A stretch of 64,000 nt of DNA from positions 5,029,823-5,093,822 of the forward strand of contig NZ_CP036265.1 in NCBI RefSeq assembly GCF_007743815.1. The letters are read 5' to 3'. Each line of letters begins with the position of its first letter. The first letter of the stretch is position 1. Below are positions 1 through 64,000 of the stretch, in pieces. The notes under the pieces are model-generated. The model was not told the origin of the DNA. It did no database searches and saw only the letters and a program-made list of their open reading frames with translations. The translations under genes were made by a program, and so were the position numbers. This DNA is from Alienimonas californiensis. GTDB lineage: Bacteria > Planctomycetota > Planctomycetia > Planctomycetales > Planctomycetaceae.

Positions 1-183
1 GGGCTTGAGCGCCACGCGGGCGACCGGCTCGCCGAGCGTCGCCGGCCCGCCGGAGCCCGGCGCAATGCGGGGCGCGGGGGCGGCGGCCTGGGGCGGCGGC
101 GGGGGGACCGGCTCCTCGCCGATCACCACCGTCCGCCGGCCGCGCGGGCCGTTGGACGAAGAAGAAGCTCCGGGATGGGTCAC
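1..183 (-). CDS. Partial hypothetical protein (5' end only)
   Basis: An open frame runs from a GTG at 183 to the window edge without a stop, giving 61 residues. The GTG overlaps the TGA of the upstream response regulator in a GTGA arrangement, the usual sign of translational coupling. The peptide begins MTHPGASSSSNGPRGRR, continues TVVIGEEPVPPPP, and is rich in Pro and Ala, so it looks like a disordered N-terminal segment. No domain is visible. The call rests on the overlap and on the plausible codon pattern; it could be fortuitous in DNA this GC-rich. Confidence 0.45.
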   Translation of the reverse strand, partial: MTHPGASSSSNGPRGRRTVVIGEEPVPPPPPQAAAPAPRIAPGSGGPATLGEPVARVALKP

Positions 184-701
184 GCCTCGACCCCGGTCGG
201 CTTTTCGCGGTCGTCGACCTCGGAGAGGTACGCCAGCAGGCGGTCGCGCTCGTTCGTGAGGTGGCGGACCCGCAACAGGCTCCGCACGCGGGTTTTCAGT
301 TCCACGCCGTTGATCGGTTTTGAGAGGAAGTCGTCGCAGCCGGCGTCCACGGCCTTTTCAATATCGCCCGTCTCGTGCAGCGCCGTGACCATCAGCACGG
401 GCGTGGCGGCGAGGGCGGGATCGGCCTTCATCCGCTGGCAGACCTCATAGCCGCTGAGCTTGGGCATCATGATGTCCAGCAGCACGAGGTCGAACGGTTT
501 GCCGTCCGCGGCCGCGGCGGCCGCGACTTCCAGCGTCTCCGCCCCGTCGTGGGCGAACGCCACCTCGTGCCCCTGATCGGACAGCACGGCGTCCAGCAGT
601 TCGCAGTTGGGGATGTTGTCGTCGGCGATCAGCAGCTTGGACGGCCCGGGCTCCGCGGCGCCGAGCAGTGAGTTCCTCGACGACGAGGCTCCGGGCGGCA
701 C
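180..701 (-). CDS. Single-domain response regulator (CheY-like receiver)
   Basis: Receiver domain of about 120 residues followed by a short helical tail (RVRHLTNERDRLLAYLSEV). The acidic pocket is LLIADDN, the phospho-acceptor Asp lies in LVLLDIMMP (about D76), the switch Thr is in VTAL and the conserved Lys is in LSKPI. There is no DNA-binding or enzymatic output domain, so it probably acts by protein contact in a phosphorelay. The frame is open much further upstream, but that extension is Pro/Arg-rich and antisense to the kinase gene. GTG at 701 (or GTG at 737) is therefore the sensible start, giving about 173 aa. It is transcribed divergently from the Ser/Thr kinase and overlaps the next minus-strand gene by 4 nt. 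Confidence 0.85.
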   Translation of the reverse strand: MPPGASSSRNSLLGAAEPGPSKLLIADDNIPNCELLDAVLSDQGHEVAFAHDGAETLEVAAAAAADGKPFDLVLLDIMMPKLSGYEVCQRMKADPALAATPVLMVTALHETGDIEKAVDAGCDDFLSKPINGVELKTRVRSLLRVRHLTNERDRLLAYLSEVDDREKPTGVEA

Positions 702-966
702 GGCTCCGGGCGGGAGGGCGGCGGGGGGATCGGCCACGGGAGCGGGACGGAACGGGAAGCGGGAAAACGAGCCGAACGGCGCAGTGACGACGAGTTCGGT
801 CGGGCAGTGTACCGCCGGCGGTGCGGGTCGTCGCGGCGGCGCCGGGGGAAAGCCGGCGCCGCGACCCGGTTCCGCTTTCGGGCGATCGATTCGGGCGGCA
901 TCATGCAGCGGGTCGCTCGACCGTCTCCCCCGCCAAGTCCGCTCTGTTCGCCCCCGCCGCGTCCCC

Positions 967-3702
967 TTGCCCGCCGCCGCCCCGCCCGACGCCGAGTCGT
1001 TTCTGGCCTGCCTGCGGCAGAGCGGGCTGGTCGGGAAAGCGAAGCTGGCGAAGTTCCTGGAGGACCGCGGCGGCTCGACCGCCAAGGATCTCGCGGCGGA
1101 CCTCGTCGCGGCGAAACTGCTGACGCGCTGGCAGGCGGAGAAGCTCCTCGCCGGCCGCTGCCGGGGCTTTCGGCTGGGGAGCTACGAGCTGCTGGGCCTG
1201 CTCGGCAAAGGCGGAATGAGCGCGGTGTACCTCGGCGAGCACGTCGTGATGAAACGCCGCTGCGCCATCAAGGTGCTGCCCGCGAAGCTGGTCGGCGGGG
1301 GGTCGCATCTCGAACGGTTCATGCGGGAGGCCCGGGCGGTCGCGGCGCTGGACCACCCGAACATCGTGCGGGCCTACGACGTCGCCAGCGAGGGCGAGGG
1401 CAACGCGGCGACCCACTTCCTCGTGATGGAACTGGTCGAGGGCCGCAGCCTGTACGACCTGGTCAAGCGGGACGGCCCGCCCGCCCCCGATCGCGTGCGG
1501 CAGATCGGCTACGAGTCCGCCAAGGGGCTCGCCCACGCCCACGCCGCCGGGATCGTGCACCGGGACGTCAAGCCGGGCAACATCCTGCTGGCCAGCAGCG
1601 GGGCGGTGAAGGTGACGGACCTCGGCCTGGCCCGCGGCGGGGAAGATGAGGAGCACAGCCTCACCGTCGCCCACGACGAAAAGGTGCTCGGCACCGCCGA
1701 CTACCTCGCCCCGGAGCAGGCGCTGGACAGCCACGCCGTCGATCACCGGGCGGACATTTACGGTCTGGGATGCACGCTGTACTTCAGTCTGTGCGGGCAC
1801 GGACCGTTCACGGAGGGGACGCTGACGCAGCGGTTGATGGCCCACCAGACCCAGCCGCCCCCGCCGATCGAGTCGCTGGTCGAGGGGGTGCCGCCGGAAC
1901 TGGCCCGGGCGGTCGCCCGGATGCTGGAAAAGAAGCCGGAGGACCGCTTCCAGTCGATGGACGAGGTGGCCGAGGCTCTCGCCCCCCCGGGCGTCGCGGC
2001 GGCGCCGGCTGCCCCGGCGGAGCCGGAACCGCCGCCCGAACCGGAGCTCAACGACTTTCTCGCCGGTCTGCCGGCTGAGCCCGGCAGCGAGGCGGGGTCC
2101 GGGATCCGCTCGGGCATCCGCCGCCGTTCGGGATCGAAACCGAAGTCCGGGGTCCGCCAGGCCCTTGCCGCCAAGGCCGGCGGGCTGATCGGCCGCGATC
2201 CGACTCCGGCGCCGGGCTCGGCGACGGACTCGCCCTCCGGCGCGTTCGGCGAGGAGGCGCCCTCCTCCTCGGATGGTTCGGACATTGGCGATTCGCACGT
2301 CCACGGGCCGGGCAGCGGGCGGTTCGATTTTCTCGGCGGGACGGACGTGGCCGACGGCGACTCCGGGGGACCGGGCTCCTCGCCGTCGCAAACGGGCTCC
2401 GGCTTCGACTTCACCGGGTTCGATCTCGATTCCGGCGCGCAGCCTGGGCCGGGGAGCGGAGCCGGCAGCGGCGTGCGTTCCGGCAGTGGGGTGCGTTCGG
2501 GCAGCGGACTGGGGTCCGGATCGCGCGTCGGACCGGGCTCCGGGACGGGGTCGGCCGTCGATCTGCCGGAGCAGAGCGGCAGCGAGCCGGGTTTGGCGGC
2601 CGCCGACCCCTCTCCCCTGCCCCGGCGCCGCGGCGGACGGGGCGCCGGCAAGGCCCCGGCGGACGCGGCGCCCCGGGCGAAGTGGCCCTGGATCGCCGCG
2701 GCGGCGCTAGGCCTGCTGACGGCGATCGCGGCGGCGGTGTGGCTCGCCGGGGGCGACGACGACTCCGGCATGACGGACGACGCCGATCCCGACGCCCCGA
2801 CCGTGGCAGAGGACGCCGGCCCGCTGACCGTCGGCCCCGACGGCCGCTTTCCCACCTTGGCGGCGGCCCTGAATCACCTGGAGGAGAACGTCGACCCGTC
2901 CAGCGGGGACGCAGCGGTCGTGCAACTGCCCGCCGGGGTGCTGAACGAACGGCTGATCGCCAGCGGGACGAACTTCAGCTTTCCCTCCGACGTCACCATC
3001 CGCGGGCACGCCGACGGCACGACCCTGCGTTCGCCGGGGGCGGCGCCGACCGTCTCGATTACCGGCCCGCTGATCCGATTCGCACTGGAGAATCTGACCG
3101 TCGACGCCGCGGGCAAAGCGGTCGCCGTGGAACTCAACGGCGCCCTAACGGAGTCCCGCATCGACGGGCTGGCGATCAAGAACGTCGCCGGCACCGGGCT
3201 CCTGTTCCGCGGCGTGTCGGGCAATACGCTGGAGATCGTCGACCTCGCCGTGACCGGCGAGGGAGCGAGCAGCGGTGCGATCGGGGTTCAGGTCGCCGAC
3301 GGGGGGATCCAGATCGTGACCTTCACCGGCGGTTCGATTCGGGAAGCGGCGGTCGGGTTCGACGTGATCGCCGCAGCGGAAAAACTCACGCTGGACGGAA
3401 TGACGATCGGGCCGGGCGACGTCGGCGTGCGGCTCGGGTCCGACGCCGGCGAGGTTTCCCTGAAGGCCGTCACGCTGAAGAACCTGACGTTCGCCGGCGT
3501 CGCCCGCGGCGTGGTCTTCGCGGGCGCCCCGACCGACAAAAGCGCCGGCCTGGTGATCGCCGGGAGCAAGTTCGGCGACGCGGACCCGCCCGTCGATCCT
3601 GCCGGGTACGTCGACCGCATCAAATCCGCCCTCGACGCCGACGCCAGCACGGGAAACGCCGCGGACAAGCCGGGCGACGATCCACTGAACCTGTTTCCCT
3701 AA
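967..3702 (+). CDS. Membrane Ser/Thr protein kinase with extracytoplasmic beta-helix domain
   Basis: Hanks-type kinase of about 911 aa. A short N-terminal segment (about 1-65) resembles the small helical module often found before planctomycete kinases. The kinase domain spans about 71-340: glycine loop GLLGKGGMSAVYLG, AIKVLP lysine, catalytic HRDVKPGN (D about 200), DLGLARG and the LAPEQ activation segment. A long Ser/Gly-rich linker built of degenerate 6-residue repeats (SGSGVR type, encoded around 2463-2580) leads to one membrane helix at about 573-595. Outside the membrane, about 300 residues with repeated short beta-strand turns look like a right-handed parallel beta-helix. The frame is open to 607, but the upstream part is antisense-like, so TTG 967 was chosen. 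No Shine-Dalgarno is seen. The start is less certain than the product. Confidence 0.85.
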   Translation: MPAAAPPDAESFLACLRQSGLVGKAKLAKFLEDRGGSTAKDLAADLVAAKLLTRWQAEKLLAGRCRGFRLGSYELLGLLGKGGMSAVYLGEHVVMKRRCAIKVLPAKLVGGGSHLERFMREARAVAALDHPNIVRAYDVASEGEGNAATHFLVMELVEGRSLYDLVKRDGPPAPDRVRQIGYESAKGLAHAHAAGIVHRDVKPGNILLASSGAVKVTDLGLARGGEDEEHSLTVAHDEKVLGTADYLAPEQALDSHAVDHRADIYGLGCTLYFSLCGHGPFTEGTLTQRLMAHQTQPPPPIESLVEGVPPELARAVARMLEKKPEDRFQSMDEVAEALAPPGVAAAPAAPAEPEPPPEPELNDFLAGLPAEPGSEAGSGIRSGIRRRSGSKPKSGVRQALAAKAGGLIGRDPTPAPGSATDSPSGAFGEEAPSSSDGSDIGDSHVHGPGSGRFDFLGGTDVADGDSGGPGSSPSQTGSGFDFTGFDLDSGAQPGPGSGAGSGVRSGSGVRSGSGLGSGSRVGPGSGTGSAVDLPEQSGSEPGLAAADPSPLPRRRGGRGAGKAPADAAPRAKWPWIAAAALGLLTAIAAAVWLAGGDDDSGMTDDADPDAPTVAEDAGPLTVGPDGRFPTLAAALNHLEENVDPSSGDAAVVQLPAGVLNERLIASGTNFSFPSDVTIRGHADGTTLRSPGAAPTVSITGPLIRFALENLTVDAAGKAVAVELNGALTESRIDGLAIKNVAGTGLLFRGVSGNTLEIVDLAVTGEGASSGAIGVQVADGGIQIVTFTGGSIREAAVGFDVIAAAEKLTLDGMTIGPGDVGVRLGSDAGEVSLKAVTLKNLTFAGVARGVVFAGAPTDKSAGLVIAGSKFGDADPPVDPAGYVDRIKSALDADASTGNAADKPGDDPLNLFP

Positions 3703-3747
3703 GCCTGGCTCCCGCGACGCATCGGCGGTCCTGACGCCGCTCGGTCG

Positions 3748-3993
3748 TCAGACGGACTGCACGGTCCACCAGATCGCGGCGGAGGCCACGATGATCGTGT
3801 AGACGAACAGGGCGCACAGCAGCCAGCCGATGAATCGGCCGGCCCGGCCGTCCTCCCGGGCGAACTGCCGGTACTCGTCCGCCGAGAACGGGTCGCCGCC
3901 CGCCGTCGGGGCGACGGCCGGCGCGGGGCGCTCGGGCGCGGCAACCGCCGCGGCGGGGGGGGCGTCGGCGGTCGGGGCGGGCGTCTCCGGCAT
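3748..3993 (-). CDS. Small single-pass membrane protein, hypothetical
   Basis: 81 aa. The N-terminal half (about 1-40) is Pro/Ala-rich and probably disordered. It is followed by a charged segment, DEYRQFAREDGRAGRF, and one C-terminal transmembrane helix, IGWLLCALFVYTIIVASAAIWW. This suggests a tail-anchored protein with a cytoplasmic N-terminus. I do not recognise a family. The ATG at 3993 is preceded by TACAGT and a 6-nt spacer, which looks like a leaderless promoter and supports this start over longer readings. It lies convergent to the kinase gene. Confidence 0.65.
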   Translation of the reverse strand: MPETPAPTADAPPAAAVAAPERPAPAVAPTAGGDPFSADEYRQFAREDGRAGRFIGWLLCALFVYTIIVASAAIWWTVQSV

Positions 3994-3999
3994 CGCCGG

Positions 4000-4005
4000 A
4001 CTGTA
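4000..4005 (-). promoter_or_regulatory. Candidate -10 hexamer (TACAGT) 6 nt before ATG
   Basis: On the minus strand TACAGT is followed by CCGGCG and then the ATG at 3993. A -10 element this close implies that transcription starts at or next to the A of the ATG (a leaderless mRNA). The same geometry recurs upstream of several other genes in this window. Confidence 0.45.
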
Positions 4006-4100
4006 GCAGAGGGCCGGACGACGCTCACCTTTCCCAGCAGTGATTCCCCCGGACCGGCACATCCGCCCCGGTTCGCCCGCTTCGGTTCGCCCGCCGCGGT

Positions 4101-4883
4101 TCACGCCGCGTCGTGGGGGCGTTCGGCCGCCAGCAACGTTCCCAGCAGATCGTCCGTCGGGTGCGGGTGGCCGAGATGCTGCCGGAAGCCCTCGGCGTAG
4201 GCCGTGCCGATCAGTTCGCCCCGGGCGGCGCTCCAGCGGCGGGCGCCGGCGAGGTACTCGTCGATGCCGTGCTGTTTCCGGAGCCAGCCCCGCTGACTCT
4301 CGTGACAGGCCAGCAGTTCCAGCTTGCGCTCGATCTGATCGCTCACGTCGACCACGATCCCGGGCCGCCAAGGCTCGCCCAGCGGCCCGGCGTGCCCGAC
4401 CGGGTCGCAGTAGTAGAGGTGCGGCATCCGCTCGGTGGGCGGTTCGCCGCATTCGTACAGCGGCACGGAGGCGGCGAAGGCGGCGTCGCGGACCAGGCGA
4501 CTGGCGACCTCGTGGTCACTCATGTAGTCGATCGGCGGCGCCGTGAGGATCAGCTCCGGCCGGGCCCGCCGCACCGCCGCGGTGACGACACGGCGGCTGG
4601 CGTCGTCGTGCGTGATCGTCAGATCGTTCAGGCCGAGGCAGTCGTAGGTCGCGCCCAGCAGGTCGGCGGAGCGTTGCGCCTCCGCCCGGCGGACGGCGGC
4701 GATCTCCTCGCGGGTGCGGTCGGCGCTGCCGAGGTCGCCGGCGGTGAGGGTGGCCAGGGTGATCTCGCAGCCGAGATCGGCGAGGCGGCAGAGGGTTCCG
4801 CCGCACTGAATTTCCAGATCGTCCGGATGGCAATGGATGGCCAGCACGCGGGGCGGGCCTTCGGCCGGTCTGACGGCGGTCAT
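4101..4883 (-). CDS. PIG-L family deacetylase (LmbE-like)
   Basis: 260 aa, the usual length for zinc-dependent N-acetylglucosaminyl deacetylases of the PIG-L/LmbE/BshB family. The metal motif is AIHCHPDDLEIQCGG near the N-terminus, and the third histidine is in SDHEVASRLV. It probably de-N-acetylates a sugar-containing small molecule; the substrate cannot be read from the sequence. The open frame extends upstream across the neighbour on the other strand, but the ATG at 4883 sits just before the family's first beta strand. It is divergent (117 bp) from a NagB-PIG-L fusion, so two PIG-L paralogues share one intergenic region, suggesting related amino-sugar metabolism. Confidence 0.88.
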   Translation of the reverse strand: MTAVRPAEGPPRVLAIHCHPDDLEIQCGGTLCRLADLGCEITLATLTAGDLGSADRTREEIAAVRRAEAQRSADLLGATYDCLGLNDLTITHDDASRRVVTAAVRRARPELILTAPPIDYMSDHEVASRLVRDAAFAASVPLYECGEPPTERMPHLYYCDPVGHAGPLGEPWRPGIVVDVSDQIERKLELLACHESQRGWLRKQHGIDEYLAGARRWSAARGELIGTAYAEGFRQHLGHPHPTDDLLGTLLAAERPHDAA

Positions 4884-5000
4884 CGGGAGCGGTCTGGGTA
4901 TGGTGGGGGCCGGTCTATTCCTCAGCGCCCCCGTGCGTCGGCGAATCGTCCCCTTCCCCGCCCCGCGATACCAGCCACGCCCGTTTCGGCTCCGCCCATC

Positions 5001-6875
5001 GTGCCGCATCCTCTGCCGCTCACCCGCGTTCCGGCCCTGCTCTTCGACAGCGCCGCCGACGCCGACTCCCACGCCGCCCTCGTCGTCGCCGGCCTCGTCC
5101 GCGAGCGCAACAGCGGCGGACAACGCACGGTGCTCGGGTTGCCGACGGGGTCCACCCCGATCGGCGTCTATCGCGAGTTGATCCGCCTGCATCAGGAGGA
5201 AGGGCTCGACTTTTCGAAGGTCGTCACCTTCAACCTGGACGAATATTGGCCGATGCCGCCGGAGGACCGGCATTCGTACCACCACTTCATGCGGGAAACG
5301 TTCTTCGACCACGTCAACATCAAGCCGGAGAACGCCCACCTGCCCCCCGGCAACGTGCCCCGCCGCGACGTGGACGCCGCCTGTGCGGAGTACGAAGCGA
5401 AGATCCGCAAGGCCGGCGGAATCGACCTGCAACTGCTGGGCATCGGCCGGACCGGGCACGTCGGCTTCAACGAACCGGGCAGCCCCGCCGACGGCCGCAC
5501 CCGGTTCGTGACGCTCGACCCGCTGACCCGGGCCGACGCCGCCCCGGGCTTCTTCGGCGAGGAGAACGTGCCCCTGCACGCCCTCACGATGGGCGTCGGC
5601 ACGATTCGCGAGGCGCGGAAGATCCTCATCTTGGCGCTGGGCGAACATAAGGCGCCGGTCGTGCGGTCGGCACTGGAGGACGCCCCGACCGATCGGGTCC
5701 CCGCCACCCTGCTGAACGGGCACCAAGACCTCACCTATCTGCTGGATCGCGGCGCCGCCGCGGAGCTGACCACGATCAAGATGCCGTGGCGGACCGGCCC
5801 GATCGACTGGGACGACCGCACGGAGACGAAGGCCGTGGTGTGGGTCTCGGAGCAGGCGGGCAAAGCCCTCACGAAGCTGCAGACCCGCGACCTGCTCGAG
5901 CACGATCTGCACGAGCTGCTCCGCGAACGCGGCCCGGTCGAGGCGCTGCGGAATCGCGTGTTTGACCGGCTCGACGCGACTCTCTGCACGCACCCCGCCG
6001 GGGACGGCGCGCAGAAAAAGAAGACCGTGCTGGTGTTCAGCCCGCACCCGGACGACGACGTGATCTCCATGGGCGGCACGCTGATCCTGCTGTGCGACCA
6101 CGGGCACGAGGTGCACGTGGCCTACCAGACGAGCGGCGCCACCGCGGTGTTCGACCACGACGTGCGGCGCCACCTGGACTTCGTGAACGCGTTCGGAAAC
6201 CTGTTCGACGTCGCCCCGCTCGTGAACGCGGACGCGGGCGAGGAGCTGCCGGAACGTCTGATCGCCGCCCTGGCCGACAAGCCGCCCGGCGAGCCGGACA
6301 GCCCGGAGGTGTGGAAGTTGAAGGCCCTGATCCGCCGCACGGAGGCCGTCGCCGCCGCCGAAGAGGCCGGCGTGCCCCGCCGCCGCTGCCACTTCCAGAA
6401 CCTGCCGTTCTACGAGACCGGCCGCGTGAAGAAGCAGCCGATCAGCGACGCTGACGTGCAGAACACGGTCGAGTTACTGCGGGCCGTGCAGCCGGATCAG
6501 GTCTATCTGGCCGGCGACCTCCGCGACCCGCACGGCACCCACCGCCGCTGCGCCCGCGTGGTCGGCCGGGCGTTGGAAGCGGTGCAGGCGGAGGGCCTGG
6601 ATCCGGAGGTCTGGCGCTACCGCGGGGCCTGGCAGGAGTTCGAGCCGCACGAGATCGACCGGGCGGTGCCGATCAGCCCCGAGGTGACGGCCCGTAAACG
6701 CCGGGCGATCTTCAAGCACGAAACGCAGAAGGACCGCCCCGTCTTCCCCGGGCACGACGACCGGGAGTTCTGGGTCCGGGCCGAGGAACGAACCAAGGCG
6801 ACCGCCGCGGCCTTCGACGCCCTCGGTCTGCCGGAGCACTTCGCCATCGAGGCGTTCGCCCGCGGCCCGCGATAA
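5001..6875 (+). CDS. Glucosamine-6-phosphate deaminase-like / PIG-L deacetylase fusion
   Basis: 624 aa from GTG 5001. Residues about 10-270 are a NagB-type deaminase/isomerase domain: phosphate loop GLPTGSTP, catalytic NLDEYW (D80) and GIGRTGHVGFNEPGS. Residues about 340-560 are a PIG-L domain with VLVFSPHPDDDVISMGG and a later HGTHRRCARV histidine region. In E. coli NagB the third motif contains an Asp (NDGH); here that position is Thr151, while H153 and E158 are kept. The two activities could combine deacetylation with deamination of an amino sugar. The fusion architecture is known in some bacterial NagB relatives; the physiological substrate is inference. The open frame extends upstream, but homology begins near this GTG. 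Confidence 0.85.
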   Translation: MPHPLPLTRVPALLFDSAADADSHAALVVAGLVRERNSGGQRTVLGLPTGSTPIGVYRELIRLHQEEGLDFSKVVTFNLDEYWPMPPEDRHSYHHFMRETFFDHVNIKPENAHLPPGNVPRRDVDAACAEYEAKIRKAGGIDLQLLGIGRTGHVGFNEPGSPADGRTRFVTLDPLTRADAAPGFFGEENVPLHALTMGVGTIREARKILILALGEHKAPVVRSALEDAPTDRVPATLLNGHQDLTYLLDRGAAAELTTIKMPWRTGPIDWDDRTETKAVVWVSEQAGKALTKLQTRDLLEHDLHELLRERGPVEALRNRVFDRLDATLCTHPAGDGAQKKKTVLVFSPHPDDDVISMGGTLILLCDHGHEVHVAYQTSGATAVFDHDVRRHLDFVNAFGNLFDVAPLVNADAGEELPERLIAALADKPPGEPDSPEVWKLKALIRRTEAVAAAEEAGVPRRRCHFQNLPFYETGRVKKQPISDADVQNTVELLRAVQPDQVYLAGDLRDPHGTHRRCARVVGRALEAVQAEGLDPEVWRYRGAWQEFEPHEIDRAVPISPEVTARKRRAIFKHETQKDRPVFPGHDDREFWVRAEERTKATAAAFDALGLPEHFAIEAFARGPR

Positions 6876-6885
6876 GCAAAATGGG

Positions 6886-6926
6886 GGGCGCACGTTCGAA
6901 TGACGCGGCATTACGAACGTGCGCCC
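6886..6926. repeat. Perfect 13-bp inverted repeat between nagB-like gene and lexA
   Basis: Arms 6886-6898 (GGGCGCACGTTCG) and 6914-6926 (exact reverse complement) are separated by 15 nt. It lies 10 bp after the stop of the NagB-PIG-L gene and about 170 bp before lexA. There is no T tract, so it is not a classical intrinsic terminator. It contains GTTC and GAAC half-sites and could be an operator for the lexA gene, or a hairpin protecting the upstream mRNA. Confidence 0.6.
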
Positions 6927-7094
6927 ACTACTCACTTGCCACCCGCACGGTCGTTCACTACCGTTTTGAAAATGGGTGTGCGCAGGAACACCGGTGGCCG
7001 AACCCCCACCGCCCGTGTGCCGCACGCCGCCCCTCCCCGGGCCCTTCCCTCAGGGACGAGGGGTTCCCGCCGCACGATCAACCCCCACAGACTC

Positions 7095-7694
7095 ATGGCC
7101 CGCGGAGATAAGCTCACCCCCCGACAGCAGGAGATTTACGATTTTCTGCGGAGCAAGATCATCGACCGCGGCTACGGCCCCACGGTGCGGGAGATCGGCA
7201 ACGAGTTCGGCATCAAATCGCCGAACGGGGTGATGTGTCACCTGAAGGCGCTGGAGAAGAAGGGCCTGATCACGCGGGAGGAGAAGATGTCCCGCGCGAT
7301 CGAATTGTCGCACAAACCCCGGGCGAAAACGGAGCTGCCGTTCGTCGGTCAGATCGCCGCCGGCGTGCCGGTGCTGGCCGAGGAAGACCTGGAGACGATG
7401 GATTTCGCCGACCTGTTCGACGGCGACGATAAAATGTGCCTGAAAGTGAAGGGCGACAGCATGATCGACGCCCATATCACCGAGGGGGATTACGTCGTCA
7501 TCCGTCGCCAGCAGACCTGCCGTGACGGCGACATCGTGGTTGCCGCCGTGGACGGCTCGGAAGCGACCCTCAAGACGTTCTATCGCGAGAAGGACCGCAT
7601 CCGGTTGCAGCCGGAAAATAAAGACATGGAGCCGATTTACGCCCGCGACGTACAGGTCGTCGGCGTGCTGGAGAGCGTGATCCGACGCGTCTGA
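7095..7694 (+). CDS. lexA: LexA repressor
   Basis: 199 aa, typical LexA length. The N-terminal winged helix-turn-helix is complete (LTPRQQEIYDFLRSKI, then TVREIGNEFGIKSPNGVMCHL). The self-cleavage site is AAGVPV (A89-G90), the catalytic Ser is S122 in GDSMID and the Lys is K160 in TLKTFYR, so all parts needed for RecA-stimulated autocleavage are present. It represses SOS genes until DNA damage; recA is 33 kb away in this window. ATG 7095 was chosen because it begins the conserved first helix; an upstream open extension to 6900 would run through the inverted repeat at 6886-6926. Confidence 0.95.
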   Translation: MARGDKLTPRQQEIYDFLRSKIIDRGYGPTVREIGNEFGIKSPNGVMCHLKALEKKGLITREEKMSRAIELSHKPRAKTELPFVGQIAAGVPVLAEEDLETMDFADLFDGDDKMCLKVKGDSMIDAHITEGDYVVIRRQQTCRDGDIVVAAVDGSEATLKTFYREKDRIRLQPENKDMEPIYARDVQVVGVLESVIRRV

Positions 7695-7827
7695 CAGGCG
7701 TGTCGCTGCCATTCAGTCCCTTTCCGCCGGCGAGGTTTCCTCGCATGCCCTCGCCCCTGCCTGCGGCGGCGTCGAACGGGAGAGGGGCTGGGACGGCCGC
7801 CGGTTCCTGCGGCGGTATCTCGGGGAG

Positions 7828-8148
7828 ATGCTTGCCGCCGTGTTGGGAGGCGGCGCGTACGGCGTGTTGGCTTGGCGAGCCGTGGAGGTCCGGGCGGCGG
7901 ACCCCCGCGTCGCCCTCTTCGGCGCCGGCGTCGGGGCTTTTTTCGGCGTGCTGATCTGGAAGGGCCGCTTGTTGTCGTGTTGGCCGATCGCGGGCGCGGG
8001 GGCGTTCGGCGGGCTACAGTTTTTCAGATGCTTCATGTGCGACGGCAGTCCGTTCGCCATGCCGGTTTTCGGCGGTCTGTTCGCGGCGTCTTGTTGGGCG
8101 ATGGTGCGGACCGGCGTGACCTTGGAAGCCGTCGTCCGCCAACGGTGA
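7828..8148 (+). CDS. Small multi-pass membrane protein, hypothetical
   Basis: 106 aa, strongly hydrophobic, with three or four candidate membrane segments: about 1-18, 28-46 (VALFGAGVGAFFGVLIW), 50-66 and 79-95. The frame remains open back to lexA without an ATG, GTG or TTG, so ATG 7828 is the first usable start, although a non-canonical upstream start cannot be excluded. It follows lexA by about 130 bp on the same strand. No family recognised. Codon pattern and hydrophobicity support a real gene, but weakly. Confidence 0.45.
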   Translation: MLAAVLGGGAYGVLAWRAVEVRAADPRVALFGAGVGAFFGVLIWKGRLLSCWPIAGAGAFGGLQFFRCFMCDGSPFAMPVFGGLFAASCWAMVRTGVTLEAVVRQR

Positions 8149-8236
8149 CCGCTCGCGGTCGCTCCCGTTGGCGATGAAATCGCTCGGGGAAAGCGATCCG
8201 CCGGCTCTCGGCGGTTTCTCTGCTGCGGCCTCCCCG

Positions 8237-8242
8237 TACACT
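8237..8242 (+). promoter_or_regulatory. Candidate -10 hexamer (TACACT) 6 nt before rlmN
   Basis: TACACT, a 6-nt spacer CCACCG and then ATG 8249. There is no Shine-Dalgarno. This supports a leaderless rlmN transcript and the choice of ATG 8249 over the upstream in-frame start at 8168. Confidence 0.45.
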
Positions 8243-8248
8243 CCACCG

Positions 8249-9340
8249 ATGCCCGCCCCGCCCGCTTCCTTGCTGGACCTCGACGCCGACGGGCTGACGG
8301 CGTGGCTGGCCGAGCGCGGCGAGAAGCCGTTTCGCGCCAAGCAGATTCGCAAGGCCGTCTTCGACGGCCGTGCGGAATCGCTGGCGGACGTCACCACCCT
8401 GCCCGCCGCCCTGCGGGAACGACTGACGACGGAGCTGCCCCTGTTCACCGGGGAGCCGGTCCGGCATCAGGTGGCGCAGGATCGCACCGAGAAACTGCTC
8501 CTCCGCTTCGCCGACCCCAGCGGCAAGACGCCGGCCCACCACGTCGAATGCGTGTTGATGCGGGAGACGGGGCGGCGGACGGTCTGCATTAGTACGCAGG
8601 TCGGCTGCGCGATGGGCTGCGTGTTCTGCGCCAGTGGCATCGGCGGGGTGAAGCGGGACCTCACGCGGGGCGAGATCCTCGAACAGGTGCTGCGACTCGA
8701 CCGCTTGCTGCCGCCGGCCGAGCAGGCCGGGGGGCGGATCACCAACGTCGTCGTCATGGGCATCGGCGAGCCGCTGGCGAACCTGCGGAACCTGACCGGC
8801 GTGCTGGAGGAACTGACCGCCCCGGACGGCTTCGGCCTCTCGCCGCGGCGAATCACCGTCTCCACCGTCGGCCTGCCGGCCCAGATGCGGAAATTCGCGG
8901 AACTGGGCAAGCCGTATAAGCTGGCCGTCTCGCTGCACGCCCCGAACGACGAGCTGCGGAGCGAGATCGTCCCGATCAATCGCAAGACCGGCCTGCAGGC
9001 CGTGCTGGAGGCGGCGGACGATTACTTCGCCGCGACCGGCCGCCGGGTGACCTACGAATACGTGCTGCTGGCCGGCGTGAACGACGAGCCGCATCACGCC
9101 GCGGAGCTGGCGGAGCTGCTCGCCGGTCGCACGGCCCACGTCAATCTCATCCCGATGAACGACGTGGCGGAACTGGACTTCGCCGCTCCCGGCAGCCCCG
9201 CGACCGGGCGGTTCGCGGCGATCCTCAACGACGCCGGCGTGCCGGCGACGGTGCGGAAGCGCAAAGGGGCGGATATCGACGCCGCCTGCGGCCAACTGCG
9301 GCGGGTCGCGGAACGCGAGCCGGTCCCGCTGACGCTCTGA
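8249..9340 (+). CDS. rlmN: Dual-specificity 23S rRNA/tRNA adenine C2-methyltransferase RlmN
   Basis: 363 aa. Radical SAM enzyme that methylates C2 of A2503 in 23S rRNA and A37 in tRNA. The cluster motif is CAMGCVFC, preceded by VCISTQVG. Other family motifs are GIGGVKRDLTRGEI, VVMGIGEPLANL, ITVSTVGL, AVSLHAPND and VLLAGVND. The N-terminal EKPFRAKQIRKAVFDG segment is typical. A longer start at 8168 would add 27 poorly conserved residues; the TACACT hexamer 6 nt before 8249 argues for the shorter form. Confidence 0.94.
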   Translation: MPAPPASLLDLDADGLTAWLAERGEKPFRAKQIRKAVFDGRAESLADVTTLPAALRERLTTELPLFTGEPVRHQVAQDRTEKLLLRFADPSGKTPAHHVECVLMRETGRRTVCISTQVGCAMGCVFCASGIGGVKRDLTRGEILEQVLRLDRLLPPAEQAGGRITNVVVMGIGEPLANLRNLTGVLEELTAPDGFGLSPRRITVSTVGLPAQMRKFAELGKPYKLAVSLHAPNDELRSEIVPINRKTGLQAVLEAADDYFAATGRRVTYEYVLLAGVNDEPHHAAELAELLAGRTAHVNLIPMNDVAELDFAAPGSPATGRFAAILNDAGVPATVRKRKGADIDAACGQLRRVAEREPVPLTL

Positions 9341-9448
9341 AACCGGGGCGGGTTAGAGCATTGAGGCGACCCGGCACTGCAAACCCGGACGGCGCCGCTA
9401 TCCTCTGTCGCGCTCCCCTTCCCCCTGCCGACCTCTCCCACGGCCCCG

Positions 9449-10978
9449 ATGAGCGACGAGAACGACGGACCCGACACCCCCGCCGAAGTGGAGCGGCGAC
9501 AGGAGCACGGCGCCGGCCTGGCAGACATCACCCCCAAGTTCGCGGGCAGCGGCAAAGGCTTCGCCACCGGCGTGGAGGACCGGGACGACCGCGACTTCGA
9601 CGTCGTGGTGATCGGCACCGGCCCGGGCGGCGAGGGTGCCGCCATGCAGGCGGTGAAGCTCGGGAAACGCGTGGCCGTCTGCGAGAAGTACGCCCGCGTC
9701 GGCGGTGGTTGCACGCACTGGGGCACCATCCCCAGCAAGGCCCTGCGGTACGCGATCAATCAGGTGACCGAAGCGGCCCAGATGCCGGTCGTGCGGAACT
9801 CCTGCGGCAGCATCACCGCCTCCTTCCCCGAACTGCGGGCCAGCGCCGCGGGCGTGATCGACCGCCAGGTGGCGATGCGGCGGACGTTTTACGACCGCAA
9901 CGCCGTCACGCTGCTCGCGGGGCACGCCCGCTTCACCGGGATGCACGAGTTCGCCGTCACCAGCGAGAACGGCCACGAGACCCGGTACACGTCGGACGCC
10001 TTCGTGCTCGCAGTGGGCAGTCGCCCGTTCCGCCCGGAGAACATCGACTTCTCCCACCCGCGGATCTTCGACAGCGACACGATCCTGTCGCTCGGAGAGA
10101 CGCCGATGAGCATCACGATCTACGGCGCCGGGGTCATCGGCTGCGAGTACGCCAGCATGTTCCGGAACCTCGGCTGCAAGGTGAACCTCGTCAACACCCG
10201 GGACAAGCTGCTGGAGTTTCTCGACGACGAGATCATCGACGCCCTCGCCTACCACCTCCGCGATCGCGGCGTGGTGATCCGGCACCGGGAGTCGATCGAA
10301 CACGCGGAAGGCCGCGACGACGGCGTCGTGCTGCACCTGAAAAGCGGCAAGAAACTGAAGTCCGACATTCTGCTGTGGGCCGCCGGCCGGAGCGGCAACA
10401 CGGAGTCGCTGGGGCTGGACCAACTGGAGATCGAGCCGAACCGCCGCGGCCAGATTGAGGTGGACGAGAACCTGCGGACCAAGCACAAGCACGTCTATGC
10501 GGTCGGCGACGTGATCGGCTACCCGTCGCTGGCCAGCGCCGCCTACGCGCAAGGCCGCTACGCCTCCATGCACCTGATCGAGGGTCGCGAGGACCGCACT
10601 TCGCTGAAGGACATTCCGACGGGCATCTACACCTCCCCAGAGATCAGCAGCGTCGGCCAGACAGAGCGGGAACTGACGGAGGCGAACGTGCCGTACGAGG
10701 TCGGCCAGAGCATGTTCAAACATCTCGCCCGGGCCCAGATCGCCGGCACGCCGGTGGGGATGCTCAAACTCCTGTTTCACCGGGAGACGCGGGAGATCCT
10801 CGGCATCCACTGCTTCGGCCGCAGCGCCAGCGAGATCGTGCACATCGGGCAGGCGATCATGGCTCAGCCGAAGGGCCGCAACACGATCGACTACTTCGTG
10901 AACACGACCTTCAACTACCCCACCATGGCGGAGGCGTACCGGGTGGCGGCGTTGAACGGCTACAACCGGCTGTTCTGA
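9449..10978 (+). CDS. sthA: Soluble (Si-specific) pyridine nucleotide transhydrogenase
   Basis: 509 aa flavoprotein of the disulfide-reductase superfamily that transfers hydride between NADPH and NAD+. The FAD-binding motif is [17 protein letters not shown] and the second Rossmann motif is [17 protein letters not shown]. The usual redox CxxxxC is replaced by [16 protein letters not shown] with a single Cys, which is the hallmark of SthA rather than a lipoamide or glutathione reductase. The C-terminal dimer domain contains [10 protein letters not shown] and [16 protein letters not shown]. About 48 residues precede the FAD domain, longer than the enterobacterial protein. ATG 9449 is the first in the frame after the rlmN intergenic region. 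Confidence 0.93.
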
Positions 10979-11043
10979 ACGGTCCCCGCCGGCCGACAAC
11001 TGCTGCCGATCTGACAGGCCGTCCGCGGACGCTGCGAACTGCG

Positions 11044-11063
11044 GAGACGGAACTCTCCGTCTC
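11044..11063 (+). other. 8-bp hairpin between sthA and groES
   Basis: GAGACGGA (11044-11051), a 4-nt loop and TCCGTCTC (11056-11063) form a perfect stem 66 nt after the sthA stop. It has no T run, so termination is only possible, not shown. It sits upstream of the probable groES promoter. Confidence 0.35.
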
Positions 11064-11154
11064 GCATGCGGTTAGGAGAGGACGCGGCGGCTTGGTACGG
11101 CGTTCGCTACTCGTTGGAAATACGCACCGGCCCAGCCGGTCTGTCCGTTTCCCG

Positions 11155-11160
11155 TAGTAT
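11155..11160 (+). promoter_or_regulatory. Candidate -10 (TAGTAT) for groES
   Basis: TAGTAT lies 19 nt before the groES ATG in an otherwise GC-rich leader. No convincing -35 is visible. The CIRCE operator (TTAGCACTC, 9-nt spacer, GAGTGCTAA) is absent from the 201-bp sthA-groES gap, so HrcA control is not supported here. Confidence 0.3.
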
Positions 11161-11179
11161 CTCCGAGTTCCGAACACCG

Positions 11180-13178
<1,999 letters not shown>

Positions 13179-13240
13179 GCCGCGACTGGTCCGCGGACTC
13201 GTTGCGAGCCGTCCCCGAGACGGGATCGCAGGTTCAGGAA

Positions 13241-13270
13241 GCCCCCGGCGGAAACGCCGGGGGCTTTTTT
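13241..13270 (+). terminator. Intrinsic terminator of the groESL operon
   Basis: GCCCCCGGCG (13241-13250), tetraloop GAAA, CGCCGGGGGC (13255-13264), then six Ts. This is a perfect 10-bp GC stem with a U tract 63 nt after the groEL stop, the clearest rho-independent terminator in the window. Confidence 0.93.
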
Positions 13271-13380
13271 CTTGTCCGGTCTGCGGCGGACGAAACGGGA
13301 GCGGTCGATTCTACCTCCTCCCCCGCCCCGTTAGACTCCGCCGCCTCTCGCCCGCTTCGCTTCGAACCGACCTCGATCTC

Positions 13381-14595
13381 ATGCCCGCCTGCGTGCTCGC
13401 CTATTCCGGCGGTCTGGACACCTCCGTCATCCTCGGCTGGTTGCAGGACGAAGGCTGGGACGTGCACTGCGTCTACGTGGATATCGGCCAACCCGGCGAG
13501 GACAAGCAGGCGATCCTCAAGAAGGCCCAGGACTGCGGCGCCAAAAGCGCCCGCATCGTCGACGTCACGGAGGAACTCTGCCGGGACTTCGCCTTCCCCG
13601 TGCTCAAGGCCGGGGCGAAATACGAGAGCATCTACCTGCTGGGCACCAGCATCGCCCGGCCGCTGATCAGCAAGGTGATGTTGCAGGTCGCCCGGGAAGT
13701 CGGCGCCACGGCGTACGCCCACGGGGCGACCGGCAAGGGCAACGACCAGTGCCGCTTCCAGCTCGCCGCCGAGGCGCTGGACCCCACGGTCCAGATGATC
13801 GCCCCCTGGCGGATCAAAGCCTTCCGCGATCGCTTCCCCGGCCGCACCGAGCTGATCGCCTACTGCGAGGAAAAGGGCATCCCGGTCAAAGCGACCAGTG
13901 CCAAGCCCTACAGCAGCGACGAGAACTGCCTACACGTCTCCTACGAAGCCGGCGATCTGGAGGACCTCTCCGTGGCCGGCGTGGACGTGGTCGACTTCAC
14001 GATGGGCGTCTCCCCGCAGGAGGCCCCGGACAAGCTGGAGGAGGTCACCGTCGGCTTCGAGAAGGGCGTGCCCGTCTCCATCAACGGACAGAAACTCGAC
14101 GCCAAGGACCTCGTGGAGAAGGCGAACGAGTTGGCCGGTCGCAACGGCGTCGGCCGGATTGACATGGTCGAGAACCGCTTCGTCGGCATGAAGAGCCGCG
14201 GCGTCTACGAGGCTCCCGGCATGACGCTGCTCTACGAGGCCCACCGCATGCTGGAGGAGCTGACCCTCGACCGGGACCTGATGCACCTCCGCGATCAACT
14301 CTCGCCGATCGTCGCGGAGATGGTCTACTACGGACTGTGGTACACGCCGAAGCTGGACGCCCTGTTCGCCTTCACGGACAAGGCCCAGGAGCCCGTCACC
14401 GGCGAGGTGACGCTCGGCATGTATAAGGGGAACCTGTCGGCCCGCCGGCGCTCCTCGCCGAACAGCCTATACGACGCGGAGATCGCGTCGATGGAGGGCG
14501 GCGGCAGCTACGACCAGGACGACGCCACCGGCTTCCTGCGGATCACCGGCCTGCCCAGCCGCGTGCAGGGCACGGTCACGCCGCGCAGTTACTGA
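13381..14595 (+). CDS. argG: Argininosuccinate synthase
   Basis: 404 aa, normal length. It condenses citrulline and aspartate with ATP in arginine biosynthesis. The N-type ATP pyrophosphatase loop is LAYSGGLDTSVIL at the N-terminus. Other signatures are YLLGTSIARPLI, AHGATGKGNDQCRFQ, AKPYSSDENCLHVSYE, IDMVENRFVGMKSRGVYE and TLGMYKGNLS. ATG 13381 begins right at the first strand. It sits alone between the groEL terminator and the SLC13 transporter, with no other arg gene adjacent. Confidence 0.96.
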   Translation: MPACVLAYSGGLDTSVILGWLQDEGWDVHCVYVDIGQPGEDKQAILKKAQDCGAKSARIVDVTEELCRDFAFPVLKAGAKYESIYLLGTSIARPLISKVMLQVAREVGATAYAHGATGKGNDQCRFQLAAEALDPTVQMIAPWRIKAFRDRFPGRTELIAYCEEKGIPVKATSAKPYSSDENCLHVSYEAGDLEDLSVAGVDVVDFTMGVSPQEAPDKLEEVTVGFEKGVPVSINGQKLDAKDLVEKANELAGRNGVGRIDMVENRFVGMKSRGVYEAPGMTLLYEAHRMLEELTLDRDLMHLRDQLSPIVAEMVYYGLWYTPKLDALFAFTDKAQEPVTGEVTLGMYKGNLSARRRSSPNSLYDAEIASMEGGGSYDQDDATGFLRITGLPSRVQGTVTPRSY

Positions 14596-14690
14596 GTCCC
14601 CCCGCGGCGCCGCGGCTCCCGCGGCGTCGGCCCCTTCCCTGCCCCGCCTGCGAAACGCGGCGGGCTCGCGTTTGAACGGATCGCTGCGGG

Positions 14691-16469
14691 ATGGGCGCCG
14701 ACGCCTGGATCACCCTCGCCGTGGTGGCGGCGCTGTTCGTCAGCCTGCTGAAGAACTGGGCTCCGCCGGACGTGTTATTCCTCGGGGCCGGCGCCGGGCT
14801 GGCCGTACTCGGCGTGATCTCGCCCGCGGAGGCGTTCGCCGGGTTCTCCAATGCGGGGATGCTGACGGTCGCCGCCCTGTTCGTCGTGGTGGCGGGCCTG
14901 CGGGAGACGGGGGTGCTGGACTACGTCGGCCATCATGTGCTCGGCGCCGCCCGCACCGAACGCAGCGCTCTGGCTCGACTGGCGGCGGCGGTGCTGCCGA
15001 TGTCGGCGTTCCTCAATAACACGCCGATCGTGGCGATGTTCGTCCCGGTCGTAATCGACTGGGGCCGGCGGCATCAGGTTTCGCCGAGCAAGCTGCTGAT
15101 TCCGCTGTCGTTCTTCGCCATCCTGGGCGGCACCTGCACGCTGATCGGAACCTCGACGAACCTCGTCGTCAATGGCCTGATGGTCGACGCCGGCCTGCGG
15201 GGCATGAGCCTGTTCGAGATCGGCGCCGTGGGGCTGCCGTACGCGATCGTCGGGCTGGGCTACCTGTTTTTCTTCGGCGGCACGTTGTTACCGGAGCGGA
15301 AAGAACTGCTGGAGCAGTTGGAGGACGCCCGCCGCGAGTATCTCGCGGAGATGGCGGTGCAGCCGGGATGCCGGCTGGTCGGGAAAACGGTCGAGCAGGC
15401 CGGGCTCCGCCAGCTGCATGGGCTGTTCCTCATCGAGATCGACCGCGCCGGCGAGACCGTCGCCCCGGTCGGCCCGGACGACGCGATCCACGAGGGCGAC
15501 CGGCTGACGTTCGCCGGGGTCGTCGGGAGCATTATCGATTTGGAGAAGATTCCCGGGCTCGTCCCGGTCGCCGACCCGGACTACGAGGTGCTCCCGAGTC
15601 GTCAGCGGAGCCGCCGGCTGTGCGAGGCGGTGGTGTCCGATAGTTCCCCGCTGATCGGCAAATCGATCCGCGACGCGGACTTCCGCGGCACCTACGGGGC
15701 GGCGGTCGTCGCTGTGCACCGGGCCGGCAAACGGGTCGAGCGGAAGATCGGCGACATCGTGCTTCGCCCCGGCGACGCCCTGTTGTTGCAGGTTCGGCCG
15801 CACTTTCTGCGGGCGTACCGTCACAGCCCGGCGTTCTATCTCGTCAGCGGCGTCGACGATTGGCGCCCGGTCCGGCGGGACCGCATGTGGCTCTCGCTGG
15901 GCCTGTTCGCGGGACTGCTGGTCCTGATGACCACCGGCGCGGTGCCGATCCTGTTGACCGCCGTGCTGACCGCGGTGCTGATGGTCGCCCTCGGCTGCAT
16001 CTCGTCCGGGGACGCCCGCCGCAGTATCGAATGGCAGGTGCTGATTACGATCGCCGCGGCCTTCGGCGTGGGCTCCGCCCTCGAAAACTCCGGCGCCGCC
16101 GCCGCCGTGGCCACAGAGCTGGTAGAGGCCACCAGGCCCTGGGGGCCGGTCGCGGCGCTGGCGACGATCTACGTCCTCGGTTCGATCATCACGGAATTGA
16201 TCACCAATAACGCCGCGGCGGTGCTGATGTTCCCCTTCTGCCTGGAGACCGCCAAGCAATACGAGGCCGACCCCATGCCGTTCCTCGTCGCCCTGATGCT
16301 CTCGGCGTCCGCCAGCTTTATGACGCCGATCGGCTACCAGACGAACATGATGATCTACGGTCCCGGCGGCTATCGCTTCGGCGACTTCCTCAAGATCGGC
16401 GCCCCGCTGAATCTGCTGTTGGGGGCCGTGGCGCTTGTGCTGATCCCCTGGATCTGGCCGTTCCGCTGA
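14691..16469 (+). CDS. SLC13/DASS-family permease with two RCK-C domains
   Basis: 592 aa inner-membrane transporter. Roughly five or six membrane helices (1-200) and five or six more (about 400-590) flank two soluble TrkA-C (RCK-C) domains at about 215-285 and 305-375. Family signature elements are MSAFLNNTPIVAMFVPV in the first half and TELITNNAAAVLMFP plus FMTPIGYQTNMM in the second, the paired NTP/NAA re-entrant motifs. Such proteins carry sulfate, dicarboxylates or similar anions with Na+ or H+; the substrate is not determinable here. ATG 14691 follows argG by 95 bp. Confidence 0.88.
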   Translation: MGADAWITLAVVAALFVSLLKNWAPPDVLFLGAGAGLAVLGVISPAEAFAGFSNAGMLTVAALFVVVAGLRETGVLDYVGHHVLGAARTERSALARLAAAVLPMSAFLNNTPIVAMFVPVVIDWGRRHQVSPSKLLIPLSFFAILGGTCTLIGTSTNLVVNGLMVDAGLRGMSLFEIGAVGLPYAIVGLGYLFFFGGTLLPERKELLEQLEDARREYLAEMAVQPGCRLVGKTVEQAGLRQLHGLFLIEIDRAGETVAPVGPDDAIHEGDRLTFAGVVGSIIDLEKIPGLVPVADPDYEVLPSRQRSRRLCEAVVSDSSPLIGKSIRDADFRGTYGAAVVAVHRAGKRVERKIGDIVLRPGDALLLQVRPHFLRAYRHSPAFYLVSGVDDWRPVRRDRMWLSLGLFAGLLVLMTTGAVPILLTAVLTAVLMVALGCISSGDARRSIEWQVLITIAAAFGVGSALENSGAAAAVATELVEATRPWGPVAALATIYVLGSIITELITNNAAAVLMFPFCLETAKQYEADPMPFLVALMLSASASFMTPIGYQTNMMIYGPGGYRFGDFLKIGAPLNLLLGAVALVLIPWIWPFR

Positions 16470-16530
16470 CGCCGTGACGCCCGGACCGTCCCATTTCGGC
16501 GACGGCCCCCGACGCCGCGGGCCGTCGGCC

Positions 16531-16536
16531 TAGGAT
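16531..16536 (+). promoter_or_regulatory. Candidate -10 hexamer (TAGGAT) 6 nt before phosphatase ATG
   Basis: TAGGAT, spacer GGCGGC, then ATG 16543. The geometry matches the other leaderless-type starts in this window, and there is no Shine-Dalgarno. Confidence 0.45.
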
Positions 16537-16542
16537 GGCGGC

Positions 16543-17244
16543 ATGTCTCGCTACTTCGCCGTCTCCGACGTTCACGGCTGTGACGTCGCCCTGGAAACGC
16601 TGCTCACGTCGCTCGATCTGCGACAGGGCGACGGCCTCGTCCAGTTGGGCGACCTGTGCGATCGCGGCCCAGACACCGCCCGGGTTCTCGACCTGCTGAT
16701 CGCGTTGGGCGAAGAGATCGACCTGCGGGTGATCCTCGGCAACCACGACGAGATGTTCCTCGGGGCGCTGGGCCGGCCGGGGTTCCGGGACGTCGGCCCG
16801 AACTGGCTGGCGTTCGGCGGCCGGGAGACGCTGAACAGCTACGGCGGCAGGCCGCAGGACGTCCCCGAGGACCACATCCGATTCCTCGAGAGCGCCGCCG
16901 GGCTGGTCGAACGGGGCCGCGACGTCTTCGTGCACGCCCTGATCGACCCGGCCCTGCCGCTGTCGGAACAGCCCCCGGAGGCGCTCCGCTGGGAGAAGCT
17001 GACCTACGAGGAGCCGCCCCCTGCGGAGGGCCGACGGGTCGTGTGCGGGCACACCGCCCAGTCTTCCGGCGAGCCCCGCGTCTGGCCGGGGTGGTGCTGC
17101 ATCGACACCAAGGTTTACGCCGCGGACGGCTGGCTCACGGCGCTGGAAGTCGGCGGGGACGGCGGGGACCGAATCTGGCAGGCGAACCAACGGGGGGACG
17201 CCCGGGGGCCGTTCGATTTGGCGAGGTTCGAGGACCGCGGGTAG
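16543..17244 (+). CDS. PPP-type Ser/Thr phosphatase / metallophosphoesterase
   Basis: 233 aa cytoplasmic two-metal phosphoesterase, similar to bacterial PrpA/PrpB-like enzymes. All metal motifs are present in order: FAVSDVHGC, LVQLGDLCDRGPDT, VILGNHDEM, the histidine of FVHALID and VVCGHTAQ. The ending DTKVYAADGWLTALEV is also typical. It may reverse protein phosphorylation (planctomycetes carry many Hanks kinases, one at the start of this window) or act on Ap4A; the sequence does not decide. A leaderless-type promoter precedes ATG 16543. Confidence 0.88.
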   Translation: MSRYFAVSDVHGCDVALETLLTSLDLRQGDGLVQLGDLCDRGPDTARVLDLLIALGEEIDLRVILGNHDEMFLGALGRPGFRDVGPNWLAFGGRETLNSYGGRPQDVPEDHIRFLESAAGLVERGRDVFVHALIDPALPLSEQPPEALRWEKLTYEEPPPAEGRRVVCGHTAQSSGEPRVWPGWCCIDTKVYAADGWLTALEVGGDGGDRIWQANQRGDARGPFDLARFEDRG

Positions 17245-17303
17245 GGTTCCCGCCCCGGCCTCGAGCGCCGGCCCCCGCCCGCCCCTCCTGTCCGGCCCCC
17301 GCA

Positions 17304-17672
17304 ATGCCCCGCCTAATTGCGACGCCCAGCCTCGTCGAGGCCGCCGGCACGCCGCCCAAGCGCATCGAGGAATTCGTCGGTCGCGTCAACAGCGGGACCG
17401 ACGCGCTTTCCATCGCCCGAATGACCAGCCCGTTCGGGTGGAGCGAGCCCGGCCAGCGGCCGGACTTCGACGAGTACACCGTCGTGCTCACCGGCATCCT
17501 GCGGGTCGAAACCGCGGACGGCGACCCGCTGGACGTCGCCGCCGGTCAGGCGGTGCACGTCGCCGCGGGCGAGTGGGTGCGCTACAGCACGCCCCACGAC
17601 GGCGGGGCGACTTACATTGCCGTCTGCACCCCCGCCTTCTCCCCCGACACCGTTCACCGCGACGCCGCATGA
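17304..17672 (+). CDS. Cupin-domain protein
   Basis: 122 aa, single small beta-barrel. The cupin motifs are recognisable but degenerate: PDFDEYTVVLTGILRVETADG (motif 1 without a full His set) and LDVAAGQAVHVAAGEWVRYSTP (motif 2). Metal binding is therefore uncertain. Its ATGA overlaps the start of dapB, so the two are co-translated. A link to lysine/diaminopimelate metabolism is inference from this overlap only. Confidence 0.75.
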   Translation: MPRLIATPSLVEAAGTPPKRIEEFVGRVNSGTDALSIARMTSPFGWSEPGQRPDFDEYTVVLTGILRVETADGDPLDVAAGQAVHVAAGEWVRYSTPHDGGATYIAVCTPAFSPDTVHRDAA

Positions 17673-18478
17673 CTTCCCCCCCGCTGAGAATCGCCGTCCA
17701 CGGGGCCTCCGGGCGGATGGGCCGCCGGGTCGTCGCCGGCGTGATGGCCGCCGAGAACGTGACGCTCGCCGCTGCGTTGGATCACTCGGACTCCCCGCAC
17801 CTCGGCGTGGACGCCGGTGAGTTGGCGGGCGAAGGCCCGGCGGGGGTGCCGATCACGGAGCGGTTCGGCGACGCCCAATGCGACGCGGTGATCGACTTCT
17901 CTACGCCGGACGGACTGATCGGCGTCCTCACTTCTTGCGTAAAGCGGAACCTGCCGATCGCGGTGGCGACCACGGGGCTCTCCGACAGTCAGATGGACGC
18001 CGTGCGGACCGCGGCGGAGAGCGTGCCGATCGTGTTCGCCCCGAGTTTCAGCACGGCGGTGAACGTCGCCATGCGGCTGACGGCGATCGCCGCCGCGGCG
18101 CTGAAGGACGTGCCCGGCGGGGCGGACGTGGAGATCGTCGAACGCCACCACCGCTACAAGGAGGACGCCCCCAGCGGCACGGCGCTGCGGTTCGCGGAGA
18201 TCGTGCGCGGAGTGATGGGGCAGGACGAGTTCGCCCACGGCCGCAGCGGTCGCCCCGGCGCCCGCCCGCACGGCGAGATCGGCCTGCACGCGGTGCGGGA
18301 GGGGGACAACGTGGGCGAGCATTCGATCCTGTTCGGCATGCTCGGGGAGACGTTGGAGATCGCGGTCCGCGGCCGCACCCGGGACAGCTACGCCAACGGT
18401 TCGATCGCGGCGGCCCGGTGGGCGGTCGGCCGGCCGCCGGGGCTTTACGGGATGGACGAGGTGCTCGGGCTCAAGTGA
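17669..18478 (+). CDS. dapB: 4-hydroxy-tetrahydrodipicolinate reductase
   Basis: 269 aa, typical DapB size. NAD(P)H-dependent step in the diaminopimelate/lysine pathway, relevant to the peptidoglycan found in planctomycetes. Nucleotide-binding motif AVHGASGRMGRRV is at the N-terminus and VIDFSTPDG follows. The catalytic motif ERHHRYKEDAPSGTAL contains the conserved His pair and Lys, and GEIGLHAVREGDNVGEHSILF is also a family segment. ATG 17669 overlaps the cupin stop by 4 nt. Confidence 0.95.
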   Translation: MTSPPLRIAVHGASGRMGRRVVAGVMAAENVTLAAALDHSDSPHLGVDAGELAGEGPAGVPITERFGDAQCDAVIDFSTPDGLIGVLTSCVKRNLPIAVATTGLSDSQMDAVRTAAESVPIVFAPSFSTAVNVAMRLTAIAAAALKDVPGGADVEIVERHHRYKEDAPSGTALRFAEIVRGVMGQDEFAHGRSGRPGARPHGEIGLHAVREGDNVGEHSILFGMLGETLEIAVRGRTRDSYANGSIAAARWAVGRPPGLYGMDEVLGLK

Positions 18479-18532
18479 TCGGGGCGGTCGCGCCGATGCT
18501 GCCGAGTGTTCCCCCCCGCCCACGGCTCGCGC

Positions 18533-19078
18533 ATGGACGCCCCCGCCGCACGCCCCGCCCTCTTTCGGTTCGAGCGTCTCGCGTCGCCCGCCGCGGAGGA
18601 GCTGCGCGCCGCGCCGCCCGCCGGACCGGCGCTGCGGCGGAACCCCCGCGCCGCCTCGGCGTGGCGGGGGCCGGTGCTGGCCTGCGGGGTGACGATCGCC
18701 GCCACCGCTGGCCTCGCCTACGCCGTGCTCGCCCCGGAGGACGGCCGCCGGCACAAAGCGGCGGTCCCGGCCAGGACTGACGCCGGCGTGATTCTGATCT
18801 CCGCCGAGGACGCCGCGGCGGAACTCTCCGCCGCCCCCGACGAGTCGGCGTCGGCGGACGTCGCGGCCCCGCCGGTGGTCACGGCGTTGCACCTGTGGGA
18901 CGGCCGCCCGATCCGGGCCGTGCCGACCGACACCCTGCCGGAAGCGTTCGACGCCGCCGGCGGCCGGATCCCCCCGGACGGCGTCATTCGCGCCGGCGGC
19001 GCAGGGGGCGAGGCGCCGTCCTCCCACGCGGGGGCCGTGGCCCCCGCAGTTTGGCTGACCGGCGAGATCGCCGAGTAA
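18533..19078 (+). CDS. Hypothetical single-pass membrane protein
   Basis: 181 aa from ATG 18533. An N-terminal basic/Ala-Pro-rich segment of about 45 residues precedes one membrane helix, GPVLACGVTIAATAGLAYAVLA. An approximately 110-residue domain with VVTALHLWDGRPIRAVP follows, ending PAVWLTGEIAE. No family recognised. It follows dapB by 54 bp on the same strand and may be cotranscribed. Confidence 0.55.
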   Translation: MDAPAARPALFRFERLASPAAEELRAAPPAGPALRRNPRAASAWRGPVLACGVTIAATAGLAYAVLAPEDGRRHKAAVPARTDAGVILISAEDAAAELSAAPDESASADVAAPPVVTALHLWDGRPIRAVPTDTLPEAFDAAGGRIPPDGVIRAGGAGGEAPSSHAGAVAPAVWLTGEIAE

Positions 19079-19211
19079 CGCGGCTCCCCGGCGCGAAGCG
19101 GGCGGCGGTGCGGTTGTCGGCAGATCGCGGGGGGACCATCATCGCGCCGCCCGACGGTTGCGCGATTCGTGACGGGGCTCCCCCCGGTCCGACTTCTTTG
19201 AGCGTGCGGCG

Positions 19212-20642
19212 ATGGCAGCGGCGAACGGTTCCCCCACCGCAGGCACCCCCGAGCCCACCGGCGGCGGGGCCGTGTTGATCGCCCGGTTGGCGGTGATGAT
19301 GTTCCTGCAGTTCTTCGTGTGGGGGAGTTGGTACGTCTCCACAGGGAACTTCATCCTCAACGGCTCCGGCTGGAACGACGCGGCCGGCGTGACCGGGTGG
19401 GCCTACTCCGTGGCGCCGATCGCCGCGATCCTCGCCCCGCTGTTCCTGGGCATGGTGGCCGACCGCTTCTTCGCCAGCGAGCGCGTGCTCGCCGGGTTGA
19501 TGTTGCTCGGCGCCGTCGCCATGGCCGCCGTGCCGACGGTCCTCGGGCCGAACCCTTCGGACGACGACACGACCCTCTACCTTTTACTGCTGTTCGCCCA
19601 CTCGCTCTGCTTCATGCCCACGCTGGGGCTGACGAACACGGTCGCGTTCTCGCACATCAGTAACCCCGAGAAGCAGTTCCCGATCGTCCGGGTGTTCGGC
19701 ACGCTGGGGTGGATCGTCGGCTCGATCCTGGTCAGCAAGTGGGAAACGTGGTTCGGAGCCGCCGGCTGGACCGGCCCGGACCTGGAGGCCGGCGTCGGCC
19801 AATATTGGGTGACGGCCGTCGCCTCCGCGGCGCTGGCGGTTTACAGCCTGACGCTGCCCCACACGCCCCCGCCGGCGAAGGGGCAGGCCTCCACGCCCGC
19901 GGACCTGCTGGGCTTCGGGGCGATCGGGATGATGAAGGACCGCAGCTTCGCCGTGTTCATGATCGCCAGCGGGCTGCTGTGCATTCCGCTGGCCGGGTAC
20001 TACGGCTTTGCGAACGGGTTCCTGGGCGACAGCGGCTTTGAGGACCCCGGGTTCAACATGAGCTTCGGTCAGATGAGCGAAGTCCTGTTCATGCTGGCGA
20101 TGCCCTTCGCCTTCGCCCGGCTGGGCGTGAAGTGGATGCTCGCCGCGGGCATGGGCGCGTGGGTCCTTCGTTACGCACTGTTCAGCGCCGCCGCGGACGG
20201 CGGCCCGCTGGACGGCGATGGCGCGAAGGGGCTGATCTTGGCGGGCGTCATCCTGCACGGGATTTGCTACGACTTCTTCTTCGTCACCGGACAGATCTAT
20301 ACGGAAAAGCGGGCCCCGAAGAACCTCCGCGGGCAGGCCCAGGGCTTTCTCGTGCTGATGACGCAGGGCGTCGGCCTGCTGATCGGCGCCCAGTTGTTCG
20401 GGCTGCTCGCCGGGGCCTACACGACCGGCGAGGGCGACGCGGCGGTGCGGGATTGGCCGACGATCTGGCTTTGGCCGTGCATCGCCGCGGCGGTCATTCT
20501 CGCGCTGTTCCTCCTGCTGTTCCGTGACCGACTCAGCGACGCCCAGCGGGCGGGCCTGGCCGCGAGCGGCGAGGACACCGGAGCCCCGCCGCCCGCGACC
20601 GATCCCGGCGTCGGCGGCATGCCGGCCAAGGGGCAACGCTGA
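19212..20642 (+). CDS. MFS transporter, nucleoside:H+ symporter type
   Basis: 476 aa with about 12 membrane helices. It resembles the NupG/XapB group of the major facilitator superfamily: helix 1 RLAVMMFLQFFVWGSWYVS, a loop with LGMVADRFFASERVLAG, HISNPEKQFPIVRVFGTLGWIVG and ICYDFFFVTGQIYTEKRAPK. The last motif is typical of this planctomycete/Bacteroidetes branch. Proton-coupled uptake of nucleosides is the family role; the exact substrate is unknown. It is followed by a second, shorter MFS protein of similar layout 86 bp downstream, probably an old tandem duplication. Confidence 0.85.
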   Translation: MAAANGSPTAGTPEPTGGGAVLIARLAVMMFLQFFVWGSWYVSTGNFILNGSGWNDAAGVTGWAYSVAPIAAILAPLFLGMVADRFFASERVLAGLMLLGAVAMAAVPTVLGPNPSDDDTTLYLLLLFAHSLCFMPTLGLTNTVAFSHISNPEKQFPIVRVFGTLGWIVGSILVSKWETWFGAAGWTGPDLEAGVGQYWVTAVASAALAVYSLTLPHTPPPAKGQASTPADLLGFGAIGMMKDRSFAVFMIASGLLCIPLAGYYGFANGFLGDSGFEDPGFNMSFGQMSEVLFMLAMPFAFARLGVKWMLAAGMGAWVLRYALFSAAADGGPLDGDGAKGLILAGVILHGICYDFFFVTGQIYTEKRAPKNLRGQAQGFLVLMTQGVGLLIGAQLFGLLAGAYTTGEGDAAVRDWPTIWLWPCIAAAVILALFLLLFRDRLSDAQRAGLAASGEDTGAPPPATDPGVGGMPAKGQR

Positions 20643-20728
20643 TCGCCTCGACCGCACCGGCGCTCCCCAGCGACGCGGCCGTTGCCGAAACGGACGCGTC
20701 CCTCGACCGGCGGAAGCCGTCGCTGGGG

Positions 20729-22000
20729 TTGCGCATCCGGCTGGGCGTGCTATGGGCCCTCCAGTGGGGCGTCACCGGCGCCCTGCTCACCTATCTGCCC
20801 CTGTACTTCGAGGGTCGCGGTCTCTCCCGGGGGCAGCTCGGCAGCCTATTCGCCGTCGCGGCGGTGGGGCTGTGGGTGGCGCCGATTGCCGTGGGGCAGC
20901 TCTGCGACCGGCTGATCGGGGCGGAGAAGTACCTCGCCGTCGCCCACTTCTTCAGCGGCGTCACGCTGCTGACAGTGCCCTTCGCGGCAAACATCTTCTC
21001 CGTCACCGGGGAGGGGTTCTGGTTTCTGATCGCCACGGTCGGGCTCTTCAGCGCCCTGTATTTCCCGACGCTGCCGGTCGTCAGCGCGGTGACCTTCCGC
21101 CACCTGCCGGACCCGGACACCCAGTTCGGCCGCGTGCGGCTGTGGGGCACCGTGGGCTGGGTGCTGGCGGGGCTGTTCGTCTCCGTCTGGCTCGGGCAGC
21201 GGGAGGCGTTGGAGTGGCTCAGCCGGAACGCCCCGGCGATGCGGGACCGGCTGACGCACCTCGACAGCCTGCTCCGCCGGCTCGCCCCGGTGGACGACGC
21301 CGACTGCTTCCGCATTGCGGCGGTGCTGTCGTTCGCCCTGTCCAGCTTCTGCGCGTGGTTGCCGCGGAGCCCTCCCCCGAAACCGACCAGCGGCCGCTTC
21401 GCGCCGCTGCAAACGCTCGGATTGTTGAGGGATCGCCAGTTCGCCCTGCTGATCGCGGCGAGCTTCGCCCTGTCGCTGATCGTGCCGGTCTACACCCTGG
21501 AGGTGCCGGGCCTGCTGGTTCGCGAAGGCTACGACTCGGACTGGGTGCCCGCCGTGATGACGATCGGGCAGCTCTCTGAGTTCCCCGCCCTGCTGTTGCT
21601 GGGGTTCTGTCTGAGGCGGTTGGGGGTGACGATGACGTTCACCCTCGGCGTGGCGGCGTGGGCGCTGCGGTTCCTGCTGCTCGCCGTGACCGAGGCCACC
21701 GGCCCGGTGCTGGCCGGGCTGGCGCTGCACGGGGTCTGCCACGTGTTCCTGATCGTCGCCGTGCAGTTGTACGTCGACGCGAAGTGCCCGCCGGACCTGC
21801 GGGCGAGCGCGCAGAACCTGTTCGCCGTGGTGACCGTCGGCGTGGGGATGCCGCTGGGCTTTCTGATCTCCGGGACGCTGTCGGAGTGGGCGTCCGGCGG
21901 GACGGAAAGCCCGTCGCGGTTGCTGTTCCTCGCCGCGGCGATCGCGGTCTCCGCGGTGCTGGTCCCGGTCTGGATGGTGGGGCGGCGGGGACGGGCCTGA
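20729..22000 (+). CDS. MFS transporter, second nucleoside-symporter-like copy
   Basis: 423 aa, about 12 helices. It shares the layout of its upstream neighbour: helix 1 LGVLWALQWGVTGALLTYLPLYF, VGQLCDRLIGAEKYLAV, the HLPDPDTQFGRVRLWGTVGWVLAG segment (split here for length) and a late HVFLIVAVQLYVDAKCPPDLR motif. TTG 20729 places the start just before helix 1. The frame stays open upstream to a CTG at 20639 next to the previous stop, so an N-terminal extension of about 30 residues is possible. Substrate not known. Confidence 0.82.
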   Translation: MRIRLGVLWALQWGVTGALLTYLPLYFEGRGLSRGQLGSLFAVAAVGLWVAPIAVGQLCDRLIGAEKYLAVAHFFSGVTLLTVPFAANIFSVTGEGFWFLIATVGLFSALYFPTLPVVSAVTFRHLPDPDTQFGRVRLWGTVGWVLAGLFVSVWLGQREALEWLSRNAPAMRDRLTHLDSLLRRLAPVDDADCFRIAAVLSFALSSFCAWLPRSPPPKPTSGRFAPLQTLGLLRDRQFALLIAASFALSLIVPVYTLEVPGLLVREGYDSDWVPAVMTIGQLSEFPALLLLGFCLRRLGVTMTFTLGVAAWALRFLLLAVTEATGPVLAGLALHGVCHVFLIVAVQLYVDAKCPPDLRASAQNLFAVVTVGVGMPLGFLISGTLSEWASGGTESPSRLLFLAAAIAVSAVLVPVWMVGRRGRA

Positions 22001-22045
22001 ACGCCGCCGCCCCCCGCGTTCCCGCCGCCCGATCGTGTCTCCGAA

Positions 22046-23740
22046 CTACTGCCGGACCGGCACCATGCGTGTGACGCCGACCATCGGGGCGGGGATCTCC
22101 GGGTGGGTGAAGCGGCGGCCGTTCACGCCGAAGTTCTGGCCCACGCGGCCGGCGAGACCCAGCCGCGGGTCGTCCTGCAGGTAGGCGGTCACCTTGCCGT
22201 CGGGAGCGACGAGGGCGAAGCGGGGGGCTTCCGGGTGCGGCGGGTTCGTCACCTCCCGCAACACGCCGACCGCCTCGAAGGCCATCGCTCCCGGGGGCGC
22301 CGACGCCCCGGCGGGGCCCGCGGACGGGCCGGGGGCGGGTTCGGTGTGGGACATCTGGTCAATCCCGCCCGGGGCGGCCAGCGAGGGGGCGTCGTCGTAC
22401 GGATTGAACTGCTCCGGGCCGGTCGCCATCCGCGGCGGGGCGGAGAGGGTCGGGAAGCCCTCGGCCGTCTGCGGACCGAACCCGGCTCCGTACGGGGCAC
22501 CCTCGTACTCCACGCCGTACGGCTGTTCGACCTGGGCGAATCGACGCAGGGTCTCGGCGGCCTCGGCGGTCAGCACCGCGTCGCGGCGGTCGGTGCGGGC
22601 GGTGAGTTGGACGTAGTCGTTGTATTCGCCGCGGATCTTCTTCAGCACGTCCACCCGCACCAACCGGGCCTGGGCAAGCCGGCGGACGGCGTTGGAGCTG
22701 GCCCGGTCGCGGAGGTCCCGCAGGTCGGCTTCGAGGTCGACGAGGTTCCAGCTCTGCGGATCGGCGTCCAGCAGTTCGTCCAGGCGGCGATCGAGCTGCT
22801 CCAGCCGGCGGCGGTCGGCGGCGACGGCCTCGGCCCCGTGGGCGGAGAAGCGATCGGCCCGCGTCGGGTCCTCCGGGCCGCTCGGCCCCCGCCCGGCGCC
22901 CGACGCGGAGGAGCGGGCCATCGGAGCCGCGGGCGCCCCAAGGTTGGCGAACGGATCGGTCGCGGCCGTCTGCGTGGCGGCCCCGAGCGAGGACGCTCCC
23001 GTCGGCGGGCCGCCGGCGTCGGCGGCCAGCAGCGGAGCGGCGGAGGCGCCGCCCGCCAGCGGCTGCGGCGCCGTGAAGGCGACTTCGACCACCCCGCTGC
23101 CCATCGCGTCGACCGGGGCCGGGGCGAACGGGTCAGTCCCGGCCACGACGGCCCCGTTGGGCGGCGGGGCGCCGGCGTCCAGGAGGTCGGCGGGGACGGC
23201 GTAGGGATCGCGGTCGCGGTCGGCCCGGGCCTGGGCGTTCGCCGGCACAAGGTAGCGCAGCTGCACCCAGCGGTGCTCGCCCATCGGGGAGGGAATCTGG
23301 GCCCAAACCTCCGGCCCCTTCGGCCCGGGCAGCGAGCGCGTGCCCTGCACCGTCACCGACTGCCCGGCCTTCAGCGGGACCTGTTCGATCATCGGGTCCT
23401 CGCCGACCCGGCTGCCGACGCGGCAATACAGCTCGGCGCCGGTGGCGGTGACGGTCGCGGTCCCCCCGCCCTCGGCGGTGCCGGCGTTCATCGTCAGCCA
23501 TTCCAGCCGGGCGAAGCTGATCGCCCCGGCGGGGGCCTGAATCATCGCCCGGCCGTCCGGGTCGTGCCGGACGACGGTCACCTCCGTGCCGCGGGGCAGC
23601 GTGGTGGTGACGTAATCGTCCGCCAGCGGCCCGGCGTGGACCGGCAGACCGTCCGCGGCGACCCGGGCCTGGTAGGGGAACTCCTGCGCAACCGCGGACG
23701 CGGCGCAGCACAGCAGGGCGAGGCAGAGGACGGGGCGCAT
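22046..23740 (-). CDS. Secreted bacterial-SH3 domain protein
   Basis: 564 aa with a clean signal peptide (MRPVLCLALLCCAASAVAQ). Two SH3b-like segments follow, about 25-85 (VHAGPLADDYVTTTLPRGTEVTVV) and about 92-165 (LYCRVGSRVGEDP to WVQLRYLVP). A long Ala/Pro/Gly-rich region comes next, then a charged coiled-coil-like stretch at about 300-380 (RRRLEQLDRRLDELLDAD), and finally a C-terminal conserved tail. The protein probably binds cell-envelope material or other proteins in the periplasm; no enzyme motif is seen. ATG 23740 is fixed by the signal peptide. It lies convergent with the second MFS gene. Confidence 0.75.
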   Translation of the reverse strand: MRPVLCLALLCCAASAVAQEFPYQARVAADGLPVHAGPLADDYVTTTLPRGTEVTVVRHDPDGRAMIQAPAGAISFARLEWLTMNAGTAEGGGTATVTATGAELYCRVGSRVGEDPMIEQVPLKAGQSVTVQGTRSLPGPKGPEVWAQIPSPMGEHRWVQLRYLVPANAQARADRDRDPYAVPADLLDAGAPPPNGAVVAGTDPFAPAPVDAMGSGVVEVAFTAPQPLAGGASAAPLLAADAGGPPTGASSLGAATQTAATDPFANLGAPAAPMARSSASGAGRGPSGPEDPTRADRFSAHGAEAVAADRRRLEQLDRRLDELLDADPQSWNLVDLEADLRDLRDRASSNAVRRLAQARLVRVDVLKKIRGEYNDYVQLTARTDRRDAVLTAEAAETLRRFAQVEQPYGVEYEGAPYGAGFGPQTAEGFPTLSAPPRMATGPEQFNPYDDAPSLAAPGGIDQMSHTEPAPGPSAGPAGASAPPGAMAFEAVGVLREVTNPPHPEAPRFALVAPDGKVTAYLQDDPRLGLAGRVGQNFGVNGRRFTHPEIPAPMVGVTRMVPVRQ

Positions 23741-23823
23741 AACGGACGATTCCCTTCGGACGCGAAGCGGGACCGCGGGGGCTTAGCGGATCGCGTCGGA
23801 CGGGGGCTAGACCAGTCGGCCGT

Positions 23824-24144
23824 TCAGCACACGTCGATGTACGGCGTCTTCCAGGAGATCACCTCGCCGCCCCGAACCGTCAGCCGATACAGCAGCGGCT
23901 GGACAGCGAACGCCCGCCGCTTCTCAGCCTCCGCGGGGCTGCGGCCGGCGCACACCTTCTCGATCATCGCGTCGGTCATAAACGCGTCGACGTCGACGAC
24001 GAACGTCGGCGGGTCCGCCCCGCCTTCCGCCGGGTCGCGGTGCCGCGACGACCGGACGGCCGGCCGATAGGCCGGCAGGTTCTCCGCCGCCCAGGCCAGC
24101 GCGACCTCGGCGGGGGGGGCGTCGGTCGAACGTGTTTCGCTCAC
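23824..24144 (-). CDS. Conserved-looking hypothetical protein, coupled to PQQ protein
   Basis: 106 aa from GTG 24144, which overlaps the TGA of the PQQ-propeller gene (GTGA). No signal peptide or membrane segment. The C-terminal half, FVVDVDAFMTDAMIEKVCAG then FAVQPLLYRLTVRGGEVISWKTPYIDVC, has a good alternation of strands and helices, so a folded domain is likely. I do not recognise it. Translational coupling suggests it works with, or is regulated together with, the upstream propeller protein. Confidence 0.6.
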   Translation of the reverse strand: MSETRSTDAPPAEVALAWAAENLPAYRPAVRSSRHRDPAEGGADPPTFVVDVDAFMTDAMIEKVCAGRSPAEAEKRRAFAVQPLLYRLTVRGGEVISWKTPYIDVC

Positions 24145-25526
24145 TTCTTCCGCACGGCGATCAGCCGGTCGTAGGTGCGGAAGTAGACTGTGCCGTCGGC
24201 GACCGCGGGGCTGGCGGAGGTCGGTTCGCCGAGTTCCATCCGGCCGAGCAGTTCGAACTCCGGGCCCGCCTTGACCACAGAGACGATGCCGTCGCGGTCC
24301 ACCGCGTACAGCTTGCCGTCCGCCAGCGTGGGGCTGGCCCGGTAGTTCCCGCCGGTGAGGCGTTCCTGATACAGCTCCTTGCCGGTGGCGGCGGCGTGGC
24401 AGCCCAGCACGCCGCGTTCGCCCATCAGGTAGACCAGTTTGTCCGTCACCAGCGGCGTCGAGACGTCCGGCGTGCCGCGGTCCAGCCGCCAGGCGACGGC
24501 GTCCGTCCCGACGACGTCCGCGGCCTGCGGGCCGTCTTCGCCCTGCTCCGGGCCGGCGTCGGCGGCGACCTTGCGGGCCGCGGCGGCGTCGACGGCGAAC
24601 ACCGGTCCGCGTTTGGCGGTCGGCACGACGACCATCCCGGTCCCGTTCGGGCCGGCACCGACGCCGGGGCTGGCGACGAACCGCAGCGTCGTGTGGTAGT
24701 CCGGCCCCGGCGGGTTCAGGCCGCCCAGGCGCCACAGTTCGGCGCCCTCGGCCTCGTCCTTGGTCGAGTGGGCGATGGCGTAGTCCCCGCCGTGGGTGAT
24801 CAGCGAGGGCGGCGTCGTGAACGGGTTCAGCATGATCGAGGCGTAGCTGTGCTCGTTCTCTCGGCTGGCGCCGGTGCGGCGGCCGCGTTCCCAGACCGTG
24901 TCGCCGGTGGCGGCGTCGAGGGCGGCGACGCGGGCCTCGTCGGTGGAGGCGTCGCCGTCGCCGTGGATCAGTTGGAAGTAGAGCCGGCCGTCGTACAGCA
25001 CGGGGGTGCTGCTGAACCCGAACTGGATGTCGAACTCGCCGAAGCGTTGTTGCAGGTTCGCCCCCCAGACGGGTTCGCCCTCGACGGTCATGCAGGCGAC
25101 TGTGCCGTCGCCGAAGGTCGACCAGACGTGTTCCCCGTCGGTCACGCAGCTGTTCGAGGCGCTATTGCCCTCGTCCACACGGGCCGTCTCGTTGCCCGTA
25201 CCCGCGGTCCGGCGCCACAGTTCCTTGCCGCTGTCGGCGTCGAAGGCCAGGACGATCAGTTGGGCGTCCGGCCCGACGCCCTCGGCGGCGGTGACGAACA
25301 GGCGGCCGCCGGCGATCACCGGAGTGCCGCCGCCGGGGCCGGGCAGCGGGGCGCTCCAGGCGACGGCGCCGTCGCCGTCGGCGTTCCAGTCGGCCGGCAG
25401 GTTCGTTTCCGGGGAGGAACCGTCGAAGGCCGGCCCCCGCCACTGCGGCCAGTCGGCAGCGGCGACGTGGCAGGCGAGCGACGTCGGCAACAGGAGGGCC
25501 GCGAGCGCGGCGAGCGGGCGGGACAT
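24141..25526 (-). CDS. Secreted PQQ-type beta-propeller repeat protein
   Basis: 461 aa. The signal peptide at ATG 25526 is MSRPLAALAALLLPTSLACHVAA. The mature part starts ADWPQWRGPAFDG, the usual planctomycete propeller opening. About seven WD/PQQ-like blades follow, with repeated G-K/D-E-L-W-R/V-W elements (DADSGKELWRRTAG, DAATGDTVWERG, GKLYAVDRDGIVSVV). Many such proteins bind no PQQ; the fold may serve as an outer-membrane or periplasmic scaffold like BamB. A longer reading to 25598 lacks a signal peptide at its start. It is divergent from the aldehyde dehydrogenase. Confidence 0.85.
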   Translation of the reverse strand: MSRPLAALAALLLPTSLACHVAAADWPQWRGPAFDGSSPETNLPADWNADGDGAVAWSAPLPGPGGGTPVIAGGRLFVTAAEGVGPDAQLIVLAFDADSGKELWRRTAGTGNETARVDEGNSASNSCVTDGEHVWSTFGDGTVACMTVEGEPVWGANLQQRFGEFDIQFGFSSTPVLYDGRLYFQLIHGDGDASTDEARVAALDAATGDTVWERGRRTGASRENEHSYASIMLNPFTTPPSLITHGGDYAIAHSTKDEAEGAELWRLGGLNPPGPDYHTTLRFVASPGVGAGPNGTGMVVVPTAKRGPVFAVDAAAARKVAADAGPEQGEDGPQAADVVGTDAVAWRLDRGTPDVSTPLVTDKLVYLMGERGVLGCHAAATGKELYQERLTGGNYRASPTLADGKLYAVDRDGIVSVVKAGPEFELLGRMELGEPTSASPAVADGTVYFRTYDRLIAVRKK

Positions 25527-25657
25527 GGGGAAGGTCTCCAAGGCGGGAAAAGCGGCGACGGATAGGATCGCCTGCATTCGACCCCGGCGAAACCGCATGC
25601 GGATCGCCCGGTTCGATTGCTCCCCCGCCCTTCCCCCACTTCCAACCGGAGCCGGCC

Positions 25658-27088
25658 GTGCAGCCCCTCTTTTCCCACGGCGACTGGCGGACCCCCGGCA
25701 AGCCGTCGGAGGTGACGAACCCCTACGACGGCGCCGTGATCGACACGGTCCCCACCGCCGACGCCGCCGAGGTGGACGCCGCCCTCGCCACGCTGACCGA
25801 CGGGGCGAAGGCGATGCGGGCCATGAATCCCCGCGACCGGGCGGCGATCCTGTTTCATGCCTCCGACGCGATCGCCGCGAATCCGGAGGAGTGGGGCCGA
25901 CGCATCTGTGCCGAGGGCGGCAAGCCGATCGGCGAGGCCGTCGGCGAGGCGAACCGGGCGGTGGAGACGCTGCGGCTGTCGGCGATCGAGGCCGAACGCC
26001 TCGGCGGCGAGGTCGTACCGATTGACGCCGCCCCCAACGGAGCCGGCAAGCTGGCCTTCACCCGCCGCGTGCCCTGCGGGGTCGTCGCGGCGATCACGCC
26101 GTTCAACTTCCCGCTGAACCTGGTGTGTCACAAAGTCGGCCCGGCGATCGCGGCGGGGAACGCCGTGCTCCTCAAACCGGCCGGCGTCACCCCGCTGTCC
26201 GCCCTCGCCCTGACCCGACTGCTGTTGGAATGCGGACTGCCGGAGCAGGCGATCACCTGCCTGACCGGCCCCGGCGGAGAACTCGGCGAGGCGATCTGCG
26301 GCGACCCGCGGGTGCGGAAGATCACCTTCACCGGCAGCGACGCGGTCGGGGCGAAGATCATCGCTACGGCGGGGGTCAAGAAGGTCACGCTGGAACTGGG
26401 CTCGAATTGTCCCGCGGTGGTCTTCGCCGACGCCGACCTGCCCGCGACCGCCTCCCTGCTCGCCAAGCAGGCCACGGCGAACGCCGGGCAGGTGTGCATC
26501 TCGCTCCAGCGAGTCTTGGTGGAACGCTCAGCTCATGCGGAGTTCCGCGACCTCCTCGTGGAAGCTTTCTCTCAGTTGAAGACCGGCGATCCGGCAGACG
26601 AGGCGACGGACGTCGGCCCGCTGATCCGCCGCTCCGACGCCGAACGGGTCGAGCAGTGGCTCAACGAAGCCGTCGAGGCCGGGGCGACCCGCGTCTGCGG
26701 CGGGGAGCGGGACGGCTCGCTCCTCACCCCCGCCCTATTGGACGGCGTGGAGCCCGGGATGAAGGCCTACGATGAAGAACTGTTCGGCCCGGCCTGCGGC
26801 CTGCGGAGCTTCGAGACCGAGGAGGAGGCCGCCGCGATGGCGAACGACACCCGCTACGGCCTCGCCGCGGGCGTCTACACCCGCGACCTGTCACGGATGG
26901 TCCGGCTGAGCGAGTCGATCGACGCCGGGGTGCTGAACTTCGGCCCGGGCTCCGGCGGCGGCGGCCCGCAGTACCGGGCCGACCTGATGCCCTACGGCGG
27001 CCTCGGTTCCAGCGGCCTCGGCAAGGAGGGCCCGCGGTACGCCGTCGAGGAGATGACCGAGACGAAGTGCGTGGTGATTCACCCCTGA
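25658..27088 (+). CDS. NAD(P)-dependent aldehyde dehydrogenase
   Basis: 476 aa, standard ALDH length, from GTG 25658. The cofactor region is AAITPFNFPLNLVCHKVGPA with LLKPAGVTPLSAL, then ITFTGSDAVG. The general base is E246 in LELGSNCPAVVF, and the catalytic Cys is C280 in NAGQVCISLQRV. The LFGPACGL and PYGGLGSSGLGKEGP motifs complete the family set. It looks closest to the succinate-semialdehyde, lactaldehyde or non-phosphorylating glyceraldehyde-3-phosphate dehydrogenase branch; substrate not resolvable. It stands alone between two minus-strand genes. Confidence 0.9.
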   Translation: MQPLFSHGDWRTPGKPSEVTNPYDGAVIDTVPTADAAEVDAALATLTDGAKAMRAMNPRDRAAILFHASDAIAANPEEWGRRICAEGGKPIGEAVGEANRAVETLRLSAIEAERLGGEVVPIDAAPNGAGKLAFTRRVPCGVVAAITPFNFPLNLVCHKVGPAIAAGNAVLLKPAGVTPLSALALTRLLLECGLPEQAITCLTGPGGELGEAICGDPRVRKITFTGSDAVGAKIIATAGVKKVTLELGSNCPAVVFADADLPATASLLAKQATANAGQVCISLQRVLVERSAHAEFRDLLVEAFSQLKTGDPADEATDVGPLIRRSDAERVEQWLNEAVEAGATRVCGGERDGSLLTPALLDGVEPGMKAYDEELFGPACGLRSFETEEEAAAMANDTRYGLAAGVYTRDLSRMVRLSESIDAGVLNFGPGSGGGGPQYRADLMPYGGLGSSGLGKEGPRYAVEEMTETKCVVIHP

Positions 27089-27109
27089 CGTTCGCCGCAT
27101 CCCCGACGC

Positions 27110-28813
27110 TCAGTCGCGCCAGGGGTGGGCGATCTTGGGCCAGTACTCGGCGAAGTTGAACTCCGGGCTGTTGTCGCCGTCGTGGCACTTCACGCAGGTG
27201 GTCTGGGCGGCGGTCGCCAGTTCGACGTGCACCGCCTTGTTCGCGGCCCGGTACTCCGCCTGACTGACGGAGGACGGGTCCGCCTTCCACTGCTCGAAGG
27301 TCGCCACGTGGCCGGAGCCGGGGCCGTGGCAGTTCTCGCACTGCTGGGCCTGGAGCTTGTGGAAGCGGTCCATCCCGGCGAGGCCCTCCGTGCCGTCCGC
27401 TCCCCCGCCGCCGGAGCCGCCGGCGAGGCGTTCGGGCAGATAGCCGCCCTCGTAGGGGTAGTAGCCCTGCGCGTCCCAGCCGGTCACGTGACAGGAGAGA
27501 CATTCCGGGTCGAGGCGGCGGTCGGCCCAGTCGCCCTCGAAGTTCTCGCGGCCCTCGGTAAGGCTGGCGAGGGCGTGGGCGTGCGGGCTCTCCTTCCACT
27601 TGGCGTAGGCCTTCGTGTGACACTCGCCGCACTTGGCGGCGCCCACGTACCCGCCCGGCCGCGGCGGGGCGGCGGGGGGCAGGTCTTCGAAAATCGCTTC
27701 CAGATTGTCCGCGATCGACTGCTGATAGCTCGCCATGATCGGGTCCATCGAGCGATCGTGGCCGTAGCGGTCCTTGGAGAGCGTCGCCAGGGCGTAGGTC
27801 AGCCGCGGCCGGTCGGCGCCCTCGGCGGGGGGATAAACGCCCAACACGCCGGCGTACTTGCCCTTGTGGCCGACGCGCAGCATCAGGGCCTCGCCCTCCG
27901 GGGTGGCGACGACCTCCGGCTCCTGCGAAGGGTCCTCCGGGCCGCCGGCGGTCACGGCGACGTGGAAGCCTGGGTAGTCCTTCAGATACTGGGCAGTCTG
28001 CTCCGGCAGGGCCTGGGAGAGCAGCACCCGCACATCGCAGTCGGCGAGTTCCTCCAACGCCTGCGGCAGCGCCTCGGGGGCCCGGTTGACGCCGATGGTG
28101 CTGGTCGCGTCCGGGTCGTTCAGTTCCGCCCCCATCGTGTCGCCGACGACTCCGGCGAAGCCGATTTTCAAGCCGCCCGCCTCGAGGATGCGCGTGCCTT
28201 TGACGCCCGTGGCGACCGCGGTCTCGCTGGTGGGATCGCCGTACAGCGAGAGGTTCGCGGCGATCATCTCCGGCGCGTCGTAGACGTGCTGGACGAGGTA
28301 GTCCGCCCCCAACCGCAACTCCTCCGGGCCGAGGTTCAGGACGCCGTAGCCCATCTGATCCAGCGCCCGCCGCATCGCGGCGAATTTCAGTTCGGTCTGC
28401 AACCGGTTCCGGCGGACCGTGCCGCCGAGGTCCGCAGCGACCACGTCCCAGCCCTTCTCGTCACGCAGTTCCTTGAAGAGGGCGCTGCGACGGGCCACGC
28501 CGCCGTTCTGCTTCTCGGAGCAACCGCACGGTTCGAGATACCCGTGTACCTCCCCGGTCAGCACGACCGCGGCGGTCGGCTTCTCCCAGGCGGCCAGCGG
28601 ATCGAGGTACGGGTCGGCGGCGCCCCCCGCGATCGTCACGTCGCTCGGAACGTCGTCCCCCCCGTCGGTCAGACCGGCGCCCCGCGACAGAATGAAGGCC
28701 CCCAGCCCGAGGACCGCCGCCCCGATCGCCGCCCCGACGAGGATCTGCGGCCACACGGACGCGGTCGACGGGGCGGTCGCGTCGGCGGGGGGAGCGGGGT
28801 CGGTGGAACTCAT
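27110..28813 (-). CDS. Membrane-anchored metallophosphatase-like / tetraheme cytochrome c fusion
   Basis: 567 aa from ATG 28813. An N-terminal helix (about 25-47, VGAAIGAAVLGLGAFILSR) anchors it to the membrane with the rest outside. Residues about 75-330 resemble a 5'-nucleotidase/UshA-like calcineurin-fold domain (VVLTGEVHGYLEPCGCSE, NGGVARR, NLGPEELRLGADYL), although the canonical D-x-H start is changed to GEVHG. Residues about 400-565 carry four CxxCH heme sites (CGECH, CLSCH, CENCH, CVKCH), cytochrome c554-like. The cytochrome part suggests electron transfer; whether the first domain is still an enzyme is unclear. DUF1573 lies upstream in the same orientation. Confidence 0.83.
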   Translation of the reverse strand: MSSTDPAPPADATAPSTASVWPQILVGAAIGAAVLGLGAFILSRGAGLTDGGDDVPSDVTIAGGAADPYLDPLAAWEKPTAAVVLTGEVHGYLEPCGCSEKQNGGVARRSALFKELRDEKGWDVVAADLGGTVRRNRLQTELKFAAMRRALDQMGYGVLNLGPEELRLGADYLVQHVYDAPEMIAANLSLYGDPTSETAVATGVKGTRILEAGGLKIGFAGVVGDTMGAELNDPDATSTIGVNRAPEALPQALEELADCDVRVLLSQALPEQTAQYLKDYPGFHVAVTAGGPEDPSQEPEVVATPEGEALMLRVGHKGKYAGVLGVYPPAEGADRPRLTYALATLSKDRYGHDRSMDPIMASYQQSIADNLEAIFEDLPPAAPPRPGGYVGAAKCGECHTKAYAKWKESPHAHALASLTEGRENFEGDWADRRLDPECLSCHVTGWDAQGYYPYEGGYLPERLAGGSGGGGADGTEGLAGMDRFHKLQAQQCENCHGPGSGHVATFEQWKADPSSVSQAEYRAANKAVHVELATAAQTTCVKCHDGDNSPEFNFAEYWPKIAHPWRD

Positions 28814-28982
28814 CGCGGGGGAACCCGATCCGTGGGAACGCGGGGGCGGCCCGTCCGGCGGTCGGAGCGGTCCGTGTCGGGGTATCGAATCGCAGCCGGC
28901 GTCGGTCAACCCCCGGACCGACGCCGCATCGCCGCGGCCGCGTCCCTGTCTGAGACGACGCGGTCGCCGACGACGGACCGGC

Positions 28983-30296
28983 TCAGCGGTAGGAGGCCAT
29001 CTCGATGAAGAACTGCAACTTGCGGCCGTCCGGGTGGTTGGTGTTCGCCGTGACGATCACCTTCCCCTTGCGGATGTGCTGGGCCGGCGGGGAGCCGGGC
29101 GGCACGACGAAGTCCAGGAACAGCTTCTGCCGGCCGCTCTCGACGGAGAAGCTCGGGTCGCGCCGCACCTCAAGCTGGACGTACTTTTCCGTGCTCTGGA
29201 TGTCGGTCAGTTCGAGCGGCTCCTCCATGCCGTCCACGAACAGTTGCAGCGTGCCCTTGGCGCCCTCGTCCGCCGAGAACGCTCCCAGGTCGAAGGCCAA
29301 CGCGCTGGGCAGGAACTTCTGGTTCTCCCGCTGCACGGGGACGAAAGCAAACGGCCCCCGCACCGTGCCGACCACTTCGGCCTTCATGTTGCTGTAGTCG
29401 ACGGCGATCTTGCCCTCGGCCGCCCGCTGCGGGTCCGGCGGGGCCTCGTCGAAGTTCACGGCGACCGTCTCCCGAAACCGGCCGATCGGCATACCGGGCA
29501 GCAACTCGACGGTGACGACGATCCCGCCGGTGAACCCCAGTTCCGCCGCGGACTTCGGCGCCGGACGGCGCTCCTCCTCCGGCACGTCCTCCGACTCTTC
29601 CTCGCCCGGATTGATCGGTTCGGAGAGATCGGCCGGGCTGGTGGTGACCTTCAGGTAGTCCGAGGCGCTTTCCGTCCCCGTCACCTTGATCTCGTCCCGC
29701 AGCCGGGAAAGCACCTTGAACGATTTCGTGACCGACTCCTTCCCGTCCACCACGCCGAAGTCCAGCATGCTGCTCGGGAACGCCCGGAGCAGTTCCTCCA
29801 CGCTGCCGTGCACCTCCAGTTCGAGCCGCGGGTCGGCCGGGTCGTTGGTGTGGATGAAGGCCCGCTGGGCGAACTCGTTGGCGACCTTCTCCGGCGTGTA
29901 GGTGAGGGTCACGGTGGTGGATTCGCCGGGGGGAATCGGCTTGCCGGTGCCGGCCTCCGGCGCGGTGCACTTACAGGTGGTGATCGGTTCGCCGAGGATC
30001 AGGTCCGCCTCGCCGACGTTCTTCACGACGAAGGTGTGCGAATCGCTCTCGCCGAGGGCGACGGTGCCGAAGTCGTACTGCGGTTCCTCGACTTCGATCT
30101 TCGGGTGCGGACCGGTCGCCGCGGGGCGTACGTCCGGTTGCAGGAAGCGGACGTCTTTCTTCGCGAAGCCCGGCACTTCCTCGGTGGACTCGTCCACCAT
30201 CCGGCCGGCTATCGGGGCCTCGAGGAAGTAATAGAGGCCGGCCCCGACCGCGACCACGATCGCGGCGACGAGGGCGATGCGGGCGAGCACGTTCAT
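28983..30296 (-). CDS. DUF1573 repeat protein, membrane-anchored
   Basis: 437 aa. An N-terminal signal-anchor (IALVAAIVVAVGAGLYYFL) starts at ATG 30296. Residues about 70-165 form the DUF1573 Ig-like domain with YDFGTVALGESDSHTFVVKN, the conserved TTCKCTAPE and PGESTTVTLTYTPE. A second, divergent Ig-like unit (MLDFGVVDGKESVTKSFKVL) and a third strand-rich region follow, with an acidic insert around EEESEDVPEEE. Such proteins are abundant and secreted in planctomycetes, but their function is unknown. A TATGAT -10-like sequence lies upstream near 30403-30409 on the minus strand. It may share regulation with the cytochrome c gene 169 bp downstream. Confidence 0.82.
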   Translation of the reverse strand: MNVLARIALVAAIVVAVGAGLYYFLEAPIAGRMVDESTEEVPGFAKKDVRFLQPDVRPAATGPHPKIEVEEPQYDFGTVALGESDSHTFVVKNVGEADLILGEPITTCKCTAPEAGTGKPIPPGESTTVTLTYTPEKVANEFAQRAFIHTNDPADPRLELEVHGSVEELLRAFPSSMLDFGVVDGKESVTKSFKVLSRLRDEIKVTGTESASDYLKVTTSPADLSEPINPGEEESEDVPEEERRPAPKSAAELGFTGGIVVTVELLPGMPIGRFRETVAVNFDEAPPDPQRAAEGKIAVDYSNMKAEVVGTVRGPFAFVPVQRENQKFLPSALAFDLGAFSADEGAKGTLQLFVDGMEEPLELTDIQSTEKYVQLEVRRDPSFSVESGRQKLFLDFVVPPGSPPAQHIRKGKVIVTANTNHPDGRKLQFFIEMASYR

Positions 30297-30423
30297 GGGA
30301 AGCGAAAGCGACGGGCGAGGACGGGAGACGGCAGGAACGCGGGACGGCGCGAACGGCGTCCGAAGCTGATACGCCGCCGCGGGCGGGGGCGTTGGACGGG
30401 CATCATAGACCCCCGACCGCGGA

Positions 30424-32673
30424 TCAGTCGCCCGCGGACAGCCTGCGGCGCAGGTTCTCCACAACCTCGTCCGGCAGAACGCGGTCTGCATGGCCGGCGG
30501 ACCGGGTGACGGCGTCCCGCTCCAGTGCCGCCCGGGCGGCCGCCTGAGCCGTCGCCATGTCGCCGGCCTCGGCCGCGGACTCCGCCAGCCGAGCCCACGG
30601 CGCCGCGGCGGACGGATCGAGCGCCACGGCCGCCCGGGCGGCTTCCAACGCTTCCGGCCAGTCGCCGGCCGAGCCGTACACGTCGGAGAGACGCTGATAC
30701 GCCCGTCCCTCCCGCGGGCGCCGGGAGAGGACCTCTTTCCACAGGGCGACCGCTTCGGTCCGGAGGCCGCTCGAGGGATTGACGAGCGCCTGTGCGGTCG
30801 CTGACTCCGCGAGTGCCATAAGTGCGGCGTCCGAGAGCGGGTCGGTCGCGTCCGCCCGCATCAGCGTGCCCCGTGGGTCGCGGCCCCGGGCGGCCTCCGC
30901 CTCGGCGGTTTCGATCAGCGCCCCCGCCGTTCGCCCCGGCAACAGCACGAACCACAGCCCGATCGCGGCCAGCAGGGCCGCGACGACGGCCACGACCAGC
31001 GACGCCCGCCGCCGCGGTTCCGAGGGTTCCTCCGCCGAGACCGGAGCCGCGGCGAGGGCGAGCAGGAACAGGACGACGATCGCGGGGAACTCCGCCCCGT
31101 CCGCCCCGAGCAGGTGCACCGCCAGGCCGACGCACGCCGCCGCCCAGGCCGGCCCGGTTCTACTGTTCACCCTGCGAGGCCGCCCGCAGACCCACAGCAC
31201 GGCCGCCGCCGGCGCCGCGGCGAGCAGGATCGCCCAGTTCCACCCCCGCACGACAGCGTAGATCCACGGGTTCAGATCGGGAGTCAGGTCCGCCACCGGC
31301 CCCAGCAGCCCCCCGAACGCCCCGATCAGCCCGAACGCCGCCAGCGCCCCCACGAACAGCGGATCCCAGTTGGGCGTCGCCTCTTCTCCCTCTCCTCCCG
31401 CCTCGTCCGGCGTAGAGACCGGCGCCGAGCGCCACCGGGTAACGCCGCACCAGGCCAGCGCCGCGGCGAGCAGCGGGGCGAGCAGCCCGCCGCTGGTCCA
31501 CAGGTCCAGTACGAAGTTGTGCGGGGCGGCGATCGCCTCGCTGGCGGCGGCCTCCTTGTGAAGTAGATAGAACGGCCGCAGGTTCGCCGGACCGGTCCCC
31601 AGCAGCGGCCGCTCCGCGAGCGCCCGCAGCGTGCCGGTCCAATATTGCAGGCGGAAGGTGAGGGACCGCGGGGCTTCGGAAATCACCTCCCGGTCGAGTT
31701 GCCCCGTCAGCACGGCCCCGCCGACCCCGAGCAGGAGCAGCCCCCCGGCGACGCCGGCCCCGAGCAGCCACTTTCGCCCGGCCCCCCGCCCCGCCCCACG
31801 GCCCCAGCGAAGGGCGGCCCACGTCAAACCTCCCGCGGCGAAGCCGACGTAGCCGGTGCGGCTTTTCGTGAGGAGCAGCACGCCGACCAGCAGCGCCGTC
31901 GCCAGTCCGGCAACGACGAGGCTCGTGCGCTCCTTCCGGATCACCGCCGGAAGCAGCAGCGCCGCGGCCAACAACACGCCGGCGAGGGTGTTCGCTAGGG
32001 AGAACGGCCCGAACGGCTCCCGCGATCCCAACAAACGATCCTCCCACCGTTTGCGGCCGGCGGGGTCTTCCGGCACGCCCATCGCGGCGAGGCGGGCGCG
32101 GGCGGCGGCGCGGACGGCGGCGTCCGGAGCGGCCGCCTGCTCCCTCGCCTCGAGATACGCCGCCCGCGAGGCCGGGAGGGAGACAGCCACCTGCCACGCC
32201 CCGACCGCCGCCGCCGCCGTGCCGCAGGCGACGGCCAGCGCCGCGAATCGCACGCGGTCGCCCGGCCGCCAAAGACCGCGGAGCAGCACGGCCGTCGCCG
32301 CGAGGCCGGCCCAGTTGAAGACCGTCTCCGCCGCCGCCCGCCGCGGCCCGCCCTCCCAGAAGATCGGCGCCGCGGCGACGGCATGGGCGAGGACCAGCCC
32401 CACCAGCAAACTCTCGCACCGCCCCCACCGCACGCCGCCACCGGTGCGCCAGGATCGAAAAGCGAAGAGCCCCAACGCCAGCAGGGCGAGCGTCGACAAC
32501 CACCCGTCCGCCGCGGCGTCGCCGGGGGTCAGGCCCAGCAGCGTCGCCTCGGTCGGCACGAGGAACCGGCCGGCGACGCTCAACCCTGCCGCGACCCGCA
32601 GCGGGCCGAGCCAGGGGTCGCCGCCCGCCGGCGGGGCCGGGTTGGGGACTCGCTCGGCGGCCGGACCGGTCAT
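30424..32673 (-). CDS. O-antigen ligase/polymerase (Wzy_C) with TPR tail
   Basis: 749 aa. About 12 membrane helices are spread over residues 20-590. The Wzy_C-like periplasmic loop includes RLQYWTGTLRALAERPLLGTGPANLRPFY and AAPHNFVLDLWTSGGLLAPLL, containing the GxGxxN and HN elements typical of O-antigen ligases and related polymerases. The C-terminal 150 residues are TPR-like (AYQRLSDVYGSAGDWPEALEAA). Likely role: polymerising or attaching a surface polysaccharide. The ATG at 32673 lies 10 bp after the WecA-like gene's stop, so the two form an operon for glycan export. Confidence 0.82.
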   Translation of the reverse strand: MTGPAAERVPNPAPPAGGDPWLGPLRVAAGLSVAGRFLVPTEATLLGLTPGDAAADGWLSTLALLALGLFAFRSWRTGGGVRWGRCESLLVGLVLAHAVAAAPIFWEGGPRRAAAETVFNWAGLAATAVLLRGLWRPGDRVRFAALAVACGTAAAAVGAWQVAVSLPASRAAYLEAREQAAAPDAAVRAAARARLAAMGVPEDPAGRKRWEDRLLGSREPFGPFSLANTLAGVLLAAALLLPAVIRKERTSLVVAGLATALLVGVLLLTKSRTGYVGFAAGGLTWAALRWGRGAGRGAGRKWLLGAGVAGGLLLLGVGGAVLTGQLDREVISEAPRSLTFRLQYWTGTLRALAERPLLGTGPANLRPFYLLHKEAAASEAIAAPHNFVLDLWTSGGLLAPLLAAALAWCGVTRWRSAPVSTPDEAGGEGEEATPNWDPLFVGALAAFGLIGAFGGLLGPVADLTPDLNPWIYAVVRGWNWAILLAAAPAAAVLWVCGRPRRVNSRTGPAWAAACVGLAVHLLGADGAEFPAIVVLFLLALAAAPVSAEEPSEPRRRASLVVAVVAALLAAIGLWFVLLPGRTAGALIETAEAEAARGRDPRGTLMRADATDPLSDAALMALAESATAQALVNPSSGLRTEAVALWKEVLSRRPREGRAYQRLSDVYGSAGDWPEALEAARAAVALDPSAAAPWARLAESAAEAGDMATAQAAARAALERDAVTRSAGHADRVLPDEVVENLRRRLSAGD

Positions 32674-32683
32674 GGGAACGAAC

Positions 32684-33880
32684 TCACTCCGCGGCGCCGT
32701 CGCCGGGCGGTCGGGGGACCAGGCCGGGCATCGCCGCCCCGCCGCGGCGGGTGGAGAACTCCAGCACCGCCACGATCCCCAGCACCCCGGCGACGACCGC
32801 CACGCACAGCGACGCCCCGACCCACCCGTCCACCCGGTAGAGCAGCAACCCGGCCAGCCCCGTCACCAGCGTGCACAGCCAGACCGTCTTCACCGCCCCC
32901 CGTTTGGAGAGCCCGCGATCGGTCAGCCGGTGGGAAAAGTGGTTCCGGTCCGGCCGAAAGGGGCTCGCCCCGTCCCGCAGTCGAATGGTGAGGACCGTGG
33001 CGAAGTCGTACAGCGGGACCGCCAGGACGCACAGCGGCGCGAAGATCACGTGGTTCCCGAAGCCGTGGATACCGGCCCCCTCGCCCTGCACCGGGGCCTC
33101 GTAGAAGGTGCCCAGGGCGCAGCAGGCGGCGAGCATGAACCCGACGAAGGTGCTGCCGGCGTCGCCGAGGAAGATCCGGCCGCCCCAGTTGTGAATCAGG
33201 AAGCCGATCAGTGCCCCGCAGAGCGTCAGGGCCATCGCCCCGACGAACCAGTGCGGCCGCGGCAGGGAGGCCAGCATGATCGTCGCCAGCACCGCCGCCG
33301 CGATCGCCGCGGTGCCGGAGCACAGGCCGTTCATGTTGTCCAGAAAGTTGAAGGCGTTCGTCAGCACGACCAGCCAGAGGACCGTCAGCGTCGTCGCCGC
33401 GATCCGACCCGACAGGCCCGGCAGGAACAGGCTGAACCGCACGCCCGCCGCCACCACGATCCCGGCGCAGGCGAACTGCACGAGCAACCGCCAGCCCCAC
33501 GGCAGGCCGCGGCGATCGTCCCAGAGCCCCACCGCGGTGAGCACGCTGCCGGCGCCGAGGACGGCCAGCAGCGTGGCCAGCTTCGCCTCCGTTCCGGCAA
33601 GGTGCGGCCGCAGCGCCGTCGGCACGATCGACTCCGGCAGCCAACCCTGCCGCACCGCGGCGGCGACGGCCACGCCGCTCAGCAACGGGGCGATCACGGC
33701 GAACCAGACCGCCGCCCCCCCGCCCAGAGGCGTGGGCGTGGTGTGGACCTTACGGGCGGCGTCCGGGGCGTCGACCAGCCCCCACCGGGGGGCCAGCCGA
33801 CGCATCAACCCGGTCGCCGCCGCGCTGAGGATCAGCGCGACGGCGAAGGTCAGCAGGACGAACGCCGTCATCGGCGCCAT
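32684..33880 (-). CDS. WecA/MraY-family polyprenyl-phosphate sugar-1-phosphate transferase
   Basis: 398 aa, about 10-11 membrane helices. It starts lipid-linked glycan synthesis by moving a sugar-1-phosphate onto undecaprenyl phosphate. Family motifs are DAARKVHTTPTPLGGGAAVW, AFNFLDNMNGLCSG (the NxxNxxDGxDG region), GDAGSTFVGFMLA and PFRPDRNHFSHRLTDRGLS (HxHH-like loop). The last motif and the length favour the WecA/TagO type rather than MraY proper. Two Met codons (33880 and 33871) are possible. It is followed directly by the O-antigen ligase-like gene, so it probably serves surface polysaccharide rather than peptidoglycan. Confidence 0.88.
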   Translation of the reverse strand: MAPMTAFVLLTFAVALILSAAATGLMRRLAPRWGLVDAPDAARKVHTTPTPLGGGAAVWFAVIAPLLSGVAVAAAVRQGWLPESIVPTALRPHLAGTEAKLATLLAVLGAGSVLTAVGLWDDRRGLPWGWRLLVQFACAGIVVAAGVRFSLFLPGLSGRIAATTLTVLWLVVLTNAFNFLDNMNGLCSGTAAIAAAVLATIMLASLPRPHWFVGAMALTLCGALIGFLIHNWGGRIFLGDAGSTFVGFMLAACCALGTFYEAPVQGEGAGIHGFGNHVIFAPLCVLAVPLYDFATVLTIRLRDGASPFRPDRNHFSHRLTDRGLSKRGAVKTVWLCTLVTGLAGLLLYRVDGWVGASLCVAVVAGVLGIVAVLEFSTRRGGAAMPGLVPRPPGDGAAE

Positions 33881-33932
33881 CCGCAGGGTTCAAAACCGGC
33901 CGGAGCCGGTCGATCGGGAGCGGGACGCCCGG

Positions 33933-35606
33933 TCACGCGGCCGCCTTGGTTTCGGTCTGCGTTTCCTTCTGCCGGTCGTCAGCCTTCCGCTTGAGGTCCT
34001 GCTCCAGCCACTCCGGCATCGCCGGCACGCTGCCGGCGTCGTCGGGCACCTCGTACTCCGCCTGCAGTTCGATCAGCTTCGCTTTCAACCCGGCCAGGAC
34101 CTCGGCGTAGGCGGGGTCCTCGGCGACGCTGTTCATCTCCTGCGGATCTTTTTCCAGATCGAACAGTTCATACTGCCCGAGGTTGTAGAAGTGGATCAGC
34201 TTATAGCGGTCCGTCTGCACGCCGTTATGCCGGCGGACGGCGTGCACCGTGCGGCGGTCCGGGTTGAACTCGTAGTAGTGGTAGTACAGAGCGTCCCGCC
34301 AGTCGGCCGGGTCCTCGCCCTTCAGCAGCGGGACGAGGCTCACCCCCTGCATGTCCTCCGGGATGTCGGCCCCGGCGAAGTCCAGGAAGGTCTCCGCGAA
34401 GTCGAGGTTGCTGACGAGGTGCTTGTCGACCGAGCCGGGCTTCGTGACGCCGGGCCACTTGACCAGCAGGGGCATCTGGTAGCTCTCCTCGTACATGAAC
34501 CGTTTGTCGAACCAGCCGTGCTCCCCGAGGTAGAAGCCCTGGTCGCTGGAGTAGATCACGATCGTATTCTCCGCGAGACCCGACTCGTCCAGGTAGTCCA
34601 GCACCTCGCCGATCGCGTCGTCCACGCCGGCGACGCAGCGGAGGTAGTCCTTGACGTACCGCTGGTACTTCCACCGCACGAGGTCCCTGCCGGTCAGGTT
34701 CGCCTGCTGGAACGCCTCGTTCTTCGGGCCGTAGGCGGCCTGCCACTTGGCCCACTGCTCGTCGTTCATGCGACGCTTCCCCGGGGTCAACTTCAGGTCG
34801 CTCTGCGTCGTCGTCTGGGAGATCGTCATGTCCTGCTGACGGGCGGCGTCGCTGCGGCCGGGATAGCCGTCGTAGTCGTCGAACAGGCTGTCGGGCTCCG
34901 GGATCGTGACGTCGTCGTACATCGTCAGGTGATCCGGGCCGGGCTCCCACTCGCGGTGCGGGGCCTTGTGCTGGAACATCAGGAAGAAGGGCTTCTCCGT
35001 GTCGCGGGCGCCGTCCTCGCCCTTCAGCCAAGTGAGGGTTTTGTCCGTGATCACGTCGGTGACGTAGCCCTCCTGCACCTCGAAGGGGCCGCCGTTCTTG
35101 CTGAACGGGGTGTTGTAGTAGTGACCCTGCCCGCGGAGGACGTCCGAGTAGTCGAACCCGGTCGGTTCGCTGCCGAGGTGCCACTTGCCGATCAGCGCCG
35201 TCTGGTAGCCGACCTGCTGGAGCAGTTTCGGAAAGGTCTGCTGACTGCCGTCGAAGCGGTCGCCGTTCTGCTGGAAGCCGTTGAGGTGGCTGTGCTTGCC
35301 GGTGAGGATCACCGCCCGGCTGGGTCCGCAGATGCTGTTCGTGCAATAGCAGCGGTCGAACCGCATGCCCTCCGCCCCGATGCGATCGATGTTCGGGGTC
35401 TGGTTGATCCGCGAGCCGTAGGCGCTGATCGCCTGCGCGGCGTGGTCGTCGCTGAAGATAAACACCACGTTCGGCCGCTTCGCCGCGGCGTCGGCCTCCG
35501 GGGCGGCGGCGGCGAACGGAGCGGTCGCCGCGACGGCGACCGCGGCCAGGAGCAGGCGAATCGACCTCGACGCCGGAACGGAGGGACGAGCGGGCAGGCG
35601 GTTCAT
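33933..35606 (-). CDS. Secreted sulfatase (arylsulfatase A type)
   Basis: 557 aa. The signal peptide starts at ATG 35606 (about 1-36, ending PFAAAAP). Alkaline-phosphatase-fold sulfatase: metal ligands [14 protein letters not shown], the formylglycine signature C-G-P-S-R at C93 ([15 protein letters not shown]), GKWHLG, and [20 protein letters not shown]. It must be matured to formylglycine by an enzyme not encoded in this window. The MSVAEDP region and the Glu/Lys-rich tail are typical of the planctomycete iduronate/heparan-type group. The target is probably a sulfated marine polysaccharide; this is inference. Confidence 0.9.
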
Positions 35607-36070
35607 GGGCACGGATCCGAACGGACGCGGGGCGAAAGACGCGGTCGGCCATCCTGATCCGTCGGCGAACGGGGCACAACCGGCGCGGCCGCCGCGGAAC
35701 CAGCCGGCGGCGGCCGGACGGACCGTTCCGCGGACCGTCCGCTTTCTGCCAATTCACGGCCAATTTCGGGGCGACGAGACGGAAGTGCGGTCCAAAGTTG
35801 CAAGACGCTTCGCGCCCGTGGCACCCTTTGGGGAATCGTCCGGATCGCATGCCGGCCCCCGGGCGCCGCCGAACGCCACGAAAACTGGCGGATTGCGGGT
35901 CGTCCGTCCTGTTCCGGCGGATTCACGCGCCGCCGGCACGGCGGTTGCGTCAGTGTCTTCCCGTCCGACACACGGAGTCGGACGGGCCGCCCGAGCCACC
36001 CGCTCATCCCTGAGCCACCCGCTCGATCCCTTTCCGGCCCGCCCCGGACCGCCGAACCCAGGCTGAACCG
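35607..36070. other. 464-bp divergent intergenic region
   Basis: No coding frame with credible composition is seen. It must hold the sulfatase promoter (minus) and that of the TPR-like gene (plus). The only clear structures are the hairpin and direct repeat at 35960-36024. Confidence 0.5.
35960..36024. repeat. 10-bp perfect hairpin followed by a 13-bp direct repeat
   Basis: CCCGTCCGAC (35960-35969) pairs with 35977-35986 across a 7-nt loop. GAGCCACCCGCTC occurs at 35993-36005 and again at 36012-36024, a 19-bp period. There is no T tract. The position 47-110 bp before the plus-strand ATG suggests a regulatory or dispersed-repeat origin. Confidence 0.55.
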
Positions 36071-36862
36071 ATGACGCTCGCCGCCGACTTCTCCGCCGAT
36101 CACGCCGTCGTGGAAGCCCTCGCCGCCCACACGCTTTCCAGCAAAACGGTCCGCCGCCTGATGGCGGCCGACGGCTACCTGCAGCTCGGTCTGCCGGGCG
36201 CCGCGTTGGCCGAACTGGAGAAGGTGGAGCACGCCGGCCCGCTGGACAGTGCCCGCGACTACCTGATCGGTCAGGCCCTGATGGCGGACGACCGGCACGA
36301 GGACGCCCTCGAACCGCTCGCCCGCGCCGCCGAGGCCATCCCCGCCCCCTGGAACCGGGCCGCCTACGAGAGCCTGACGGAGTGCTTCCGGGCGACCGGC
36401 CTGGACGCCCTCGCCGACGTGACCGATCTGTGGGGCGACGACGACGGCGTGCCCCCCGGCTTCGATCCGGACGCCGGCGTCACCCCCCAGGCCGCCGCCG
36501 ACCGGATGCGGTACCTCAGCGACCTCGACCCCGCCGAGGCCGCCGCCGAGGAGTTCGAGGCGGAAGAGACCGCCTGGACCGACGCCGAAGACTTCGGCGA
36601 CGCCGCCGACCATTCGGAGAGCGCCGAGTTCGGCCCTACCCTGTGGGGCGGCGACGGCTGGGGCGGTCAGGGTCCCTTCTCGCCCGAAGACGCCGACGAC
36701 GCCCGCCTGCTGCTGGACGACGCCGATCAGGGCGGCGACTTCGCCGCGGACGCCGACGCGATGGAGCCCGGTCGCCCGCGGGACTGGGACCTCCACACCT
36801 TCGACGGCGGCTTCGGCACCGACGAGGACGACGACTCCCCCCTGCCCCCCCACAGTCGCTAG
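36071..36862 (+). CDS. Hypothetical TPR-like protein with acidic C-terminus
   Basis: 263 aa, no signal peptide. The N-terminal about 120 residues are helical pairs resembling TPRs (AADGYLQLGLPGAALAELEKV, YLIGQALMADDRHEDALEPLARA). The remainder is extremely Asp/Glu-rich with few basic residues (DEDDDSP near the end) and is probably disordered. A cytoplasmic protein-interaction role is plausible; no enzyme motif. It stands alone on the plus strand. Confidence 0.7.
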   Translation: MTLAADFSADHAVVEALAAHTLSSKTVRRLMAADGYLQLGLPGAALAELEKVEHAGPLDSARDYLIGQALMADDRHEDALEPLARAAEAIPAPWNRAAYESLTECFRATGLDALADVTDLWGDDDGVPPGFDPDAGVTPQAAADRMRYLSDLDPAEAAAEEFEAEETAWTDAEDFGDAADHSESAEFGPTLWGGDGWGGQGPFSPEDADDARLLLDDADQGGDFAADADAMEPGRPRDWDLHTFDGGFGTDEDDDSPLPPHSR

Positions 36863-37096
36863 GCGACCGGGACGGGTGCGGCGAACGGCGCACGTCTCCG
36901 CGAAAGTCGAGTGAAGTTTTCCCCCCCGTCAGCCGGCCCCCGGGCCTCTTTCGTTGGGGTCCGAAATCTCTCCGTGCGGGATCATGAAGACCCCCTCCGC
37001 CGCCCGAAACGGTTGGTGTGAGTGGTCGACCCGACCCGCGGGCGGCCGCCGGAACCCTCTCCCGCGAGAGTCCCGGCGGTCGCCCGCGTTGCTTTG

Positions 37097-37116
37097 CGGC
37101 GCCTGATTCGGCGCCG
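37097..37116 (+). other. 7-bp GC hairpin in the yaaA leader
   Basis: CGGCGCC (37097-37103), loop TGATTC, GGCGCCG (37110-37116), ending 26 nt before the GTG start. The rest of the 280-bp gap (36863-37142) shows only short weak palindromes and no ORF. Confidence 0.35.
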
Positions 37117-37142
37117 AGATTTGGTGTTGACGGACGAGTCCC

Positions 37143-37934
37143 GTGCTGCTGACGCTCTCCCCTTCCAAAACGCTCGCCGAGCGGCCCGAGCCGCCGCTGC
37201 CGGAGGGCGTCACGGCGACCGAACCCGGCCTGCTGGACCGCTCGGAACGGCTGGTCAAACGGCTGCGGCAGTTCTCGAAGCCGAAGCTCGCCGCGCTGAT
37301 GGGCGTCAGCGACAAACTGGCCGAACTGAACCACGCCCGGTTCAAGACGTGGTCCCGACCGTTCACTGAGACGAACAGCGTCCCGGCGGTGCGGGCCTTC
37401 CGCGGCGACGTCTACGACGGCCTCGCCGCCGACGACTGGACCGCGGACGACCTCGCCTTCGCCCAGGAGCGACTGCGGATTCTCTCCGGCCTATACGGCG
37501 TGCTCCGCCCGCTGGACCGCGTTCAGCCCTACCGGCTGGAGATGGGGACGAGGTTCCCGCAGGCCACGAAGCGAAGCCCCGGCACGCTGTACGAATATTG
37601 GGGCGAGGAGCTGACCGAACGGCTGCGGAGGGATCTCGCCGCGTTCGGCGACGAACCCGTCCTGCTGGACCTCGCCTCCCGCGAGTACGCCAAGGCGGCC
37701 CCGCTGCCGGACGTGCGAACGATCACGCCGGCCTTCAAGGAAGAGCGGGACGACGGCCCGCCGCGGATGATCGCCCTGTTCGCCAAGCAGGCTCGCGGGG
37801 CAATGGCCCGCTGGGTCGTGCGGGAGCGGGTCACGTCCCCGGACCGCCTGCCGGAGTTCGACGGCCTCGGCTTTCGCTATCAGCCGGATCTGTCGCAGCC
37901 GGACGCCCCCGTCTTCACCCGGCGAAGAGCCTAG
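37143..37934 (+). CDS. yaaA: YaaA-family peroxide stress protein (DUF328)
   Basis: 263 aa from GTG 37143. The family opening LLTLSPSKTL is intact, followed by KLAALMGVSDKLAELNHARF, AVRAFRGDVYDGL, RILSGLYGVLRPLDRVQPYRLEMGTR (overlapping motifs), LLDLASREYAKA, and the closing FKE...IALFAKQARGAMARWVV segment. In E. coli YaaA limits free iron and so protects DNA from Fenton damage. No signal peptide, cytoplasmic. The stop codon is immediately followed by the inverted repeat at 37934-38020. Confidence 0.92.
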   Translation: MLLTLSPSKTLAERPEPPLPEGVTATEPGLLDRSERLVKRLRQFSKPKLAALMGVSDKLAELNHARFKTWSRPFTETNSVPAVRAFRGDVYDGLAADDWTADDLAFAQERLRILSGLYGVLRPLDRVQPYRLEMGTRFPQATKRSPGTLYEYWGEELTERLRRDLAAFGDEPVLLDLASREYAKAAPLPDVRTITPAFKEERDDGPPRMIALFAKQARGAMARWVVRERVTSPDRLPEFDGLGFRYQPDLSQPDAPVFTRRRA

Positions 37935-38020
37935 GCGAGCGAGGGGGCGTCAGCCCCCCGTGCTTTTGTGGGTCCACCTTTGCGGCACCTGGCTCGAGGG
38001 GCTGACGCCACCCGCTCGCC
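37934..38020. repeat. Long imperfect inverted repeat, planctomycete palindromic-repeat type
   Basis: The left arm 37934-37957 and right arm 37998-38020 are near-exact reverse complements. They share an exact 12-bp core, GGCGTCAGCCCC / GGGGCTGACGCC, and an exact outer block, GCGAGCG / CGCTCGC, with one indel between. The loop is 40 nt. It starts at the last base of the yaaA stop. A core of this type (GGCGTCAGCC with GCGAGC flanks) is familiar to me from planctomycete intergenic regions, so it is probably a dispersed element doubling as a terminator. Confidence 0.65.
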
Positions 38021-38023
38021 GGC

Positions 38024-38029
38024 TACCCT
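38024..38029 (+). promoter_or_regulatory. Candidate -10 hexamer (TACCCT) 7 nt before queG GTG
   Basis: TACCCT, a 7-nt spacer and then GTG 38037. It supports a leaderless start here and lies just outside the right arm of the inverted repeat. Confidence 0.4.
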
Positions 38030-38036
38030 TGCCCGG

Positions 38037-39059
38037 GTGAACGCCGCCCCCCTCACCGCCGCCCTGAAACAGAAGGCGGAGGAACTCGGCTTCGACCTCT
38101 GCGGCGTCGCCCCCGCCGCCCGGCCGGACACGCTGGACGCCCTCACGGAGTGGCTCGACCGCGGCCTCCACGGCGAGATGGGCTACCTGGAACGCCGCCG
38201 CGACGCCTACGCCCACCCGGACGGCGTGCTGCCGGGGGTGAAGAGCGTGGTGATGCTCGCCGCGAGCTACCACACCCCCGATCCGCCGGAGGCCCTCGCC
38301 CCGCCGCCCGGCTTCGGCAAGGTCGCCCGCTACGCCCGCGGCGGGGTCGACTATCACGACCTGCTGCGCAAGCGGATGAAGCCGCTCGCCGCCCTGCTCC
38401 ACGAACAGTGCCCCGGCGGTCGCACCCGCACCGTCGTGGACACCGCCCCGCTCCTGGAACGGGACTTCGCCCGCCGTGCCGGCCTGGGGTGGTTCGGCAA
38501 GAACACCCTGCTGCTCAACAAGCGGGCCGGCAGTTACCTGCTGCTCTCGGCGATCCTCACGGACGCCGTGCTGGAGTACGACCCGCCGCACGAATCCTCG
38601 CACTGCGGCACCTGCACGGCCTGCCTGGACGCCTGCCCGACCGACGCCTTCGTCGGCCCGCACGTGCTCGACGCCCGCCGCTGCATCGCCTACCTCACCA
38701 TCGAGTCGAAGGAGCCGATCCCGGACGACCTGAAGGAGGGCTGCGGCGACTGGCTGTTCGGCTGCGATATTTGCCAGGAGGTCTGCCCCTGGAACCGCAA
38801 GCCGCAACGGACGAACGACCGGGCGTTCGCCCCCCGCCCGGACCTCGCCCCCGCCAACGCCGCCGCCATCGCCGCGATGAGCGACGAGGAACTGCGGGCT
38901 GCCTTCAAAGGCACCCCGCTGGAGCGCCCCGGCCCCGACGGCCTCCGTCGCAACGCGGAGAACGTGCTGCGGAACGCGGGAGTCAATGTCTCCCGCGCGA
39001 CTCCCGAGCGGACTCCCGATTGGGAGACAGGCGAGTCGAACGGTGCCGGAGTAAACTGA
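38037..39059 (+). CDS. queG: Epoxyqueuosine reductase QueG
   Basis: 340 aa from GTG 38037. Cobalamin-dependent [4Fe-4S] enzyme for the last step of queuosine formation in tRNA. Start region LTAALKQKAEELGFDLCGVAPA, EMGYLERRRDAYAHP, RYARGGVDYHDLLRKRM, GLGWFGKNTLLLN. The two 4Fe-4S motifs are CGTCTACLDACPTDAF and GCDICQEVCPWN. A longer frame to 37968 would run through the inverted repeat and is rejected. The tail is short and lacks the HEAT-like C-terminal extension of some orthologues. Confidence 0.94.
   Translation: MNAAPLTAALKQKAEELGFDLCGVAPAARPDTLDALTEWLDRGLHGEMGYLERRRDAYAHPDGVLPGVKSVVMLAASYHTPDPPEALAPPPGFGKVARYARGGVDYHDLLRKRMKPLAALLHEQCPGGRTRTVVDTAPLLERDFARRAGLGWFGKNTLLLNKRAGSYLLLSAILTDAVLEYDPPHESSHCGTCTACLDACPTDAFVGPHVLDARRCIAYLTIESKEPIPDDLKEGCGDWLFGCDICQEVCPWNRKPQRTNDRAFAPRPDLAPANAAAIAAMSDEELRAAFKGTPLERPGPDGLRRNAENVLRNAGVNVSRATPERTPDWETGESNGAGVN
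39052..39057 (+). promoter_or_regulatory. Candidate -10 hexamer (TAAACT) 6 nt before DUF971 ATG
   Basis: TAAACT, spacer GACCGC, then ATG 39064. The hexamer overlaps the last codons and stop of queG, so the downstream gene may be both cotranscribed and independently started. Confidence 0.45.
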
Positions 39060-39063
39060 CCGC

Positions 39064-39408
39064 ATGCCCCCCGCTCTCTCGCCCGACGCCCGCCCCGGCG
39101 ACGCCGGCCCGCCCACCGCCGTCCGCGTTCACGGCGCCGAGCGGGTGTTGGAACTCGAATGGCCGGATCTGTCGGCGCAGGTGCCGTTTCGCGCGCTGCG
39201 GCTCGCCTGCCCCTGTGCGGTGTGCGTCTCGGAGACGACCGGCCGGCGGCTGCTCGATCCGGCGACGGTGCCGGAGACGATCGCCCCGCAGGAGGTGGCC
39301 CTCGCCGGCAACTACGCCCTGCGGGTGACGTGGCAGGGCGGGCACGACACCGGCCTGTTCACCTGGCGCTACCTCCGCGAGATCGCCGCCGCGGCGCACG
39401 CCGCCTGA
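39064..39408 (+). CDS. DUF971 / gamma-butyrobetaine hydroxylase N-terminal-like protein
   Basis: 114 aa stand-alone DUF971 domain: VLELEWPDLSAQVPFRALRLACPCAVCV, then ALAGNYALRVTWQGGHDTGLFTWRYLREI. The Cys pair C-P-C-A-V-C and the HDTGLFTWRYL ending are the family hallmarks. In eukaryotic relatives this region precedes a 2-oxoglutarate dioxygenase. Bacterial stand-alone copies are often linked to Fe-S assembly or carrier proteins, but the function is not established. It is 4 bp after queG, itself an Fe-S enzyme. Confidence 0.85.
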   Translation: MPPALSPDARPGDAGPPTAVRVHGAERVLELEWPDLSAQVPFRALRLACPCAVCVSETTGRRLLDPATVPETIAPQEVALAGNYALRVTWQGGHDTGLFTWRYLREIAAAAHAA

Positions 39409-39436
39409 TTCGCCCGGCTCACCGGGCCGCCCACGC

Positions 39437-40054
39437 ATGTACGAAGTCGAACTGAAGTTCCCCCTGCCCCCCGGCGGCGACCGCGACGCCGTGCTGCAGG
39501 CGTTGGCGAACCGCGGCGCCGCGTTTGGGGAGCCGGTCACGCAGGTCGACGTCTACTACAATCACCCCGTCCGCGACTTCGCCGAGACGGACGAAGCCCT
39601 GCGGGTACGGATCGTGACCGGGGCCGACGGCGTGCCGCACGGCCGCATGACCTACAAGGGACCGAAGGTCGACGCCGACACGAAAACCCGGGTGGAGTTC
39701 GAACCGAAGCTCGCCGCGGGGCCGAACAACGTGCACGCGCTCACCGAGGCCCTCCGCCGCCTCGGCTTCCGTGAGGTGTTCACGGTGACGAAAACCCGCC
39801 GGACGGCGGAGATCGTCGTCGAGGCGGACGACGCGGCGCAGCGCAACTATGAGGTGACCCGCGACGCCGTGGAGGGGTTAGGCGAGTATCTGGAGATCGA
39901 GACGTCCGCGGACGACGGCTCGCTGAGCAGTGCCCGGACGGCCCTGCTGGCGTTCGCGGCGGACCTCGGGCTGCGCGCCAGCGAGCGCCGCAGCTACCTC
40001 GGCTTGTTGCTCGAACAGTCGGAAACCCCCACCGATGGGGGGTGCAAAACCTAG
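39437..40054 (+). CDS. CYTH-domain protein (class IV adenylate cyclase-like)
   Basis: 205 aa, single CYTH triphosphate-tunnel domain. The ExExK signature is MYEVELKFPL (E3, E5, K7), followed by DVYYNHPVRDFAETDEALRVRI, MTYKGPKVDADTKTRVEFE, TVTKTRRTAEIV and YLEIET. The CyaB name is given to many such proteins, but inorganic triphosphatase or thiamine-triphosphatase activity is at least as likely. A CHAD-domain gene, the usual polyphosphate partner of CYTH, lies 8.5 kb downstream rather than fused. It is 28 bp after DUF971. Confidence 0.88.
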   Translation: MYEVELKFPLPPGGDRDAVLQALANRGAAFGEPVTQVDVYYNHPVRDFAETDEALRVRIVTGADGVPHGRMTYKGPKVDADTKTRVEFEPKLAAGPNNVHALTEALRRLGFREVFTVTKTRRTAEIVVEADDAAQRNYEVTRDAVEGLGEYLEIETSADDGSLSSARTALLAFAADLGLRASERRSYLGLLLEQSETPTDGGCKT

Positions 40055-40076
40055 TGCGGTTTTGTTCAGTTTTTTT
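40045..40076 (+). terminator. Probable intrinsic terminator at the CYTH gene stop
   Basis: CAAAACC (40045-40051), a 6-nt loop containing the TAG stop, and GGTTTTG (40058-40064). Five nt later come seven Ts (40070-40076). A second small stem, CCCCC/GGGGG at 40026-40041, lies just before. The stem is AT-rich and overlaps the coding end, which is unusual. Confidence 0.55.
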
Positions 40077-40107
40077 CAGCCGGCGCCCGCTTTTCGTAGT
40101 TGCGAGT

Positions 40108-40142
40108 CACTGAACGCATCAATACCATCCGCCTGTTCAGTG
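40108..40142. promoter_or_regulatory. 8-bp inverted repeat CACTGAAC / GTTCAGTG, possible operator
   Basis: Left half 40108-40115, 19-nt spacer, right half 40135-40142, perfectly complementary. A further GTTCAG lies at 40064-40069 and a CTGAAC at 40604-40609, just before recA. The pattern is operator-like and lies upstream of a small gene and recA, so SOS control is possible. No LexA site consensus is proven here. Confidence 0.4.
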
Positions 40143-40185
40143 GTGGTCGCCCGTGCGGCCTCTCTCCCCGACGGATGGAAGACCG

Positions 40186-40551
40186 ATGCCCGCTCTCTCC
40201 GCCCCCCGCTCCGGTGCCCGCCGTCCCGTCGCCCGCGGCGCCGGGGGCGCTCGCCCGGCGGGTTCGACCCGGTCGCTGTTCCCGTCGCCGGGCGAAGAGC
40301 GACGGGTGGACTTCATCACCTTCGTGGCGGCGAAGCTGAACGCCACCCCGGCCGAGGTCGCCACGGCCCGCGACGCCGCCCGGGCGATGCGAGCGAAGCT
40401 GGACGGCTTGAAGGCCGCCCCGGCCCGCACGGCCGCCGCTCCGCGGCGGAGCGACGGCCGGCTGCCGTTCCCGCCGTTCGACGCGCCGACCCCCGCCGTC
40501 GCCCCGGCGGACGCCGCCGCCGACCGTCGGTACACTCGCACCGCCGCCTGA
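40186..40551 (+). CDS. Small basic hypothetical protein upstream of recA
   Basis: 121 aa from ATG 40186 (a GTG at 40153 would add 11). Arg/Ala-rich N-terminus, then a plausible helical core, RVDFITFVAAKLNATPAEVATARDAARAM (shown here only in part as a domain), and a Pro/Ala tail. No known family. It shares the plus strand and a 60-bp gap with recA. The opposite frame over the same DNA looks like a shadow. Confidence 0.45.
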   Translation: MPALSAPRSGARRPVARGAGGARPAGSTRSLFPSPGEERRVDFITFVAAKLNATPAEVATARDAARAMRAKLDGLKAAPARTAAAPRRSDGRLPFPPFDAPTPAVAPADAAADRRYTRTAA

Positions 40552-40611
40552 GGCCGTTTCCCGGCTTCGCCCCTCTCCGTCTGCTTGCTCCCCCCGCCGA
40601 AAGCTGAACCG

Positions 40612-41706
40612 TTGGCTAAGAATCGCGTGAAGAACGTCCCCAGCCGCAACGGCCGCGGCAACGCCGAGGAGACCGCCAAGATGCTCTCCAACGCCATGGG
40701 GCAGATCGAAAAGGCCTTCGGCGAAGGCTCGATCATGCGGCTGAACAAGGACTCCGGCAACGCCGGCATCCCCGGCATCCCGACGGGGGCGCTCTCGCTG
40801 GACCTCGCCCTCGGCGGCCGCGGGCTGCCGAAGGGCCGCATCGTCGAGATCTACGGCCCGGAGAGCAGCGGCAAGACGACCCTGGCGCTGTCCGTCCTCG
40901 GCAACGCCCAGCGGGACGGCGGCGTCGCTGCTTTTATCGACGCTGAGCACGCGCTCGACCCCAGTTGGGCGAAGCGGCTGGGCGTGAACCTGGAGGACCT
41001 GCTCGTCTCCCAGCCGACCTACGGCGAGGAGGGGCTTCAGATCGCGGAGATGCTCATCAAGAGCAACGCCGTCGATGTGGTCGTAATCGACTCCGTCGCC
41101 GCCCTCACCCCCAAGGCGGAGTTGGACGGGGAGATCGGCGACAGCCACGTCGGGTTGCAGGCCCGCATGATGAGTCAGGCGATGCGCAAGCTCACCGGCG
41201 CCATCTCCCGCAGCAAATGCACGGTGATCTTCATCAACCAGATCCGCGAGAAGATCGGCGTGATGTTCGGCTCCCCGGAGACCACCCCCGGCGGGCGAGC
41301 GCTGAAGTTCTACTCCTCCGTACGGATCGACGTGCGGCGGATCGCGACGCTGAAGGACGGCGACGTGACGACCGGCATCCGCATGAAGGCGAAGGTCGTT
41401 AAGAACAAGGTCGCCCCGCCGTTCCGCATCGCGGAGTTCGACATGTTGAACGAGACCGGCATCTCCTACGAGGGCGACCTGCTGGACCTCGCCGTCGAGG
41501 ACAAGCTGATCCAGAAGAGCGGCTCGTGGTTCAGCCACGGCGAGAACCGTATGGGTCAGGGCCGCGAGCGGGCCCGAGAGTACCTGGTCGAGAATCCGGA
41601 CATCGCGGCGGAACTCCGGGCTGGCGTGCTGAAGGCCCGCGGGTTCGGCGACCCGGAGAATCAGGGCGAAGACGCCGAGGAGCTCCACGCGGTCGAGGCG
41701 GAGTGA
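40612..41706 (+). CDS. recA: Recombinase RecA
   Basis: 364 aa from TTG 40612 (MAKNRVKN). DNA strand exchange and LexA co-protease. The Walker A site is GPESSGKTT (82-90), Walker B is [10 protein letters not shown], and [28 protein letters not shown] covers L2. N-terminal [17 protein letters not shown] is diagnostic. An earlier TTG at 40585 is possible, but the chosen start matches the family length. CTGAAC motifs upstream may be regulatory. lexA is in this same window but 33 kb away. Confidence 0.96.
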
Positions 41707-41753
41707 CCGTCGCGTTCCGCCCGTCCGCCGAGCCCTGACCGAGGATCGCTGCG

Positions 41754-43181
41754 GTGTCATTGCTGCTCCTCTCCGCCGCGCTGCTCGCCCCGCCCTGCTC
41801 CGAGGCGGGGGTCGGCGACGCCGTGCTGGCGGTGCGGGTGAGCCGACCGTTCGCCCGGCCGGCCGGCCTGTTCGGGGCGGCGGGGGAGGAGATGCTCGCG
41901 GAGCAATCCGGCGTGCTGCTGGCCCGTCCCGGCGGCGAGCCGGCCCTGCTGACGACCTTCCGGGCCGCGGCCTTCGCCCCGACGGCCGCCGAATCGGTCG
42001 GAGCGGATCGCTTGCCGGGAGACGTCCGCGCCGTCGTGCGACTGCCGGACGGCCGCTCGACGCCGATCGCCGTGCTCGCCGCCGATCCCCACAGCGGGCT
42101 GGCGGCGTTCGTCCCCGTGGAGCCGGGGGCGTTCTCCGACCTCCCGACGGCCCGTCTGGCCGAGGGCGCCGGTCCCGAGCTCGGCGAGACGATCTGCATC
42201 TTGCACCGGAGCGAGAACGGGTCGAACGCCGCCGTGCCCCGCGCCGTCGCCGGCTTTGGACGCTCCTATCCTGCCGCCGCCGCGGGCGGCGGGCGGGACT
42301 GGGTCGGCGACGACCCCGGCCCCGGCGTGCTGCACGCGTTCGGGACGCTGGCGGACCTCGATCCCCCCCCGCCCCCGGGCGCCTCCGGCGGCGGAGCGTT
42401 CGACGCGGACGGAGCGTTGGTCGGGTTGCTAATCGAACCGGAGGCCGGGGACGCCCTGCCGCCGCGGATGCTCCCGCTGACCGGCGAGTTTCGTCGCGTG
42501 GTCGAGGCGCTGCTGGCCGGGGAGGCGGTCGGCTACGGGCTGCTGGGGGTCGAACCGGCGTCCGTCACGGCGGACGCCGCGGCCGCCGTCCTGCCGGGGG
42601 AGGCCGCGGCCGGGGCGGCATCCTTAGAGGACGTCCGTGGAAACAGCCCGGCGGAGCGGGCCGGGCTGCGGCGGGGCGACTGGATCGTCGGCTTCACCGA
42701 CGAGAGCGGCGTGTCGACGCCGGTGTCGTCCGCGGCGGATCTGGTGCGGCTCACCGCTCTCACCCCGCCGGGGGCCACGGTGACGCTGGAGGCGATCGTC
42801 CCCCGCACCGGCGTGCGGCGGAGCGTCGCCGTCGCCCTGGTCGCGGCCGCGACCGGGCGGGCCGCCGGCGGGTGGCCGGCGGTCGCCACGGAGCCGCGGG
42901 GTCTGCCGGTGCGGGGCCTGCGGGTGGACTGGCCCACCGCCGCCGCCCTCACCCCGCCCGGCGAGCCATTGCCGACCGGGGCGCTGATCGTCGCGGCGGA
43001 CGCCCTCCCGGTTGCGGACGCGAACCCGCTGGGGCGGCGGGTTGTCCGCGTCGGCGATCGGATCGAGGCGGTGAACGGTCAGCCGATCGCCTCCCCCGCG
43101 GAGTTCGCCGCCCGCGTCGCCGAGACGCCCGGCCCCGTGGCGGTGCGGCTGTCCGACGGCACGGCGGCGACGCTGCCCTGA
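41754..43181 (+). CDS. Secreted HtrA-like protein with degenerate protease domain and two PDZ domains
   Basis: 475 aa from GTG 41754, with a short signal peptide ([18 protein letters not shown]). Residues about 20-245 follow the trypsin-like fold of HtrA/Deg[56 protein letters not shown]. The nucleophile position is kept (S211), but the His-containing segment reads [10 protein letters not shown] and the Asp position of DLAVL reads GLAAF, so the triad is broken. PDZ 1 is about 260-365 ([19 protein letters not shown]) and PDZ 2 about 395-470 ([14 protein letters not shown]). Likely a non-catalytic chaperone or adaptor in the periplasm. 47 bp after recA. Confidence 0.75.
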
Positions 43182-43339
43182 AGTCCCCCGGGCCGCCCGG
43201 TTCCCCGCGGCCAATCGGCCGGCGGCGTTGGGAGCGTTCCCCTCCGCGGGTACCCTGCCCCGCCCGAGCCCCCCACTGCCTGACGAACCCGCCGAACGAT
43301 CCTTCCGACGCACCGGCGGCGACGGCGAAGCGAAGCCTG

Positions 43340-46009
43340 ATGAAGACCGACGACCTCCGCGCCGCCTACCTCGACTTCTTCGAGGCCAAAGGCTGCGTCC
43401 GCCGCCCCAGCGATGTGCTCGTCCCCAAGGACGACCCCACCGTGCTGTTCACCCCCGCCGGGATGAACCAGTTCAAGGCGGAGTTCCTCGGCCTCGGCAA
43501 GCCGGACTTCAAATCGGCCGTCACCAGCCAGAAGTGCCTGCGCACCGGCGACATCGAGAACGTCGGCGTCACCGCCCGGCACCACACGTTCTTCGAGATG
43601 CTGGGCAATTTCTCGTTCGGGGATTACTTCAAACGGGAGGCGATCCACTGGGCGTGGGAGTTCCTCACCTCCAAAAAATGGCTCGGGATGAACCCGGACG
43701 AGCTGAACGTCACCGTCTACGAGGAGGACGACGAAGCCGCCGGCATCTGGGCGAACGAGATCGGCCTGGAGCAGGCCCGCATCCGCCGGCACGGGGAGCA
43801 CGACAACTTCTGGCCCGCCGGCGCCCCCACCAACGGCCCGGACGGCGTCTGCGGCCCGTGCAGCGAGATCTTCCATCACCCGGGGGGCTTCGACCCGGCG
43901 AAGGAAGGAACTGAGATCTGGAACCTCGTGTTCACCCAGTTCGAGCGGAAGGGCGCCCCGCCGGACAACCTGATCCCCCTGCCGGCGAAGAACATCGACA
44001 CCGGCATGGGCCTGGAACGCACCGCCGCGGTGCTGCAGGGCGTGAAGGCGAACTTCGAGATCGACACCCTCCGCCCGCTCTGCGACGCCGCCGCGGAGGC
44101 CGTCGGCGTGCCCTACGACTACGACGCCAAAACCGGCCGCCCCGTCCGCCGCATCGCGGACCACGCCCGGGCCGTGGTGATGGCCGTGCACGAAGGCGTC
44201 CGGCCGGGCAACTCGATGGCAGAGTACGTGGTCAAACAGCTCCTCCGGCGGGCCTCGCTGGAGGGCTACCTGCTGGGCCGGACCGAGCCGTTCCTGTACT
44301 CGCTGGTGCAGCCGGTCGTGGACAGCCTGAAGGCCGCCTACCCGGAACTCACGCAGACCGTCGCCAGCACGGTCGACACGGTGAAGGCCGAGGAGGAACG
44401 CTTCCTCTCCACCGTCGACCGCGGGATCAAACGCTTCGACCGGGCTGTCGAGGCGGCCCAGCAGCAGGGCGCGAACGCCATCGACGGCGACGCCGCCTGG
44501 GAACTGCACGGCACCTACGGGGTGCTGGTCGAGATGACCGAGGCCCTCGCCGCCCGGCACAACCTCTCCGTGGACCGCCAGCGGTTCGAGGAGCTGCGGT
44601 CCGAGCACGAGAAGACCAGCGGCACCGGCGCCTTCGCGGACAGCGTGATGGCTGCCGGCCCGATCGACGCCGTCAAGAAGGAGCACGGCGAAACCGTGTT
44701 CCTCGGCTACGACGCCACCGAAGCCGACGCCACGATCCTCGGCGTGATCGCCCAGGGCCGGCTGGTCCCCACATTGGACGAGGTCGGCCACGCCGAGCCG
44801 GTCGGCCTGATCCTCGACCGCACCCCCTTCTACGCCGAGGCCGGCGGTCAGGTGGGCGACGTGGGGTCGATCATGTCGGACGGCATGCGGTTCCGCGTGT
44901 CGGACACCCAGAAACAGGGCGGGCTGACGGTGCACCTCGGGCATCTCGAAGCCGGGTCGCTGACGGCCGGGGCGAACGTGCAGGCCGCCGTCGACGCCGA
45001 CCGCCGGGCGGCCATCCGGCGGGCGCACTCCGCCACGCACCTGCTCCATCACGCCCTGCACGAGACGATCGGCAAGGACGCGACCCAGCGCGGCAGCGTG
45101 GTCGAGCCGGACCGGCTGCGGTTCGACTTCGCCCACCGGCAGGCCGTCACCCCGGCGGAGCTGGAAACGATCGAGGACCGCATCAATTTGCGGGTGATGG
45201 AGGGCTCGTCGATCGACACGAACGAGATGGACCTCGCCGAGGCCAAAACGCTCGGCGCCATGATGCTGTTCGGCGAGAAATACCCGGACCGCGTGCGGGT
45301 GGTGAACGCCGGCGGGTTCAGCATTGAGTTCTGCGGCGGCACGCACGCCACGAACACCGGGCAGCTGGGCCTGTGCCGGATCGTCAGCGAGGAGAGCGTC
45401 GGCACCGGCGTGCGTCGCATCACGGCGGTGACGGGTCCGCGGGCGATCCGCGAGGCCCGGGAAGCCGGGGCCGTGTTGAAGCAGGCGACGGACCTGTTGA
45501 AGGCCGGCAAGCCGGAGGAGTTGCCGGGCCGGGTGACGGCGTTGCAGGAGGAATTAAAGGAGGCCCGCAAACAGCTCGCCGCCGCGACCGCCAAAAGTGC
45601 CGCCGGCGGGGCCGACGAACTGTTGGCGCAGGCCGAAACGGTCACACTGCCGGACGGCACGACGGCGAAGATCATCGCCCACGACCTGAACGGCGCCCCC
45701 CGCGAGGCCCTCCGCACGCTGGCGGACACGCTCCGCAAGAAGGGCGAAGCGGCCGGCACCCCGGTCGCGGCGATCCTCGGCACGGTCGTCGACGGCAAGG
45801 TCGCCCTGCTGGCCGCCGTCAGCCCGGCCCTGGTCAAGCTCGGCGTGAAGGCCGGCGACGCGGTGAAGGTCGCCGCCCAAGAGGTCGGCGGCGGCGGCGG
45901 CGGCCGCCCGGACTTGGCGGAGGCGGGTGGCAAGCGGCCAGAGTTTCTAGAGCAGGCCCTGAAAAAGTCGCACATCCACATCCGGAATAGTTGCGAGTCG
46001 GTCAAGTGA
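43340..46009 (+). CDS. alaS: Alanyl-tRNA synthetase
   Basis: 889 aa from ATG 43340. Class II catalytic core: [60 protein letters not shown]. The editing/zinc region has HSATH (H563, H567) and CGGTH (C665, H669). The C-Ala domain ends in [15 protein letters not shown]. After the usual end (FLEQAL) the frame continues about 15 residues as [15 protein letters not shown], in DNA whose composition already resembles the foreign segment. The original stop may have been lost at an insertion junction. Function should be unaffected. A much longer open frame upstream overlaps the PDZ gene and is not real. Confidence 0.96.
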
Positions 46010-46041
46010 GCGAGTGTCACTGCAAACTCAACTGAGCAATA

Positions 46042-47028
46042 TCAGTTCCAAGTTGAGAACGCATCACTCACATCGACGTCCGCCGCATTCCCGTAACCTT
46101 TAAGCGTCACCCCGGGCGGGGGTGATATGTGAACATGATGATGGCGAACCGCACCATCCGCGTTGTTTGTCACGTAGGCCGTCTCGATATACCGATCGAC
46201 AACTGCCAGAGGGACATCGACGAATCCGTCGTCGCCCATTATGAATACAAAATCGGCACAGCCAACACCCTTCGCCGCGACATATGACGCGGGGCTAATC
46301 CCATACCAATAGACCTGCTGCCGTTCGTGAAGTTTTGACTGCTGAACCTTCACGACACGCCCGTCTTCTAACGCGTAGCATTTAAGCTTTCGGCTTATCA
46401 TTTCCCCTCCCCCAAGCTGCTCCACAGCGTCGAAAACTCCCGTTCCGGAGGATTCCTCGGGGGTAGTAGCGACAACCGGAGCGTTCTTGTCCGGAGAATA
46501 GTATTCCGCCGACCCGTTCACGAGAAACTTCTTGACGCGATAGATCTCTGTCGGGACGTCCAAGGCGTCACAGAAGTCTTCAAGATCCTGATTCACCTCA
46601 TCGATACATATAGCGATTGACGGGGCGACTGATTCGATAAACAGCTCCAGCTTCTGAAACAGCCGCGTTGGCGCAGCACCGAGTGCACTCGCGACTTCGA
46701 CCTGGCGCCCGCCTTCTTCGACAGCCTCAAACAGTTTGTCCCTGAGCTGCCGCAGCGTTCCAGCGTTTCTCCCTGCAACTACAAATCGAGTGATTTGTTC
46801 CGCAATGTGAGGCCAAACGCCGTGACCCAGTAGCTCACACTCAAGTATCCACCACGTTCTACTTTGAAAGTTAAAGGCAAAGCCGTCCGGAACCCCATGC
46901 TTCCCTGAGGGTGTCGTGATACGAAACCCGGGTATCAATAGGCAGTCGCCGAAGAAGACGGTTGCATTCTCGTAAACCCAGTCCTGCAGTTCCTGCTCAC
47001 GTGAAAACGGTGCTTCAGTGATCGCCAT
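46042..47028 (-). CDS. Uncharacterised protein with PD-(D/E)XK nuclease-like N-terminal domain, foreign origin
   Basis: 328 aa, ATG 47028 preceded 7 nt earlier by AAGGAG. Residues about 10-90 resemble a restriction-endonuclease-like fold: REQELQDWVYENATVFFGD (E20), GKHGVPDGFAFNF (D48) and WWILECELLGHGVWPHIAEQI (E63-x-E65), i.e. PD...ExE with Glu where Lys is usual. The HGVWPHIAEQITRF helix recalls uncharacterised island-borne families with a VELxxH..PQ motif. The middle (100-170) is helical; the C-terminal half (SRKLKCYALEDGRVVKVQQS) may bind a ligand or target. No signal peptide. A defence or conflict role is inference from fold and context. Convergent with alaS. Confidence 0.7.
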   Translation of the reverse strand: MAITEAPFSREQELQDWVYENATVFFGDCLLIPGFRITTPSGKHGVPDGFAFNFQSRTWWILECELLGHGVWPHIAEQITRFVVAGRNAGTLRQLRDKLFEAVEEGGRQVEVASALGAAPTRLFQKLELFIESVAPSIAICIDEVNQDLEDFCDALDVPTEIYRVKKFLVNGSAEYYSPDKNAPVVATTPEESSGTGVFDAVEQLGGGEMISRKLKCYALEDGRVVKVQQSKLHERQQVYWYGISPASYVAAKGVGCADFVFIMGDDGFVDVPLAVVDRYIETAYVTNNADGAVRHHHVHISPPPGVTLKGYGNAADVDVSDAFSTWN

Positions 47029-47035
47029 CAGCGGA

Positions 47036-47041
47036 CTCCTT
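47036..47041 (-). promoter_or_regulatory. Strong Shine-Dalgarno AAGGAG for the foreign gene
   Basis: On the minus strand AAGGAG ends 7 nt before ATG 47028. Upstream, 47058-47070 is AT-rich (TTTAATAATAAC on the minus strand) and could hold the -10. Almost no other gene in the window has such a site, which supports foreign origin. Confidence 0.7.
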
Positions 47042-47084
47042 CAAAGGAACAATCAGAGTTATTATTAAAGATTGACGGTAGTGT

Positions 47085-47290
47085 AGCCAGGCGGGTGGCT
47101 GGCACAGAAGGGAGGGAGACGATAGCCGACTGCCCGGATGTCCCAGAACCAGCGGTGCCCGATCGGCGGGGTGGTGCTAGCACCCTGCCGGTGCGTTCGG
47201 TTGGGATCGAAAGCGGGGGACATCGGGAAGGCATCCACGTCACACTCACCGGCGAGACGCCAGTGGCACGCCAGCGGGTGTGGCCGCCGG
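47085..47290. repeat. Repeat-derived intergenic segment (cluster of short palindromes)
   Basis: The 348-bp gap 47029-47376 has no credible gene in this part. It contains the 12-bp perfect palindrome GGTGCTAGCACC (47173-47184). It also contains an imperfect hairpin in CACCGGCGAGACGCCAGTG near 47249 (7 of 8 pairs around an AGA loop) and GCCAGGCGGGTGGCTGGC near 47088. Palindromes of this style are familiar from planctomycete intergenic DNA. It borders the foreign island and may be a mosaic of old dispersed repeats. Confidence 0.45.
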
Positions 47291-47376
47291 GCGCCGGGGG
47301 AACTGGCGGCGGCGGTTGGGGGACGGGAGAATCGGGCTCGGGGTCGGGGGGCCGGTCACACCTCGGGAGCGTTCTG

Positions 47377-47793
47377 ATGGCCACGGAGACAAGTTCCCTC
47401 GCCCGGCGATGGTTCGAGGAGGTCTGGGTTCAACGCCGGGCCGAGACCATCGACGAACTGGTCGACGCCGACAGCGTCTGCCATGGCGACGACGGGCCGG
47501 TCCAGGGGCCGGACGGCTTCAAGCAACAATTCTACGAGCCGATGGTGGCCGCCTTCCCCGATCTGCAGGTGCAGGTCGAGGCGGTCATCGCGGAGGGCGA
47601 TCAGGCGGTCGTCCGCTGGAGCGCCGTCGGCACGCACTCCGGCGACGGGCTCGGGTTCCCGGCGACCGGCGAGGCGGCTTCCTTCCGCGGCCTCACCTGG
47701 ATGCAGGTCCGCGACGGCCGACTCGGCGTGGGTTGGCAAAGTTCCAACATCCCGGAGGTCCTCCGCACGCTGGCGGAGAAGGCCAATCCGTGA
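47377..47793 (+). CDS. SnoaL-like / polyketide-cyclase-fold protein
   Basis: 138 aa from ATG 47377, a single NTF2-like cone fold. SLARRWFEEVWVQRRAETIDELV, then the conserved VQGPDGFKQQFYEPMVAAFPDLQVQVEAVIAEGDQAVVRW series (shown in pieces across the domain), TGEAASFRGLTWMQVRDGRL and WQSSNIPEVLRTL. This is the ester-cyclase-related group. The small-molecule substrate is unknown. A longer open frame starting at 47095 would translate the repeat-rich region and is rejected. Confidence 0.85.
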   Translation: MATETSSLARRWFEEVWVQRRAETIDELVDADSVCHGDDGPVQGPDGFKQQFYEPMVAAFPDLQVQVEAVIAEGDQAVVRWSAVGTHSGDGLGFPATGEAASFRGLTWMQVRDGRLGVGWQSSNIPEVLRTLAEKANP

Positions 47794-47829
47794 CGGCCGG
47801 GCGGGCTCCGCACGCCGCATTGCCTTCAA

Positions 47830-47914
47830 TACCAGCCCGATGCGCAAGCATCGGCCGTCGGCGCAGCCGGCGAGCCGAACGACGCACCGCCGGAGCTTGC
47901 GCTCCGGGCTGGTA
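47830..47914. repeat. Nested palindromic repeat with paired hairpins (REP-like)
   Basis: The outer arms TACCAGCCCG and CGGGCTGGTA are perfect reverse complements. Inside the left arm is a hairpin, CGATGC-GCAA-GCATCG (47839-47854); inside the right arm is CCGGAGC-TTGC-GCTCCGG (47890-47907). The two hairpins are also complementary to one another except at two dinucleotides, changed so that each local stem stays intact. It sits between convergent genes (SnoaL and CHAD). The style matches REP/BIME-type elements moved by RAYT transposases; no such gene is in this window. Confidence 0.75.
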
Positions 47915-47939
47915 CCGCTCCGGTCAGCCGAAGCACGCT

Positions 47940-48875
47940 CTATTCCCGCCAAGCCTCCCACGCGGCTTCCAAGCGGCCGGTGAAGGCCTTCGGCTTCTCG
48001 GCGAGCAGCGTTTCGCCCAGCGTGAGGGACTCCGCCCGCAGGGCCTCCTGAGAGCCGTGCAGCAGGCCGTGGAGGACTTCGCGCTGGCGGGGGTCGTGGG
48101 CCGGGGGGTCGGGGGCGTCGAGGACGGTCGCGGCGTAGACCGTCAGGTCGTGCTCGTGGCCCAGCAGATCCGACAGCCGGACCGCCTCGTCCCGGCGGGG
48201 GCCCAACGCTTCCGGCCAGACGTCGCGGAGCAGCCGGAGGTGGTAGCGGTGGTACTTCGCCCGCTTTCGCCACTGGTGGAACTGCTGGGGAGTCGGCCGG
48301 TCCACGGCGGCGGCCATCGATCTGCGGGCCCGCTTGTAGGTTTTGGCGAAGCCGCCGGCGAGGGCGTCGAAGCCCTCTTCCTTCAACGTCCAACTGTCGA
48401 CGCGGTCGCGGACCGTTCGCAAATCGGCCCCAGCGGCGGCGAGGCGCTCGGAGACGGGGGGGCCGGCGTCCAGGCCATCCGGCTCGATGGCTTCGAGTTC
48501 TTTGCGGTGACGGGTCAGGGCCGCCCGTACCGGGCCGAACGCCCGGCGCTGGACGAAATCCTCATAGCGGTCCATCAGGCGGTCGTGCGTTTCGATCACG
48601 GCCGTCGCGTCCCGCAGGGCGGAGAGCCGCCGGGTCGCGTCGCGGACGGCGGCGTTCTCCTCGGCGTACCCGCCGAACGCCGGCCGCACCAGGCGGAGCA
48701 GCGCCCGCAGCTTCTTACCCCGCTTGCGGACCTCGTGCACGGCCTCGGCGAGGTCGGCGTCCGCAGGGCCGCCGGCGGCGCCGTCGACCTCGGCGAGGGC
48801 CTTGTCGAGTTGTTCCCGGGCGATCCGCCGCAGACCGTCGGCGACGGGTTCGTTCGGTTCGAACTGGAAACTCAT
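47940..48875 (-). CDS. CHAD-domain protein
   Basis: 311 aa, two CHAD helical-bundle repeats. The conserved histidine/basic helices are visible: LAEAVHEVRKRGKKLRALLRLVRP in the first half and FHQWRKRAKYHRYHLRLL in the second, with LSDLLGHEHDLTVY. CHAD proteins bind polyphosphate granules through these basic surfaces and often pair with CYTH enzymes; a CYTH gene lies at 39437-40054. No signal peptide. ATG 48875 begins MSFQFEPNEPVADGLRRI, the usual opening. Divergent from the PL7 lyase. Confidence 0.92.
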   Translation of the reverse strand: MSFQFEPNEPVADGLRRIAREQLDKALAEVDGAAGGPADADLAEAVHEVRKRGKKLRALLRLVRPAFGGYAEENAAVRDATRRLSALRDATAVIETHDRLMDRYEDFVQRRAFGPVRAALTRHRKELEAIEPDGLDAGPPVSERLAAAGADLRTVRDRVDSWTLKEEGFDALAGGFAKTYKRARRSMAAAVDRPTPQQFHQWRKRAKYHRYHLRLLRDVWPEALGPRRDEAVRLSDLLGHEHDLTVYAATVLDAPDPPAHDPRQREVLHGLLHGSQEALRAESLTLGETLLAEKPKAFTGRLEAAWEAWRE

Positions 48876-49029
48876 GGGCAGGTCGGCAGGCGGGTTTGCG
48901 GGGGCGGCGTCTCCGACAGGGTAGGTTCACCGGCATCCGACGCCCCCCGCCGGGCCGGGCGTGCTGTTGCGGGGAACCTCCCCAAGCGATGATGCGTCGT
49001 CGCCTCGCCCCCGCCCTCGGACGTTCGCC

Positions 49030-49761
49030 GTGTCGCCCCTGCTCGTGTTCGTCCTGCCCCTCAGCCTGTTCACGACGGGGGACGCCCCGGCGACGCCGGG
49101 GGCGGCGCTGGACCTGGGCGGGTGGAAGCTCACCCTGCCGGTCGACACCCCGCGGGCCGGCTCGCCGGACGAGGTGCCGGCGGGGGAACTGGGGACGTTC
49201 GTCGATCCGCGGTTCTTCTTCCTCAGCGACCAACCGTCGGGCGTGGCCTTCCGGGCGCCGTGCGGGGGGCGGACGACGAAGAACTCCGGCTATCCCCGCT
49301 GCGAACTGCGGGAGCTGACCGCCGACGGGGCGAAACCGGCCGCCTGGGCCACGGGCGACGGCGGCCGGCACACGCTGACGGCGACGCTCGCCGTGACGGC
49401 CCTGCCGGCGGTCAAGCCGCACGTCGTCTGCGCCCAGATCCACGACGCCGACGACGACCTGCTGATGGTCCGGTTGGAGGGCCGTAAGCTGTTCGTGGAG
49501 CGGAACGACGTCGGCGACGTGCCGCTGGACGGCGACTACAGGCTCGGCACGCCGTTCGAGTTGAAGATCGAGGCGGCGGACGGCGTGGTCCGCGTCTGGT
49601 ACGAGGGCGAACTCAAGCTGTCGTGGCCGGTGAAGGCGAAGGGCTGTTACTTCAAGGTGGGCTGCTACACGCAGTCGAACGTGGCGAAGGGGGACGCGGC
49701 GGACGCCTACGGGGAGGTCGTCGTCAGTCGGCTGCGGGCGGAGCATTCCGAGCCGAATTGA
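49030..49761 (+). CDS. Polysaccharide lyase family 7 (alginate lyase-like), secreted
   Basis: 243 aa from GTG 49030, giving a signal peptide (SPLLVFVLPLSLFTTGDAPA). The beta-jelly-roll PL7 motifs are present: LDLGGWKLTLPVDTP, SGYPRCELRELT (R-x-E-L-R), VVCAQIHDADDDLL (Q-I-H) and GCYFKVGCYTQSN (YFKxGxYxQ). These form the active site, so cleavage of alginate or related polyuronate is likely. An earlier start at 48961 would bury the signal peptide. Leads a plus-strand run of secreted hydrolases. Confidence 0.88.
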   Translation: MSPLLVFVLPLSLFTTGDAPATPGAALDLGGWKLTLPVDTPRAGSPDEVPAGELGTFVDPRFFFLSDQPSGVAFRAPCGGRTTKNSGYPRCELRELTADGAKPAAWATGDGGRHTLTATLAVTALPAVKPHVVCAQIHDADDDLLMVRLEGRKLFVERNDVGDVPLDGDYRLGTPFELKIEAADGVVRVWYEGELKLSWPVKAKGCYFKVGCYTQSNVAKGDAADAYGEVVVSRLRAEHSEPN

Positions 49762-49820
49762 ACGCGGGCGGGCCGGCGCCGATGATCGCGGGTCGCTTCG
49801 CCCCCCCGCCCCGTGCGCCC

Positions 49821-52340
49821 ATGTTCGTTCGTCGAGCCGCCGTCGTGCTGGCCCTCACGGCGCCGCTCTGGCTGGCGTCGCCCGAGCCGGCGGACGCCGG
49901 GCCGGCCCCGGAGACGCCGCCGGACCCGGCGCTGGAGGCTCAGGCCGAACGGGCGTGGGCGGTCGTCTGGGACCGCTTCTTCATTGAGGAGACCGAGACC
50001 TTCGCCGACTACCTCAGCAGCTACGAACCGGGGCGGGAGTTGGCCCACCTGCCCACCGCGGCGGAGGTGCGGCGGCAGTTTCCGAACCCCTGCGGATACG
50101 GGACCGGGATGGAGGACGGGATGATCCTCGGCGGGGCGCTGCTCAGCGCGATCGTGGACCGGCACGCGGTCACCGGGGACGACGACCTCCGCGAACCGGC
50201 GGCGACCGTCTTCCGCGGCGTTCGGCGCTGCGCGACGGTGCACGGCGTGCCGGGGTTCTTCGCCCGGAACGTCTGCCGGGAGGACGGGGAGAGCGTCTAC
50301 CTCAACTCCTCCCGCGACCAGTACACCCACGGCGTGCACGGGCTGTGGCAGTACCTTCGCAGCCCGCTGGCGGACGACGAAACGAAAGCTCAGATCCGCC
50401 CGCTGCTGGCGGCGGCGGCGGACCGGATGATCGCGTTCGCCACGCCGGAGAACGGCTACGACTTCGGCCGGGCCGACGGGCAGCGCTGCCCGCTGGGCAT
50501 CTGCCGGATGTGGGAGGTCCAGGCCCACGAGGCCGCCCGCCTGCCGATGATCTACGCCGCCGCCTGGGACGCCACCGGCGAGGAGAAATACCGCACGCTC
50601 TGGCGGCAATACGTCGCCGAGGCCGTCCGGCAGTCGCGGGAGCCGGCGGAGCACACGCCGGTCTACGCCCTGCTGCAGATGCAATGTTCTCTCGAACTGC
50701 TCGGCGAACTGGAGCCGGACCCGGCGTTGAAGTCGGAGATCGACGCCGTCCTGCGGCACGTCGCCGGGATGGCCGAGTCCCGCGGGAAACACGCCTTCGA
50801 CCGGCTGTTCGGCAAAAGCGCGGCGGAGCGGGCGATGCTCGGCCCGGACTGGCGGACGGTCGACGAGTGGATCGTGCAGGGCGGTTACGACGTGCCGCAA
50901 TGGGGGCCGTACCGCGACGTCTGGCACGTCACCCGGGAGGCCGGGGAAGCAGCCCTGATCCCGCTGATGACGGACCGGGCGACGCTTCCCGACGCACAAC
51001 AGGCCCGGCTGCGGACGTTGATTCTCAAGACCGACTACGACCGCACCTCCAGTTGCGGCGTGGTGTACCACCTCGCCGCCTATTGGAAGGCCCGCCGCAC
51101 CGGAATCCTGCGGGCCGCCCCCGGGCCGGTGGGCGGCGACGACCGGGACGCGGCGGGCGGGCCGATGGTGGTCGACGCGGACTTCGAAGGGGCCTCAGTG
51201 CGGGTGTTGGCGATCGACGAGGAGGCCCGGCGGGTCGATTTCACGCCGGGCGGCGACCCGACCCGCGGCTGGCCCTGCTGGTGGTCCTTCCGCCTGGCGG
51301 GTCTGACGCCGGGCGAACCGATCACGCTACGACTGCGGGGTTCGGACGCCGTCGTCGGGACCGCGAAGCCGCTGGCGGCCTCGTGGGCCATGCCGACCCG
51401 GGCGACCTATTCCGACGACGGCGCAATCTGGCGGCACACGGAGGCCGGTCGGCGGGAGGGCGAGTGGATGATCTACTCCGTCACTCCGGAGGGGGACTCG
51501 GTGCAGGTCGCCTGGGGGCCGCCGTACACGCCGACGGACGCCGCGAACTGGGTGCGGGCGATGGGCGAGCGGTCGCCGCACGCGACGGCGACGGAACTGT
51601 GCCAGTCCGGCGAGGGGCGGGCGGTGCCGATGCTGCACGTCCGCGAGGGCGATTTGCCGAACGAACGGCGGTTCGGCGTCTGGGTGCAGGCCCGGCAGCA
51701 CGCCTGGGAAAGCGGGTCGAGTTGGGTCGCCCAGGGCTTCGGCGAATGGCTGCTGAGCGACGACGCGGACGCCGCGTGGCTGCGTCGGCACGCGGAGGTG
51801 TTCCTCGTCCCGGTGATGGACGTGGACAACGTCGCCACCGGCAACGGCGGCAAGAACGCCCTGCCCCACGACCATAACCGCGACTGGTCGGACAACGCCC
51901 GCTGGAAGGAGGTCATCGCCGCCCGCCGCAAGATCGCCGGCCTGATCCGCGAGGAGCGGATGGACGTCTTTCTCGACCTACACAATCCGGGGCCGGGCGA
52001 CCAGACGTTCTTCTACGTCCTGCCCGCGGAATATCTTCAGGCCCCGGCCGTCGACCTGCGGGATCAGTTCGTCGAACGGACCTACGCCCGCTTGCAGCGG
52101 CCCGGGGCGGCCATCCCCGCCAGCGGCAAGACGAAGGCGACCGGCCCGGATTACCACCCGCTGTGGCGCCAGATGAGCGCCACCTGGGTGAACCTGCACG
52201 GCAACCCGCACACGGTCAGCCTCTGCCTAGAGACCGCGTGGAACACGCCGGGCAGCACGACGGTCGGCTATCGTGCCGTCGGCGCCGACCTCGCGGCGGC
52301 CGCGGCGGCGTACCTCCGCGAGCGTCCCGCCCGCCCCTGA
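49821..52340 (+). CDS. Fusion of helical-toroid domain and M14 zinc carboxypeptidase, secreted
   Basis: 839 aa. The signal peptide starts at ATG 49821 (FVRRAAVVLALTAPLWLASPEPADA). Residues about 35-430 are mostly alpha-helical with aromatic-rich turns (SSRDQYTHGVHGLWQYL, LGICRMWEVQAHEAARLPMIYAAAW), like an (alpha/alpha)6 toroid of glycan-active enzymes. Residues about 450-590 are a beta-rich linker domain. Residues about 600-835 are an M14 peptidase of the cytosolic-carboxypeptidase type: RQHAWESGSSW (H627, E630), DLHNPGPG (H721) and the catalytic SLCLETAW (E804). It may process a glycopeptide or peptidoglycan-like substrate; this is inference. Overlaps nothing; 59 bp after PL7. Confidence 0.75.
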   Translation: MFVRRAAVVLALTAPLWLASPEPADAGPAPETPPDPALEAQAERAWAVVWDRFFIEETETFADYLSSYEPGRELAHLPTAAEVRRQFPNPCGYGTGMEDGMILGGALLSAIVDRHAVTGDDDLREPAATVFRGVRRCATVHGVPGFFARNVCREDGESVYLNSSRDQYTHGVHGLWQYLRSPLADDETKAQIRPLLAAAADRMIAFATPENGYDFGRADGQRCPLGICRMWEVQAHEAARLPMIYAAAWDATGEEKYRTLWRQYVAEAVRQSREPAEHTPVYALLQMQCSLELLGELEPDPALKSEIDAVLRHVAGMAESRGKHAFDRLFGKSAAERAMLGPDWRTVDEWIVQGGYDVPQWGPYRDVWHVTREAGEAALIPLMTDRATLPDAQQARLRTLILKTDYDRTSSCGVVYHLAAYWKARRTGILRAAPGPVGGDDRDAAGGPMVVDADFEGASVRVLAIDEEARRVDFTPGGDPTRGWPCWWSFRLAGLTPGEPITLRLRGSDAVVGTAKPLAASWAMPTRATYSDDGAIWRHTEAGRREGEWMIYSVTPEGDSVQVAWGPPYTPTDAANWVRAMGERSPHATATELCQSGEGRAVPMLHVREGDLPNERRFGVWVQARQHAWESGSSWVAQGFGEWLLSDDADAAWLRRHAEVFLVPVMDVDNVATGNGGKNALPHDHNRDWSDNARWKEVIAARRKIAGLIREERMDVFLDLHNPGPGDQTFFYVLPAEYLQAPAVDLRDQFVERTYARLQRPGAAIPASGKTKATGPDYHPLWRQMSATWVNLHGNPHTVSLCLETAWNTPGSTTVGYRAVGADLAAAAAAYLRERPARP

Positions 52341-52377
52341 GCCGCCGCTCTCCGCACCCCCTTCCGGTCCTGATCTC

Positions 52378-53172
52378 ATGCGTATCGCCCTCGCCCAGAT
52401 GGACTGCGTCGTCGGCGACGCGGCGGCGAACGCGGCCAAGATCGCCCAGTTTGCGGCCGAGGCGCAGGCAGCCCGGTGCGAGGTCCTCTTCCTGCCGGAG
52501 TTGGCGACCACGGGCTACGCGGCGGACGCCGCGACGGCCGGGGCCGGGGCGGAGGCGGAGGCGGTGCGGAACGCCGCGGGGGAACACGGGATCGCCGTCG
52601 TCTGCGGCTGGGCGGAACAGGCCGGCGAGACGCTGCACAACAGCCTCACGGTCGTCGACGCGGCCGGGGAGCCGGTGGCGGGGTATCGAAAACTGTTTCT
52701 GTTCGACGGCGCCGGGGCGTGGGAACCGGGCACGTTCAAGCCCGGCACGGAGCACGTCGTCGCGGAGTTCGCCGGGCGGCGGTGGGGATTGTCGATCTGC
52801 TACGATCTGCGGTTCCCGGAGCTGTACCGCGTGCTGGCCGACCGGGGGGCGACGGCACTGGTGAACTGCTCCGCCTGGCCGAACGTGCGGTGGCAGCACT
52901 GGGACCTGCTGACCCGGGCTCGGGCGGTGGAGAATCAAGCGTTTTTCATCGGCGTGAACCGCTGCGGGACCGACCCCCAAAACTCGGGCGGGCCGCTGAC
53001 GATGGCCGGCCGCAGCCGGGTGGTGGCGCCGACGGGCGAGCTTCTCGTCGAGGCCGGCCCGGACGAGGAGGAACTGCTGATCGCCGACCTGGACTTCGCC
53101 GCGGTCGACGCATTCCGCCAGTTGCTCCCCGCCCTGCCCGCCCGCCGGCCGGAGCTGTACGCGGGACACTGA
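52378..53172 (+). CDS. Carbon-nitrogen hydrolase (nitrilase superfamily)
   Basis: 264 aa, cytoplasmic. The catalytic triad is intact: E41 (FLPELATTG), K105 (GYRKLFLFD) and C141 (LSICYDLRFPELYR). Typical start MRIALAQMDCVVGD at ATG 52378. It resembles omega-amidase/deaminated-glutathione amidase branches (the YRKxHLFD and CYDLRFPE pattern), so damage repair or 2-oxoacid amide hydrolysis is plausible. 37 bp after the M14 fusion gene. Confidence 0.9.
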   Translation: MRIALAQMDCVVGDAAANAAKIAQFAAEAQAARCEVLFLPELATTGYAADAATAGAGAEAEAVRNAAGEHGIAVVCGWAEQAGETLHNSLTVVDAAGEPVAGYRKLFLFDGAGAWEPGTFKPGTEHVVAEFAGRRWGLSICYDLRFPELYRVLADRGATALVNCSAWPNVRWQHWDLLTRARAVENQAFFIGVNRCGTDPQNSGGPLTMAGRSRVVAPTGELLVEAGPDEEELLIADLDFAAVDAFRQLLPALPARRPELYAGH

Positions 53173-53251
53173 GGGAGGCCGGGCGACGGTGGCGGGGCAG
53201 ACGGGGACCGTGGGAGGATGGGGGTTCGCTCCCTCTCGCCGCGCTCGCCGC

Positions 53252-54628
53252 ATGTTCGCCTCCCTGCTCCTGTCCGCCGCCGTACTCGCCGCGGGTCCCG
53301 CCGACGACGCCGGCGCCGTCCCCGACGGAGCCTCTCCGGCCGAGCGGCCGAACGTGTTGCTGATCCTCGCCGACGATTTGGGAGTGGAGGCGCTGGGCTG
53401 CTACGGCGGCGTCTCCTACGAGACGCCGAACCTGGACCGGCTGGCCGCGGGCGGGCGGCGGTTCGAGTTTTGCTTTTCCAACCCCCTCTGCTCCCCCTCG
53501 CGGGCCGAACTGCTGACCGGCCGCGAGCCGCTGCACAACGGCATCCGGCGGGTAATCTACGACCCGAAGAACCACCGTGAATTCCTCGATCCGGCCCGGG
53601 AGCAGTCGGTCGGAAACCTGTTCCGGGACGCCGGTTACGCCACGGCGGCGGCGGGCAAGTGGCAGTTGTCCTTCCTCACGGAGCGGGACACCCCGGCGGG
53701 GCTGGGCTTCGAACGCTCCCAGTTCTGGCCCATCCAGATCGACGGCGCCCGCACATCGCGGTACGCGGAGCCCTCGTTTTGGGGCGACCGGCCGGACGGC
53801 ACGCGGGGCGGCTGGTCGGTCCCCGGCGGGTACGGGCCGGACGGGTACAACGCCTTCGTCCGCGGACAGATCGACCGGGCCCAGGCCGCGGGCCAGCCGT
53901 TCTTCATCTACTACGCGATGCTGCTGCCCCATTTCCCCTGGGAGCCCACGCCGGGTTCCGAGGACCCGCTGAAGCGAACCGCATCGCTCGCCTCCAGCGA
54001 CCACGGCGACATGAAGTATTTCCCGGACATGGTCGCCTACATGGACCGCCTCGTCGGGCGGACGCTGGACCATCTGGAACGGACGGGGGCGCTGGAGAAC
54101 ACGGTCGTCGTGTTCCTCGGCGACAACGGCTGCCAGCAGGGGATTATTTCGGAACGAAGGATCGACGGGCCCCACGGCCCGCGGACGGTGACGGTCAACG
54201 GCGGCAAGGGCACGCTGACGGACGCCGGCACGCACGTGCCGCTGATCATCTCCTGGCCGGGGACGATCCCGGCCGGGGTCGACGACGGGCTGGTCGAGTT
54301 CAGCGACGTGCTGCCGACGCTCGCGGACTTGTGCGACCTGCCGACGCCCCGCAACCCGATCAACGGCGTGAGCTTCGCCGACCGGCTGGGCGTTCCCGGG
54401 ATGCCGGAGCGGCCGGACCGGGACTGGGTGCACATTCAGGACAAGGCCCAGCGGCAGGTGCGGTCCCGCACGCACATGCTGAACGAGCGGGGGCAGTTCC
54501 GCCCCGTCGTACCGCCGGGGTCGAAGCCGGCCCCGCCGTTGAGCGAGCCGCTCTCGCCGGAGTTGCAGGCAGAGCGCGACCGCCTCGCCGCCGCACTGAA
54601 GGCCGTGGAGACATTCGACGGCCCGTGA
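53252..54628 (+). CDS. Secreted sulfatase, second copy
   Basis: 458 aa with a signal peptide from ATG 53252 (MFASLLLSAAVLAAGPA). Metal site PNVLLILADDLGVEALGCYGG; formylglycine signature C80 in LCSPSRAELLTGR; AAGKWQLSFL; VVFLGDNGCQQG; NGGKGTLTDAGTHVPLIISWPG. It belongs to the arylsulfatase A-type group and differs strongly from the copy at 33933-35606. It must also be activated in trans. Context with PL7 and GH32 suggests sulfated or uronate polysaccharide breakdown. Confidence 0.9.
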   Translation: MFASLLLSAAVLAAGPADDAGAVPDGASPAERPNVLLILADDLGVEALGCYGGVSYETPNLDRLAAGGRRFEFCFSNPLCSPSRAELLTGREPLHNGIRRVIYDPKNHREFLDPAREQSVGNLFRDAGYATAAAGKWQLSFLTERDTPAGLGFERSQFWPIQIDGARTSRYAEPSFWGDRPDGTRGGWSVPGGYGPDGYNAFVRGQIDRAQAAGQPFFIYYAMLLPHFPWEPTPGSEDPLKRTASLASSDHGDMKYFPDMVAYMDRLVGRTLDHLERTGALENTVVVFLGDNGCQQGIISERRIDGPHGPRTVTVNGGKGTLTDAGTHVPLIISWPGTIPAGVDDGLVEFSDVLPTLADLCDLPTPRNPINGVSFADRLGVPGMPERPDRDWVHIQDKAQRQVRSRTHMLNERGQFRPVVPPGSKPAPPLSEPLSPELQAERDRLAAALKAVETFDGP

Positions 54629-54685
54629 ACGCTCCGTCGCGGCGGACGTTCTCTCACCGTTCCTTACCCCCGCTGAAAGCCGCCC

Positions 54686-55126
54686 GTGGGCGTCATCGCC
54701 GATTTCGTCTCCGCCGCGAACGCCGGCGAGCTGCCGCGGGCCGTATGCCGATTGGAGAGCGGGTGGGTGGTGCTGGGCGATCCGCAGGTGTTGCCGGGCT
54801 ACTGCGTGCTGTTGGCGGACCCGGTGGTCGGCACGTTGAACGATCTGAGGGGCGACCGGCGGGCGGCGTACCTGGCGGACATGGCCCGCGTCGGCGACGC
54901 CGTGCTGGCCGTCACCGGCTGCGTGCGGGTGAACTACGGCATTCTCGGCAACGTCGCCCCGGAGCTGCACGCCCACGTCTTCCCCCGCTACGCCGACGAA
55001 CCGGACGACCTGCGGCTCAAGGCGGTCTGGCACTACGAATGGAACGTCGCCCCGCCCTTCGCCGAGGCCGAGCACGGCGCTCTGCGGGACCGGTTGCGAG
55101 CCGAACTGGTTGATCCGCCGTCCTGA
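54686..55126 (+). CDS. HIT-family nucleotide hydrolase/transferase-like protein
   Basis: 146 aa from GTG 54686. The HIT fold is clear: GYCVLLADPVVGTLNDL, RVNYGILGNVAPELHAHVFPRY. In the H-x-H-x-H-x-x signature the first position is Glu (E93), with H95 and H97 kept. Several bacterial HIT branches replace this first His, so activity is still possible. Likely acts on a nucleotide such as Ap4A. Downstream of the sulfatase in the same orientation. Confidence 0.82.
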   Translation: MGVIADFVSAANAGELPRAVCRLESGWVVLGDPQVLPGYCVLLADPVVGTLNDLRGDRRAAYLADMARVGDAVLAVTGCVRVNYGILGNVAPELHAHVFPRYADEPDDLRLKAVWHYEWNVAPPFAEAEHGALRDRLRAELVDPPS

Positions 55127-55191
55127 GCGCGGTCGGTCGCAACGCTCGGCGGCCGGCGGCAGACTACGACCGCCTCCATTCGAAAGTGCCG

Positions 55192-57390
55192 ATGTCTTCG
55201 TTCCCGCCCGCGGCCGTTCTATTCGCCCTGACCTTCGCCGTGGCGGCCGCCGCGGAGCGGCCGGACGTCGTGGTGGCCGACTTCGAAGCCGCCGACTACG
55301 GCGAGTGGACGACGACCGGCGAGGCCTTCGGCGACGGCCCCGCCGCGGGGACGCTGCCGGGGCAGATGCAGGTCGACGGTTTTGAGGGCCAGCGGCTCGT
55401 CAACAGCTTTCACGGCGGCGACGGGGCGGTCGGCACGCTGACCTCCCCGCCGTTTGAAGTCTCGCGGGACCACCTGAACCTGCTGGTCGGCGGCGGCGGG
55501 TACGAGGGCGAGACCTGCGTGAACCTGCGGATCGACGGCAAGGTCGTGCGAACCGCCGTCGGCCCGAACCTCCGGCCCGGGGGCCGCGAGCGACTCCTGC
55601 CGCGGACGTGGGACGTGAGCGAGTTCGCCGGCCGCACCGCCCGCATCGAGATCGTCGACGCCCGCCGCGGCGGCTGGGGGCACATCAACGTCGATCAGAT
55701 CGTGCACTCGGACGCGGCCGCGGACGTCCCCCCGCCGCCGGTGACGCTGGAGCGCCCGCTCGTCGTGGACGGTTCGCACCTGCTCGTGCCGATCGCCAAC
55801 CCCGGCGCCGGCGGGGAGACCGTGCGGCTGGGGCTGTTCGACGGGGATCGGGCCGTGCAGACCTTCAACGTCTCCCTGCCGCTCGACGGCGAACCGAACT
55901 GGACCGCCGCCTACCCGCTGAACCATTTCGATGTCGCCGGCCGGACGCTCACGCTGAAGACGGCGGGCGAGCCGGTGAACCCGCACGTGGCCGCCGCGTT
56001 CGAGGCGATCGCCGTCGGCCCGGAGAGCCGGGCGCTGGGGCCGGCCGACTGGACCCGGCCCTACCGCAACGCCTTCCACCTCGCCCCGCGGCGGGGGTGG
56101 AACAACGACCCGAACGGCCTCGTCTATCACGACGGGCTGTGGCACGTCTTCTACCAGTACAACCCGTTCGGGATCGAATGGGGCAACATGCACTGGGGGC
56201 ACTACACGAGCCCGGACCTGACCGCCTGGACCGAACGGCCGATCGCCCTGTTCCAGAACGGGCCCGACGACGCGATGTTCTCCGGCGGCGGGTTCGTGGA
56301 CGCGAAGAACTCCGCGGGGCTGGGCGCGGGGCGGCTGTTCGTGGCCTTCACCAGTACCGGCCGTGGCGAGTGCCTGGCCCACAGCGCCGACGGCCTGACG
56401 TTTACGGAGTTGCCGGAGAACCCGGTCGTGAAGCACACCGGCCGCGACCCGAAAATCTTCCGGCATGAGCCGACGGAGCATTGGGTCATGGCCGTCTACC
56501 AGCAAGAAGAAACCGCCGAGACCCGGGCCGTGCCGCAGTCCCCGGCGTCGGCAGCCCGCGAGGCCGACCTGCGGACGGCCCAGATCGCCTTCTACCGCTC
56601 CGCGGACCTGCGAACTTGGGAACGCACGGGCGCCTTCACCCACCCGAACCGCCGCAGCGTGTTCGAGTGCCCGGAACTGTTCGAACTGCCCGTCCTGAGC
56701 GACGGCGGACCGACCGGGGAAACGCGGTGGGTCCTGTACGGCGCCGACAACCGGTATTTTCTCGGCGACTTCGACGGAAAGACGTTCGCCGCCGACAGCG
56801 GCCCGCACGGGGACACGCACGGGGCTTTCTACGCCGCCCAGACCTTCAACAACGCCCCGGACGGCCGCCGCATCCAGATCGGCTGGCTGCGGACGGCGCT
56901 GTACCTGGACCGCTTCCCGGACCAGACGGTCAACCAGTGCCTCTCGCTGCCGCACGAACTGACCCTCCACGCGACCCCGGACGGCCCCCGCCTGCGGTTC
57001 ACGCCGGTCGCGGAGGCGGAGAACCTGCGGACCGACCTGCGGGCAGAGGGCGAGGACCTCTCCGCCGAGCAGGCCGCCGAGTTGCTGACCGCCGCCGCCG
57101 CCGCGCCGTCGGAAACGCTGGTGACGTTCGCCGAGGGGGGCCGGCACACGCTGACGATCGACGGCGTCGACGCCAGCTTTGAGGGGACCTCCGCCCGCAT
57201 CTTCACCGATCGCACGGTCGCGGAGATCTACGTCGACGGCGGCCACCGGTACGTCGTCCGCACCCGCCCGGACGCCGCCTTCCAAGACGCCGTCTCCCGC
57301 GTGGCCCCGGGCGATCGGGTCGCGTCGCTGCGGGTGTACGGGTTGAAGTCGATCTGGCCGCCCGCCGCATCAGGGTCGCCCGCGGAGTAA
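55192..57390 (+). CDS. Glycoside hydrolase family 32 (fructan/sucrose hydrolase), secreted
   Basis: 732 aa. The signal peptide is at ATG 55192 (a GTG 6 nt earlier is possible). An N-terminal beta domain of about 140 residues (VVADFEAADYGEWTTTGEAF) resembles the one found before exo-inulinases/levanases. A second beta region follows. The five-bladed GH32 propeller spans about 285-590: nucleophile D306 in WNNDPNGLVYH, transition-state D419 in TGRDPKIF, acid/base E492 in FECPELF. A C-terminal beta-sandwich includes the FTDRTVAEIYVDGG motif. It should release fructose from inulin, levan or sucrose. Confidence 0.92.
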   Translation: MSSFPPAAVLFALTFAVAAAAERPDVVVADFEAADYGEWTTTGEAFGDGPAAGTLPGQMQVDGFEGQRLVNSFHGGDGAVGTLTSPPFEVSRDHLNLLVGGGGYEGETCVNLRIDGKVVRTAVGPNLRPGGRERLLPRTWDVSEFAGRTARIEIVDARRGGWGHINVDQIVHSDAAADVPPPPVTLERPLVVDGSHLLVPIANPGAGGETVRLGLFDGDRAVQTFNVSLPLDGEPNWTAAYPLNHFDVAGRTLTLKTAGEPVNPHVAAAFEAIAVGPESRALGPADWTRPYRNAFHLAPRRGWNNDPNGLVYHDGLWHVFYQYNPFGIEWGNMHWGHYTSPDLTAWTERPIALFQNGPDDAMFSGGGFVDAKNSAGLGAGRLFVAFTSTGRGECLAHSADGLTFTELPENPVVKHTGRDPKIFRHEPTEHWVMAVYQQEETAETRAVPQSPASAAREADLRTAQIAFYRSADLRTWERTGAFTHPNRRSVFECPELFELPVLSDGGPTGETRWVLYGADNRYFLGDFDGKTFAADSGPHGDTHGAFYAAQTFNNAPDGRRIQIGWLRTALYLDRFPDQTVNQCLSLPHELTLHATPDGPRLRFTPVAEAENLRTDLRAEGEDLSAEQAAELLTAAAAAPSETLVTFAEGGRHTLTIDGVDASFEGTSARIFTDRTVAEIYVDGGHRYVVRTRPDAAFQDAVSRVAPGDRVASLRVYGLKSIWPPAASGSPAE

Positions 57391-57569
57391 GGGTGCGGGC
57401 CAAGGGCAGCCCCCACGGATCGGCGAGGTGACCCGAGGGGGCCGAAGTTCCCGCTTTGAGAGTCGGCGACCCGTTTTTCTCCTCCCCGCCGAATGCGCGA
57501 CTGCGCGATCGGCGGACGGCGTTACGATCGGAATCGCTCCCGGCGGCGCCAGGCGTCGGGCACAAGCAG

Positions 57570-57590
57570 GCCCGGGACGGAATCCCGGGC
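57570..57590 (+). promoter_or_regulatory. Perfect 8-bp hairpin ending 10 nt before the SpoIIE gene start
   Basis: GCCCGGGA (57570-57577), loop CGGAA, TCCCGGGC (57583-57590). It occupies the position where a ribosome site would be, so it may control translation, or be a terminator-like stem without Ts. Confidence 0.45.
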
Positions 57591-57600
57591 GTAGAACCAT

Positions 57601-59553
57601 TTGACCGTGCACGATCAACTCGAAGCCGTCGCCGATCCCGTCGACTCGCTGTTCTCCGCCTCCGCATCAATCTCGGAACGGGAGCTGGACGGGAGCGCGC
57701 TGGCGGACGCCGTGCTGCGTGAGGCGCCCGTCGCCGTGCTCGTGGCGGATCGGGAGGGCGTCGTGCGGCTGGCGACACGGGAGATCGAACGCCGCTTCGG
57801 CTGGGCCGCCGGCGCGTTGGAGGGACGGTCGATCGCGGAGTTGATCCCTGATCGAAACGTGTCCCGCCATCGGGCGTTTTGGAGCCAGTTTTTCGAGGCT
57901 CCCCGGCCGCGGACCTTTCCCGCCTCCGCGGGGCTGACCGCCCTCTGCCGCGACGGCGAGGAACTGCCGATCGCCCTGCGGCTCGCCCCGCTGACGGTGG
58001 ACGGGGAATCGCTGGCCGTCGCCGTCATCGAGGACGTGAGCGACGTTCAGGAAGAGGCCGCTGTCTCCCGTCGGCAGGATCGCACCCTGCTGACGTTTCT
58101 GAATCACTCCCCCGCGGTGATCTACCTGAAAGACGCCTCCGGCCGCTACCTGATGGTGAACCGGCAGTTCCTCCAGATCTTCGGCCGGACGATTGAGCAG
58201 GTCGTCGGCCACGGCGAGGAGGGGATCCACCCGCCGGAGATCGCCGAGCAGATCCGCCGGAACGACCGCGCGGCGCTGGAGGGCGGCAACCCGGTGCGGT
58301 TCGACGAAACCGTCGAGCACACCGACGGCCCCCGGGACTACCTCTCCGTAAAGTTCCCGATGCGGGACTCCGCCGGGCGCATCTGGGGCCTGGGGGGCAT
58401 CTCCACCGACGTGACCGAGCGTAACCGGGCCGTCGCGCAGGCCGTCCAACTGGGCACCCGGCTGGAGATGATCCTCAACTCCGTCGGCGAGGGGGTCTAC
58501 GGTCTGAATCTGGACGGGCGGATCACGTTCGCCAACCGGGCCGCGGCGACGATGCTGGGCTGCGGAGTGTCCGATCTGGAGGGCCGTCCGCACGGCGAAG
58601 CCGTGCGGCACACCCGCCCCAACGGGGTCGGCTATCTGCCGGAGACCTGCCCGATCCTGGCCGTGCTGCGAGACGGGGAGCCGCGCTCGTCGGACGACTG
58701 CCTGCTCTGGCGATCGCTGGGCAACAGCTTTCCCGCCGCCTACGAGTGCGCCCCGCTGCGGACCGGCGGGGAGGTCGTCGGGGCGGTGGTGACCTTTCGA
58801 GATCTCACCCGCGAGCGGGAGCGCGACCGCGTCCGCCGGGAACTCTCCGCGGCCCGGGCGGTGCAGAAGCGGCTCTACCCCTCCGGCCCCCCGCGGGTGC
58901 CGGGGTTGGACGTCGCCGGCGCTGTCTTCCCCGCCGAGGAAGCCTGCGGCGACTACTACGACTTCGTCCTCCAACCCGACGGCACCCTAGCCCTCGCGGT
59001 GGGCGACGTCTGCGGTCACGGACTGGGCCCGGCGCTGGTGATGGTCGAGGCCCGGGCCTTCCTCCGCGCCGGCCTGGCCCCCGGCCGCAGCCCGGCGGAG
59101 GTGCTGACCCGCATGGAGCGGCAGATTTCCCCGGACCTCGGCCCGCTGTTCCTCACCCTGCTGTTGGGCGTGCTGGACCCGCAGGCCCGCACGTTCGATT
59201 ACGCCGCCGCCGGCCATGTGGGTTACCACCTGCCGATCGGCGGTCCGCCGGTACGGCTGGAGAGCACCGCCCCGATCGTCGGCCTGCTGCCGGAGCCGGA
59301 GGTCGAATCCGGGCCCACGGTGCGGCTGTCCCCCGGCGATCTCCTGCTGTTCCCGACGGACGGCCTGGAGGAGACGATGAACGCGGAGGGCGAGCAGTTC
59401 GGACCGGAGCGCATCCTGCAGACCGCCGCGGAGCTTCGCGACCGTTCGGCGGCCGAGATCGTGGCCCGTCTGAACGAAGCCGGGCGGCGCTTTCGCGAGC
59501 CGCAGCCGCAGGCGGACGACGTCACGATCGTGATCGTCAAGGTGGAGCGATAG
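57601..59553 (+). CDS. PAS-PAS-PAS-SpoIIE (PP2C) phosphatase
   Basis: 650 aa from TTG 57601 (GTG 57607 is an alternative). Three PAS domains at about 40-155 (VLVADREGVVRLATREIERRFGW), 165-280 (NHSPAVIYLKDASGRYLMVN) and 290-405 (VGEGVYGLNLDGRITFANRAA). A short coiled coil follows, then a SpoIIE/RsbU phosphatase at about 440-648 with EEACGDYYDFV, VGDVCGHGLGPALVM, FDYAAAGHVGYHL and DGLEETMN. Metal-binding Asp residues are present. It probably dephosphorylates an anti-sigma-factor antagonist in a stress partner switch; no partner gene is in the window. No membrane segment, so sensing is cytoplasmic. Confidence 0.9.
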   Translation: MTVHDQLEAVADPVDSLFSASASISERELDGSALADAVLREAPVAVLVADREGVVRLATREIERRFGWAAGALEGRSIAELIPDRNVSRHRAFWSQFFEAPRPRTFPASAGLTALCRDGEELPIALRLAPLTVDGESLAVAVIEDVSDVQEEAAVSRRQDRTLLTFLNHSPAVIYLKDASGRYLMVNRQFLQIFGRTIEQVVGHGEEGIHPPEIAEQIRRNDRAALEGGNPVRFDETVEHTDGPRDYLSVKFPMRDSAGRIWGLGGISTDVTERNRAVAQAVQLGTRLEMILNSVGEGVYGLNLDGRITFANRAAATMLGCGVSDLEGRPHGEAVRHTRPNGVGYLPETCPILAVLRDGEPRSSDDCLLWRSLGNSFPAAYECAPLRTGGEVVGAVVTFRDLTRERERDRVRRELSAARAVQKRLYPSGPPRVPGLDVAGAVFPAEEACGDYYDFVLQPDGTLALAVGDVCGHGLGPALVMVEARAFLRAGLAPGRSPAEVLTRMERQISPDLGPLFLTLLLGVLDPQARTFDYAAAGHVGYHLPIGGPPVRLESTAPIVGLLPEPEVESGPTVRLSPGDLLLFPTDGLEETMNAEGEQFGPERILQTAAELRDRSAAEIVARLNEAGRRFREPQPQADDVTIVIVKVER

Positions 59554-59599
59554 GTCGGGCTCGTCGTGGGCGTCGTTGTGGCCCCGGCGGGGCGGCCGC

Positions 59600-59605
59600 C
59601 ATAGT
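59600..59605 (+). promoter_or_regulatory. Candidate -10 hexamer (CATAGT) 6 nt before S9 peptidase ATG
   Basis: CATAGT, spacer GGCGGC, then ATG 59612. It has the same spacer sequence as at 16537-16542 and no Shine-Dalgarno. Weaker hexamer than the other cases. Confidence 0.35.
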
Positions 59606-59611
59606 GGCGGC

Positions 59612-62125
59612 ATGACCGCTTCGCTCCTTCTGCTCGCCCTGATCCTTCCGACAGCGGCGGAGGACGGCCCGGCGAACGTTGGCGCCGACCGGCCGTTCGC
59701 CGACTTCGACGCGGCGTCGGCCTGGGTGGGAACGACCGGCGGCGGCGTCTTCCGCGACCGCGTCCGGCCGCAACCAATCGAGGGGACGCCGGACTTCTGG
59801 TATCGGATCGAGACCGGCCCGGGCACGGCCGAGTTTTTGCTCGTGCGGCCCGCCGACGGGGTGCGGGAGCCGGCCTTCGATCACGCCGCGGTCGCCGCCG
59901 CCCTCTCCCGCCGCGGGGGGGAACGGGTCCGGCCGGACGCCCTGCCCTTCCGCTCCGTCACGTTCCCCGACGGCCCGGACGGCCCGGTGCGTTTCCGCGC
60001 CCGCGGCGCCCGCTGGGAGATCGACGGGACCGAGGTGCGACGGATCGACGAACCCGGCGACGCGGTGGAGCGGGGCTCCTACGGCGTGGAGTTTCTGAAC
60101 CGGCCCCGCCCGTCCCGCAGCGGTTCCGAGACGAACGTCACGTTCGTCAATCGCACCGCCGGGCCGATCGCCCTGTTCTGGCTGAACGACGGCCAGGAGA
60201 CCGGCTACGGACAGATCCCCGCCGGCGAGCGCCGCGGCCAGCACACCTACGCCGGACACGTCTGGCGGGTTCGCGACGCCGCCGGCGAGTCGCTCGCCGT
60301 GGTGGTGGGCACGGAGCAGGACGGCGTGGCCGTCATCGACGGCCCGATGGCGGGCTCCGATCCCGAGTCGCCCCCCGCCGCGCCGGAACGCGCCTCGCCC
60401 CCGCCGATTCGCCTGCGGGACGGAAACGTGTTCCTGACTGCCACCGGCCGCCGCCTGACGGACGCCGACGCCAAGCCCGTGCCGGAGGGCTATCGAAAGA
60501 TCCTCTACCGCGGCCCGGTCCTCACGAGCCCGGACGGCCGGACGGTCGCCGTGCAACGGGCAGTCGTCGCCCCGGTCCGCGAGATCACGCTGACGCCCGA
60601 CGGCGCCGAGCCGATTCGCCTCGACTATCCGAAGCCGGGGGACCTGCGGGACCAATCCACGCCGGTCTTCTTCGACGCCGCCACCGGGGAGCGGGTCGAC
60701 GTGCCGACGGAGCGGCTGCCGGACCAGTTCTCCCTCGGCCGTTGGCGCTGGTCGGCGGACGGCGAGGAGCTGTTCTTCCTGCACAACCCGCGGGGGCACC
60801 GGTTCCTGCAGATCCTCGCCGCAAACCGGGAGACCGGCGCCGTGCGGGTCGTGGTGGACGAACAGAGCGACACGTTCGTCGATTACTCCCAGAAGACCGA
60901 ACTGCACTGGCTGCCGGTCACAGACGGCGAACCGGAAACGCTGCTGTGGGCCAGCGAACGCAGCGGCTGGAACCACCTGTACCGCATCGACGCCAAGTCG
61001 GGCGCGGTTCTCAACGCCGTCACCGCCGGCGAATGGGTCGTGCGGCGGGTGGAGAAGATCGAGGACGGCCGCGTCTGGTTCACCGCCCTCGGCGTGGTCC
61101 CGGGGCAGGACCCGTATTACGAGCACCTGTGCCGGGCGAACCTCGACGGGTCCGGGTTCGTCACGCTCACCTCCGACGACGCGAAACCCGGCGACGGCAC
61201 GCACGAGTGGGAGTTTCTGAGCGACGGGGCGTACCTCCTGGATCGGTTCAGCCGCGTCGACCTGCCGCCGGTGACCGTGCTGCGGGACGCGGAGACCGGC
61301 GCCCTCCACTGCGAACTAGAACGGGCCGACGCCGCCGCCCGCCTCGCCACCGGCTGGCGACCGCCCGTGCGGTTCTCCGCGAAAGGCCGCGACGGCGCGA
61401 CGGACATCCACGGGACCGTCACCTTCCCGCCCGGGTTCGACCCGGACGCCGCGGAGCGCGGCACGGTTCCGATCCTCGACAACGTCTACGCGGGCCCCCA
61501 CGGTGCGTTCGCCCCGAAGGCGTGGGGCGACGCCCGGCATGTGCGGGAACTGGCCGCGCTGGGCTTCGCGGTCGTGCAGTGCGACGGGATGGGCACGAAC
61601 TGGCGGAGCAGAGCGTTCCACGACGTCTGCTGGCGGGACCTGGCGGACTCCGGGTTCCCCGACCGCGTGCGGTTCATCCGCGCTCTCGCCGGGGCGTATC
61701 CAGCGCTCGATCGGGAGCGCGTCGGCATCTACGGCGGTTCGGCCGGCGGGCAGAGCGCCCTGCGGGCGCTGCTGTCGCACGGCGACCTCTACAAAGCCGC
61801 CGCGGCGGACTGCGGCTGTCACGACAACCGGGTCGACAAGTTGTGGTGGAACGAGGCGTGGCTGGGGCGGCTCGGCCCGCACTACGACGACAGCTCCAAC
61901 GTCCGCGACGCCGCCCGACTGCAGGGCGACCTGTTGCTGACGCTCGGGGGGATGGACCGCAACGTCGACCCCGCCTGCACCCTCGAAACCGCCGCCGCCC
62001 TCGAGGCCGCCGGCAAGGAGTTCACCTTGAAGATCTACCCAGAGGGCGGCCACGGCGTCGGCGAGCGGGACGACGCACGCCGACTGCGGGCGGAGTTCTT
62101 CCGGCAGACGCTCGGCCGGCGTTGA
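59612..62125 (+). CDS. S9 (DPP-IV-type) serine peptidase with VHL beta-like insert, secreted
   Basis: 837 aa from ATG 59612, with a signal peptide (TASLLLLALILPTAAEDG). Residues about 172-240 resemble the von Hippel-Lindau beta domain: TNVTFVNRTAGPIALFWLN, a mid segment ending IPAGERR, and HTYAGHVWRVRDAAG. A DPPIV-like beta-propeller follows (about 260-560), then the alpha/beta hydrolase with triad S710 (GIYGGSAGGQSA), D782 (GGMDRNVDP) and H814 (GGHGVGE). It is an exported oligopeptidase; the VHL-like domain may bind substrate or another protein. It ends 9 bp before a convergent gene. Confidence 0.87.
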   Translation: MTASLLLLALILPTAAEDGPANVGADRPFADFDAASAWVGTTGGGVFRDRVRPQPIEGTPDFWYRIETGPGTAEFLLVRPADGVREPAFDHAAVAAALSRRGGERVRPDALPFRSVTFPDGPDGPVRFRARGARWEIDGTEVRRIDEPGDAVERGSYGVEFLNRPRPSRSGSETNVTFVNRTAGPIALFWLNDGQETGYGQIPAGERRGQHTYAGHVWRVRDAAGESLAVVVGTEQDGVAVIDGPMAGSDPESPPAAPERASPPPIRLRDGNVFLTATGRRLTDADAKPVPEGYRKILYRGPVLTSPDGRTVAVQRAVVAPVREITLTPDGAEPIRLDYPKPGDLRDQSTPVFFDAATGERVDVPTERLPDQFSLGRWRWSADGEELFFLHNPRGHRFLQILAANRETGAVRVVVDEQSDTFVDYSQKTELHWLPVTDGEPETLLWASERSGWNHLYRIDAKSGAVLNAVTAGEWVVRRVEKIEDGRVWFTALGVVPGQDPYYEHLCRANLDGSGFVTLTSDDAKPGDGTHEWEFLSDGAYLLDRFSRVDLPPVTVLRDAETGALHCELERADAAARLATGWRPPVRFSAKGRDGATDIHGTVTFPPGFDPDAAERGTVPILDNVYAGPHGAFAPKAWGDARHVRELAALGFAVVQCDGMGTNWRSRAFHDVCWRDLADSGFPDRVRFIRALAGAYPALDRERVGIYGGSAGGQSALRALLSHGDLYKAAAADCGCHDNRVDKLWWNEAWLGRLGPHYDDSSNVRDAARLQGDLLLTLGGMDRNVDPACTLETAAALEAAGKEFTLKIYPEGGHGVGERDDARRLRAEFFRQTLGRR

Positions 62126-62134
62126 CCCCGCCGT

Positions 62135-62809
62135 TCAACGAGCGGCGGCGGGCTGGGCGGCGTCCTTCAGCGCCGTGCGGACGGCTTGGGCGACGGCCTT
62201 CGCCAGAACCTCGGAGCCCTCGTCCGTGAAGTGCACGTTCCGCGGCTTCTGCCACTTGGCGAGGTCCGCCGAGGCGACGGCGTGCAGGTCGTTCACCTGC
62301 ACGTCACGGCCCTTCACGACCTCCGCGGCGAGGGCGTTGTACTTCACCGCGTCCCCGCCGATCCGCCCGTGCGAACCCTGCGGCACGGGCGTCGTCGTGG
62401 CCCAGATCACCTCGGCCCCGGTCTTCTCCAGGCGATCGAACAGCAGGGTGAGGTTCTTGCGGTACTCCTCCGGCGGGACCTGTTGGGTTCCCTGCTCCAC
62501 CGGGACGAGTTTGCCCGCGGCGTCCATGTATTTCAGATCGTGCAGGCCCCAGTTGACGTGGATCACGTCCCACTCCTCCTCGCCCAGCCAATCGTCGAGT
62601 TGGACGAGGCCGTGTTTCGTCGCGGCGCCGTTGCCGGGGATGCGGTACACGTTCGCCTCGCCGGCCAGTTCCTTTCGCACCGGGTCGGTGTAGCCGATTG
62701 AAATGGAGTCCCCGATCAGCAACACCCGCGGCAGCGCGGGGTCGACGGTGGCGGGCGCGGCGGCCGGCGGGGCGAACGCGGGCAGGAGCAGGGCGAGGAC
62801 GGGCAGCAT
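62135..62809 (-). CDS. SGNH/GDSL hydrolase, secreted
   Basis: 224 aa, signal peptide from ATG 62809 ([18 protein letters not shown]). SGNH blocks: [12 protein letters not shown] (Ser nucleophile), [11 protein letters not shown] (Gly), [10 protein letters not shown] (Asn) and [17 protein letters not shown] (catalytic His). Probably an esterase acting on an acetylated polysaccharide, fitting the neighbouring carbohydrate enzymes. TATCCT near 62847 on the minus strand is a possible -10. The longer open frame upstream is antisense to the AIM24 gene and is rejected. Confidence 0.9.
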
Positions 62810-62965
62810 CGGGGAGCCTTCTGGAACGGGGCGAACGCCGTCAGGATAACGCAACAGCCGACGGCGATCCGTCCCGCAGGCGACGACGTCCCCGTCCCGG
62901 CGGCGTGAACCGCCGCGTTTTGCGGTGCGTTCCCGTTCCGTCCCCTCCCCCGCAAAGGCCCGCAG

Positions 62966-63712
62966 ATGTCCGCCGCCCCGTCCGACTCCGCCACCGACCG
63001 CCGCCACAGCCTTGCCGAGTTCGTCGCCGCCACGAATCAGCAGGACCGCGGCGAGGGCTTCTTCGAGATGGAACGCGACCGCCTGCTGGAGGTGAACCTC
63101 GGCGCCGCCGGTACGGAGGTCTGGATCAAGGCCGGGGCGATGGTCGCCTACACCGGCCGCATCGGCTTCGAGCGCGAGGGCATGCTGGAGCACGGCCTCG
63201 GCAAGTTCCTCAAGAAGGCCGTCAGCGGCGAGGGGGCGAAGCTGACGAAGGCCACCGGCCGCGGCCGGCTGTACCTCGCCGACCAGGGCAAGAAGGTCAC
63301 GTTGCTGCATCTCGACGGCGAGAGCCTGTTCGTCAACGGCAACGACATGCTCGCCTTCGAGCCGACGCTCGGCTGGGACATCAACCTGATGCGCTCGCTG
63401 GGCGCGATCGCCGGCGGCGGGCTGTTCAACGTCCGCTTCGCAGGACGCGGCATGCTGGCGATCACGACGCACTACGACCCGCTGACGCTCCGCGTCGAAC
63501 CGGGCGGCCCGCCGGTCTTCACCGACCCGCAGGCCACGATCGCGTGGAGCGGAAACCTCGAACCGAAGTTCAAAACGGACGTGCAGTTCAAAACCCTGCT
63601 CGGCCGCGGCAGCGGCGAGAGCATCCAGATGGAGTTCACCGCCGCCCGCAGCCCCGGTTTCGTCGTCGTCCAACCGTTCGAGGAACGCCCCATGCCCCCC
63701 GGGGCGGCGTGA
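62966..63712 (+). CDS. AIM24 family protein
   Basis: 248 aa, no signal peptide. AIM24/TIGR00266-like beta-roll: [86 protein letters not shown]. The fold is related to mitochondrial AIM24. Bacterial homologues are of unknown function, some tied to membrane or stress responses. ATG 62966 is the first start after the intergenic gap. Divergent from the SGNH gene. Confidence 0.88.
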
Positions 63713-63730
63713 GCCGGATCGTCCGACGGC

Positions 63731-64000
63731 TCAGCGCACGTCCGGGTAGAACCGGCCGAGCCAGTCCGCCGGGGCGCCGTAGGCCCAGCCCCAGGCGATC
63801 GCGAGGTAGGTGACGTTCGCCCGCACCACGCCCCATTCGCGCACGCGGCGGTCGCTGGTCTGGACCGGCGCCGGCAGCTCGCGGATCCGGCCGCGATCCG
63901 GCGGCAGACCGCGGTTCATCCGCAGACAGAGGTCGGCGTCCTCCATCACCGGCAGGGACTCGTCGAACCCGCCGACGGCGGCAAAGTCGCTCGCCCGGCA
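63731..64000 (-). CDS. Glycosyltransferase family 2, C-terminal part (truncated by window edge)
   Basis: The frame is open to the edge, so the true start lies beyond 64000. The visible 89 residues contain AVGGFDESLPVMEDADLCLRM, the acceptor-side motif of GT-A family 2 enzymes (ED acting as base). A tail VVRANVTYLAIAWGWAYGAPADWLGRFYPDVR follows. It resembles the group of GT2 enzymes annotated with rSAM/selenodomain association (the LMED motif). Substrate unknown. GTG 63949 and ATG 63946 are internal codons, not starts. Confidence 0.82.
   Translation of the reverse strand, partial: CRASDFAAVGGFDESLPVMEDADLCLRMNRGLPPDRGRIRELPAPVQTSDRRVREWGVVRANVTYLAIAWGWAYGAPADWLGRFYPDVR

Follow-up and report, generated by a model that had tools for sequence, protein, structure and literature searches.

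A low-GC segment within the 3′ end of alaS

The window, the whole 64,000-nucleotide stretch of the Alienimonas californiensis genome (G000) that was analysed, contains the alanyl-tRNA synthetase gene alaS, a single gene on the opposite strand and a SnoaL-domain gene, with repeats between and around them. The features of this interval are listed below, with comparisons to G001, a genome of the same genus.

43340-46009, plus strand: alaS, 889 codons (ORF, start located), host-like until 45934
45921-45931, plus strand: 11-bp direct repeat AGGCGGGTGGC, left copy, within alaS
45935-46009, plus strand: foreign-looking alaS tail, 24 codons and stop (identity break against G001 at 45934; GC drop)
46042-47028, minus strand: candidate solitary restriction-type nuclease, 328 aa (ORF; no family match; relatives)
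46048-46437, minus strand: C-terminal module of this protein, residues ~198-327, common to GmrSD-type enzymes
46459-47028, minus strand: N-terminal part (residues 1-190) with a PD-(D/E)XK-like motif, Asp48 and Glu63-x-Glu65 (alignment A1)
47036-47041, minus strand: AAGGAG, ribosome-binding-like site, 7 nt to the ATG
47042-47088, minus strand: AT-rich leader, final part of the foreign-looking segment
47089-47099, plus strand: right copy of AGGCGGGTGGC, its last 7 bases being the start of the element at 47093
47093-47162, plus strand: left half-copy of a dispersed inverted-repeat element that is 131-138 bp long when whole
47251-47271, plus strand: 21 bases, identical and in the same order in G001, that are the first shared to the right of the slot and belong to the end of a dispersed repeat
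47377-47793, plus strand: SnoaL-domain gene, right flanking orthologue (Pfam SnoaL, 7.7e-26)

A sequence-only reading of the window had described a fall from about 70% to about 50% GC over roughly 1.1 kb, and the measured values agree: positions 45932-47088 have 53.2% GC (0.532) against 71.1% (0.711) across the remaining window. The lowest 900-base stretch has a GC of 0.534, 6.3 standard deviations under 1220 stretches outside the island (outside minimum 0.633), and the tetranucleotide distance peaks at 0.64 at 46001 (outside maximum 0.46), so that both composition checks proposed in that reading single out the segment, which is the strongest tetranucleotide outlier of the window. The island had been placed against the 3′ end of alaS; this location held, but the segment does not start after the gene. 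Base identity between alaS and its counterpart in G001, the one same-genus genome aligned, is 19-25 of 25 until 45934 and 8-12 of 25 afterwards, and the segment thus begins at about 45935, within alaS, and extends over ~1.15 kb to 47088. GC3 is 0.95 across the 100 alaS codons ahead of the tail and 0.58 in the cargo gene, which is, as had been read, the only ORF of the segment. The AAGGAG described 7 nt before its ATG is present, and of the AT-rich promoter claimed for it the AT-rich leader is borne out (GC 0.30 in 47040-47079), but not a promoter-like site: a simple sigma-70 scan found none in the leader, its lone hit lying inside the gene.

The same slot in a sister species

In G001, the slot between the orthologues of alaS and of the SnoaL gene (SnoaL proteins 68% identical) is occupied by a different low-GC gene, sduA (Shedu; PADLOC, E 2.7e-120), known to encode an anti-phage nuclease; its match is near full-length and its product carries the SduA_C/DUF4263 domain. 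This SduA has no match in the window’s genome, and a search of 59 close relatives for the window gene matched just one, its own genome. The cargo is swapped between the same flanks, and the slot therefore acts as a hotspot would, which supports the earlier suggestion of an insertion hotspot with two genomes of one genus. By that reading, the suggestion would have failed had every close relative carried this gene here at a composition like the host’s, and this did not occur, since the one same-genus genome has the low-GC sduA.

The tail of alaS is changed in both genomes. The C-terminal region of the gene gave matches in 36 of 37 genomes, and among 22 genomes (a count without G012, whose contig stops ahead of the motif) the two largest drops in tail GC were those of the window’s genome (-0.21, rank 2) and of G001. 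In the 20 other family genomes that could be read, the next largest were -0.16 in G004 and -0.13 in G002, both with native-like tail peptides. To the right of the 11-bp repeat, nothing was recognised as a native alaS tail. A slot gene in G013 (705 aa, GC 0.53; no Pfam or PADLOC match) was considered as a further case and rejected, the alaS tail there being native-like. Since neither a tRNA gene nor another known RNA gene was found in the window, such a target was ruled out.

Repeats, mobility genes and the route of entry

The segment in G000 is flanked by AGGCGGGTGGC, an exact match that was reached by 0 of 100 shuffles; when one mismatch was allowed, 14 of 100 shuffles reached 11 bases. G001 has no direct repeat above chance, its best match being reached by 97, 34 and 46 of 100 shuffles with 0, 1 and 2 mismatches, respectively. 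The adjoining DNA is repeat-rich, as had been noted: half of a dispersed element starts at 47093 (three other copies, 80-86% identical; 11 genome hits to its end motif including the window copy, against 0 for the reversed control), and a REP-like repeat lies at 47829-47914. Such dispersed repeats are common throughout the genome.

Site-specific integrative elements can sit where a conserved gene ends while keeping that end in frame, and this segment does the same. For an integrase of its own, a scan that covered the Phage_integrase family gave no match in the window (E<=0.001) or on the alaS contig of G001, the nearest to the window lying ~320 kb off. REP-mobilising Y1_Tnp genes, the one transposase family scanned, number 4 over the cut-off in G000 and 0 in the window. 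These results fit the sequence-only reading, in which neither an integrase nor a transposase was visible.

Plain homologous exchange through the conserved alaS, carrying tail and cargo together among related bacteria, would need no site-specific enzyme and would make the 11-bp repeat a matter of chance. We regard this as a less likely route, albeit one with several observations in its favour, namely the lack of an integrase nearby, the lack of a repeat in G001, and the weak resemblance of the alaS tails to AlaRS tails (each score reached by 75 of 100000 shuffles). Against it, the low-GC tails of the two genomes differ from each other and yet both begin after the same codon, beside a repeat that has 9 copies in the 5.5-Mb genome of G000, and the right-hand flanks of the window and G001 are 73% identical, a poor substrate for recombination between species. 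Moreover, a search for a donor in 392 genomes of the phylum gave no close match among the tails read, which were 12 from the 29 loci of other genomes scanned (of the rest, 15 gave no hit and 2 gave pattern hits that were off target).

A predicted nuclease with restriction-associated partners

The window protein matches no family at E<=1 in Pfam, PADLOC, NCBIfam or PHROGs, and nothing in the PDB at E<=1 by sequence; by profile, the PDB gave one chance-level hit (E 1.9). Kinship with SduA was rejected (hhalign probability 1.4%, no SduA_C match). The N-terminal part was compared with the PD-(D/E)XK motif, an acidic residue followed by E-x-K or a variant on neighbouring strands. In alignment A1, Asp48 is present in 7 of 7 sequences and the E-x-E in 5 of 7. 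E-x-E is found in active PD-(D/E)XK members such as BamHI. Two AlphaFold models from two-row alignments had pLDDT values of 36.1 and 42.7, too low for use. On the motif, this part may have a PD-(D/E)XK-like fold.

Both halves recur beside restriction modules. The N-terminal half also precedes RAMA (restriction-associated) domains in five relatives, and the C-terminal module is found again in two GmrSD-type proteins, as an extension at their C terminus (G600 and G619, both with GmrSD_N and GmrSD_C), while GmrSD_N, GmrSD_C and RAMA had no Pfam match in the window protein itself. None of the four libraries names the cargo, and both of its halves are tied to restriction modules elsewhere, which makes the protein a concrete candidate when new solitary restriction enzymes are sought. 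Judged from its sequence, the gene most likely encodes a single-chain restriction-type nuclease that would guard against invading DNA. That it is instead a foreign gene with no defence role, its nuclease look being superficial or the protein inactive, seems improbable to us: the lack of family matches, the poor models and the missing ExE pair in two short relatives (L043 and L045) would fit such a gene, but the conserved Asp48 and ExE, the RAMA and GmrSD partners, and the presence of SduA in the same slot speak against it.

Relatives of the cargo and their surroundings

Relatives of the cargo protein are patchy, occurring in 6 of 392 genomes sampled across the phylum and in 11 of 397 sampled across the class (G000 in both). 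Six are AT-rich for their place (L002 0.37, G096 0.46, G729 0.49, G543 0.50, G556 0.51 and G316 0.52); set against their own genomes, those of G390 and G416 are not AT-rich. None was found in plasmids or phages, nor in viral contigs by three single-protein pattern scans. The relative in G371 adjoins a Type IIG restriction-methylation gene. A relative at 51% begins 12 bp past lysS, whose last 20 codons have a GC3 of 0.65, below all 507 windows clear of the tail. Around the G556 gene the longest direct repeat is 8 bp, an uncontrolled figure that we do not claim as a flanking repeat. Besides the window’s own, a synthetase gene adjoins the relative in 1 of 12 genome contexts (neighbours judged by eye, some scanned; G626 and G678 not included).

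In G724, an integrase-like gene is found 1.1 kb from the relative, and past it an HTH_17 gene. This arrangement, together with the anatomy of an integrase site from which the integrase is missing, would suit a remnant: alaS would long ago have received a larger integrative element, integrase included, which deletions then pared down to one gene in each species independently. We consider this rather unlikely, because two decays to exactly one nuclease-type gene at one codon are less probable than a mechanism that moves single genes, and because 45935-47088 showed no other remnant frame that was noticed.

Discussion

We favour, at a probability of about 0.6, the explanation that 45935-47088 was acquired horizontally as a single unit, with one gene aboard and a replacement alaS tail, that it is docked in alaS at the 3′ end, and that this slot serves solitary anti-DNA nucleases as a docking address. 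On entering the 3′ end of alaS, the segment would supply a substitute tail, so that the synthetase stays whole. Within the genus, the address would receive solitary nucleases, SduA in the sister species. The N-terminal part of the window protein would be the PD-(D/E)XK-like cutter and the C-terminal part an exchangeable module that chooses the DNA target, perhaps modified DNA, given that relatives have RAMA at this place and that the module recurs in GmrSD-type Type IV enzymes. Arrival was most likely through recombination at the conserved alaS end, which may have involved an integrase acting in trans, an integrase since lost, or homologous exchange. Of all this, the composition, the exact junction, the swapped cargo, the changed tail, the direct repeat and the shared modules are observations, while nuclease activity, a role in defence and the recombination route are inferred.

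Integration into the 3′ ends of housekeeping genes, lysS among them, is known. Streptococcus ICEs with a tyrosine integrase sit in the 3′ end of lysS between 13- or 17-bp repeats, with the protein little changed (PMC4701971). The target at a synthetase-gene 3′ end, the short direct repeats (11 bp here, in G000 but not in G001) and the altered protein tail are shared, whereas the segment described here is ~1.15 kb long, has one gene, neither integrase nor transfer genes, and alaS as its target. As an integration target, alaS did not appear in the literature searched, which was covered mostly at the level of listings. The defence hotspots mapped in E. coli hold islands of at least ten genes on prophages, ICEs, transposons and integrase-only islands (PMC10121019); they too combine a fixed core-gene address with variable defence cargo, but the slot here holds one gene per species. 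In Vibrio parahaemolyticus, the conserved gene recA is likewise interrupted by a low-GC insert that supplies its function anew (~30 kb, 19 ORFs, a phage-type recombinase; PMC4334540), but there a whole recA is supplied and not, as here, only a tail. With Shedu, which fills the same slot in G001, the window gene has in common that it would be a solitary nuclease defence gene, as SduA is (PMC12137116, PMC12948488); the domain and any profile similarity are missing. It shares its C-terminal module with GmrSD-type Type IV enzymes but lacks GmrSD_N and GmrSD_C, and its N-terminal part with the five RAMA-ending genes but lacks RAMA.

A more speculative proposal, with the odds well against it as a whole, is that in planctomycetes one-gene, integrase-less defence cassettes dock recurrently at the 3′ ends of aminoacyl-tRNA synthetase genes, alaS being the address in one genus and lysS in a different family. 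Each cassette would come with a synthetase tail of its own, and recombinases acting in trans would move it. The window gene would then be the founding member of a new family, in which single-chain restriction nucleases exchange their sensor modules (RAMA or GmrSD-associated). The boundaries of the segment are exact enough for testing. If the favoured explanation is true, a slot that exchanges single nucleases while swapping the tail of an essential gene, with no mobility gene visible, would mean that defence genes can move singly.

A low-GC, one-gene island that begins inside alaS

In the Alienimonas californiensis genome (G000; 5,475,215 bases in one contig, with the window at G000:C1:5029823-5093822), GC content is 0.532 across 45932-47088 versus 0.711 in the remaining window. 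The 900-base stretch with the lowest GC lies 6.3 sd under the remaining window, and the tetranucleotide distance reaches its maximum at the same place, confirming the compositional fall described in the sequence-only reading. As that reading also described, the island is occupied by a single ORF with AAGGAG 7 nt upstream of its ATG; of the AT-rich promoter claimed for it, the AT-rich leader stood, while scanning it for promoters turned up nothing resembling a sigma-70 site. The features of the region are as follows.

45921-45931 and 47089-47099: direct repeat AGGCGGGTGGC, 11 bp, on both island flanks
46042-47028, minus strand: the island ORF, 328 aa
47093-47162: half copy of a dispersed element (whole element 131-138 bp, end motif GGGTGGCTGGGGCAG; compare loci L038, L039 and L040)
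47829-47914: REP-like repeat

The alaS genes of G000 and G001, the only same-genus genome compared, share 19-25 identical positions per 25 bases as far as 45934, a Lys codon following Ala-Gly-Gly, and then 9, 12 and 8. The island thus starts within alaS; the gene had been correctly named as the site, and a start outside it, against its 3′ end, did not hold. To the right of the slot, an isolated 21-base stretch identical in G001 (47251-47271) precedes the return of homology at ~47303 (73% identity).

The GC drops in the alaS tail beyond this Lys codon are the largest among 22 genomes in G001 (-0.24) and G000 (-0.21), a count that leaves out G012, whose contig ends early with no sequence downstream of alaS. 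Because two other relatives come next (G004, -0.16; G002, -0.13), the drop by itself is not proof. The G000 and G001 tails have 4 of 22 residues in common, and against a profile of 20 native tails they score 0.5 and 2.9 bits, respectively, compared with 22.7-54.3 bits for native tails scored leave-one-out (G004, 49.0; G002, 53.9). Each of the two scores was nevertheless reached by only 75 of 100,000 shuffles of that tail, so that both tails are faintly AlaRS-like but non-native. The G001 tail also has the lowest GC3 (0 of 756 windows equally low), and that of G000 is near the lowest (equally low in 13 of 846 windows when 22 codons are taken and in 2 of 842 when 24 are).

No shuffle out of 100 produced an exact match as long as AGGCGGGTGGC; if one mismatch is tolerated, 14 of 100 get to 11, and if two are, 1 of 100 gets to 15. 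The 11-mer has 9 genome copies versus 22 for its reversed control. The final 7 bases of the right copy are the opening 7 of the dispersed inverted-repeat element, which cautions against over-reading the repeat. The end motif of that element has 11 genome hits, including three facing pairs. For 47770-47960, around the REP-like repeat, 63 matches are listed genome-wide; the stretch itself is among them, and in some cases a single place is listed on both strands. The right border in G001 includes GGCGGGTGGC, its alaS copy differs, and the best direct repeats there are no better than chance (reached by 97, 34 and 46 of 100 shuffles).

An SduA-type gene in the same slot of the sister genome

Comparison of the alaS-SnoaL interval among relatives showed that the G001 slot holds a different gene, a 424-aa ORF (GC 0.54), between the same neighbours (protein identity 88% over the searched part of alaS and 68% for SnoaL). 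This ORF matches the PADLOC model of the Shedu nuclease SduA almost end to end (PDLC00389, E 2.7e-120) and also Pfam SduA_C (8e-16); excerpts of two reports describe SduA as a PD-(D/E)XK nuclease defence (PMC12137116, PMC12948488). It has no match in G000 and is matched in 7 of 392 phylum genomes, each over the C-terminal nuclease part only. Among 22 relatives inspected downstream of alaS (G012 having no sequence there), G001 alone showed a large GC drop together with a tail unlike the native ones.

Two side observations concern these slots. In G013 (L047 3356-5473), a low-GC 705-aa ORF, matched in neither Pfam nor PADLOC, is convergent with alaS behind a native-like tail. Right of the G001 SduA gene (L046 5695-6165) are nested elements. 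One bears 24-bp inverted repeats, and its left end is split by a second, which has inverted repeats of 16 bp and also a direct repeat of 10 bp, GGTGGCACTG, that looks like a target duplication.

An unnamed family built from two modules

The window protein matched no family in Pfam, NCBIfam, PADLOC or PHROGs and had no real match in the PDB. Its gene was matched in 1 of 59 close relatives (its own genome); the phylum sample of 392 genomes had 6 with a match and the class sample of 397 had 11. G000 is included in each sample and G316 in both the phylum and class sets. The distribution is patchy. Three relatives are full-length (G729, 63%; G556, 51%; and L002, from assembled genome contigs, 45%). 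The gene is clearly AT-rich in context in six (L002, G096, G729, G543, G556 and G316) and not clearly so in G390 and G416.

The N-terminal part carries Asp48 in 7/7 and an ExE pair in 5/7 aligned sequences, motif evidence by which it resembles a PD-(D/E)XK nuclease. The short relatives at L043 9001-9711 and L045 8759-9484 have Asn-x-Thr instead of the ExE pair and are possibly inactive; the former lies ~1.1 kb from a frame judged integrase-like by eye. In five relatives (G316, G371, G575, G724 and G543) the N-terminal part is followed by RAMA, over the Pfam cut-off. The RAMA-bearing relative in G371 (L042 6532-10973) has a Type IIG MmeI-like restriction-methylation gene ~0.6 kb away. The one in G724 (L112 1080-7612) has, at a distance of 1.1 kb, a gene whose product carries a phage-integrase SAM-like domain, and beyond that gene lies an HTH_17 gene.

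The C-terminal part of the window protein itself also occurs in G600 (31% over 157 positions) and G619, after GmrSD_N and GmrSD_C, in proteins whose best PADLOC names are Orf5, HEC-06 and mREase_IV. At L109 5876-7993 and L110 141-1796, GmrSD-type proteins carry this extra C-terminal module, over which no Pfam family is listed. Each half is thus joined elsewhere to restriction modules, and we infer that the window protein would pair a DNA-cleaving domain with an interchangeable sensor that may recognise modified DNA.

A relative beside another synthetase gene, and possible routes of insertion

In G556, 12 bp separate the start of the relative (GC 0.51) from the stop codon of a gene for a class II synthetase, called lysS by sequence (Pfam tRNA-synt_2 (D, K and N), 4.5e-86). 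GC3 is 0.65 in the last 20 codons of this lysS versus 0.98 in the preceding 60, below all 507 windows outside the tail within G556; by total GC, its final 10 codons do not stand out (29 of 537 windows equally low). Among 12 genome contexts other than the window's own, this alone adjoined a synthetase gene, with neighbours judged by eye and only some of them scanned. The L002 contig begins 140 bp upstream of the relative, short of any left neighbour, and the G729 relative comes after a CN_hydrolase gene.

A conserved gene 3′ end, a short direct repeat and a changed tail form an anatomy that would be that of site-specific integrative elements. In the excerpts of PMC4701971, streptococcal tyrosine-integrase elements target the lysS 3′ end; their repeats measure 13 or 17 bp, and the protein is altered very little. 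Unlike these, the window segment has no integrase: as the sequence-only reading had noted, none was visible, and Phage_integrase (E≤0.001) was found neither within 300 kb of the G000 slot nor on the G001 contig bearing alaS. The segment may therefore be likened to an integrative element in how it works, rather than classed as one. A recombinase acting in trans, a recombinase since lost, or homologous exchange of the alaS tail together with its cargo could each have served as the route.

Exchange of defence cargo at a fixed core-gene site is already known; the portions consulted of the literature on alaS and synthetase genes as integration sites held no case of alaS. What is new is the one-gene form at alaS without an integrase, together with the unnamed, putatively nuclease-like family to which the window gene belongs.
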